Positions 1-31,349 of a stretch of 31,349 bases of DNA are shown here, in pieces; within the stretch, counting starts at the first letter, position 1, and each line of letters opens with the position of its first letter. A program made the translations under genes and the position numbers. Source of the stretch: a virus; IMG/VR virus record IMGVR_UViG_3300042887_005843, positions 1-31,349 of that record. One strand, written 5' to 3'. The notes below the pieces were generated by a model, which saw nothing but the letters and a program-made list of their open reading frames with translations, had not been told where the DNA came from and ran no database searches.

Positions 1-108
1 GACAGTGAAATGAATCTTTCTAAAAAAGATGGAAATATTGATCTCTTAAATTGGCAGGGTGGCAATGAAGGAAACGATGGAGTTCCTGTGTTGAGAAAGG
101 GGATTTGA
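1..108 (+). CDS. 3' end of an unidentified gene (partial)
   Basis: An open frame runs from base 1 to a TGA at 106-108 and ends in the residues VPVLRKGI. Only 35 residues are visible, so no family can be assigned. The next gene starts two bases after this stop (ATG at 110), so the two are probably cotranscribed. The sequence GAAAGGGG just before this stop can serve as the ribosome binding site of the next gene. Confidence 0.55.
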   Translation, partial: DSEMNLSKKDGNIDLLNWQGGNEGNDGVPVLRKGI

Positions 109-109
109 T

Positions 110-394
110 ATGAATCAGCGTGATAAGGATCAGAAGAAAAAAGCTCGTGAGTCTGCTGTTAGGAAAAAAGTATTGGCAAGAAGAGAAGAAATCAGAACAC
201 AAAGAAAAGAAGAGGATCGATTGGAAAAGGAATTTGAAGCCAAAGAGCTTAAGAATCTTAGTTCTGATGAAATCAAGGAAAGACTAGAACAAAATTATAA
301 GATCTTGCAAGGTCTTTATGAAGAGATTCAAAAAAAGCAAGATCAAATTCAGGAAGAAGTTAAGCCTGTTGAAGAAGAAAAACCCTCTGATTGA
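110..394 (+). CDS. Small charged helical protein, unknown function
   Basis: This 94-residue protein is made almost entirely of Lys, Arg, Glu, Asp and Gln with few aromatic residues. It begins strongly basic (MNQRDKDQKKKARE) and becomes acidic towards its end (EEVKPVEEEKPSD). The middle and C-terminal part (about residues 45-80) has heptad-like spacing of Leu and Ile and is probably a coiled coil. It has no signal peptide or membrane segment. It lies directly upstream of the gp32 gene, where T4 keeps the small genes 33 and 59, but I see no specific similarity to either. It is separated from gp32 by a promoter and a hairpin. Function unknown. Confidence 0.75.
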   Translation: MNQRDKDQKKKARESAVRKKVLARREEIRTQRKEEDRLEKEFEAKELKNLSSDEIKERLEQNYKILQGLYEEIQKKQDQIQEEVKPVEEEKPSD

Positions 395-395
395 T

Positions 396-424
396 TTGAC
401 TTAATAACGATTTAATACTATGTT
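396..424 (+). promoter_or_regulatory. Sigma70-like promoter for the gp32 operon
   Basis: TTGACT (396-401) and TATGTT (419-424) are separated by 17 bases, close to the bacterial sigma70 consensus. The predicted start, near 431, falls inside the inverted repeat at 429-454. This promoter would drive gp32 and the two small genes after it, up to the terminator at 1881. Confidence 0.55.
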
Positions 425-428
425 AAAA

Positions 429-454
429 CGATAATTCGCCTGTGCGAATTATCG
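429..454 (+). promoter_or_regulatory. Perfect inverted repeat at the gp32 transcription start
   Basis: An 11-base arm (429-439) pairs perfectly with 444-454 around a CTGT loop. It begins five bases after the -10 element. It could be a 5'-terminal stem-loop that stabilises the gp32 mRNA, an operator palindrome, or a terminator for the upstream genes. T-rich runs follow at 460-464 and 472-478 but not directly after the stem, so a terminator role is less convincing. Confidence 0.5.
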
Positions 455-480
455 AGCAGTTTTTAAGCAGTCTTTTTTAA

Positions 481-502
481 ATCCGCCTTTGGTGGATGGG
501 AG
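481..502 (+). promoter_or_regulatory. Hairpin abutting the gp32 ribosome binding site
   Basis: Bases 481-487 pair with 491-497 (seven pairs, one G-U) around a TTT loop. The hairpin ends directly before the Shine-Dalgarno GGGAG at 498-502, which lies five bases ahead of the ATG at 508. This spacing fixes the start at 508 and not at the in-frame ATG at 496, which lies inside the hairpin. T4 gp32 represses its own translation by binding its leader, so this could be a comparable operator. That role is inferred from position only. Confidence 0.4.
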
Positions 503-507
503 TTTGT

Positions 508-1446
508 ATGTCTACAGAAGATTTAGGTTTTGATTCACTTGATGATAAGCAATTTACCGCAGAGGTAAATCGTCTTAACAAGGAAGTTGGAGGAATGGAC
601 AATTATGTCCGTCTTCCAGAAAAAGATGGTTTCGTTGCTCTACGGTTTTTGCCAAAGCTTAAAAACAAACCATTTTATTTAGCATGTCGTGTACATCGTT
701 TGGGAGTATATCCAAACAGCAAAACAGTGTTTTGCACACGCAAATTAATTTCAACGCCCCGTGGCGACCGTTGGCTCGCAACATCCCCGGACAACGATTG
801 CCCTATTTGCATTAAGTACAATGCACTTTGGGAACAGACCAAAAAGATGACTAACAAAAATGAAATCGAGAAGGTTCAATCTCTTGCTCGTAGCATTAAG
901 CCAGCCGAACGCTATTACTACAATGTAATCGTGCGTTCACAAGTAAACACAAAGACCAAAACACTTGAAACAAATGTTGGTCCAAAAGTTTATTCGTGCC
1001 CTAAACAGGTGCATGAAATTGTAGTGCAATCAATTACTGGATCAGAAATTTCTGGTCGCAGGAAACTTGGTGATATTGCACATCCAGTTACTGGGCGTGA
1101 TTTCAGGCTTGTCAAACAAATCAAGGGTGGTGCCTATCCTGATTATGGGCAGTCTGCTTTTGAGGATATCAGCATTCTTGGCACAGATGAACAGATCAGA
1201 AGCTGGGTGAAAAGTTATCATGATTTGGAAGCGATTCCAGTAATGCTTCCTATTGAAGAAATTCGTAAGATCTTGTCCAGCTTCCTTGATGGTGATGTCC
1301 AGCAGCCAAAAGCTGCTACTTCTACTGTGTCGGCAAGCACATCAAAGCCTTCTTCCGAAAAGGTTGAAAGCAAGATGGCAGAGGACATCGAAGGAGTTCT
1401 TGATAGTGATTGGGACACAGCTCTCAAGAACATTGGGGTTCAGTAA
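508..1446 (+). CDS. 32: T4 gp32-like single-stranded DNA-binding protein
   Basis: The 312-residue protein should coat single-stranded DNA during replication and recombination and assist the recombinase encoded downstream. The key evidence is the zinc site: His63-x12-Cys76 followed by Cys98-x2-Cys101 (CPIC). T4 gp32 has the same H-x12-C ... C-x2-C ligand order, with a shorter middle spacer. The N-terminal region is basic and aromatic (VALRFLPKLKNKPFYL). A Ser/Thr/Lys-rich linker at about residues 265-290 leads to an acidic tail (EDIEGVLDSDWD), matching the acidic C-terminal arm that recruits partner proteins in the family. Its length is close to T4 gp32 (301). The start at 508 is chosen over 496 because GGGAG lies five bases upstream. 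It has its own promoter and a possible translational operator. Confidence 0.9.
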   Translation: MSTEDLGFDSLDDKQFTAEVNRLNKEVGGMDNYVRLPEKDGFVALRFLPKLKNKPFYLACRVHRLGVYPNSKTVFCTRKLISTPRGDRWLATSPDNDCPICIKYNALWEQTKKMTNKNEIEKVQSLARSIKPAERYYYNVIVRSQVNTKTKTLETNVGPKVYSCPKQVHEIVVQSITGSEISGRRKLGDIAHPVTGRDFRLVKQIKGGAYPDYGQSAFEDISILGTDEQIRSWVKSYHDLEAIPVMLPIEEIRKILSSFLDGDVQQPKAATSTVSASTSKPSSEKVESKMAEDIEGVLDSDWDTALKNIGVQ

Positions 1447-1466
1447 TAAATAACTGTGGAGGTATT

Positions 1467-1637
1467 ATGAAAATCATTACTATTATTTTGGCAACTTTAT
1501 TATTTGTAAGTACTTTAGGTTGCCAAACTTCTTTTACAAGCACTTGTTGTGACATATGCAAAGTAAAATCTTGCAATTGTCATGGAAAAGCAAACAATTG
1601 TGTTTGCCATGAGGAGAATTGTGTATGTCAGCGTTAA
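1467..1637 (+). CDS. Small exported Cys-rich protein, possible lipoprotein
   Basis: A 56-residue protein starting at ATG 1467 with an excellent GGAGG at 1458-1462. Residues 1-18 form a short basic start and hydrophobic segment (ITIILATLLFVSTLG) followed by Cys19. This resembles a bacterial lipoprotein signal, although Thr-Leu-Gly before the Cys is not the classic lipobox. The mature part carries ten cysteines in 38 residues, including CC and several C-x-C pairs with two His. That is a metal-binding or disulfide-rich pattern of metallothionein type, not a named family. It sits between gp32 and another small exported-type gene whose start overlaps its last 13 bases, so the two are probably translated together. 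Confidence 0.75.
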   Translation: MKIITIILATLLFVSTLGCQTSFTSTCCDICKVKSCNCHGKANNCVCHEENCVCQR

Positions 1638-1858
1638 CTTTCTTTGCATCATTTTTGATTATGATGCAATCTGGAACGAATTGCCCGACATGACCATCTG
1701 CTTCTTCTAGTACTAGCCGGTCGGCGAGTACTAGAAGCTACCAGACTCAGCGACCAACATACAGACCTGCACAGTATGCTGGTAATGCTACAAGTCAAAA
1801 ACGTGTGGCGACAAGACCGCAGTATCAGCCTCAGAAAAGGGTGATTAGAACAAGATAA
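1625..1858 (+). CDS. Small protein with in-frame TGA in a Cys-x-x-TGA motif; selenoprotein candidate or nonsense-interrupted gene
   Basis: Starting at ATG 1625, with GAGGAG at 1611-1616 eight bases upstream, the frame codes for a hydrophobic N-terminus (MSALTFFASFLIMMQSG) and Asn-Cys-Pro-Thr, then meets TGA at 1691-1693. Without a frame change it continues for 54 more codons as a Ser-, then Arg/Gln/Pro/Tyr-rich tail to TAA at 1856-1858, just before a terminator. The Ser/Arg/Gln composition and uninterrupted frame suggest that the downstream part is or recently was coding. If TGA is decoded as selenocysteine, the motif is C-P-T-U, a CxxC-like redox motif. A hairpin with a GGTC apical loop lies 25 bases after the TGA (separate entry). 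Other genes here use TGA as stop, so global recoding is excluded. Alternatives are a TGC-to-TGA mutation, a sequencing error, or a genuine 22-residue peptide. Confidence 0.45.
1704..1737 (+). other. SECIS-like stem-loop downstream of in-frame TGA
   Basis: Bases 1704-1714 pair perfectly with 1727-1737 (11 pairs). Above an A-G mismatch (1715, 1726) lie three pairs (GCC/GGC) capped by the tetraloop GGTC at 1719-1722. The apical loop begins 25 bases after the TGA. The E. coli fdhF SECIS also has a GGUC loop on three base pairs above a bulge. Here the irregularity is an A-G mismatch and not the bulged U. There is no T-run, so it is not an intrinsic terminator. Confidence 0.4.
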
Positions 1859-1880
1859 AGACCAGACCTGTTAATTTTCA

Positions 1881-1914
1881 AAAGTGCTCGCTTTTTGCGG
1901 GCACTTTTTTTTTT
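1881..1914 (+). terminator. Rho-independent terminator after the gp32 operon
   Basis: Bases 1881-1891 pair with 1897-1907 (11 pairs, one G-T) around a TTTTT loop, and a run of T continues to 1914. This is a textbook intrinsic terminator. It separates the gp32 transcript from uvsX. Confidence 0.9.
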
Positions 1915-1977
1915 ATACACTCTTTTAATTTGGGTTAAGCAATAAATCCGGCATCCAATGACAAAAGGAATTTAATC

Positions 1978-3177
1978 ATGGCGAAGTCTAAAAAAGATGG
2001 TTTTGACGATATTTTTACTCAAATGGCGCAAGACACTGGCGCACAAGTAGTTGCAAATCTGGACGTTGCAAAATATTTTATTGATACTGGTAATCTTGCT
2101 ATTAATTATTGTTGCTCAGGCAAGTTTATCAAAGGTGGAATTCCCGGTGGAAGATTAACCGAAATTTATGGTCCTAGTGCATCAAGCAAAAGTTTGATTG
2201 GCAGTAACGTCCTTGCAGGCGTTCAAAAACTTGGAGGCATCGGTATCATTCTTGATACTGAGAATGCGATTAATGGTCAGTTCATGCAACAAGCTACCAA
2301 ATGCGATATCAACAAAGTAATCAGATATACTCCTGTTACTTTAGAGGATTGTTTCGGAACAATTTATAGAGCTATTGATTATATTCGTAGGAAAAGAAAA
2401 ATCGAAGTTCCGATGGTTATTGTTTATGATTCCATTTCTGTATCACCAAGTGCTAGGGAATTGAGAGAGACTCAACTTCCAGAAGGTTATTCCAAGGCTG
2501 ATTTCAAGAGAATAGTAGGATCTAATGAACAGCCGGGAGAAAGAGCTAAGATTTGTTCTAAGGAACTAAGAAAGCTTAATACTGAGATGGAACAAAACGA
2601 TGTTACCGTTGTTGTTTTGAATCAAATTAGAGATAAAATTGGCGTTATGTATGGAAGCCCAGAAACCACAGCTGCTGGTGGTCAAGGATTGCCTTTTTAT
2701 GCGTCTTTGAGAATTAGATCACAGACTCAAAAGAAGATTGAAACCAAGATTGTTGGTTCTCAAAAGAAAAAGATTATGGGAATTAATATTAAAATTCAAA
2801 ATAAGAAGAACAGGTCTTATCGTCCATTTGTTGAAGTTGATAATATTCCTTTGTATTTTGACAAAGGAATCAATCCACTTGGTGGATGCTTGGGTGCTTT
2901 GATTGACGCAAACAAGATTACGCCTCAAGGTGCTGGTAAGTTTTTGATTAATTCAAGCCTTACTAATGGTGAAGAGGTTTCGTTTAGGTCTTCTATGGAA
3001 AGAAATGATATTCCTTTGGAGATTGCATATAAATATCCAGGATTATTTGATGCAGAATCCGAGCTTGAAATCAGAAGTTATTTAGATCCTCATCTTGACG
3101 CAATCAATTATGTTTGCGATGGTGAAATCTCAGATGTTGGCGAAGATGAAAGTGAAATCGACGATCTTTTAGCTTGA
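1978..3177 (+). CDS. uvsX: UvsX-like RecA-family recombinase
   Basis: The 399-residue ATPase should form filaments on single-stranded DNA and catalyse strand exchange for recombination-dependent replication, working with the gp32 homologue upstream. Walker A is GPSASSKS at residues 65-72. The canonical Gly before Lys is replaced by Ser, similar to the GPSKSFKS of T4 UvsX. A RecA-like DTENA segment with the likely catalytic Glu95 follows, then Walker B (VIVYDS, about 147-152) and a glycine-rich loop-2 region leading into FYASLRIR, as in RecA proteins. The C-terminal tail is acidic and ends DDLLA. Length matches T4 UvsX (391). AAAGGAA precedes the ATG. The gene follows a terminator and leads into a run of small unknown genes, the next starting eight bases after its stop. 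Confidence 0.93.
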   Translation: MAKSKKDGFDDIFTQMAQDTGAQVVANLDVAKYFIDTGNLAINYCCSGKFIKGGIPGGRLTEIYGPSASSKSLIGSNVLAGVQKLGGIGIILDTENAINGQFMQQATKCDINKVIRYTPVTLEDCFGTIYRAIDYIRRKRKIEVPMVIVYDSISVSPSARELRETQLPEGYSKADFKRIVGSNEQPGERAKICSKELRKLNTEMEQNDVTVVVLNQIRDKIGVMYGSPETTAAGGQGLPFYASLRIRSQTQKKIETKIVGSQKKKIMGINIKIQNKKNRSYRPFVEVDNIPLYFDKGINPLGGCLGALIDANKITPQGAGKFLINSSLTNGEEVSFRSSMERNDIPLEIAYKYPGLFDAESELEIRSYLDPHLDAINYVCDGEISDVGEDESEIDDLLA

Positions 3178-3185
3178 GGTGAATC

Positions 3186-3659
3186 ATGAAAACTTGCTTA
3201 TTATTGACAAGTCCAGATGGTAAACAGATGCCTACCAACCAGTCAAATTATGATTTGCTGGTTGAGTTTATTGATTATTTCAAATTAACAACTCAATTTG
3301 TTAAGCTTGAAGATGAAAGCAAAATGCTGGACATTCCACAAATTGCCAGCATATTTTGTGATAGCAATTATCATTCAAATGTGGAATTTATTTCCAAGTC
3401 ATCAGCTAACACATGTCCCGTTCCACAAGAAAGTGGTAATTCATCAAATTATATTCGCAAGAAAATTAAAGATCAGTTTATAAAAAACAGGATTATTACG
3501 TTTAAAGAAATTTGTAAAATGTTTGAGTCTCTTAATTATTCTTTGGCAGCGTTAAATAATCACTTTAAGATTGTTCGACAAGATCTTGTTGCAGGAGGAT
3601 GGATTGTCAACAAGATCAAGAACGGTCTATATCAGCTAGAAAAAGTAAATGGTGATTAA
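3186..3659 (+). CDS. Unknown protein with possible C-terminal winged-helix region
   Basis: The 157-residue protein has no family I recognise. GAGGTGA ahead of the ATG supports the start. The first 75 residues are mixed, with no signal peptide. The last 70 residues (from NYIRKKIKDQFIKN) are basic and helical and end in a GGWIVNKIKNGLYQL segment that resembles the wing of a winged-helix DNA-binding fold. That resemblance is weak. It follows uvsX closely, and its stop overlaps the start of the next gene by one base, so it is probably cotranscribed with both. Confidence 0.75.
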   Translation: MKTCLLLTSPDGKQMPTNQSNYDLLVEFIDYFKLTTQFVKLEDESKMLDIPQIASIFCDSNYHSNVEFISKSSANTCPVPQESGNSSNYIRKKIKDQFIKNRIITFKEICKMFESLNYSLAALNNHFKIVRQDLVAGGWIVNKIKNGLYQLEKVNGD

Positions 3660-4108
3660 TGAACAGATTAGAAAATGTTGTTGACGCTGCCAAGCAAGCC
3701 GATTTAATGAGCAGCATTTTGGAACCTTATAGTTTTCCAAAATTTGATGCTAGTGTTGAACATGCTTTAACGCCATACAAAGTATGGCGTTTTCCACTGG
3801 ATGGCTATGATATAATTGTATATTTTACCAAATCAGGTGGTAAAGATTGCAAAATATCATCATTACAAGTATGGTCTGAAGATTTCTTAATTTTACCATT
3901 TAATGTTTCTGTTAAAGTTGCTAAAATCTTTTTGAAAGAAAAAAATTTAAGTTTGTTTCTTTTGAAGAATTATGACAAACTTTTGTATTGTTGGACTAAG
4001 ATGACTACATTAGATGGAGAATTGTTAAAGCCAATTGACGAATCGGTGCTAGAGAAAACATATGGAGACTTTTCTTACTTTTTAATAAAAGAAGAATTTT
4101 CTTTTTGA
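3659..4108 (+). CDS. Conserved-looking protein of unknown function
   Basis: A 149-residue protein whose ATG shares a base with the preceding TAA, implying translational coupling. It is a soluble alpha/beta-type sequence with no signal peptide, Cys cluster or recognisable motif. It contains repeated aromatic and Lys-rich stretches (YDIIVYFTKSGGKDCKI, LLKNYDKLLYCW). Its position after uvsX suggests a link with replication or recombination, but nothing in the sequence shows this. Function unknown. Confidence 0.75.
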   Translation: MNRLENVVDAAKQADLMSSILEPYSFPKFDASVEHALTPYKVWRFPLDGYDIIVYFTKSGGKDCKISSLQVWSEDFLILPFNVSVKVAKIFLKEKNLSLFLLKNYDKLLYCWTKMTTLDGELLKPIDESVLEKTYGDFSYFLIKEEFSF

Positions 4109-4159
4109 TTCTGATCTAAATACTGTTGGGGCACAGGACTTACATCTTGTGAAATAAAA

Positions 4160-4480
4160 ATGAGCAATCCCGTTAGTAAAGTCCAGAACAAGAGAATACA
4201 ATCTTCGATAATTAAACATCTTGAAAAATATGGCACAATACAAATTAATCTTCCAGATGATAATTTGCTTGAAATAGGTGTTTTAGAAGAAGACGATCAG
4301 GGAAATTTGAAAAGAGGCGAATCTTATTGTTATGTTATCGTAAAAAATGAAATGAGAGCAACAGTAATAGACAAGTATAATTTAGGTATAAGATTTTCAG
4401 CAGATGAAAACCTTATTGTAATGGATGATAAATTTGTAGATTCTGATGGAAAAAATGTTAAAACAATTAATGTTGCTTGA
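4160..4480 (+). CDS. Small acidic protein of unknown function
   Basis: A 106-residue soluble protein. The first 25 residues are basic and helical and the rest looks beta-rich and acidic (EIGVLEEDDQGN, FSADENLIVMDDKFVDSDG). There are no motifs, signal peptide or membrane segments. The ribosome binding site is weak. It is the third of four small plus-strand genes after uvsX. Confidence 0.7.
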   Translation: MSNPVSKVQNKRIQSSIIKHLEKYGTIQINLPDDNLLEIGVLEEDDQGNLKRGESYCYVIVKNEMRATVIDKYNLGIRFSADENLIVMDDKFVDSDGKNVKTINVA

Positions 4481-4531
4481 TTTTTAACACTAATTTAAAA
4501 TGTTACAACTTTTTGGCTCTGGACTAAAACA

Positions 4532-4807
4532 ATGAAAAAGAGCGAATCTTACAGTACACAAGTACTTCTTACAAGTGTAAACAACAAGCTTCTTGAATTC
4601 TTGTACACAAGATTCAAGTATCGATATCAGGACGATTTGGCTCAAGCATTTTCGGCTATTTCTTCCGAAAAACTGCTTGAACCTATTCATGATTCTCTAA
4701 ACTGTTCGGAAGATAGCAGTAGTTTTCATTATAGAGTAGAGTGCTTGGCACAAGCTTTATCAAATGAATTTAACAAGAGAAATTTGGATGAATATGGGTT
4801 GTCTTAA
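4532..4807 (+). CDS. Small helical protein of unknown function
   Basis: A 91-residue protein predicted to be mainly helical from its Leu/Ala/Phe spacing (LLEFLYTRFKYRYQDDLAQA). It has one Cys in each half and no motif I recognise. The ribosome binding site is poor. It is the last gene before the hairpin at 4857-4893 and therefore probably ends the uvsX transcript. Confidence 0.65.
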   Translation: MKKSESYSTQVLLTSVNNKLLEFLYTRFKYRYQDDLAQAFSAISSEKLLEPIHDSLNCSEDSSSFHYRVECLAQALSNEFNKRNLDEYGLS

Positions 4808-4812
4808 GTTCT

Positions 4813-4829
4813 AAAGGGGGTGATTCCAG
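4813..4829 (+). other. Extended Shine-Dalgarno-like sequence without a gene
   Basis: AAAGGGGGTGATTCCAG closely matches the complement of the 16S rRNA 3' end (AAAGGAGGTGATCCAG) apart from one substitution and one inserted T. No start codon in reach opens a frame of more than about eight codons. It may be a gene remnant, a ribosome-binding decoy or chance. Confidence 0.35.
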
Positions 4830-4856
4830 ACCGATAACCCAAATTTGTCAAAACAC

Positions 4857-4900
4857 TATGCGAACCTATGATTTAAACACATAGGTTCGCATAAAATTTT
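4857..4900 (+). terminator. Long perfect hairpin, probable terminator of the uvsX block
   Basis: Fourteen bases (4857-4870) pair perfectly with 4880-4893 around a nine-base loop, followed by AAATTTT. The T-run is short (4897-4900), so efficiency is uncertain. The hairpin lies between the last small gene and the helicase promoter, as expected for a terminator. Confidence 0.65.
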
Positions 4901-4905
4901 AATCC

Positions 4906-4933
4906 TTGAATTAATATAAAAAACGATTATGAT
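4906..4933 (+). promoter_or_regulatory. Sigma70-like promoter of the helicase gene
   Basis: TTGAAT (4906-4911) and TATGAT (4928-4933) are 16 bases apart. The gene begins 45 bases downstream. The predicted start, near 4940, lies within the inverted repeat at 4935-4960. Confidence 0.6.
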
Positions 4934-4934
4934 C

Positions 4935-4960
4935 AATCTCTTCTACCAACAGAAGAGATT
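4935..4960 (+). promoter_or_regulatory. Perfect inverted repeat at the helicase transcription start
   Basis: Ten bases (4935-4944) pair with 4951-4960 around an ACCAAC loop, starting two bases after the -10 element. It is followed by the likely ribosome binding site AGAGAAG (4964-4970). It is an operator or 5'-end stem-loop candidate, arranged like the one ahead of gp32. Confidence 0.5.
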
Positions 4961-4977
4961 CACAGAGAAGCTAAATT

Positions 4978-6960
4978 ATGGAAATTGTAGAAATTACTGA
5001 TGCTAATCCAATAAACACAAATACATACTCTCCGCTAAAATACGATAAGTTTGAAGAATTCAATCCAGTACAAAGCTCAGTTCTCCCATTTGCAGACAAA
5101 GATAACAATTGCGTTATATCAGCTGCCACAAGTTCTGGAAAAACCGTAATTGCTGAATTTTTTATTACGCAATCTTGCTTACAACTTAATAAAAAAGCTA
5201 TCTATGTATGCCCTCTAAAAGCACTAGCTAGCGAAAAATATAGTGAATGGAAAGATTCATCTCATGAATATTCATTGAAAAATATTGGTTATTTTACAGA
5301 AGGCGGAAAATCAAAAAATGATGATTTTGATATTGGAATATTCACAATAGAAGGACTTTGCCATAAGTTAATTACAAAAACAGAAATATTCAAAGATGTG
5401 GATGTTATTGTAATTGATGAAGCGCATTTGCTTGGAGCAGAGAACAGAGGACACTTCCTTGAATTCGCTTTAATGTATATCACGAAAATATGCCCTTGCA
5501 GAATTGTTTTTTTATCTGGAACTCTTGCAAACGGAAAAGAATTAGCTCAATGGTTGTGTAATTTAAACAAAAAACAAACTATTTATCTCAAAAGCACTTA
5601 CAGACCAGTACCTTTAAATATACATTACAGAAAATACGAAGAATCCGACTATGATGATGGATTGCCGTCTGAATTGGTTGAATCAACTTTAAGTCTTGTC
5701 AAAAAACATCCTAATGATAAATTTCTTGTATTCGTACACAGTAAAGCAACAGGTAAAAAACTAAAACAATTATTCTTAAAATCAGGACATACAAGTGATT
5801 TTCATTGTGCAGATCTTAAATCAATTGAAAGAAATAAAATAGAGAAACAGTTTAAGAACGGTGACCTCAGAATACTTGTTGCAACAAGTACTCTTGCAGC
5901 AGGGGTAAATTTGCCTGCTAGGCGTGTTATTGTGTTTGGGGTAACCAGAGGCAAGCAATTCGTAGATAAGGCTGAGATAGGCCAAATGATGGGCCGTGCA
6001 GGCAGGAAAGGTATAGATACAGAAGGCGATGTCTACATCTTCATTCCAGAAAGCAAAAAATTCTATGCTTCAGAACTAAAGAAGATTGATCCAATCAAAT
6101 CTTCTTTACTTGAAATTGACAAAAGAGACGAATATCCAAATTTAGCTTTTTATATACTTTCTTTAATATTTAGCAAAAACTATAACACAGATGAAAAATT
6201 GATTGATATTATCAAAACATCATTTGCCTGTGAGCGTGGAATGATTCATATTGATAAAATTAATAAAACTATTGCTAGATTAATATCTTTTAAGTTTATA
6301 GAAAAAAATGATAATGTTTACAATATTACTAAAATTGGATCTTTATCATGTTATTATTTTATTGATCCTTATGATTTGTTTTCTTATCAAATGAATTTTT
6401 ATGGATTAATAAAAAACAATATGTTGAAAGATAGTTTAGTTTCCTACGCTCTAGCAAACATACCATCAAAGAATTCAACATATATTTCTTCTGAAGAGGC
6501 TAGTTTTTGTTTTAATTATAAAAGTAGGTTGCAGGAACTTCTAAAAGATAAGTTTTATGAATCAGCTTGTATTAAATATGGATTTTCGTATTGGTGTTTG
6601 ATGCATGGAAATAATTTGGGTCCATTGGCTTATTTGAAAGAACCATTACAAAATGATATTGGTAGAATCACATCATGTTTAGCTATGATGTCTAAAATTT
6701 GTGGATGGAACAATTCAGACTTCTTTTATAATCTTTCAAAGAGACTGATATACGGTGTTCGTGTTGAATTGTTGGGATTAGTTGAAATTAAGAATATTGG
6801 TAAAATTAGAGCTGAAAAATTATACAGTAGTGGGTTTAAAAATAAACAAGATGTCATGAATAATTTAGAAAAAGCTAGTAAAGCTGTGGGTCTTACAGTT
6901 GATGTCTTAAGGGTTTCTTGTCTTCTGGACCAAAAAAGCCAACAGGATATTCAATCTTGA
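4978..6960 (+). CDS. Ski2/Hel308-like superfamily 2 helicase
   Basis: This 660-residue ATP-dependent helicase probably unwinds branched or forked DNA during replication or repair. The SF2 motifs are present in order: Q-motif-like FNPVQ (28-32), motif I ATSSGKT (50-56), Ia CPLKALA (78-84), motif II DEAH (147-150), motif III SGT (180-182), motif V ATSTLAAGVNLPAR (302-315) and motif VI GQMMGRAGRKG (335-345). AGVNLPAR and MMGRAGRKG are hallmarks of the Ski2/Hel308 branch. The C-terminal VEIKNIGKIRAEKLYSSGF reads as a helix-hairpin-helix DNA-binding element as in Hel308. It has its own promoter. Its last 68 bases overlap a minus-strand gene. An RNA helicase role cannot be excluded. Confidence 0.85.
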   Translation: MEIVEITDANPINTNTYSPLKYDKFEEFNPVQSSVLPFADKDNNCVISAATSSGKTVIAEFFITQSCLQLNKKAIYVCPLKALASEKYSEWKDSSHEYSLKNIGYFTEGGKSKNDDFDIGIFTIEGLCHKLITKTEIFKDVDVIVIDEAHLLGAENRGHFLEFALMYITKICPCRIVFLSGTLANGKELAQWLCNLNKKQTIYLKSTYRPVPLNIHYRKYEESDYDDGLPSELVESTLSLVKKHPNDKFLVFVHSKATGKKLKQLFLKSGHTSDFHCADLKSIERNKIEKQFKNGDLRILVATSTLAAGVNLPARRVIVFGVTRGKQFVDKAEIGQMMGRAGRKGIDTEGDVYIFIPESKKFYASELKKIDPIKSSLLEIDKRDEYPNLAFYILSLIFSKNYNTDEKLIDIIKTSFACERGMIHIDKINKTIARLISFKFIEKNDNVYNITKIGSLSCYYFIDPYDLFSYQMNFYGLIKNNMLKDSLVSYALANIPSKNSTYISSEEASFCFNYKSRLQELLKDKFYESACIKYGFSYWCLMHGNNLGPLAYLKEPLQNDIGRITSCLAMMSKICGWNNSDFFYNLSKRLIYGVRVELLGLVEIKNIGKIRAEKLYSSGFKNKQDVMNNLEKASKAVGLTVDVLRVSCLLDQKSQQDIQS

Positions 6961-7156
6961 TTGTTTTGTGTTCTCCGTCTTTTTTTTCCTCCCACATGCG
7001 TATTTGTTCTACATCCATGCCAAGTTCTAAAAAGTGGCAATTGTCTTCAGCAAATACTGGAAGTTTCATCTTTTTTTCGTTAATCAGGATATTAACTTGA
7101 CAATATCCTGATTTTGGGTCATAACACAAACACGATTTGCATTTTTTTTCTTGCAT
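6893..7156 (-). CDS. Small Cys-cluster protein overlapping the helicase 3' end
   Basis: An 87-residue protein read on the minus strand. Residues 6-19 contain CKSCLCYDPKSGYC, a compact metal-binding-type cluster, and a further Cys lies at about residue 40 (DNCHF). The C-terminal third is charged (MWEEKKDGEHKTIKIE). AGGAT lies nine bases ahead of the ATG. A competing plus-strand frame in the same DNA gives a low-quality Ser/Ile-rich protein, so the minus frame is preferred. It overlaps the helicase by 68 bases tail to tail. Function unknown; a zinc or iron-sulfur protein is possible. Confidence 0.6.
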   Translation of the reverse strand: MQEKKCKSCLCYDPKSGYCQVNILINEKKMKLPVFAEDNCHFLELGMDVEQIRMWEEKKDGEHKTIKIEYPVGFFGPEDKKPLRHQL

Positions 7157-7200
7157 TTTTTTTGAATCCTGTTATTCTTTGTTATTAAAGGAGTGTTACA

Positions 7201-7815
7201 ATGAATAAACTAATTATAGGTTTGGCAGGACAAGCAGCAGCTGGAAAAGACACAGTTGCTGATATTTTAATTCCAGAACTTAATAAAATCGCAGGATATG
7301 ATTTTGTAAGAGATTCATTTGCTGGCAATGTAAAGAAAATTTTCGCACAAGCATTTCAGGTTGATCTTCCATTTATTGAATCATGGAAAAGAAGCCCTAC
7401 TCCTCCTCATGGATTCTTGATCCCTGTTAGAAAAGGCCTACAACTAATTGGTGATGGATTCAGACAAATCAAATCTGATGTTTGGATTGATTATGTTCTA
7501 GAGAACCCACAACATGATATCGTTGTTTCAGATGTTCGCTATTGCAATGAAGCAGTTAACATTAAGAAAAAGCAAGGAATTAATATTGTTTTGATTAGAC
7601 CTGACAAGATGAACAATGATGACAATGATAGTGAGAAGATAATTGGTCAAGTAGCTTTGCACTTTGAAAAGATGGAGTATAACGGTCCTATCACATATAA
7701 TCAGACATATCCAATGTTTGATTATTTTTTGAAAAATGATGGTGATCTAGATCGATTGAGAAATAGAGTTATCAATCATTTGCTTCCTTTTATTGTTTCC
7801 AAAATGACTCGTTAG
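7201..7815 (+). CDS. 1: Deoxynucleoside monophosphate kinase (T4 gp1-like)
   Basis: The 204-residue P-loop kinase should phosphorylate deoxynucleoside monophosphates to diphosphates, feeding phage DNA synthesis. Residues 8-19 are GLAGQAAAGKDT, a Walker A of the GxxxxGKDT type found in gp1-like kinases. SDVRYCNEA at about 117-125 corresponds to the conserved DVR segment of this family. The C-terminal part is rich in Asp and Tyr with a helical end. AAAGGAG lies just ahead of the ATG. It converges on the zinc-finger nuclease gene with a four-base overlap at the stops. With thyX it forms the nucleotide-supply set. Base specificity cannot be read from sequence. Confidence 0.8.
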   Translation: MNKLIIGLAGQAAAGKDTVADILIPELNKIAGYDFVRDSFAGNVKKIFAQAFQVDLPFIESWKRSPTPPHGFLIPVRKGLQLIGDGFRQIKSDVWIDYVLENPQHDIVVSDVRYCNEAVNIKKKQGINIVLIRPDKMNNDDNDSEKIIGQVALHFEKMEYNGPITYNQTYPMFDYFLKNDGDLDRLRNRVINHLLPFIVSKMTR

Positions 7816-8411
7816 CGTTTTTTCTTAAGTGCATTTTCTGTTACGACTATAAATTCCCAATTTCTTTTTTTGCAATAGGAATTGGCAGCGGTCCATTTAG
7901 CTATATTTTTAGGCCATTTTGTTTGAGATTTGGGCTTTATCTCCCACATCTCAATTTTTCCATCGCTGTATTCTACTAAAACATCTGGAATATAAGTGTG
8001 TTTTGAACCTTCAAAGAAATATTCTATATTGACATTTTCAACTCTATAGTCTTTTACATTTGGGTTTTTTTCTAATTTTTCATAAAATTTTAATTCAAGC
8101 CCACTTCTGAAATTAACAGTTCTTTTAGTTTTTTCTGATTGGTATGTTCCTTGTTTGAATCTAGTCTTTTTATTTTTATAACAATCACGAATTATTATGG
8201 GTTTTAATTGAGCATTTGGTGGAATTTGAACACCTATGTGTTTTGTTTTGTAGTGATTGCAAAGATCTCTCAATGGAGTAAAGCATTTTGTGCAAACCAC
8301 ATAATCATCTCCTTCACGATGGTTTGCAAATATATGTTCTTTCATTTGTTCATGATTATCAAAACCTTCGCTACAAACAAAGCAAAGGAAATCTCTTTTT
8401 GCGTTTCTCAT
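7812..8411 (-). CDS. C2H2 zinc-finger plus TnsA/gp4-like PD-(D/E)xK nuclease
   Basis: A 199-residue two-part protein. The N-terminus has two C2H2-type fingers: C10, C13, H26, H31 and C40, C43, H53, H58. The C-terminal domain (about 98-190) has the PD-(D/E)xK pattern: Glu106 in SGLELKFYEKL, Asp143 in IPDVLVEY, and Glu157-x-Lys159 in WEIKPKSQTKWP. This layout is that of TnsA N-terminal nucleases and of the T4 gp4-type head-completion protein (name from memory). A role in trimming DNA at packaging or head completion is possible, and a homing or restriction-type nuclease is the alternative. Its start overlaps the stop of the upstream minus-strand gene (ATGA). Confidence 0.7.
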   Translation of the reverse strand: MRNAKRDFLCFVCSEGFDNHEQMKEHIFANHREGDDYVVCTKCFTPLRDLCNHYKTKHIGVQIPPNAQLKPIIIRDCYKNKKTRFKQGTYQSEKTKRTVNFRSGLELKFYEKLEKNPNVKDYRVENVNIEYFFEGSKHTYIPDVLVEYSDGKIEMWEIKPKSQTKWPKNIAKWTAANSYCKKRNWEFIVVTENALKKKR

Positions 8412-8767
8412 TTTGGCATCACAAAAATTTTATATTTGCTAGACAAAATTTTGCATATTTTGTCTAAATCTATTACTTTTACTTTGTCTACTTGATCTTT
8501 TTCAATAATTTCGGTATTATCTTTACCATTTACCAAATCGTCAAGGTTTATGGCTTCAAAATCTTCTACTCGCATAGTTCCGTCAATTGGACTTTTTAGA
8601 TTGTTGAAACTGATTCTATCATCTTCTGTTGATGCATAGCATTTACCATTTAGACAAAAGTACATAATAAATCCTTTTTTATGTGCAATTCTTTCAAGTT
8701 TTGAACATACTTTTTCGTGAAGTGATTGTTTTTGTTTTTCGTGCATCAATTCACTGAAGGTCATCAT
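8408..8767 (-). CDS. Small protein with possible capsid-targeting N-terminus
   Basis: A 119-residue protein if started at the first of two adjacent ATG codons (8767, 8764). A longer frame to 8839 would overlap the divergent neighbour and is unlikely. It begins MMTFSELMHEKQKQ, similar in its TF-x-x-L-M-x-E pattern to the capsid-targeting peptides nearby, though it is the weakest member of the set. The rest contains a Cys-bearing segment (MYFCLNGKCYAS) and an acidic second half. It is translationally coupled (ATGA) to the zinc-finger nuclease. It shares a 33-base divergent region with the gene at 8801. Confidence 0.65.
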   Translation of the reverse strand: MMTFSELMHEKQKQSLHEKVCSKLERIAHKKGFIMYFCLNGKCYASTEDDRISFNNLKSPIDGTMRVEDFEAINLDDLVNGKDNTEIIEKDQVDKVKVIDLDKICKILSSKYKIFVMPK

Positions 8768-8800
8768 AATTTTCTTCTTTCTATTAGTATATATTACAGT

Positions 8801-9199
8801 ATGAAAACATTCCTTCAATTTATAAACGAACAAGAACAACCAGAAGATCCTAGTAAAAAACTAGCGAACGCAACAGGAAGTTTGTATTCTGTTTTAAATA
8901 TAGATCCAGAAGACGTTGAAGGCGCTATTGAAAATTCATCACCATTACTTGCTCAAGGTACGGTGGAACTGCCATCAGGAATAATAGATCAGATTGGATT
9001 GGCGCAATTAGATGTAGAACCTTTAGATAATGGCAGGTATAGAATCAGTATTAAGAATGAAAACGGAAATTTGCTTTACAGAGATGGTCGTAAAGTAAAG
9101 CATATGCATTTGATTGGGACTGTTGATGAAGATACTTATAACAGAATTATGACACAAGGGCTGACTGGATGGAATAATATACCAAAGAAGACTAAATAA
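8801..9199 (+). CDS. Putative internal head protein with T4-type capsid-targeting sequence
   Basis: The 132-residue protein starts MKTFLQFINEQEQPED. T4 internal proteins start with MKTYQEFIAE, which docks them to the scaffold and is cut by the gp21 prohead protease after I/L-x-E. The same residues are present here, with a predicted cut at Ile-Asn-Glu|Gln (after residue 10). The remaining part is a compact alpha/beta sequence with Gly-rich turns. The start at 8801 is chosen because a longer frame from 8726 would run into the divergent gene. No Shine-Dalgarno is visible. TATATATTA ends four bases before the ATG, so the mRNA may be leaderless. The name is inferred from the N-terminus only. Confidence 0.75.
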   Translation: MKTFLQFINEQEQPEDPSKKLANATGSLYSVLNIDPEDVEGAIENSSPLLAQGTVELPSGIIDQIGLAQLDVEPLDNGRYRISIKNENGNLLYRDGRKVKHMHLIGTVDEDTYNRIMTQGLTGWNNIPKKTK

Positions 9200-9202
9200 G
9201 GT

Positions 9203-9409
9203 ATGGACAGGTATACATTTAAAAAATGGCTTAAACTTCGTGAAGTATCAACTTCTACTGGTGATGTTGCTGGCTATTCTATGCCAATTGGTGGAATGGT
9301 AGGAAGAAGCTTTCCTCAGTTTTACAGTGTTGGAGATCATGGTCTAGCTGGACCACTTCAAGATTTAATTGCGCCAGTTCATAAAAAACGAAGACGTAAG
9401 CATAAATAA
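9203..9409 (+). CDS. Small basic protein with capsid-targeting-like N-terminus
   Basis: A 68-residue protein beginning three bases after the preceding stop. MDRYTFKKWLKLREVS has the TF-x-x-[FYW]-[ILV] pattern of the other capsid-targeting peptides and a possible protease site at Leu-Arg-Glu|Val. The middle is Gly- and Pro-rich and probably flexible. The last eleven residues are almost all Lys, Arg and His (HKKRRRKHK), suiting DNA contact inside the head. The short basic form resembles the protein at 23310-23492. Function as a packaged DNA-binding peptide is inferred. Confidence 0.65.
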   Translation: MDRYTFKKWLKLREVSTSTGDVAGYSMPIGGMVGRSFPQFYSVGDHGLAGPLQDLIAPVHKKRRRKHK

Positions 9410-9481
9410 TATGAAGACTTAGGTTTTCCCCCTATATTAAATAATAACATTACATAATATAAAAATACCTATAACTTATAC

Positions 9482-9548
9482 TATAATTCTTAGGGCAGTG
9501 TTCGCACTGGGGTTCTGAGAGGTTTCCTGAAAACCTCTCTTTTTTTTT
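9482..9548 (+). ncRNA. Candidate small RNA or attenuating leader ahead of thyX
   Basis: TATAAT at 9482-9487 is a consensus -10, although no good -35 is seen. Just downstream, CAGTG/CACTG (9496-9500, 9505-9509) closes a TTCG tetraloop, followed by the intrinsic terminator at 9517-9548. The predicted transcript is about 55 bases with two hairpins and no open frame. It could be a small RNA or a thyX leader controlled by termination. Confidence 0.35.
9517..9548 (+). terminator. Rho-independent terminator upstream of thyX
   Basis: GAGAGGTTT (9517-9525) pairs perfectly with 9531-9539 around a five-base loop, followed by nine T residues (9540-9548). It lies 47 bases before the thyX start and 107 bases after the previous stop. 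Confidence 0.85.
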
Positions 9549-9595
9549 GCCATAATCATTTTTTTAAGCTAAGTTAAACATAACAAGGAGATGTT

Positions 9596-10465
9596 ATGGA
9601 CGCACTTGATTTAGTTCCTGTTAAAGAGATTCAATGTCTTGATAAAGGTTTTGTAAAACTGATTGATGTGATGCCAAGGATTGTTCCTGATGGGCAGACA
9701 TGTGATTACGCCATAGCACAAATGGCAAGGGTAAGTTATGGGGCTGGAACCAAATCTGTAAGTGAAGACAAGGGATTAATTCGGTATCTTCTCAGGCATA
9801 GCCACACATCTCCAATAGAAGCAATTGATTTTAAATTTGCAATGAAAATGCCTTTATTTATAGCTAGACAAATGTTTAGGCACAGAACCAGTAGCGTGAA
9901 TGAGATTTCAGGAAGATATTCAGTAATGAAAGATGAGTTTTATATTCCTGCTGTTGAAAACTTAAGAAAGCAGTCTACCACCAACAAGCAAGGTGGAGAT
10001 GAATTACTTGAGCAAGATATTGCTCAAGATTTTGTAGACAAGATTGATTTGAATTGCAAAGATTGTTATTCTATTTATTTGCAAATGCTTGATGCTGGAA
10101 TTTCCAGAGAGCAAGCTAGAATGATTTTGCCATTAAATTTGTATACAGAATTTTATTGGAAGCAAAATTTACATAATCTTCTGCATTTGCTGGCATTGAG
10201 AGCAGATTCTCATGCACAACAAGAAATTAGGGCTTATGCTGAGGCAATTCTTAAATTGATTAGTCCCTTGGTTCCTTGGACGATAGAGGCTTGGAATGAT
10301 TATCATCCAATGCGTGGAGCCATGAAGCTTACAAGTCTTGAGAAGGATGCATTATTTAATTCAGACATTGACGGTTCTAGTGTTTTGGATATTGATTCAA
10401 AAAATCAAAGAGAAGCACAAGAGTGGTGTTCTAAGAGAGAGCATTTGTTTAAAAAAATTATCTGA
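9596..10465 (+). CDS. thyX: Flavin-dependent thymidylate synthase ThyX
   Basis: The 289-residue enzyme makes dTMP from dUMP using methylene-tetrahydrofolate and FAD, supplying thymidine for phage DNA. The signature RHR-x-x-S-x-NE-x-S-x-RY is complete at residues 95-108 (RHRTSSVNEISGRY). It is preceded by the family's RHSHTSPIE segment (67-75). The conserved active-site region EQARMILPLNLYTEFYW lies in the second half, followed by LLALRADSHAQQEIR, another ThyX landmark. AAGGAG lies five bases before the ATG. Upstream is a terminator or leader structure that could regulate it. ThyX is common in phages and in bacteria lacking ThyA. A membrane protein gene follows 27 bases downstream. Confidence 0.95.
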   Translation: MDALDLVPVKEIQCLDKGFVKLIDVMPRIVPDGQTCDYAIAQMARVSYGAGTKSVSEDKGLIRYLLRHSHTSPIEAIDFKFAMKMPLFIARQMFRHRTSSVNEISGRYSVMKDEFYIPAVENLRKQSTTNKQGGDELLEQDIAQDFVDKIDLNCKDCYSIYLQMLDAGISREQARMILPLNLYTEFYWKQNLHNLLHLLALRADSHAQQEIRAYAEAILKLISPLVPWTIEAWNDYHPMRGAMKLTSLEKDALFNSDIDGSSVLDIDSKNQREAQEWCSKREHLFKKII

Positions 10466-10492
10466 CGCTCAATTAACTTAAAGAGGTGTTTT

Positions 10493-10945
10493 ATGGCATG
10501 TCATAAAGGTTTGAATTTTTTCAGATGGAGTGTTATTGGTATGACTAGTGCAAATTTGTTTCTTGCTTTTTTTATTAGTCTTCGTTTATGGAGTTTGGAT
10601 TATAAAGTTGAAAATTTTTATGTAACAGACAGTATGTTGCGTAAAGAATTAGTTGATAGTGCTTTTGCGGTTGGTGCAGGAAATTGGAAGTTTGATAAAT
10701 CTACCAAGCTTGAAATTGTTGACACCAAGTATACTGGTTACGAAAATATTTTATTTGTAGAATTTAATGACGAAAAGACTTTGGAATTACCTGAAGCTAA
10801 ATTTAGTGAAGGTATTGAGCAGATTGAAAATAAAAAATTAAAATTTAAGATAGATGGACTTTTGAAAATGATTTATGTCAAAGTGAAAGATGTTCCAATT
10901 TGCACAAATATTAGTATTATTGAATTTAAGTCTTTGAAAAATTAA
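10493..10945 (+). CDS. Single-pass membrane protein of unknown function
   Basis: A 150-residue protein with one hydrophobic segment at about residues 12-32 (SVIGMTSANLFLAFFISL) preceded by a basic stretch. The C-terminal 115 residues are therefore probably outside the cytoplasm (N-in, C-out). That part has no motif and only one Cys (residue 137). GAGGTG precedes the ATG. It lies between thyX and a capsid-targeted protein. No function can be assigned. Confidence 0.75.
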   Translation: MACHKGLNFFRWSVIGMTSANLFLAFFISLRLWSLDYKVENFYVTDSMLRKELVDSAFAVGAGNWKFDKSTKLEIVDTKYTGYENILFVEFNDEKTLELPEAKFSEGIEQIENKKLKFKIDGLLKMIYVKVKDVPICTNISIIEFKSLKN

Positions 10946-10964
10946 GATTATTAATAAATAAATT

Positions 10965-11639
10965 ATGATTACATTTAAAGATTATTTGGAACACAATCAC
11001 CCTGAAGTTCTTGATGAAGCATGGTGGCACTCGCTTTTAGCTGGAGCCGCATTAGTAACAGGTTTTGCTGGAGGATCTGCTAGATCTGCTATGCCTGAAA
11101 TACCGACAATTTCCAGTGTTAGAGATATTAAAACTCAAGCAAAAGAAGAATTCAAATCTCTTCAAGCTACCGTTAACAGAACTTTAAATGAATATTTAGA
11201 ACAGTATACAAAAGACAGGTTGAAATCAGATGCCAATTTTTCTATCAGATCCTTTAAACAAGCATTTTTTCAAAAATTCACTAAATTAGTGAAAGATGGA
11301 GATGTCAAATTAACAATAAGTCGATCTTCTACAGACAGGGCAATGATTAACATCAGACTTGATTGTGGGTCAGATACCAGATCTGGAGATGCTAGACATG
11401 GTCAAACTTCTGATCAAATGAATGTATTGAAGCCAATGGTGAAAGTTATTTTTGATAAAATCGTAAGCGAAATTACCGGAAACAGTAGTCCAACAAATGT
11501 AAGCCCGGAAAAAGTAGTTGGTGGCGGGGTTGGTGATTATAGACTAGATCCCCTATATATAAAACAACTTCAAGATACACCTCCACCTGGATTGACGAAA
11601 TACGATCCAACGCATGTGTTGGGTAGAACTAAAAAATGA
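10965..11639 (+). CDS. Putative capsid-targeted protein with hydrophobic N-terminal segment
   Basis: The 224-residue protein begins MITFKDYLEHNHPEVLDEAW. The TFKDYLE part fits the capsid-targeting pattern and Leu-Asp-Glu|Ala (residues 16-19) is a typical prohead-protease site. Removal would leave a mature N-terminus starting AWWHSLLAGAALVTGFAGG, a hydrophobic Gly/Ala-rich stretch that could be membrane-active. The rest is a mixed domain with two Gly/Pro-rich stretches near the end. TAATAAATA, similar to a T4 late promoter, lies 7-15 bases before the ATG, and no clear ribosome binding site is present. A virion-internal, possibly ejected protein is inferred. Confidence 0.65.
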   Translation: MITFKDYLEHNHPEVLDEAWWHSLLAGAALVTGFAGGSARSAMPEIPTISSVRDIKTQAKEEFKSLQATVNRTLNEYLEQYTKDRLKSDANFSIRSFKQAFFQKFTKLVKDGDVKLTISRSSTDRAMINIRLDCGSDTRSGDARHGQTSDQMNVLKPMVKVIFDKIVSEITGNSSPTNVSPEKVVGGGVGDYRLDPLYIKQLQDTPPPGLTKYDPTHVLGRTKK

Positions 11640-11670
11640 TTACAAAATAATATAATTTGTTTGAGGCAAC

Positions 11671-12498
11671 ATGGCGCAAAATAAATTAAAATATATTGTT
11701 TTGGGATCATGGAGAACAGGATCTACTGTTTTGCATGAATCTTTAGAAAAACATCCAGATATAAAAATAGCTTATGAAATATTTCATGAAGACTCTTCTA
11801 TAAATACAAGTGGAATGATTGATATTTCTGATGTTATGAACAATCTTTTCGGAAAAAGAAAGTTTGATATTGAGAAAAGTCCATTTTATTGTAAATATCA
11901 CAAATCAAATCATAGTGTTTTATCTCAATTGCCTGGAAATTATCTTTGTTTGAATCAGCCTTTATATAAAATGGTTGATTATGTATTTGAAAAATTTAAT
12001 GCTTTTAAAATTATCTACTCTCAAATTAACATTAATGATAACATATGGAATTATTTATCATTAATTAAAGATCTTAAAATAATTAATACTGTTAGACAAA
12101 ATTATTTTGAAATATTAGTTTCTGTATTGCTGGCATATAAAACTAACACATGGCAAAAAACTGAAATAAATCAAAAAATATTAGATGAAAAAATAACAAT
12201 AGATAGACATCTTTGCGATGCTTTTTTTTATTTAACAGAATTTGAAACAGAACATTATACATCATTATTTTCTGACCACGACAATATTACAATTGATTAC
12301 AATAGTCTGTTTTCTTGGGATTCGACAATTGAAAAAGTGCAAAAATTTTTAGGTGTTAGGCATGTTAAACTGCCAAACAAATACTATAAAAGAACAGATG
12401 AAAAAATTAAAAATTTGGTAGAAAATTACAAAGAATTATCTGATTATTTCAAAAATACAAAATGGAAAAAATTCTTTGATATAAATATTTTATTATAA
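11671..12498 (+). CDS. PAPS-dependent sulfotransferase-like protein
   Basis: The 275-residue protein has the sulfotransferase 5'-phosphosulfate-binding loop near its start: LGSWRTGSTVLHESLEKHPD at residues 11-30. Near the C-terminus ITIDYNSLFSW followed by a FLGV helix matches the 'YE-x-L ... FLG' block of bacterial Stf0-type and carbohydrate sulfotransferases. The expected reaction transfers sulfate from PAPS to a sugar or lipid hydroxyl. GAGG lies ahead of the ATG. It faces two glycosyltransferase genes on the other strand, suggesting sulfation of a glycan. The strongly AT-rich sequence and poorly conserved middle leave substrate unknown. Confidence 0.75.
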   Translation: MAQNKLKYIVLGSWRTGSTVLHESLEKHPDIKIAYEIFHEDSSINTSGMIDISDVMNNLFGKRKFDIEKSPFYCKYHKSNHSVLSQLPGNYLCLNQPLYKMVDYVFEKFNAFKIIYSQININDNIWNYLSLIKDLKIINTVRQNYFEILVSVLLAYKTNTWQKTEINQKILDEKITIDRHLCDAFFYLTEFETEHYTSLFSDHDNITIDYNSLFSWDSTIEKVQKFLGVRHVKLPNKYYKRTDEKIKNLVENYKELSDYFKNTKWKKFFDINILL

Positions 12499-12525
12499 AT
12501 AACAGTTTTGTACAAAAATTTAATT

Positions 12526-13449
12526 TTAATATATTTTTTTTAATTTTAAATTTTTATAAATATTAGAATTTCCAAAAGAATTTACAAAATATTTATGTGT
12601 AAACTTTGTTTTATCCATATTTGTTAAATATAAATAAGTTTTTATTATGTTTTCTATGTTTTTTAATTTATCCGCAGCTTCTGATAAATTTTCAAAATAA
12701 AATGGATATTCTTCACCAAGATATTCAACTACAGCTGGTAATTTTCTGACTAATATAGGTGTGTTTCTAATTATGCATTCTATTATAGCAGTGTTGGCTG
12801 ATGTATCATAAAAATCAAGAAATACCAAGTTTTCAGAAAGAAATATATCATATTCTTGATTGTTCACTCTATTCAGTTTTGTTACAGTCTTGTTGTTTGT
12901 GTGCTTATCTGAACATGGGCCACTTTTTAACCAAAATTTTGGATATATTGGAGAATTTAATTGATCGAAAGACTCGAAATTTCTTAACCAATGACCTATT
13001 AATATTATTTTTTTATTTTTATTTGAACTAAATTTTGATAAATCAAATTTTAAATCACTATTTGTTGTTGGATAAAATAATGAATTAACAGGAACTTTTA
13101 CTTTATCTTCAAAATATTTTTTGCAATATTCTGATAAAACAAAAATTCCTTGACAATATTTAGAACTATCAATCCATGTTTTGCTAGTTAAAAAATTATC
13201 AATACAAATTGTTTTACCATATAATTTATGTAAATGTGGTGGATGCTGTGGAGTGTTATGCATAAACGCAATCCAAGGTTTAGTTATTGTAATGTCTTCT
13301 ATAACTTCTGTTTCTATATTCGAATAAAACCAAACTCCATCTGAACATTCAAAATTTGTTTTAATACAATCAATAACTTCTTTCCATCCATGTCTATGAT
13401 GATCCCAAAAAATGGGATTTTTCAAAAATATTTTTTTTTCAAATGCCAT
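12526..13449 (-). CDS. GT-B-type glycosyltransferase
   Basis: A 307-residue protein resembling group 1 (GT4-like) glycosyltransferases. The N-terminal half has an acceptor-domain look with AFMHNTPQHPP and a GIFVLSEYCKKYF segment, the typical 'vs-x-y' linker preceding the donor domain. The C-terminal half has IILIGHWLRNFESF, then ENLVFLDFYDTSANTAIIEC-I-x-x-N-TPILV, matching the E-x7-E/G-x-P nucleotide-sugar binding region. It lacks a signal peptide and is probably cytoplasmic. It is the last gene of the minus-strand block, eight bases after the preceding glycosyltransferase. No Shine-Dalgarno is visible. Donor and acceptor are unknown. Confidence 0.7.
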   Translation of the reverse strand: MAFEKKIFLKNPIFWDHHRHGWKEVIDCIKTNFECSDGVWFYSNIETEVIEDITITKPWIAFMHNTPQHPPHLHKLYGKTICIDNFLTSKTWIDSSKYCQGIFVLSEYCKKYFEDKVKVPVNSLFYPTTNSDLKFDLSKFSSNKNKKIILIGHWLRNFESFDQLNSPIYPKFWLKSGPCSDKHTNNKTVTKLNRVNNQEYDIFLSENLVFLDFYDTSANTAIIECIIRNTPILVRKLPAVVEYLGEEYPFYFENLSEAADKLKNIENIIKTYLYLTNMDKTKFTHKYFVNSFGNSNIYKNLKLKKIY

Positions 13450-13457
13450 AGTTTTAT

Positions 13458-14186
13458 TTACAACAAACTAATGCAAATTTTATTGTGGTATTTATGGTGA
13501 TTTCTATTCAATTCAACAAAATGATAAATATCATGATTTAACCAGTTGCACATTGGTGAATAAGAGTTATTATTTTTAAGAACTCCATCTGGATGTAAAA
13601 TCAAAATATCTTCCTTGTTCAGAACTGAAAAACTTAATTGTGATTTTATCAATAACGAAATCAAACCTTGTTCATCTGCCGAATCTATATTTTGTAGTGA
13701 TCCATGTTCTTTCCAGATTTTAATAATGTTAGCTTCTAAATCAAATCCAGATGGAAATCCTAATAATCCTGCATTAAATTTTTCATATTTATTAAATAAA
13801 TGTTGAAATCTACCAAAATATTGGACATCATCTTCACATATTAAAAATGAATCATTGTTAAGAAAATTTAATATTTTATTATTTTTTCTTATAAAAACAA
13901 TATCATTATCAATGAAGAGTTCTTTTTTTGAAATGTTTATTCTTGCAGGTGTGTATTTCCAAATGCTTCCTGATCCTTCAAGTATTGTGTTTTCTTGTTT
14001 TATAAATTTTACGTCTATATTTAAATTTATTTCTGGTTTTGCAATATTGTTATAGCAAATATAAAAATCAAAATTTTTTCCATAACAATCAACAAATGAT
14101 TTAATTGATTTTTTTAAGCAAGATAATCCTTGCTTGCTAACACTACCTATTGTCCATCTGACAATAGTATTATTTTCATTTTCCAA
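13458..14186 (-). CDS. GT-A-like glycosyltransferase
   Basis: A 242-residue protein resembling GT-A nucleotide-sugar transferases. ELFIDNDIVFIRK (about 89-101) contains an Asp-Asn-Asp motif in the metal-binding DxD position, and SADEQGLISLL (about 168-178) is the 'DE/DQ' helix common in GT8-like enzymes. The frame has no ATG at its start. TTG at 14186 is the only sensible start, overlapping the preceding cytochrome gene by 11 bases. It forms a pair with the GT-B gene that follows. Likely role: adding a sugar to a surface or virion glycan. Family assignment is from motifs only. Confidence 0.6.
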   Translation of the reverse strand: MENENNTIVRWTIGSVSKQGLSCLKKSIKSFVDCYGKNFDFYICYNNIAKPEINLNIDVKFIKQENTILEGSGSIWKYTPARINISKKELFIDNDIVFIRKNNKILNFLNNDSFLICEDDVQYFGRFQHLFNKYEKFNAGLLGFPSGFDLEANIIKIWKEHGSLQNIDSADEQGLISLLIKSQLSFSVLNKEDILILHPDGVLKNNNSYSPMCNWLNHDIYHFVELNRNHHKYHNKICISLL

Positions 14187-14568
14187 AGAACTTCAGCAAT
14201 CTAGATTTTTGTTTTTCTTCTAGTTTTTTGCATTTATCAAATGATTTTTCATTTTGTATAAATTTGACTAAAGTGTCTTTGCTTTCTTTTAGAAGAACTT
14301 CGTTTTCTTCATCAAATAAGCCTAAGTCTTTTGTAACAGAACTTACACTATGACAAGAGAAACAATTATCTTTAAGTATCTTTTCACATTCTTTCTTGTG
14401 AACAACTTTAAGTTTTGAATCAATTTCTTCACTGTCTAGCTCAGAAATTAAAGCCTTCAAGACTTCCTTGTCTTTATCTTTTGATGAAGGTTCTTTAGCT
14501 ACAGGTGGTTCCTGTGCAAACATTGCAGAACAAAACAACAAACTAAAAGCTGCGAAAAATCTCATCAT
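14176..14568 (-). CDS. Exported small protein with a cytochrome-c-type CxxCH motif
   Basis: A 130-residue protein. Residues 1-18 form a signal peptide (MMRFFAAFSLLFCSAMFA, cut likely before QEPP). A Lys/Glu/Ser-rich spacer follows, then C69-F-S-C72-H73, the covalent haem-binding motif of c-type cytochromes. No Met or His follows H73, so the usual distal haem ligand is missing. Two more Cys (61, 113) could instead form a four-Cys metal or disulfide site. The ATG at 14568 overlaps the preceding TGA (ATGA); GAGG is better spaced for the second ATG (14565). If haem is attached it would act outside the cytoplasm. A non-haem protein with a chance CxxCH is the alternative. Confidence 0.6.
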   Translation of the reverse strand: MMRFFAAFSLLFCSAMFAQEPPVAKEPSSKDKDKEVLKALISELDSEEIDSKLKVVHKKECEKILKDNCFSCHSVSSVTKDLGLFDEENEVLLKESKDTLVKFIQNEKSFDKCKKLEEKQKSRLLKFFGK

Positions 14569-15050
14569 TTATCCTCGTCAATTGCCTTTTCAACCGCATT
14601 AATCAAAGCCTCAAGAATCTTCTGACCATACTTTTCAAAAATGTAAGGAAGCAATTTTTCAACAACAACTTTCAATAAATTACTGCTAATCTTATCTTTG
14701 TTGCTGTCTCTAATCAAAGCATCGATAAACTCGCTATCCAAATCTGCAAACCCAGCTTGACCTTGAGCAGCAAGATTTGCAACCATCTTCTTTTTCGACA
14801 ACAAAGAAATAAAGAAATCCATTACAAATGGACCAAACAGTCTGAAACTCTCAAAAATAAACGAAATTGAGAAACCATTACGAAGACCTTCTGTAACCGT
14901 AGAAAGAACATCAGGTCCATACTTTTGTAAACATTCTGCTAAAAATTCTGGAGAAGCACCCATCTTGAGTGCTTCTTCTTGCATAACATCAATATCAACT
15001 CCATCCATTGGAGTCTCGCCAACCATGCCAAATCTTTCAAAATCACTCAT
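14565..15050 (-). CDS. Helical protein of unknown function in the secreted-protein block
   Basis: A 161-residue protein, mostly helical, with an acidic first 25 residues and a moderately hydrophobic middle (about 58-82, ISFIFESFRLFGPFVMDFFISLL) that may be one membrane segment or a buried helix pair. The C-terminal helix is amphipathic (LLPYIFEKYGQKILEALINAV). A holin-like role is conceivable but unsupported. AAAGGT lies eight bases before the ATG. It starts three bases after the peptidase stop and overlaps the cytochrome-like gene. Confidence 0.7.
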   Translation of the reverse strand: MSDFERFGMVGETPMDGVDIDVMQEEALKMGASPEFLAECLQKYGPDVLSTVTEGLRNGFSISFIFESFRLFGPFVMDFFISLLSKKKMVANLAAQGQAGFADLDSEFIDALIRDSNKDKISSNLLKVVVEKLLPYIFEKYGQKILEALINAVEKAIDEDK

Positions 15051-15053
15051 TTG

Positions 15054-15860
15054 TTATACCTTTACAGTAGGAACATCATCTTGAGTGTTTGGATCTTTAG
15101 GATCGTCAATCACTCCTTGGAATGCAAAGCAATCTAATCTACTATAGTAAGCAAAATGTTCTTTTCTTACATAACAATAACCATTCATTCCAAAATTACT
15201 TCCCCAACTATTCTGCAACTTAACAAGCCAGCCATACTTGCTATGTTTCTTAAGCCCACAAGCCAGCATAGAATGCCCGCCACCGCCTCCATTTGGAAGA
15301 GGGGAGATTCCCTCTGCATCTACTTTAGAGAAGTTAGAACCCACAAGAATGCCAATATTAACGACAAAGCCAATACTCAAGGCAGAACATACTTCTTCAA
15401 ACGTAGTGCAACGATAAGCTTTCTCAAGTTTGAACCTAGCTGCATTATCATAAGCTGATTTTGTCAAACTATTCTTGTAGTAAACCCTATCACTAGGAAA
15501 TGCGCCAAGTTCGCAAATACCATACTTTTTAAGCATGTCAAGGCTGTTTGAGATATATGCTCCGGCATCTTGTCCGCCATTAATTAAAGCATAATGAAAA
15601 AATGGATTGAAACTTTCAACCACATCTTGTCTTTGTTTGTACAATATCTCCATACCAGCAGCTGTAGCATGAGCAACACAACTACTTGTGGATTTTTGGT
15701 TCAAAATCCTATGACCTTCCCAAGACATATCAATTTCTTGAAGCGTCCCAGAAAATCCTTGACCACTCTCTGAAAAATATGGAAAACTATCATCAACAGG
15801 ACTAAGTTGATGAGAAAGAACACGATAATATCCGTCGAAATAAATTGATGGGAAACTCAT
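15054..15860 (-). CDS. Papain-family (C1A) cysteine peptidase
   Basis: The 268-residue protein carries the papain catalytic set in order: Gln55 and Cys61 in NQKSTSSCVAHA, His196 in GGGGHSMLACG, and Asn217 in QNSWG. The spacing is typical of C1A peptidases. It has no signal peptide and no long inhibitory propeptide (only about 50 residues precede the catalytic Cys), so it should fold active in the cytoplasm or be packaged in the virion. AAAGGAG lies seven bases before the ATG and the gene starts one base after the preceding stop. Its substrate could be a host defence or surface protein, or a virion protein. Confidence 0.9.
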   Translation of the reverse strand: MSFPSIYFDGYYRVLSHQLSPVDDSFPYFSESGQGFSGTLQEIDMSWEGHRILNQKSTSSCVAHATAAGMEILYKQRQDVVESFNPFFHYALINGGQDAGAYISNSLDMLKKYGICELGAFPSDRVYYKNSLTKSAYDNAARFKLEKAYRCTTFEEVCSALSIGFVVNIGILVGSNFSKVDAEGISPLPNGGGGGHSMLACGLKKHSKYGWLVKLQNSWGSNFGMNGYCYVRKEHFAYYSRLDCFAFQGVIDDPKDPNTQDDVPTVKV

Positions 15861-15861
15861 A

Positions 15862-16575
15862 TCAATCTCCTTTAGTGATTTTTGTCAATACATCAAGAAC
15901 TTCTTTTTCTGTTTTAGGAATCGCACTATAATGCAAAACTGTTCCATCTGAACTTTGAACAATAAACAAACTATTACCTGTTTTTTCAAGTAAAGTATCA
16001 AGCTTTTTGTTTTTTACAATAGGACTGGCAATATCGTAAACTTTGTAATAACTCTTTGTTTTAGTAATTTCATCACGAATAGGTTTTGAATTCAATATTG
16101 CTGCTAATTCTGAATTAGAATTGTTAAAATCAAACAAGAAAGTAACATGTAAGCCTTCTTTTACAACAACAACTGGCTTTACGGGATCAACAGGATCAAC
16201 TGGTTTTGTCCCTTTGACAGTAATTGAAGTTTTAGCAAATTCAGTTAATTTACTATCAACAAGAGAAACAGCAAAAATACTTACAGTTCCTGATTGTGGC
16301 ACAGCAACAACAAGACTGTTTGTTTCTTCATTGGCCACATATTTAACTTTGCTCTGACTAACCACAAGCCATTTGACTTTTCCTTTTGATTTAGCTTGCA
16401 CAAGCATAAAGCCTTCAGAATTTTCAACTATAATATCTTCAGGAAGTTCTAAACCTTCAACTTTTGCTGATAATGTTGTTGTAGGAAGAGGGTTGCTTAC
16501 TGTAGGAATCGGAATTTGAGCAAAAGAAACAGTCGCAAAAATCAAAATACTTGCAATACTAGCCAAAATTCTCAT
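15862..16575 (-). CDS. Secreted protein with Pro-Val-Asp linker, unknown function
   Basis: The 237-residue protein has a clear signal peptide (residues 1-19, ILIFATVSFA|QIP). Residues about 35-120 look like a beta-sandwich domain of the type that binds ligands or partners, followed by a short repetitive linker (KPVDPVDPVKPVVVV). The C-terminal 90 residues resemble a thioredoxin-like or transglutaminase-partner fold in layout but have no catalytic Cys. GAGGTGA lies ahead of the ATG and a weak promoter with a start-site hairpin is seen just upstream. It is the first gene of the tightly coupled run peptidase, unknown, cytochrome-like, glycosyltransferases. Confidence 0.7.
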   Translation of the reverse strand: MRILASIASILIFATVSFAQIPIPTVSNPLPTTTLSAKVEGLELPEDIIVENSEGFMLVQAKSKGKVKWLVVSQSKVKYVANEETNSLVVAVPQSGTVSIFAVSLVDSKLTEFAKTSITVKGTKPVDPVDPVKPVVVVKEGLHVTFLFDFNNSNSELAAILNSKPIRDEITKTKSYYKVYDIASPIVKNKKLDTLLEKTGNSLFIVQSSDGTVLHYSAIPKTEKEVLDVLTKITKGD

Positions 16576-16584
16576 ATTTCACCT

Positions 16585-16630
16585 CACTTTAAATAAGTGT
16601 ATAATAATTATTCTGTTTACATAACTTCAA
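16585..16630 (-). promoter_or_regulatory. Possible promoter with start-site hairpin for the secreted-protein block
   Basis: On the minus strand, TTGAAG (16630-16625) and TATTAT (16606-16601) are 18 bases apart, followed directly by CACTT-ATTTA-AAGTG (16599-16585), a five-pair hairpin just before the GAGGTGA ribosome binding site. The -35 lies inside the end of the previous gene. The match is weaker than for the promoters at 396 and 4906. Confidence 0.35.
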
Positions 16631-17930
16631 TTTTTCTTATGTCTTCTTCAGTTAGATAAACATAGTTTCCCATCTCATCTATCATCATTTTTATTAATAA
16701 ATTTCTATTATCAATATTATTAATTTTACTTATGCTAGAAATTCCTCTTAATGGTCTTACGTTTCTCTCCCCTTTACTTTCCAGATAAGATTCTACATTG
16801 TGTAAGATTGATACAAAGTCATCAATATCATTAATTTTATCTTTATCTATAATATATTTTTTAACTGTTTTGCTTTTTATTAAATGCTTTTTTTGTTCTA
16901 AATTCATTGGAATTTCTCTTCCAGAGCCTTCACCTTCTCTAAACAATATTCTTCTTAAATTTTCAGAAAGATTTTGTTTTACATATGCTGAAAACCTTTT
17001 AGCTAATGTTTCTTTAGCTGATATGAAGTCACTGTGTAATTGATTTATTATTCCAAAACCTTCTGTTATATAAGGTTCGCTTGTTTCGTTTTTGTTTAAA
17101 CATGCAATTAACGCATCTAATGATTTTGTGTTATTTCTTCCACGGATTGGAAATTCATTGTTGATTTTCTCATGAATTTCACTTGTGTTACTAGATTTTA
17201 ACATTACATCAAATTGCTGTTCGAGTGGGTCTTCTTCAATTTCTTCAGGCGTTAGAGAATCCTCTTCTTTAGTTTCTTCTTCTTCAGTTGCTGGTGCTGT
17301 GACATTTATAAATTCGGCATCATCATCTTCGTCTTCACCATCTTCTTCTCCTTCTCCATCTTCTCCTTCATCATCTTCTTCTCCTTCTCCATCTTCTCCT
17401 TCATCATCTTCTTCTTTTGTTTCTTCTTCACTACTTTCTTTTTCTGGTTTTTCTTCTTCAGGTTCTTCCACTTCTATTGGTTTTTTCTTACCGGAAGTAG
17501 GAGCAGTTGTTTCTGGCTTTGGAACAATTGGGGCCATTCCAAAAACTCTATGGTCAATGTCTTGTTCGGCATTTTTTCTTAACATTGTTACGATTCTAAC
17601 AGCTGCAACTTCATTTCCTGTAATTCCAATCAAACTGTCAAGGAACTTTTCGTACGCCAATTGAAGTTGCTTTTTCAAAGTTATAGTTGCTGAATTCAGA
17701 CTTCTTGTACCCAAACCAGCCCTAAATCCATGATACATGCCTCTTAATGCACCACCAATACCACTAAGAAAGCCGCTGCTGCTAAGATTGCTGTATTCAT
17801 TGAACAAACTCTTGTTCTTTATTTTGATAGCAAGAGATATTAGATCAGAAGGATGAATTTGTTTTTCTTCCATAAATGAAATAAAGTCTCTATTAGCTAG
17901 CTCTTTTGAAAATTTGAAAAATGCATTCAT
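16617..17930 (-). CDS. Large acidic protein, probable virion component
   Basis: A 437-residue protein with three parts. Residues 1-75 hold a Phe-rich start (MNAFFKFSKELANRDFISFM) loosely like the capsid-targeting peptides nearby, then a Gly-rich hydrophobic stretch (GFLSGIGGALRGMYHGF). Residues about 135-235 are an extremely acidic low-complexity linker of Glu, Asp, Gly and Pro, part of it made of two exact 33-base repeats. The C-terminal 200 residues are helical and charged. AGAGGAT precedes the ATG. Acidic linkers of this sort occur in scaffold or packaged proteins, but no family is recognised. It starts 29 bases from the divergent hldE gene. Confidence 0.65.
   Translation of the reverse strand: MNAFFKFSKELANRDFISFMEEKQIHPSDLISLAIKIKNKSLFNEYSNLSSSGFLSGIGGALRGMYHGFRAGLGTRSLNSATITLKKQLQLAYEKFLDSLIGITGNEVAAVRIVTMLRKNAEQDIDHRVFGMAPIVPKPETTAPTSGKKKPIEVEEPEEEKPEKESSEEETKEEDDEGEDGEGEEDDEGEDGEGEEDGEDEDDDAEFINVTAPATEEEETKEEDSLTPEEIEEDPLEQQFDVMLKSSNTSEIHEKINNEFPIRGRNNTKSLDALIACLNKNETSEPYITEGFGIINQLHSDFISAKETLAKRFSAYVKQNLSENLRRILFREGEGSGREIPMNLEQKKHLIKSKTVKKYIIDKDKINDIDDFVSILHNVESYLESKGERNVRPLRGISSISKINNIDNRNLLIKMMIDEMGNYVYLTEEDIRKIEVM
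17342..17407. repeat. Two exact 33-base tandem repeats coding an acidic linker
   Basis: Two identical 33-base units (17342-17374, 17375-17407), each coding on the minus strand for an 11-residue DDEGEDGEGEE block, with partial copies on both sides. The length keeps frame, so copy number can change without breaking the gene. Confidence 0.9.
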
Positions 17931-17959
17931 TTGATAAAATCCTCTTACTATATTTAAGC

Positions 17960-19297
17960 ATGCACGAATTATTTAACGAATTACTCAACAAAAAAATAAC
18001 TATTTCAGTGGTTGGTGACACACTGATTGATGAATTTTATAAAGTAAATGTAAATAGAATCAGCCCAGAATTTCCAATTCCTGTAATGCTTTCAAATAGC
18101 GGCAATCCATATAAAACAGTGTGTGGAGGAGCAGCAAACGTAGCAAATCAGTTCAAATATTTTAATATTGACACCAAATTGGTATCTTTTTTGAACTTTT
18201 ATGCAAAAGAACTATGTGATGCAGAAGGAATAGATATTAGTCATTCACATGAGTGTGATACATGTCAAGTGCCTATAAAGAAGAGATTTTATCATGATGA
18301 TCATCCAATTATGCGATGGGATGTAGAAGCGAAAAATTATGGTGTTGATAATCTTGCACAACAATTAAAAAATTTAAATCCACCCGAATCAGATGTTGTT
18401 ATTTATTCTGATTATGATAAAGGTCTATTTACCAAAAAATTCAACATGACAGGAAATGGAATTTCGTTAGTTGATCCAAAAATAGATGTTTCCTTATGGA
18501 ATAAATGTTCTGTATTTAAACCAAACTATCATGAAGCAGTTAGAATAACCGGAGAGAAAGATATAAAAAAACAAATTGATAAAATTATCAAAAAATTAAA
18601 ATGTGAACAAGTTGTTATTACAAAATCTGGTGAAGGAGTTTTTGGTTATTCAAAAGAAGAAGGATATGTTGAAGTAATACCTGAAAATGAATTACCAAAG
18701 CCAGTTAGTGTGTCAGGAGCAGGAGATGCGTTTGCTGGATTTTTAGCTATGGGTTTAGGATGTGGATTTAGCCTTAAACAATCTATGACATGGGCATTTA
18801 ACGCTGGAACTATTTATGTATCTAACAAATACAATCAACCACTTTGTATGGCAGATTTTTTGCGTAAAGAAAAATATGTTAAAAATTGGGAATTCCTTGC
18901 AAATAGAAACTTTAAGTTGGTTGTAACTGGTGGTTGTTTCGATGTGCTTCACAAAGGACATATGCACAGTCTTAGAGAAGCTAAAAAGCATGGAGATAGA
19001 CTTTGTGTAACTTTGAATTCTGATGAAAGTATTAAGCGGTTAAAGGGACCAAAGCGTCCAATCATGCCATTAGAATCAAGAATTGAAGTACTGAAATCTT
19101 TAGAATTCGTAGATTATATTGTTGTATTTGAATCAAACACACCTGAAGATGTTTTGAAAGTATTAAAACCAGATGTCTATGTTAAAGGAACTGATTATAA
19201 AAACAAAGAACTACACGGTTCTGAATATGTGAAACGTGTAGTTCTTGTTGATCTCGTTGAAGGCTATTCAACTACTAAGTTTTTGGGAGGCGGTTAA
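17960..19297 (+). CDS. hldE: HldE: heptose 7-phosphate kinase / heptose 1-phosphate adenylyltransferase
   Basis: The 445-residue bifunctional protein makes ADP-heptose precursors for lipopolysaccharide or other glycans. The N-terminal PfkB-type kinase domain (1-305) has GGAANVA (56-62) and the catalytic SGAGDAF (252-258). The C-terminal cytidylyltransferase-like domain (318-445) has GGCFDVLHKGH (324-334, with the HxGH nucleotide-binding motif), KRLKGPKRPI (359-368) and VEGYSTTKFL near the end. The order and motifs match HldE (E. coli 477 residues). The start at 17960 is preferred over 17921, which would overlap the divergent gene. No Shine-Dalgarno is visible. The nearby glycosyltransferases and sulfotransferase suggest a shared glycan pathway. 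Separate enzymes for the remaining steps are not in this window. Confidence 0.9.
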   Translation: MHELFNELLNKKITISVVGDTLIDEFYKVNVNRISPEFPIPVMLSNSGNPYKTVCGGAANVANQFKYFNIDTKLVSFLNFYAKELCDAEGIDISHSHECDTCQVPIKKRFYHDDHPIMRWDVEAKNYGVDNLAQQLKNLNPPESDVVIYSDYDKGLFTKKFNMTGNGISLVDPKIDVSLWNKCSVFKPNYHEAVRITGEKDIKKQIDKIIKKLKCEQVVITKSGEGVFGYSKEEGYVEVIPENELPKPVSVSGAGDAFAGFLAMGLGCGFSLKQSMTWAFNAGTIYVSNKYNQPLCMADFLRKEKYVKNWEFLANRNFKLVVTGGCFDVLHKGHMHSLREAKKHGDRLCVTLNSDESIKRLKGPKRPIMPLESRIEVLKSLEFVDYIVVFESNTPEDVLKVLKPDVYVKGTDYKNKELHGSEYVKRVVLVDLVEGYSTTKFLGGG

Positions 19298-19312
19298 TTA
19301 TTTTTTTTATTC

Positions 19313-21424
19313 TTATTTTTTTTGTAAAATAGATTTCATTTTTTGATAATCACCGTTATGTATAAGATATAGACAAGCGCCATTATAAGTCGAATACCGC
19401 CCACGTTTCATAAAAATTTTAGGCAAACTTTTAACTTCTTCGTCCATTAAAATTCTTCTGTGGTCTGTATGATCCGTCTTTGGAAAATCTTGTACCAAGA
19501 TTATTTTAAGATCATCTTCGGTCAATTCTTGCAGTCCTTTATGTTTAATACACATTCTATACAATGCTAACTCTGTTAAATAATCACTATGAAGTTGATT
19601 ATTGTCCTCTACAGCAAACATTTTTTTAATTTTTGATAAAGGTTCGTCTAGGTTAACTTTTCCGTCGTCAACAAGTTTTTGGGCTTCTTCAGCAGCAGTC
19701 TCCTCATCAGTCTTCAAATCATCAAGATTATCTGCCCCCATCAGAAACTCAAGCTCATAAGTATCCTCATCAGGAATCTCTATATATTTCGAATCATCAT
19801 CTAGATCAAGCAAGGCAGAAGTTTTTAAAGCTGATTTATAATCAGCGTTTTTTGGATCAAAATAATTTTGTTTTTTATAATATTCAAGCAATGTTCTTAT
19901 GGGCTTATTATGCAGATCATTATCATCCAGCTCTTTCTCGTATTTAGAATCATTAGCATATTTATTAAATATGTAAATTAAATCATTTTCATTAAAATAA
20001 TTTTCTTCGACATCATTGCCTACTATGCCTTTTTTTATGTACTTAAAAATTAGTTTTCTATGATCTTGATCTTCTGGTACAAGTCTTCTTGACTGAGCAT
20101 ATCTATTAATCATTTCTATACCGGATTTATCTTTATTCTTGGAATAAGGACTTATAAGACGGTTATTATAAATTACTTCAAAATTTGTTTTACTTTCTCC
20201 ATAGATTCCACAAAAAACAGCTTCTAATTCTTCCTTTGATAAATTATAAGGTTTATAATGATCATGATAAACTTCTAGAATGTTATCTTCTAGTATAAAT
20301 CTAATAATATAATTTATATTACCTTCATCAGGATGAGCTACAGATTCTAATGCATCATATAAACTTGGTTTTTTCAGGTCAAGTTCATCTAGTGCATATT
20401 TTTTATGAGGCTTTACAAATTCAAAAAGTTTTTTCAAATTCTTGCTATGGTTAATAATTGCTTCATATCTTTTTTGTTGTTGCTTTTCTTGTTTATAAGC
20501 TACTGGTTTCGTATCAGTGTAAATTTTTGGTAAAATATTACTTGCAAGTTCTTTTTTTATTTTGTTTTGAATATTAGTAAAATAATTTTCTAGTGCAGCT
20601 TTTTCTGTATTTGATACTGATATTTTACTCTGAATTTCAGTAATTTTTTGTTTTATTGAATTTGTTATCCTGTTAAAAACTAATTGTAAGTTATTTTTTT
20701 GTGTTAGTTTTGTCCCAAAAAGTTCTTCACTTCCATATTTTACGTTTGCTGTTGTCGATGTCGATTCTTTAATAATATTATTTTTTAAAATATATTCATG
20801 TAAATACTCTTGTGTATTTTTTGGATCAAACAAAACAGCTGATGACAATTTAGATAATTCAAATTTGTTGCTATTATTTTCTAGAAAATTTTTAAATGAA
20901 TTATGTGATGTGTTTTCATTAAACGTGTCCTTAGTATCTAAAAATTTTATTAATTTTTCTTTTATATTTTTAAGCACAACATAATAGTTTTGAGCCATTC
21001 TTGCTTTTTTTTCATTAGCAAAATGTTTTGATAATTCTGTTCCCATTTCAAAAACTTTATTAGTTACAGTAGCTTTTAGTATTGTTTTAAATTTTTCTTT
21101 ATTATCATCAATAATTTTTTTGGCGGCACTAGGAACAGCACCGGCTGGAGCAGCAGGTTTTGGTGCAGCGGGTGCGGTTCCCGGAGGTGCGGCAGGGCGA
21201 GGAGCACCGGGTGCAGCGGCAGCACCGGGAGGAGCAGCAGGTCTTGGTGCAGCGGGTGCGGTTCCGGGTGCAGTGGCACTTTCAAAAATATTTGCAAGTA
21301 TATTACTGTTATATTCGTTTAAAAAATCAAATAATAAATTTTCTATTGATTTTTTTTCTTGAAGTTTTACAAGAATTTTTTGAGCGTGGTTGTTAATAAA
21401 TGAATCAAATCTTGTAATACTCAT
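19313..21424 (-). CDS. Large probable virion-internal protein with Ala-Pro linker
   Basis: A 703-residue protein. Its N-terminus (MSITRFDSFINNHAQKI) resembles the capsid-targeting peptides in this window, and Ile-Phe-Glu|Ser (about residues 47-50) is a plausible prohead-protease site just before the linker. Residues about 51-102 are an Ala/Pro/Gly linker made of imperfect repeats. The rest (600 residues) is charged and helical, rich in Lys, Glu, Asp and Tyr, with no enzyme motif seen. AAAGGAAAAT precedes the ATG. CATAAATA, like a T4 late promoter, lies 19-30 bases further upstream. An internal protein ejected with DNA is one idea, and a tail or fibre-type role is another. Confidence 0.65.
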   Translation of the reverse strand: MSITRFDSFINNHAQKILVKLQEKKSIENLLFDFLNEYNSNILANIFESATAPGTAPAAPRPAAPPGAAAAPGAPRPAAPPGTAPAAPKPAAPAGAVPSAAKKIIDDNKEKFKTILKATVTNKVFEMGTELSKHFANEKKARMAQNYYVVLKNIKEKLIKFLDTKDTFNENTSHNSFKNFLENNSNKFELSKLSSAVLFDPKNTQEYLHEYILKNNIIKESTSTTANVKYGSEELFGTKLTQKNNLQLVFNRITNSIKQKITEIQSKISVSNTEKAALENYFTNIQNKIKKELASNILPKIYTDTKPVAYKQEKQQQKRYEAIINHSKNLKKLFEFVKPHKKYALDELDLKKPSLYDALESVAHPDEGNINYIIRFILEDNILEVYHDHYKPYNLSKEELEAVFCGIYGESKTNFEVIYNNRLISPYSKNKDKSGIEMINRYAQSRRLVPEDQDHRKLIFKYIKKGIVGNDVEENYFNENDLIYIFNKYANDSKYEKELDDNDLHNKPIRTLLEYYKKQNYFDPKNADYKSALKTSALLDLDDDSKYIEIPDEDTYELEFLMGADNLDDLKTDEETAAEEAQKLVDDGKVNLDEPLSKIKKMFAVEDNNQLHSDYLTELALYRMCIKHKGLQELTEDDLKIILVQDFPKTDHTDHRRILMDEEVKSLPKIFMKRGRYSTYNGACLYLIHNGDYQKMKSILQKK
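21118..21282. repeat. GC-rich imperfect repeats coding an Ala-Pro linker
   Basis: About 165 bases of high GC in an otherwise AT-rich genome. A 21-base core is repeated exactly at 21161-21181 and 21245-21265, 84 bases (28 codons) apart, with partial copies between. It encodes the APGTAPAAPRPAAPPG-type linker on the minus strand. Confidence 0.85.
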
Positions 21425-21442
21425 ATTTTCCTTTGCATTTCA

Positions 21443-21580
21443 TTATTTATGATCATGGTTCAAATGTTTAATCATATCTTTCATAAATGAACAATAATGA
21501 AACTGCATTACACAAAATGTAGCAGCGCCAGAAAAGAATCCAATTGCTAATGCTGCAAAAATAGTAAGAAATGTTTTCAT
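21443..21580 (-). CDS. Very small single-pass membrane protein
   Basis: A 45-residue protein. It starts MKTFLTIFAALAIGFFSG and has one membrane segment at about residues 4-26, then a short tail with two Cys (23, 30) and four His (28, 39, 42, 44) ending HLNHDHK. The ATG overlaps the TGA of the upstream gene (ATGA) and AAAGG lies about nine bases ahead, so translation is coupled. It sits between two large probable virion proteins. It could be a small holin/spanin-like or membrane-anchoring peptide, but nothing proves that. Confidence 0.7.
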   Translation of the reverse strand: MKTFLTIFAALAIGFFSGAATFCVMQFHYCSFMKDMIKHLNHDHK

Positions 21581-23043
21581 CTGTAAAACCTTTCAATAAA
21601 TTGTTTGAATGTTCCAATATTGTTTTTTGTCCAATCTGTTATATTATCTGAATCGGTTGGGCTACTTGAAGGGAATAAACTTCTTTGTATTGGGTCGTTA
21701 TTCATCATTTCTCTACGTTGTTCTGGTGTGGCATCAAGGAAACTACCTTTTTTGTTTTTACTAAGAATAGAATTATAGTAAGTTCTTTCGTCTGGTGTTA
21801 ATGTCTCCTTCTGTTTCTTAGATTTATGTTTATTTTTCTTAATTGGTCCGGGATTAACATCTGGATCAACATCTGGATTAACAACTTTTGTTGTTGGTGT
21901 TGCGCTTAAGTCTGGCAAGCTTCTAACAATGTCAACTTTCATATTCGACCAGTCTGGATCATCATTATCATCTGTCAAACTTTTAACTGGTTCATTTACT
22001 ACAATTTTAGCTTCCAAATTATCAGGTTCAGGTTTTTTTTCTGGTGTAATTTCGATTTTTACGTCTTTTGTAATATCTACAGGACGGTCTAAAGCTGCGA
22101 CTACAACGGCATCTAATGCATCATCCGTAGCAACGGTAGTACCTCTCACTGTTATCATATCCATTGTTGTATCAGAGTACCAAGCAATACGCCTGCCTCC
22201 TCCTTCTCTTGCCTTTATATCAGCGAGTCCTGCGATTAATTCGTCTCTATTTTCTGGTGGAGGCGGCAATAGAGCTGCAAGTTTTTTAAGTTTTTCTTTG
22301 TGTATACTCTCAATAGAAGCATCCTTGACAAGCTGATCAACAGTAAATGAAAATTTAAGTTTTTGGCGATCATTCATTCTATTTCTTCCATCTGTCAGTT
22401 TATTAAGAAGTGCTGCAAAAGATACATGTTTTACACCAAGTTTTTCTCTTGTAAATTGGCTGATGATTGAATCTGCTCCTTTTTCATAATCTCCACTCAA
22501 TGCTGCTCTTTTGGCTAATTCTGCATTATATTCTTCATCAGTAAATTCTGTTTTATATTTTAGTTTGTAGTTATCAATATGGTTGTTGATAACTTTTGTT
22601 AAATGATCCAGCATTGATAGAGTTGCTCTAGCTTTGGCTTTTTCTCCTGGATCATCATGTTTTTCAGTAGCTCTAAGAAAATATCCAGCCTTATACTGTG
22701 CTTCTTTGATATGTTTTTTCAATTCTTCTTTAACCGTATTAAACAATTCGTCATGTAGCTTCATTCTTCTTTTTTGATCTTCTGGAGTAAATGTTTTTCT
22801 AGTAATAATTTTCCCCGGATCAGCAGGGTCAATTATAGCTTCATTCAAGTTGTTTAATTTTCTTGATATTATGTTTACAAATTGATTTAGATTATTCCAA
22901 TTCTTATTTTCAAGAACTGGTCTTAATATGTTTCTAACAAATACATAACCAGAAATTCCTCTACTTGCTGCAACTTCAAGCAAAGAAACGAAATTTTCTA
23001 TTTTATTTCTTTTTGACAAAAAACTGTTAAATTTATTATTCAT
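21577..23043 (-). CDS. Probable virion protein with disordered tail and capsid-targeting-like C-terminus
   Basis: A 488-residue protein when started at 23043, where AGGAAA lies about eight bases upstream. A frame open to 23193 overlaps the divergent gene and adds an unlikely membrane-like segment. Residues 1-300 are helical and charged, rich in Lys, with a start (MNNKFNSFLSKRNKIENFVS) that loosely fits the capsid-targeting pattern and a possible cleavage site Leu-Leu-Glu|Val (about 22-25). Residues about 345-430 are Pro/Asp/Val-rich and probably disordered. The last residues, GTFKQFIERFYR, closely resemble MTFKEFVEKFNE at the start of the divergent gene. No family recognised. Confidence 0.65.
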   Translation of the reverse strand: MNNKFNSFLSKRNKIENFVSLLEVAASRGISGYVFVRNILRPVLENKNWNNLNQFVNIISRKLNNLNEAIIDPADPGKIITRKTFTPEDQKRRMKLHDELFNTVKEELKKHIKEAQYKAGYFLRATEKHDDPGEKAKARATLSMLDHLTKVINNHIDNYKLKYKTEFTDEEYNAELAKRAALSGDYEKGADSIISQFTREKLGVKHVSFAALLNKLTDGRNRMNDRQKLKFSFTVDQLVKDASIESIHKEKLKKLAALLPPPPENRDELIAGLADIKAREGGGRRIAWYSDTTMDMITVRGTTVATDDALDAVVVAALDRPVDITKDVKIEITPEKKPEPDNLEAKIVVNEPVKSLTDDNDDPDWSNMKVDIVRSLPDLSATPTTKVVNPDVDPDVNPGPIKKNKHKSKKQKETLTPDERTYYNSILSKNKKGSFLDATPEQRREMMNNDPIQRSLFPSSSPTDSDNITDWTKNNIGTFKQFIERFYR

Positions 23044-23085
23044 AAAAAATTTCCTAATATTCGACCATTGAAAATATATATCAAT

Positions 23086-23313
23086 ATGATGATGACATTT
23101 AAAGAATTTGTTGAAAAATTCAATGAAGCTGTGCCAGATCCAAAAGAAGTAGAGAAGAAAGTAAATAGGTATGCACAAGATCGAGAAGTTCAAGATGTTG
23201 CAGATAATCCAAATGAATTGACAAAAATAGTTAAAGAAAAGGAAATTAAAATGAAAAAAGCTGTTAGTGACGCTATTAAGAAGGCTCTTGCGAGTGTTCC
23301 TCCTACACCATGA
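23086..23313 (+). CDS. Small capsid-targeted-type helical protein
   Basis: A 75-residue protein with three consecutive possible starts (23086, 23089, 23092) and no Shine-Dalgarno. It begins MMMTFKEFVEKFNEAVPDP: TFKEFVE fits the T4 capsid-targeting peptide, and Phe-Asn-Glu|Ala is a plausible prohead-protease site. The remainder is a charged Lys/Glu helix with a Pro-rich end. Its stop overlaps the next ATG (ATGA). It reads divergently from the 488-residue gene with 42 bases between the starts. Confidence 0.65.
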   Translation: MMMTFKEFVEKFNEAVPDPKEVEKKVNRYAQDREVQDVADNPNELTKIVKEKEIKMKKAVSDAIKKALASVPPTP

Positions 23314-23492
23314 TTACTTTCAGAGAATATGTTGAGTTACAAGAAAAGAACCATAATGGTCATGGTGGAGACAGAAGCACATACGGAAGTCAGATCAAAC
23401 GTATGGTTCCCAAAATTATTCCATCACCCAATCGAGTATTTTCGCCCAGAAAACATTTCAAAAATCATAAGAACAAACTCTTTAAGTTTTGA
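23310..23492 (+). CDS. Small basic protein with capsid-targeting-like N-terminus
   Basis: A 60-residue protein starting MITFREYVELQEKN: TFREYVE fits the capsid-targeting pattern, with a possible cut at Leu-Gln-Glu|Lys. The remaining 47 residues are Lys/Arg/His/Asn-rich (FSPRKHFKNHKNKLFKF), as expected of a DNA-condensing head peptide. Its layout, targeting peptide then basic tail, matches the protein at 9203-9409. It overlaps both neighbours by a few bases (ATGA at the start, TGATG at the end). Confidence 0.65.
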   Translation: MITFREYVELQEKNHNGHGGDRSTYGSQIKRMVPKIIPSPNRVFSPRKHFKNHKNKLFKF

Positions 23493-24079
23493 TGAAAGTT
23501 CTGTTTAAACCAAAAATTGATTACATACCAAATTTAGGCATAATTGTCCCTGCTTATTATCCATATAATTTAATTTCTTACTTCAGTTGGTTTTCTTTTG
23601 CTAAAAATCTCCCAAATATAAAACCTGTATTTTTTGTTTATGGCTATCCAAATTTTGATGTAATACCTTGGGCAAGAAGACTAAAATTTAAAATAATACA
23701 TCTAGAAACAAATTTTGATGTAGACCATATTCAGAATATGATCAAATGGCAAGAGTCATACATAATTGCTTTTTCTAATGTTTTCTGCTTGAGAAGATTT
23801 AATATAGACCAAGAAATATTTTCAAAATATCTTGTCATAAATGGAAAAAATAAGCCAAAAATAAATATTTGCAATAAATTTTTTGAAAAATCTGGAGAAT
23901 TATTTTATATCTCTGATGTTGATGCTAGAGATATTGCATACAGAGCTATAAATAGTAAGGATGCTTTTGACATATTGGATAATTGTAATAAAATACGCTT
24001 ATCAAATATTGTTAAAGAATCTTTGATTTTTAGACCACTGATCGAAAAGGAGTTATGCCATGAAACGATTCAATTTTGA
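23492..24079 (+). CDS. Protein of unknown function, alpha/beta
   Basis: A 195-residue protein whose ATG shares a base with the previous stop (TGATG). It has aromatic-rich beta segments (LGIIVPAYYPYNLISYFSWF) and a C-terminal half with ELFYISDVDARDIAYRA. An Asp-x-Asp within that segment makes a distant nucleotide-sugar transferase possible, but the evidence is too thin to name it. No signal peptide. The next gene begins 20 bases before its stop. Confidence 0.7.
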   Translation: MKVLFKPKIDYIPNLGIIVPAYYPYNLISYFSWFSFAKNLPNIKPVFFVYGYPNFDVIPWARRLKFKIIHLETNFDVDHIQNMIKWQESYIIAFSNVFCLRRFNIDQEIFSKYLVINGKNKPKINICNKFFEKSGELFYISDVDARDIAYRAINSKDAFDILDNCNKIRLSNIVKESLIFRPLIEKELCHETIQF

Positions 24080-24350
24080 ACGATATGGCGACGATGATTT
24101 CGATGAGGACAATCCAGAGGACTTCGGAGAAGATTCTAAGGATCACCCTGATCAAGTTGTAGATTCGCAGCTAATTGCTCTCCAGATTGAACAAAACTTT
24201 CTTTTAGAGCAGGAAATAAACGAAAAGATACTTGTTGATAGCATCAATCTATGCAAATCAAGTATTTTTTGGCGATTCAAATCAATGAAAAATAAATTGC
24301 AAATTATTAAAGAAACATATGATGGTTTAAGAAAAATTCTTGAAGATTAA
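24060..24350 (+). CDS. Small acidic protein of unknown function
   Basis: A 96-residue protein with AAAAGGAG seven bases ahead of the ATG. Residues 10-40 are very acidic (DDDFDEDNPEDFGEDSKD) and the rest is a basic, probably coiled-coil helix. It overlaps the previous gene by 20 bases and is followed by a strong terminator-like palindrome. No family recognised. Confidence 0.7.
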   Translation: MKRFNFERYGDDDFDEDNPEDFGEDSKDHPDQVVDSQLIALQIEQNFLLEQEINEKILVDSINLCKSSIFWRFKSMKNKLQIIKETYDGLRKILED

Positions 24351-24378
24351 AAAGTTTCTAAAAATTAATTAAACCTTT

Positions 24379-24415
24379 AGTTGCTTGCTCAAAATTTTGA
24401 GCAAGCAACTTTTAT
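24379..24415 (+). terminator. Perfect 32-base palindrome, probable terminator
   Basis: Bases 24379-24394 are the exact reverse complement of 24395-24410, giving at least 12 pairs around an AAAATTTT loop, followed by TTTATTTAAT. It separates the small acidic gene from the FmdB-PrkA block. Confidence 0.75.
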
Positions 24416-24473
24416 TTAATGTTAACTATATTATTTGAACAAGTCAAAACTTGTAAAATCCAGAGGATAAAAT

Positions 24474-24800
24474 TTGCCTACATATATATTTGGCTGTAAG
24501 AAATGTAAAAATGAATACGAAACATTCACCAGATTCGATGAAACTGGTAAATATTCAGATGTAAGTTGCCCTAAGTGTAACTCAAAATCAAAGAAAAAAT
24601 TAATCACTTCTGCCCATATTAAATTTGCTCAACCAAAAGATACAAGCAAATTTGATAATTTTAATTATAGGGCTGGATATAATTTGGAACAAGCCACTGA
24701 TTTAAGAAGGAAAGCCGAAGCTGCTTCCCATATGGGAACAGCACCATACAACCCAATTGATGATATTAGCAGCGGAAAACACTTTGGTGAGGTGCAGTAA
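24474..24800 (+). CDS. FmdB-family zinc ribbon protein
   Basis: A 108-residue protein starting at TTG (24474), with AGAGGA upstream. The start MPTYIFGCKKCKNEYETF and the four Cys (8, 11, 32, 35; C-x2-C ... CPKC) match the FmdB/CxxC zinc ribbon family, whose members usually begin MP-x-Y-x-Y-x-C. The remaining 70 residues are basic then acidic and disordered. FmdB proteins are small putative regulators of unknown precise role. The prkA gene starts two bases after its stop, so the two are probably coexpressed. Confidence 0.75.
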   Translation: MPTYIFGCKKCKNEYETFTRFDETGKYSDVSCPKCNSKSKKKLITSAHIKFAQPKDTSKFDNFNYRAGYNLEQATDLRRKAEAASHMGTAPYNPIDDISSGKHFGEVQ

Positions 24801-24801
24801 C

Positions 24802-26874
24802 ATGGGAAGACTCAGCGCATTAGTCGAAAACACAACAACACAAGATTTTGAAAAACTACACGAAGAAATCAGTTTTGATGAATATCTTGATAAGTGTTAT
24901 GCAAATCCAAAACTTGTCAGAAACTCATTTCAAAGAATTTATGATATGATTGTTTCTGAAGGAACAAATGAACTCGAAAGATATCGCAAGAAAGTCGTTA
25001 CATATAAATTTTTTGAAAATCATCCACAAATTAAAATTTTCGGTATTGAAGAACAATTAGAAGCACTTGTAAGCCACTTTAAAGGCGCAGCAGGCGGCTT
25101 TGGACCAGAAAAGCGTATTCTTCTTCTCTGCGGTCCAGTAGGTTCATCCAAATCAACTATTCTTCGCCTTATCAAAAGAGGCCTTGAAGCTTACTCACGC
25201 ATTGATGATGGCGCTCTTTATACCTTCAAGTGGGTTAACCTTCCAGCAGGAGCAGAAGGTATCTATACTAGTGATAATTGCTGCTGCCCAATGAATGAAG
25301 AACCACTCAAACTCATTCCTATTGAAATCCGTAAGAAAATTCTTACAGATCTTAATAAAATTCTTCGTGATAAGGCTTCAGATAAAGAAAAATCTACAGT
25401 CTATAATTTGCATGTTGATGGAGAGCTTGATCCAAAGTGCAAGTTCTTTTATGAAAAATTGCTTGAACAATACAAGGGCGATTGGAGCAAAGTAATTGCC
25501 AATCACATTGTTGTGAAGAGAATGCACTATAGTGAAACAAATAGAGTTGGTATCGCATCATTCCAACCCAAGGACGAAAAGAACCAAGATAGCACAGAAC
25601 TTACTGGTGATATTAACTTTGCTTTGCTCCCAACCTTTGGAAGTGACTCTGATCCAAGAACATTCAGTTTTGATGGGGAATTTCAAGTTGCCAATCGTGG
25701 CATTATTGAATTTATCGAAATGCTTAAGCTAGAAGTAGCATTTCTTTACGATCTTCTTGGTGCATCTCAAGAACAATCTGTAAAGCCTAAGAAGTTTGCT
25801 CAAATATCAATCGATGAAGCAATTGTTGGTCACACAAATATTCCCGAATACGAAAAACTTAAGAACAACCAATACATGGAAGCTCTAAAGGACAGAACTG
25901 TTAAGATTGAAATTCCATATCTTCTTGAATGGCAGAACGAACTTAAGGTGTTGGAACAAGATTACAACAGTGAAAAGATTGCTCAACATATTGCGCCACA
26001 CACACTTGAAATTGCTGCTCTTTTCGCAGTTCTTACTCGTCTTGATGAGGATAAAGACAGCAAGATCAGCCTTGTAGAAAAGGCTGAACTTTACGATGGC
26101 AAGATGCTTCCGGGCTGGACAATTGATCGTGTTAAAGAACTTAAAGAAAAGAATCCACAAGAAGGCATCAGTGGTCTTTCTGCTAGATACATTCAAGATA
26201 AAATTTCAAGTACTTTGAGTAGCAGACACGATTATATTAATCCATTCATGGTTCTCAATGCTCTTAAGAGTGGATTGGAATCACACAGTCTAATTACTAA
26301 TAAAGACATTGTTAGAAAATATCAAAACTGTATCACTCTTACAACCAAAAAGCTTGATGATATTCTCAAGCACGAAGTACAAAAAGCTTTGGTTGGCGAT
26401 GAAGAAGCTATTGTTAGACTTTGCTCAAACTATATTGACAACTTGATGGCATATATCAACAAGTCAAAGATCACTAATAAAATCACTGGAAGAGAAGAGA
26501 GTCCAGATGAAAAACTAATGCGAAGCATTGAAAGCAAGATTGATGTTCCTGAAGCAACCTGTGATGATTTCAGACGTATGATCGCAGCTTTTATTGGCGA
26601 TCTTGCAATCAAACAAAAGATATTCCGTTGGGATAGCAATGCCCTTCTCAAAAAAGCTTTGGAGGCAAAACTCTTTGAAGACACTAAAGATCATATTAAA
26701 ATTAGCGCATTCTCTAGTGGCGCAAGCACTGTTGACGCTGATGTTCAAAAGAAAATTGATGCAGTCAAACAAAGACTCATTGAAAAATATGGTTATAACG
26801 AGCAATCAGCCACAGATGTCCTCGAATATGTAAGCTCCATATTTGCAAGAGGTGATCTGGCTGATGAAGAATAA
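24802..26874 (+). CDS. prkA: PrkA/YeaG serine protein kinase (AAA domain)
   Basis: The 690-residue protein matches bacterial PrkA (E. coli YeaG 644). Walker A is GPVGSSKSTI at residues 111-120, within the LLLCGPVGSSKS block typical of PrkA. The region IAFLY/VAFLYDLLGASQEQ ... ISIDEAIVGHTNIPEYEKL followed by ALKDRTVKIEIPYLLEWQNE is the PrkA core after the AAA domain, with the conserved H-N and DR residues. The C-terminal third is the PrkA-specific helical domain. The start at 24802 is chosen for its GAGGTG and because the longer frame enters the fmdB gene. In bacteria the kinase acts with YeaH and SpoVR in starvation responses. Codon choice is richer in CTT and GGC than the neighbours, hinting at acquisition. 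Confidence 0.9.
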   Translation: MGRLSALVENTTTQDFEKLHEEISFDEYLDKCYANPKLVRNSFQRIYDMIVSEGTNELERYRKKVVTYKFFENHPQIKIFGIEEQLEALVSHFKGAAGGFGPEKRILLLCGPVGSSKSTILRLIKRGLEAYSRIDDGALYTFKWVNLPAGAEGIYTSDNCCCPMNEEPLKLIPIEIRKKILTDLNKILRDKASDKEKSTVYNLHVDGELDPKCKFFYEKLLEQYKGDWSKVIANHIVVKRMHYSETNRVGIASFQPKDEKNQDSTELTGDINFALLPTFGSDSDPRTFSFDGEFQVANRGIIEFIEMLKLEVAFLYDLLGASQEQSVKPKKFAQISIDEAIVGHTNIPEYEKLKNNQYMEALKDRTVKIEIPYLLEWQNELKVLEQDYNSEKIAQHIAPHTLEIAALFAVLTRLDEDKDSKISLVEKAELYDGKMLPGWTIDRVKELKEKNPQEGISGLSARYIQDKISSTLSSRHDYINPFMVLNALKSGLESHSLITNKDIVRKYQNCITLTTKKLDDILKHEVQKALVGDEEAIVRLCSNYIDNLMAYINKSKITNKITGREESPDEKLMRSIESKIDVPEATCDDFRRMIAAFIGDLAIKQKIFRWDSNALLKKALEAKLFEDTKDHIKISAFSSGASTVDADVQKKIDAVKQRLIEKYGYNEQSATDVLEYVSSIFARGDLADEE

Positions 26875-26895
26875 TACAGAGGAGTAATGATTTTT

Positions 26896-27621
26896 ATGCC
26901 GTATAATTATAATTGCAAACAATGCTTGAAAAAGTTTGCCCATAAAGATAAAAATAAAAAATTCTGCTCACAGAAATGTGTAAAAGAGCATAGTAAAAAA
27001 GGGATTAATTTAATTTGTTTTAATTGCGAACAAATTGTTTATGTTTCAGAGTATCGTGCAAAAAAATACAAAAAAGTATTTTGCAGCTTGGATTGTAGTA
27101 GAAGTTGGCAGGTGAAAAGAAGACCAACAAGAATTTGTGAAAATTGTAAGATTTTTTTCAAAAAAAAATCAAGATCAAACGCTATGTTTTGTTCTTTGGC
27201 TTGTAGATTAAATTCTGATTACAATATAAACCAATTGGCAAACATGCGAAAAAAACAATCTCATCATAAAATAAATAATTTAGAAAAAAAAGGATATAAA
27301 TTGCTTTCTGATATGAAATTTGAATTTGAAATACAATGGATTTTTGGCAAAAGATTTGTTGCAGATGCTTATTTGAAAGATTACAATGCAATTGTTCAGT
27401 TTGACGGAGATTATTGGCATGGTAATCCAAAAATATTTAAAAATTTGTCAGAAATGCAGCAAAAAAATAAAAGAACAGATGAAAGAGCAAATGCAGTTGC
27501 TAAAAAAGAAGGATTAAAAATTCTCAGATTTTGGGAACACGATATAAAAAACAATGAAAACTGTGTTAAAAACAAGATTTTCAAATTTCTTAAGGAGAAC
27601 AAGTCTTGCCACGCCGTATAG
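26896..27621 (+). CDS. Zinc-finger protein with Vsr/DUF559-like endonuclease domain, probable homing endonuclease
   Basis: A 241-residue protein starting at ATG 26896, with GAGGAG at 26879-26884. The in-frame ATG at 26887 lies only two bases after that site. The first 110 residues hold three Cys-rich fingers (pattern C-x2-C ... C-x3-C). The C-terminal domain has VQFDGDYWHGNP, a set of Arg/Asp-rich helices and LKILRFWEHDIKNN, resembling Vsr-like single-strand nicking endonucleases often found as free-standing homing endonucleases in phages. It sits between prkA and yeaH, and its last 16 bases overlap the yeaH start. It is a strong sign of insertion into an operon. Confidence 0.75.
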   Translation: MPYNYNCKQCLKKFAHKDKNKKFCSQKCVKEHSKKGINLICFNCEQIVYVSEYRAKKYKKVFCSLDCSRSWQVKRRPTRICENCKIFFKKKSRSNAMFCSLACRLNSDYNINQLANMRKKQSHHKINNLEKKGYKLLSDMKFEFEIQWIFGKRFVADAYLKDYNAIVQFDGDYWHGNPKIFKNLSEMQQKNKRTDERANAVAKKEGLKILRFWEHDIKNNENCVKNKIFKFLKENKSCHAV

Positions 27622-28793
27622 ATTCCGATCATAAGGATTTTAGAGATATCGTAGGCGGAAAAATTCGCAAAGGACTTAGAAAGTTCATTAAAAGTGGCGA
27701 AGTTTTCCGCAGACGAGGTAAAAATGGTAAAATTACAATAAAAATTCCTGCAATTGACATTCCTCATTTCCTTCATGGAAAGAATCCAAACGGCGTTGGT
27801 CGTGGTGAAGGAAACGAGGGTGATGTCATAGGAAAGGATAAAGATAAAGATAAAGCAAAAGGAAACGAAGCTGGAGATAGTGAAGGCGAAGGAATCATCG
27901 TTCAAATCGATATGGAAGACATCCTTCAGTTTATGAAAGACGAATTAGAACTTCCAAATATTAAGCCAAAATCAAGTGCTAATATGGAAGAAGTAAAGAT
28001 TAAATATAACAACATATCACTTGTTGGCCCAGAATCACTTCGTCATACAAGAAGAACCATGCTTCAAGCTCTTAAAAGGCTTTGTGGTACGGGAGAAATC
28101 AATAATCTTAAGACAGTTCCCGGATGTAAAGATCCAGTCAGATGTATCAATCCAATTAATGCAGACAAAAGATATCGTCAATTTAAAGAAATAAAAATAC
28201 CATCAAGCAATGCTGTTGTGATGTTCGCTCGTGATGCAAGTGCTTCAATGGATGAAAAGAAAGTAGCAGTTGTTTCTGATATGTCTTATTGGATTGACAC
28301 ATATATTAGAAGTTTCTACGAAAGAGTTGAAAGATTTTATGTTTGGCATGATGTTGTCGCACATGAAGTTGATGCAAAAGATTTTTACAGAGTAAGATAT
28401 GGCGGTGGAACAAAATGTTCTAGCGCACTTAAATTAATGGCAAGTCAGTTTGATAATAGATTTCCTCCTTCAAACTGGAATATTTATGTTTTTTACTTTA
28501 CAGATGGTGAAAACTTTGATAATGATAACGAAGAATTTGTTAACATTATCAGGAAAGATTTTCCAGACAGTAAAGTTAACCTTGTGTCAATTACACAAAT
28601 TGGATCATATTTTTACCGTAATTCAGTAGCAGAAGCTGTTGAGAAAGAAATGGTTGATTCTTCTTTGGGAAATAATGTCATAGTGACAGAAATAACACAA
28701 GAAATGCTTAATGATGAAACAAAAAGAAATGAATCAATTATTAAAGCAATAAAAGAAATACTTGGTAACGCAAACCAAACTTCTGGAGCCTGA
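27606..28793 (+). CDS. yeaH: YeaH/YhbH (DUF444) von Willebrand A-like protein
   Basis: The 395-residue protein starts at TTG 27606, with AAGGAG eight bases upstream. Its MPRRIDSDHKDFRDIV start is typical of the family. A VWA-like metal site is present: Asp210-x-Ser212-x-Ser214 (DASAS), Thr269 in GGGTK and Asp300 in FTDGENF. A Gly/Lys-rich spacer (about 58-98) follows the N-terminal basic domain. In bacteria YeaH is the partner of PrkA and is coexpressed with it. Its stop shares sequence with the following SpoVR start region (two bases between). The preceding endonuclease gene overlaps its start. Confidence 0.9.
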   Translation: MPRRIDSDHKDFRDIVGGKIRKGLRKFIKSGEVFRRRGKNGKITIKIPAIDIPHFLHGKNPNGVGRGEGNEGDVIGKDKDKDKAKGNEAGDSEGEGIIVQIDMEDILQFMKDELELPNIKPKSSANMEEVKIKYNNISLVGPESLRHTRRTMLQALKRLCGTGEINNLKTVPGCKDPVRCINPINADKRYRQFKEIKIPSSNAVVMFARDASASMDEKKVAVVSDMSYWIDTYIRSFYERVERFYVWHDVVAHEVDAKDFYRVRYGGGTKCSSALKLMASQFDNRFPPSNWNIYVFYFTDGENFDNDNEEFVNIIRKDFPDSKVNLVSITQIGSYFYRNSVAEAVEKEMVDSSLGNNVIVTEITQEMLNDETKRNESIIKAIKEILGNANQTSGA

Positions 28794-28794
28794 T

Positions 28795-30390
28795 ATGTCT
28801 GATAATTTTCTGTTTGGTTCACCCGTTCTGTTTGGATCATCAACCACTCCCGGTGTACCAATTCCAGAAGAATTACAAAAACACATTCCTACTATTTTTA
28901 AAGCTTGTAAAGATTTTGGTCTTGATTTTTATCCAACCATTGTGCAAATGCTTTCTCACGATGAAATGAGCGAAGTTGCAAGCTATGGTGGATTCGCAGT
29001 TCGATATCCACATTGGAAATTTGGTGCTGAATACGAAGAAATGCAAAGAGGTTATCTTTACGGCAATCATAGAATATATGAAATGGTGGTAAATTGCAAC
29101 CCATCCTATCTCTATTGTCTTAATTCAAACACGCTTCTTGATAACATTACGGTTATTGCACATGCTCTTGGGCATGTGCATTTTTTCAAGAATAATATTC
29201 ATTTTTCTAGAACTAATACGAATGCTCATAATGAGCTTGCTAATAATGGGTCTAATATAAGAAAATATATTTCAAGATATGGTAATGAAGAAGTTGGTGA
29301 ATTCATGGATATGTTAATGCGAGTTGAAACTCTCGTTGATACATCCAATATTTGGAAAGATAGAATTGCTAAAGATGTTGTTATAACTGATAAAAAAGAA
29401 TATAAATTTCCAAAGAGAATTATAACAAATCATGATTACATGGAAGATTGGGTTAATACTAAAGAATTTATAGATGGGCAAAATAAAAAAATTCAAAGTG
29501 ATGAAATGGTCAAAGACCTTGGTATTTTGAGTCATCCTGAGACAGATATTTTTGGTTACATTAAGAATCACGCTCCACTTAAACCTTGGCAACGTGATAT
29601 TGCCGAAATGCTTTATAATGAAGCAATTTATTTTAGTCCTCAAGGCAAAACAAAGACCGGAAACGAAGGTTTTGCGTCATGGACGGATTACAATATCATG
29701 GCAAAACAGGGTTATTGTGGTCTTGGTCAAGAGAATTATGATGATGGTATTGTAGAGTACGCAATTCACAAAGCTGGTGTGCTTGGCGGAAAGTATAGTA
29801 CGAATCCATACAAACTTGGATTTACTTTATTGACAGACATAGAAGATAGATGGAATAAAGGTAAATTTGGAACAGAATATGAAGAGTGCAGAGATGAACT
29901 TCGAAAAGAAAATTGGGATGAAAATCTCAACCTTGGCAAACAAAAAGTGTTTGATGTGTGCAAGAATTATGATGATTATCAATTGATTAATGAATTTTTC
30001 ACTAAAGATTTTTGTGAAAAATATGAATTTTTTGAATACAAGAAGCATCCTAACGGCGAAATAAAGATTGAAAGTCGTGATCACAAGAAAATTAAAAAAG
30101 GTTTGTTGAAAAAGTACATCAATCGTGGTCTTCCGATTATTAAATTGTTAGCTCCAAGACTAAAGGGTAAAATATTCTTTATGGAGCATCAATGGGATGG
30201 ATTGGAAATATACAAACCTTATGCAACAGAAGTAATCAGGTCAATTGCATGGCTTTGTAAATCTTCTGTTGCTTTACAGACAAAAAATCAAAATTCAGAA
30301 GACATTGTTTACTATCTTAATGCAGACATAGGCTACTTTTTGGATGTTGATGTTAAGGTCATGACCAAGGCACAATTTTTAAAGATTTAA
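28795..30390 (+). CDS. spoVR: SpoVR family protein
   Basis: The 531-residue protein matches SpoVR (E. coli YcgB about 510). HALGHVHFFKNN (123-134) is the variant here of the family's His-rich motif, and NPYKLGFTLLTDIEDRW in the second half is the SpoVR signature. ATG 28795 lies two bases after the yeaH stop, with GGAG just ahead. The function of SpoVR is unsettled: it was named for a defect in sporulation cortex formation in Bacillus and is widespread in Gram-negatives alongside PrkA and YeaH. No signal peptide is seen. The presence of all three genes in order is the main context clue. Confidence 0.9.
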   Translation: MSDNFLFGSPVLFGSSTTPGVPIPEELQKHIPTIFKACKDFGLDFYPTIVQMLSHDEMSEVASYGGFAVRYPHWKFGAEYEEMQRGYLYGNHRIYEMVVNCNPSYLYCLNSNTLLDNITVIAHALGHVHFFKNNIHFSRTNTNAHNELANNGSNIRKYISRYGNEEVGEFMDMLMRVETLVDTSNIWKDRIAKDVVITDKKEYKFPKRIITNHDYMEDWVNTKEFIDGQNKKIQSDEMVKDLGILSHPETDIFGYIKNHAPLKPWQRDIAEMLYNEAIYFSPQGKTKTGNEGFASWTDYNIMAKQGYCGLGQENYDDGIVEYAIHKAGVLGGKYSTNPYKLGFTLLTDIEDRWNKGKFGTEYEECRDELRKENWDENLNLGKQKVFDVCKNYDDYQLINEFFTKDFCEKYEFFEYKKHPNGEIKIESRDHKKIKKGLLKKYINRGLPIIKLLAPRLKGKIFFMEHQWDGLEIYKPYATEVIRSIAWLCKSSVALQTKNQNSEDIVYYLNADIGYFLDVDVKVMTKAQFLKI

Positions 30391-30402
30391 TAGGAATATC
30401 AC

Positions 30403-31152
30403 ATGCTGCGAAGGATAAATTTCTATCTTCAGAATTATCCTCCTTGTTTTATAAACAAGTGGTTTCCATATCATCAAAATAAAACAAAGTCACATAATTC
30501 AGATTTAAATATTTTGTTTTGTTTAAACAATATTTCAAATCATTTTTTTATGAGACAATTGATTTATAAAAATTTATTTTTAAATTTGTATCAACTTGAT
30601 AATATTGAAAAACCAATTGTTGAAATGTCAAGATTTATTGAAAAGTATTGCGAATCATTATTGCTTAGAGGAGAATGTTCCGAAAATGAAATATACATAG
30701 ATTTTTCTGATAAAAAAAATTATTTGTTAAGAGAATATAAAAAAATTACATATAATGATTTTGATACAAATTGGTTTAATTATGTTACAAATGAACATAA
30801 ATATTATGAAGTTTTGAACACTTATCTTATAAACATACCTTACAGTTATGTTTGGGCTACACATTTTTCACAAAATATGGATGAAGCTTTGGTTTTAGAT
30901 GAAAATTTTGAAAATCTTTATCCAACATTAAAACGATTCATGACATTTACCAACAAGATTGAAGATAATAAAAAATATAAATTAATATTTTGGGATGGAT
31001 CTAAGTATAAAAAATTTCATTTTTCTGAGATTTTCAACAAACTTGATGTAAATGGCGTTTGCATTACAACTAATACTGTTTTCAATGTTTCTTACAGAAC
31101 AATTGGCTGGTATGATTTGAAGACCAGCACGACAGGGTTTATTAAAGCTTGA
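30403..31152 (+). CDS. Protein of unknown function following spoVR
   Basis: A 249-residue protein 12 bases after spoVR, with AGGAA ahead of the ATG. It is rich in Asn, Tyr, Phe and Lys and probably soluble, with no signal peptide. The aromatic N-terminus has no recognisable motif. A C-terminal block KYKLIFWDGSKYKKFHFSE followed by LDVNGVCITTNTVFN looks beta-rich. Composition is more AT-rich than the PrkA triad, so it may be a phage gene unrelated to it. No family recognised. Confidence 0.7.
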   Translation: MLRRINFYLQNYPPCFINKWFPYHQNKTKSHNSDLNILFCLNNISNHFFMRQLIYKNLFLNLYQLDNIEKPIVEMSRFIEKYCESLLLRGECSENEIYIDFSDKKNYLLREYKKITYNDFDTNWFNYVTNEHKYYEVLNTYLINIPYSYVWATHFSQNMDEALVLDENFENLYPTLKRFMTFTNKIEDNKKYKLIFWDGSKYKKFHFSEIFNKLDVNGVCITTNTVFNVSYRTIGWYDLKTSTTGFIKA

Positions 31153-31180
31153 TTGATTTTTTGACGTTTTGTGCTATGAT
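31153..31180 (+). promoter_or_regulatory. Sigma70-like promoter of the last gene
   Basis: TTGATT (31153-31158) and TATGAT (31175-31180), 16 bases apart, give the same -35/-10 pattern as at 4906-4933. The start near 31187 lies at the hairpin 31186-31207. Confidence 0.55.
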
Positions 31181-31185
31181 GTTTT

Positions 31186-31207
31186 TAACATAGGAGATAG
31201 AATGTTA
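31186..31207 (+). promoter_or_regulatory. Start-site hairpin holding a ribosome binding site in its loop
   Basis: TAACAT (31186-31191) pairs with ATGTTA (31202-31207). The ten-base loop contains AGGAG (31192-31196), and the pairing touches the first base of the ATG at 31207. It may present or regulate the ribosome binding site of the next gene. Confidence 0.4.
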
Positions 31208-31349
31208 TGATGAACAAAAAAATGCAGAATCTTAGGTGGTGTTGGGATCAAGAGTCTGATTCACTAATCGCAAAAATGCGTGAAAATTCAGATGAGGTAA
31301 TATATTCTCAGTACTCAGTTGAATGGAAAGGCAATCCTGATAAATGGAT
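31207..31349 (+). CDS. 5' part of an unidentified gene (truncated by window end)
   Basis: From ATG 31207, or 31210, the frame is open to the window end, giving about 47 residues beginning MMNKKMQNLRWCWDQESD. AGGAG lies ten bases upstream and a promoter 27 bases further on, so this is a real gene start. The visible part is Asp/Ser/Trp-rich. No family can be named from it. Confidence 0.65.
   Translation, partial: MMNKKMQNLRWCWDQESDSLIAKMRENSDEVIYSQYSVEWKGNPDKW

Follow-up and report, generated by a model that had tools for sequence, protein, structure and literature searches.

A prkA-yeaH-spoVR gene trio in a lineage of large T4-like phages and a predicted gluzincin-like fold for SpoVR

The window analysed here is the whole 31,349-nt stretch of IMG/VR virus record IMGVR_UViG_3300042887_005843 (positions 1 to 31,349). 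As shown in Table 1, this T4-like phage fragment encodes prkA, yeaH (DUF444) and spoVR in that order, and all three genes are intact. A first-pass annotation had claimed this order with intact motifs, and Pfam searches and alignments confirmed that the ATPase, MIDAS and SpoVR motifs are complete. The tight spacing it described holds in that there is no empty gap, but prkA and yeaH do not adjoin, because an endonuclease ORF lies between them. The likely start codons are the ATG at 24802 for PrkA, rather than the TTG at 24757, and the ATG at 28795 for SpoVR; both were preferred because most relatives begin nearby and GGTGAG or GGAG stretches precede them. The TTG start of YeaH is preceded by AAGGAG.

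Table 1. Genes of the trio region and its upstream neighbours in the window.
Feature	Coordinates	Strand	Evidence
ORF24060, small conserved phage protein, o194-ORF24060-FmdB neighbour module	24060..24350	+	homologues in 30/46 loci, E<=1e-4
FmdB-type zinc ribbon protein, TTG start	24474..24800	+	PF09723 34.9 bits (cut-off 34.4, marginal)
PrkA-family AAA+ ATPase ('serine protein kinase' in other annotations)	24802..26874	+	PF08298 268.7 bits and PF06798 241.5 bits (cut-off 25 each, both domains found); phrog_22605
DUF559/HNH-type endonuclease between prkA and yeaH	26887..27621	+	PF04480 27.7 bits (cut-off 20.6); PHROG HNH and endonuclease families
YeaH (DUF444) VWA protein, complete MIDAS	27606..28793	+	PF04285 206 bits (cut-off 27)
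SpoVR family protein, predicted gluzincin-like fold	28795..30390	+	PF04293 320.9 bits (cut-off 27)

PrkA matched PDB entries 9xip, 9xiq and 9xir at E 5e-206. Its Walker A lysine (GPVGSSKS, K117) was found in 31 of 31 aligned rows, and H344, N346, D364, R365 and R413 were invariant. We take the conserved AAA+ Asn and Arg positions (N346, R365, R413) to have sensor and Arg-finger roles. The YeaH MIDAS residues D210-x-S212-x-S214, T269 and D300 were invariant in 25 rows. A model of YeaH (mean pLDDT 70) matched VWA domains at Z about 15, and a sequence search of the PDB gave no YeaH relative.

The FmdB gene that had been reported before the triad is present upstream, but it belongs to a separate neighbouring module that can move independently. 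In 5 of 46 loci (L062, L069, L071, L072 and L077) FmdB lies on the opposite strand about 5 to 9 kb away, and none was found near prkA in 80 bacterial loci. FmdB was therefore rejected as a trio member and, judging by gene placement, probably stands outside the trio. ORF24060 of the same module had no Pfam or PHROG match, and its single-linkage cluster spans 44 of the 46 loci. The DUF559/HNH-type endonuclease has a homologue at the prkA-yeaH position in 3 of 46 loci, window included, and is probably a free-standing homing-type insertion. Of the 46 loci, 21 have a gene for a ClpP-type protease after spoVR. ClpP without any detected ClpX-type domain is encoded by the three longest of the IMG/VR contigs searched (299-341 kb), while both were found in the huge phage LR756511 and two other contigs; the ClpP gene lies far from the trio in two of those three longest contigs and in LR756511. 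ClpP is unlikely to be the head protease, since the T4-type head protease (gp21/S77-type) is a different gene, located beside Gp23.

A bacterial origin of the contig, which the first-pass annotation had named as a possible flaw, was rejected. The window carries genes for gp32-like, UvsX, T4-type head-closure and dNMP kinase proteins, and several related trio contigs carry T4 Gp23, terminase, sheath and gp21-type protease. Among 21 related long records, Gp23 was found in 8, terminase in 5 (4 over cut-off), sheath in 7 and the S77 head protease in 5; some of these records, being fragments, show none of the four.

The frequency of the trio in phages, which the first-pass annotation could not tell, depends on where one looks. 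In this large T4-like lineage it is common, all three genes being found in order in 75 of the 80 related IMG/VR loci; in the remaining five (L002, L006, L075, L076 and L077) the trio stops at the contig end. In deposited phage records it is rare, with PrkA matches in 16 of 50,697. That many related large phages keep the trio makes it likelier to be part of their own toolkit than a chance pick-up. The evidence for phage copies leaves out IMG/VR loci of the YeaG type (80 kept from 138 stretches with a relative), since these may be host flanks or misassigned contigs. Enterobacter phage LAU1 was likewise set aside as a further case: its YeaG and YeaH genes lie at the very end of the record and YeaG shares about 86% DNA identity with E. 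coli chromosomal yeaG, so they are likely a prophage flank.

Trees did not support clustering of the phage proteins of this lineage with host copies. In the PrkA tree the 46 viral rows formed one clade (SH-aLRT 100) on a stem of 1.18 changes per column, and recent theft of a host gene was rejected for this lineage. The closest bacterial rows were a Planctomycetota MAG and another MAG (support 87-92). The best identity of viral PrkA to the bacterial rows compared was 52-56%; for most loci, the best segments of YeaH and SpoVR were 31-44% and 31-42% identical to bacterial proteins. The SpoVR tree needed two label changes, the same two as the PrkA tree. Pairwise distances in Mantel comparisons correlated strongly between PrkA and SpoVR (r 0.905, 42 loci), SpoVR and the head-closure protein gp4 (0.895, 18 loci) and PrkA and gp4 (0.846, 20 loci), and more weakly with HldE (0.63 and 0.69); PrkA-YeaH and YeaH-HldE gave no value, as some pairs share no columns. 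For the three closest lineages compared, trio dN/dS was 0.03-0.12 with near-saturated synonymous sites, indicating purifying selection. With a single PrkA clade for this viral lineage and divergence that tracks a head gene, the trio seems to descend along with the phage. Tree, synteny and co-divergence together suggest that it was probably acquired once by an ancestor of the large T4-like lineage and then passed on with the phage core.

The bacterial yeaG-yeaH-ycgB or prkA-yhbH-spoVR genes belong to the same three families in the same order, whereas the phage proteins form a separate clade. YcgB, YeaH and YeaG have been described as co-conserved (PMC2375023). The order was the same in 52 of 53 bacterial loci holding all three genes; in 13 of 80, no yeaH or spoVR was detectable over the 5.6 kb or more that follows prkA. 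Encoding all three together is thus not obligatory. Nor is the trio new in phages, as distant copies occur in Thermus phages and in phages of 634-642 kb. Thermus phages phiYS40, TMA, phiLo, MN1 and Lalka carry the three families together in deposited, partly annotated records ('serine kinase', 'SpoVR'), but in the order vWA-SpoVR-PrkA and in a separate clade, with PrkA 28-31% identical. Huge phages LR745206, LR756504 and LR756502 (634-642 kb) encode PrkA then YeaH, with SpoVR next in the first two and about 240 kb away in LR756502; unlike the window, they have a proteobacterial-type YeaG, 61-65% identical to Enterobacter YeaG. Huge phage LR756511 (595 kb, deposited unannotated) has the order and clade of the window (PrkA 63.5%, YeaH 50.9% and SpoVR 52.1% identical) but lacks a DUF559 match within the 32 kb stretch compared. 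The main text on Ralstonia jumbo phage RsoM2USA lists PrkA (ORF30) and SpoVR (ORF28) and leaves ORF29 between them unnamed (PMC8504454); this phage was not among the matches in the phage collection searched.

SpoVR is predicted to be a gluzincin-like protein that keeps putative metal ligands and lacks the HExxH glutamate, an assignment that is new here. Its model (531 residues, mean pLDDT 79.9) was compared with known structures by VIA-align, and 46 of the 50 entries listed were gluzincin-type by title (Z 6.2-9.8), many of them ACE or ACE2 repeats. The top row was 3o0y (Z 11.4, 192 residues, rmsd 4.4), whose fold class, like that of three further rows among the 50, is not assignable by title. 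Z values of 9-11 are moderate for a 531-residue model. Foldseek with the same model gave no PDB match at E<=0.001, and a sequence search of the PDB gave only two Gid8-type matches (E 0.03-0.04). The predicted likeness of SpoVR to the gluzincin metallopeptidases (M1, M32, M2, M61) consists of the model-based fold matches and the NEGxA third-ligand motif; SpoVR differs in a first motif without Glu and in the separation of its motifs by about 160 residues.

Residues E96, H123, H127, E291, N337, P338 and Y339 were present in 87 of 87 SpoVR sequences, a set that excludes the proteobacterial type. In place of HExxH with its catalytic Glu, the first motif reads H-V-x-x-H in 52 of 53 bacterial sequences. 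Among 75 phage loci it is H-A-x-x-H in 73, and the pattern did not read the remaining two. Of 64 proteobacterial-type sequences, 51 have H-x4-H there, and the proposed metal site therefore varies across the family. E291, a putative metal ligand at the third-ligand Glu position of the EGxA motif, lies in helix 287-304 of the model. M32 yielded a single usable sequence and was left out of the profile comparisons. When eleven M1 peptidases were compared by hhalign, the local matches ranked first and second fell on the two metal motifs, the third-ligand EGxA motif (14% probability) and the other (2.6%), while the global profile comparison gave nothing (0.06%); these comparisons are a hint only. 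RNA binding in vivo, reported for B. subtilis SpoVR (PMC12456014), is not predicted by a gluzincin-like fold. The literature that joins SpoVR with metallopeptidase, as far as its accessible parts go, was unrelated to the SpoVR fold; an earlier statement of the fold may exist in that joining SpoVR with metalloprotease.

The window SpoVR contains no intein. Among 42 dereplicated phage loci, however, 11 have inteins in SpoVR, placed at two conserved motifs of the protein, and one bacterium has one too; this is new here. They begin with Cys1, end with HN followed by Ser/Thr, and have splicing and LAGLIDADG domains; all 4 proteins scanned exceeded the PF14890 and PF14528 cut-offs. Restriction to phages was rejected, because bacterial locus L120 carries an intein at site b that is 40-43% identical to phage site-b inteins, except that of L080 (27%). 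In a second bacterial locus, L106, an intein apparently begins before the sequence end. No literature mentioning an intein together with SpoVR was found.

Our preferred explanation, to which we give an even chance, is that the phage has made the bacterial prkA-yeaH-spoVR operon its own and runs it as an AAA+/VWA/metal-protein remodelling machine. It starts from what is directly seen: the identity and order of the genes, the intact ATPase and MIDAS residues, and purifying selection. PrkA would assemble as an ATP-driven AAA+ ring, YeaH would dock through its VWA/MIDAS domain as an adaptor, and SpoVR, a gluzincin-fold protein that may bind metal without the canonical HExxH glutamate, would be the effector. 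Together they would act on protein or RNA-protein targets in the infected cell, remodelling, activating or removing them. The benefit may be stress protection through a long infection, in place of a system that hosts otherwise induce under starvation and other stresses. MoxR-type and CobS/CobT machines pair an AAA+ ring with a VWA/MIDAS partner; the trio would add SpoVR as a third component. One PrkA has been reported to form oligomers when ATP is added (PMC13001217), and yeaG and yeaH mutants to share a phenotype (PMC4664914). We found no published experiment on a phage copy of the trio. A bolder version, tentative and considerably less probable, makes the AAA+/VWA/zincin-fold machine one of remodelling or removal with SpoVR as its long-missing effector, in bacteria too, and with the downstream ClpP cooperating in part of the lineage.

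It is also possible, though unlikely, that the trio controls sporulation or, as the first-pass annotation suggested, dormancy, with the phage sheltered in a host that is driven into a dormant state or kept there. Against this, neither the two MAGs that gave the nearest bacterial PrkA rows nor E. coli counts as a classical endospore former. In an oxygen-minimum-zone virome, where spoVR was the most abundant sporulation-type viral gene, it was read in this way (PMC8940887), and E. coli yeaG and yeaH mutants regrow sooner after nitrogen starvation (PMC4664914). On the other hand, the main text of a study of sporulation genes in gut phages does not feature spoVR, prkA or yhbH (PMC10294663).

A role in head assembly or packaging, rather than on the host, seems improbable. 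The trio of Thermus phage Lalka8 lies between the minor head protein and TerL genes, in phiYS40 dNMP kinase and terminase genes come next after it, and a T4-type head-closure gene is found within about 10 kb upstream in 23 of 46 loci. However, all 5 contigs that have both Gp23 and the gp21-type protease carry them together at another place, the cellular relatives have no virion role, and the scarcity of PrkA among phage records of all kinds indicates that it is no general requirement of phage heads.

The first-pass annotation had also suggested takeover of a phosphorylation signal; phage PrkA would then steer the starvation or dormancy programme of the host by phosphorylating host YeaH, SpoVR or further proteins. 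This was not supported. In its favour are the family name, the phosphorylation in vitro that PMC13001217 and PMC4664914 cite, and the failure of E. coli YeaG K426A to complement (PMC4664914), but PMC13001217 reports both kinase and protease activity of B. anthracis PrkA as undetectable, and the two sources leave the kinase activity contested. In our alignment, in which identity to YeaG is 26%, the column of K426, the proposed catalytic Lys for a Hanks-type Ser/Thr kinase, was Asp in 29 of 31 rows and Ser in one, with Lys only in YeaG; a Lys one residue further is not conserved and is absent from some phage rows, e.g. L069 and L078. The other flaw named by the first-pass annotation, a missing catalytic residue in each protein, does not apply to the ATPase and MIDAS residues, which are in place; the proposed kinase lysine is indeed unconserved. 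The kinase reading of PrkA is weak, and since the phage has its own YeaH and SpoVR and need not borrow those of the host, such a takeover is doubtful.

The prkA-yeaH-spoVR genes are widespread in bacteria with unsettled biochemistry, and the phage lineage offers a second context for finding their target. The predicted metal site and gluzincin-type fold give a concrete biochemical hypothesis for SpoVR, and its inteins point to important residues and link the phage and bacterial copies. The cultivated Thermus phages that carry the three families provide a testable system.

The window is phage DNA, as the first-pass annotation took it to be: it is a 31,349-base IMG/VR virus record with T4-like genes for a gp32-type single-strand binding protein, UvsX, a dNMP kinase and a T4-type head-closure protein, and also encodes ThyX. 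That annotation described prkA, yeaH (DUF444) and spoVR as ordered, tightly spaced and preceded by an FmdB gene. The order and the FmdB-type zinc ribbon gene were found as described, but prkA and yeaH are not directly adjacent, because a DUF559/HNH-type endonuclease gene, overlooked earlier, lies between them. Window proteins of unassigned function starting near 8726, 10965, 16617 (−), 19313 (−), 21577 (−) and 23068 have F-x-x-F/Y type amphipathic N-terminal stretches reminiscent of T4 capsid-targeting sequences.

Genes of the window; starts were set from the starts of relatives and Shine-Dalgarno-like stretches
Gene	Position	Strand	Remark
ThyX	9596-10465		
Sulfotransferase-like	11671-12498		
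Papain-like C1 peptidase	15054-15860	−	
HldE-like bifunctional PfkB / cytidylyltransferase	17921-19297		
FmdB-type zinc ribbon	24474-24800	+	
prkA	24802-26874	+	Pfam score far above cut-off
DUF559/HNH-type endonuclease	26887-27621	+	between prkA and yeaH
yeaH/DUF444	27606-28793	+	Pfam score far above cut-off
spoVR	28795-30390	+	Pfam score far above cut-off

IMG/VR was searched with six peptide patterns taken from the window's PrkA. All 131 matching stretches encoded a relative, and 80 loci were kept, near-identical copies from different samples included. PrkA, YeaH and SpoVR were in order on one strand in 75 of the 80 (SpoVR cut by the contig end in L021 and L055); in the other five (L002, L006, L075, L076, L077) the contig end was reached before SpoVR. 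An annotated phage collection of 50,697 records gave 16 matches for PrkA, 15 for DUF444 and 11 for SpoVR, of which Thermus phages made up 11, 11 and 7. The remainder were uncultured huge phages and, for PrkA and DUF444, also the Enterobacter phage record LAU1. In three huge-phage records of 634-642 kb, YeaG is of the proteobacterial type (61-65% identity to the Enterobacter protein), with YeaH at most 1.4 kb away in 3/3; SpoVR is nearby in two and about 240 kb distant in LR756502. Among the matches listed, the 80 nearest bacterial loci contained all three genes in 53 cases by tblastn, PrkA and YeaH only in 10, and PrkA only in 17 (13 with at least 5.6 kb of downstream sequence). The order was that of the phage in 52 of the 53, the exception being L162, where prkA is divergent.

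A quick-search PrkA tree of 96 rows placed all 46 members of the window's viral lineage in a single clade (SH-aLRT 100), whose stem measures 1.18 changes per column; the Thermus phages made up a separate clade. The nearest bacterial rows among the best 80 bacterial matches listed were a Planctomycetota MAG and one further MAG (support 87-92); a nearer unsampled bacterium may exist. The SpoVR tree needed the same two label changes. PrkA and SpoVR distances were correlated (r 0.905, 42 loci), as were head-closure gene distances with PrkA (r 0.846, 20 loci) and SpoVR (0.895, 18 loci). These trees and correlations argue that the trio behaves like an inherited component of the phage genome. The corresponding r values were 0.63 and 0.69 for HldE, and 0.71 and 0.76 for o194.

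Among 21 long related records, which include fragments so that absent matches carry little weight, T4 Gp23 was found in 8, sheath in 7, terminase in 5 (4 over the cut-off), a gp21-type protease in 5 (adjoining Gp23 in 5/5), a ClpP-family gene in 12 and a ClpX-type C-terminal domain in 8. A ClpP-family protease gene lies directly 3′ of spoVR in viral locus L065 (15117-15809) and 20 more loci, with Ser and His motifs present by eye; it is a different gene from the T4-type head protease.

Across 46 dereplicated loci, window included, homologues were counted for PrkA (46), FmdB (46), YeaH (44), SpoVR (43), HldE (40, nearly all on the same strand upstream of the trio), o194 (35), ORF24060 (30), head closure (23), ThyX (22) and ClpP (21). 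FmdB as a fixed member of the trio was ruled out, since the o194-ORF24060-FmdB module lies on the opposite strand, apart from prkA, in L062, L069, L071, L072 and L077 (in L071 and L077 without a detected ORF24060). The prkA-yeaH gap looks like an insertion hot spot because its contents differ between phages: small genes or endonucleases (window, L010, L059, L081), with a 75-residue ORF family in 14/46 loci and a DUF559-type gene in 3/46. Upstream, ThyA was found in 10/46 loci and DHFR in 11/46, with ThyX accompanied by either in 0/46, as if the two thymidylate pathways replaced each other.

The motifs reported as intact are indeed so. The Walker A lysine, H344, N346, D364, R365 and R413 of PrkA were invariant in 31 aligned rows, and the MIDAS set D210, S212, S214, T269 and D300 of DUF444 in 25. 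SpoVR E96, H123, H127, E291, G292, A294, N337, P338, Y339 and D394 (counted from the start at 28795) were each found in 87/87 sequences (48 bacterial, the window, 34 viral contigs, the 595 kb huge phage LR756511 and three Thermus phages). Pairwise dN/dS of the trio genes (window, L003, L008) was 0.03 to 0.12, rough values because synonymous sites were near saturation.

The proposed takeover of a phosphorylation signal fared poorly. The column of YeaG K426 holds Asp in 29/31 rows, Ser in one and Lys in the YeaG row only, which makes the kinase label of PrkA doubtful, and one report describes Bacillus anthracis PrkA as having neither kinase nor protease activity and as forming oligomers when ATP is added (PMC13001217). 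YeaG mutants K116A, R232A and K426A all fail to complement, and yeaG and yeaH mutants are similar in phenotype, according to PMC4664914; of these three columns, only K116 is conserved in the PrkA rows here. A VWA domain makes up the C-terminal half of YeaH (Z about 15). We favour a reading in which PrkA and YeaH would form an AAA+/VWA machine powered by ATP, and SpoVR would be its effector. An RNA role for SpoVR may also be considered because RNA binding is reported for the B. subtilis protein in PMC12456014.

SpoVR was modelled with AlphaFold2 from an alignment of 33 viral sequences (mean pLDDT 79.9, pTM 0.76). Foldseek gave no PDB chain at E≤0.001 for this model. VIA-align was run on Foldseek's best 528 chains, of which 507 aligned; the 50 rows listed had Z of 6.2 to 11.4, where Z under 8 possibly reflects just a common arrangement. 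The top row was 3o0y, a Colwellia lipoprotein, and others were M32 carboxypeptidases, LTA4 hydrolase, M61, ACE/ACE2 and DPP III. From their titles we take 46 of the 50 to be gluzincin-type, many being ACE or ACE2 repeats; 3o0y is not among these 46. In the model, helix 114-133 contains H-x3-H and helix 287-304 contains NEGxA. A profile comparison with eleven M1 peptidases had as its two best local matches NEGxA opposite the third-ligand motif (14% probability) and AHxxGH opposite HExxH (2.6%), both low; the global comparison reached 0.06%. The HExxH glutamate position is Val in 52/53 bacterial SpoVR and Ala in 73/75 phage loci (remaining two not read by the pattern), and 51/64 proteobacterial-type SpoVR have H-x4-H. 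Because of these matches and replacements, SpoVR is predicted to be a gluzincin-like metal protein, not a peptidase.

Some relatives have a longer SpoVR frame, of about 870-975 or about 1370 residues, with one or two in-frame inserts; the four such proteins scanned all scored over cut-off for PF14890 (intein splicing) and PF14528 (LAGLIDADG). Inteins at site a separate N100 from residue 101 (VIN/C...HN/TNP); those at site b separate A294 from S295 (NEGxA/C...HN/S), near invariant E291. The window's SpoVR has no intein. In the other 45 dereplicated loci, 11 of 42 complete SpoVR carried at least one (L018, L020, L028, L038, L044, L046, L047, L048, L051, L068, L080): site a in 5, site b in 8, both in 2. 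Mapping the sites onto the SpoVR tree takes 5 changes for site a and 6 for site b, consistent with repeated gain or loss. An intein is also present at site b in bacterial locus L120, with 40-43% identity to the phage ones and 27% to the shorter L080 intein. LAGLIDADG inteins occupying two conserved motifs of SpoVR are shared by phages and one bacterium. Our literature search found no paper mentioning both intein and SpoVR.

All three families were already in deposited records of Thermus phages phiYS40 and phiLo, whose annotations include 'serine kinase' and either 'SpoVR' or 'stage V sporulation protein R'. PMC8504454 lists PrkA and SpoVR in the Ralstonia jumbo phage RsoM2USA, and according to PMC8940887 no sporulation-type viral gene was more abundant than spoVR in an oxygen-minimum zone. 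The phage trio was thus known from Thermus phages, and SpoVR and PrkA from RsoM2USA; what is new here is the distribution of the trio, the SpoVR inteins and the information on the SpoVR fold.
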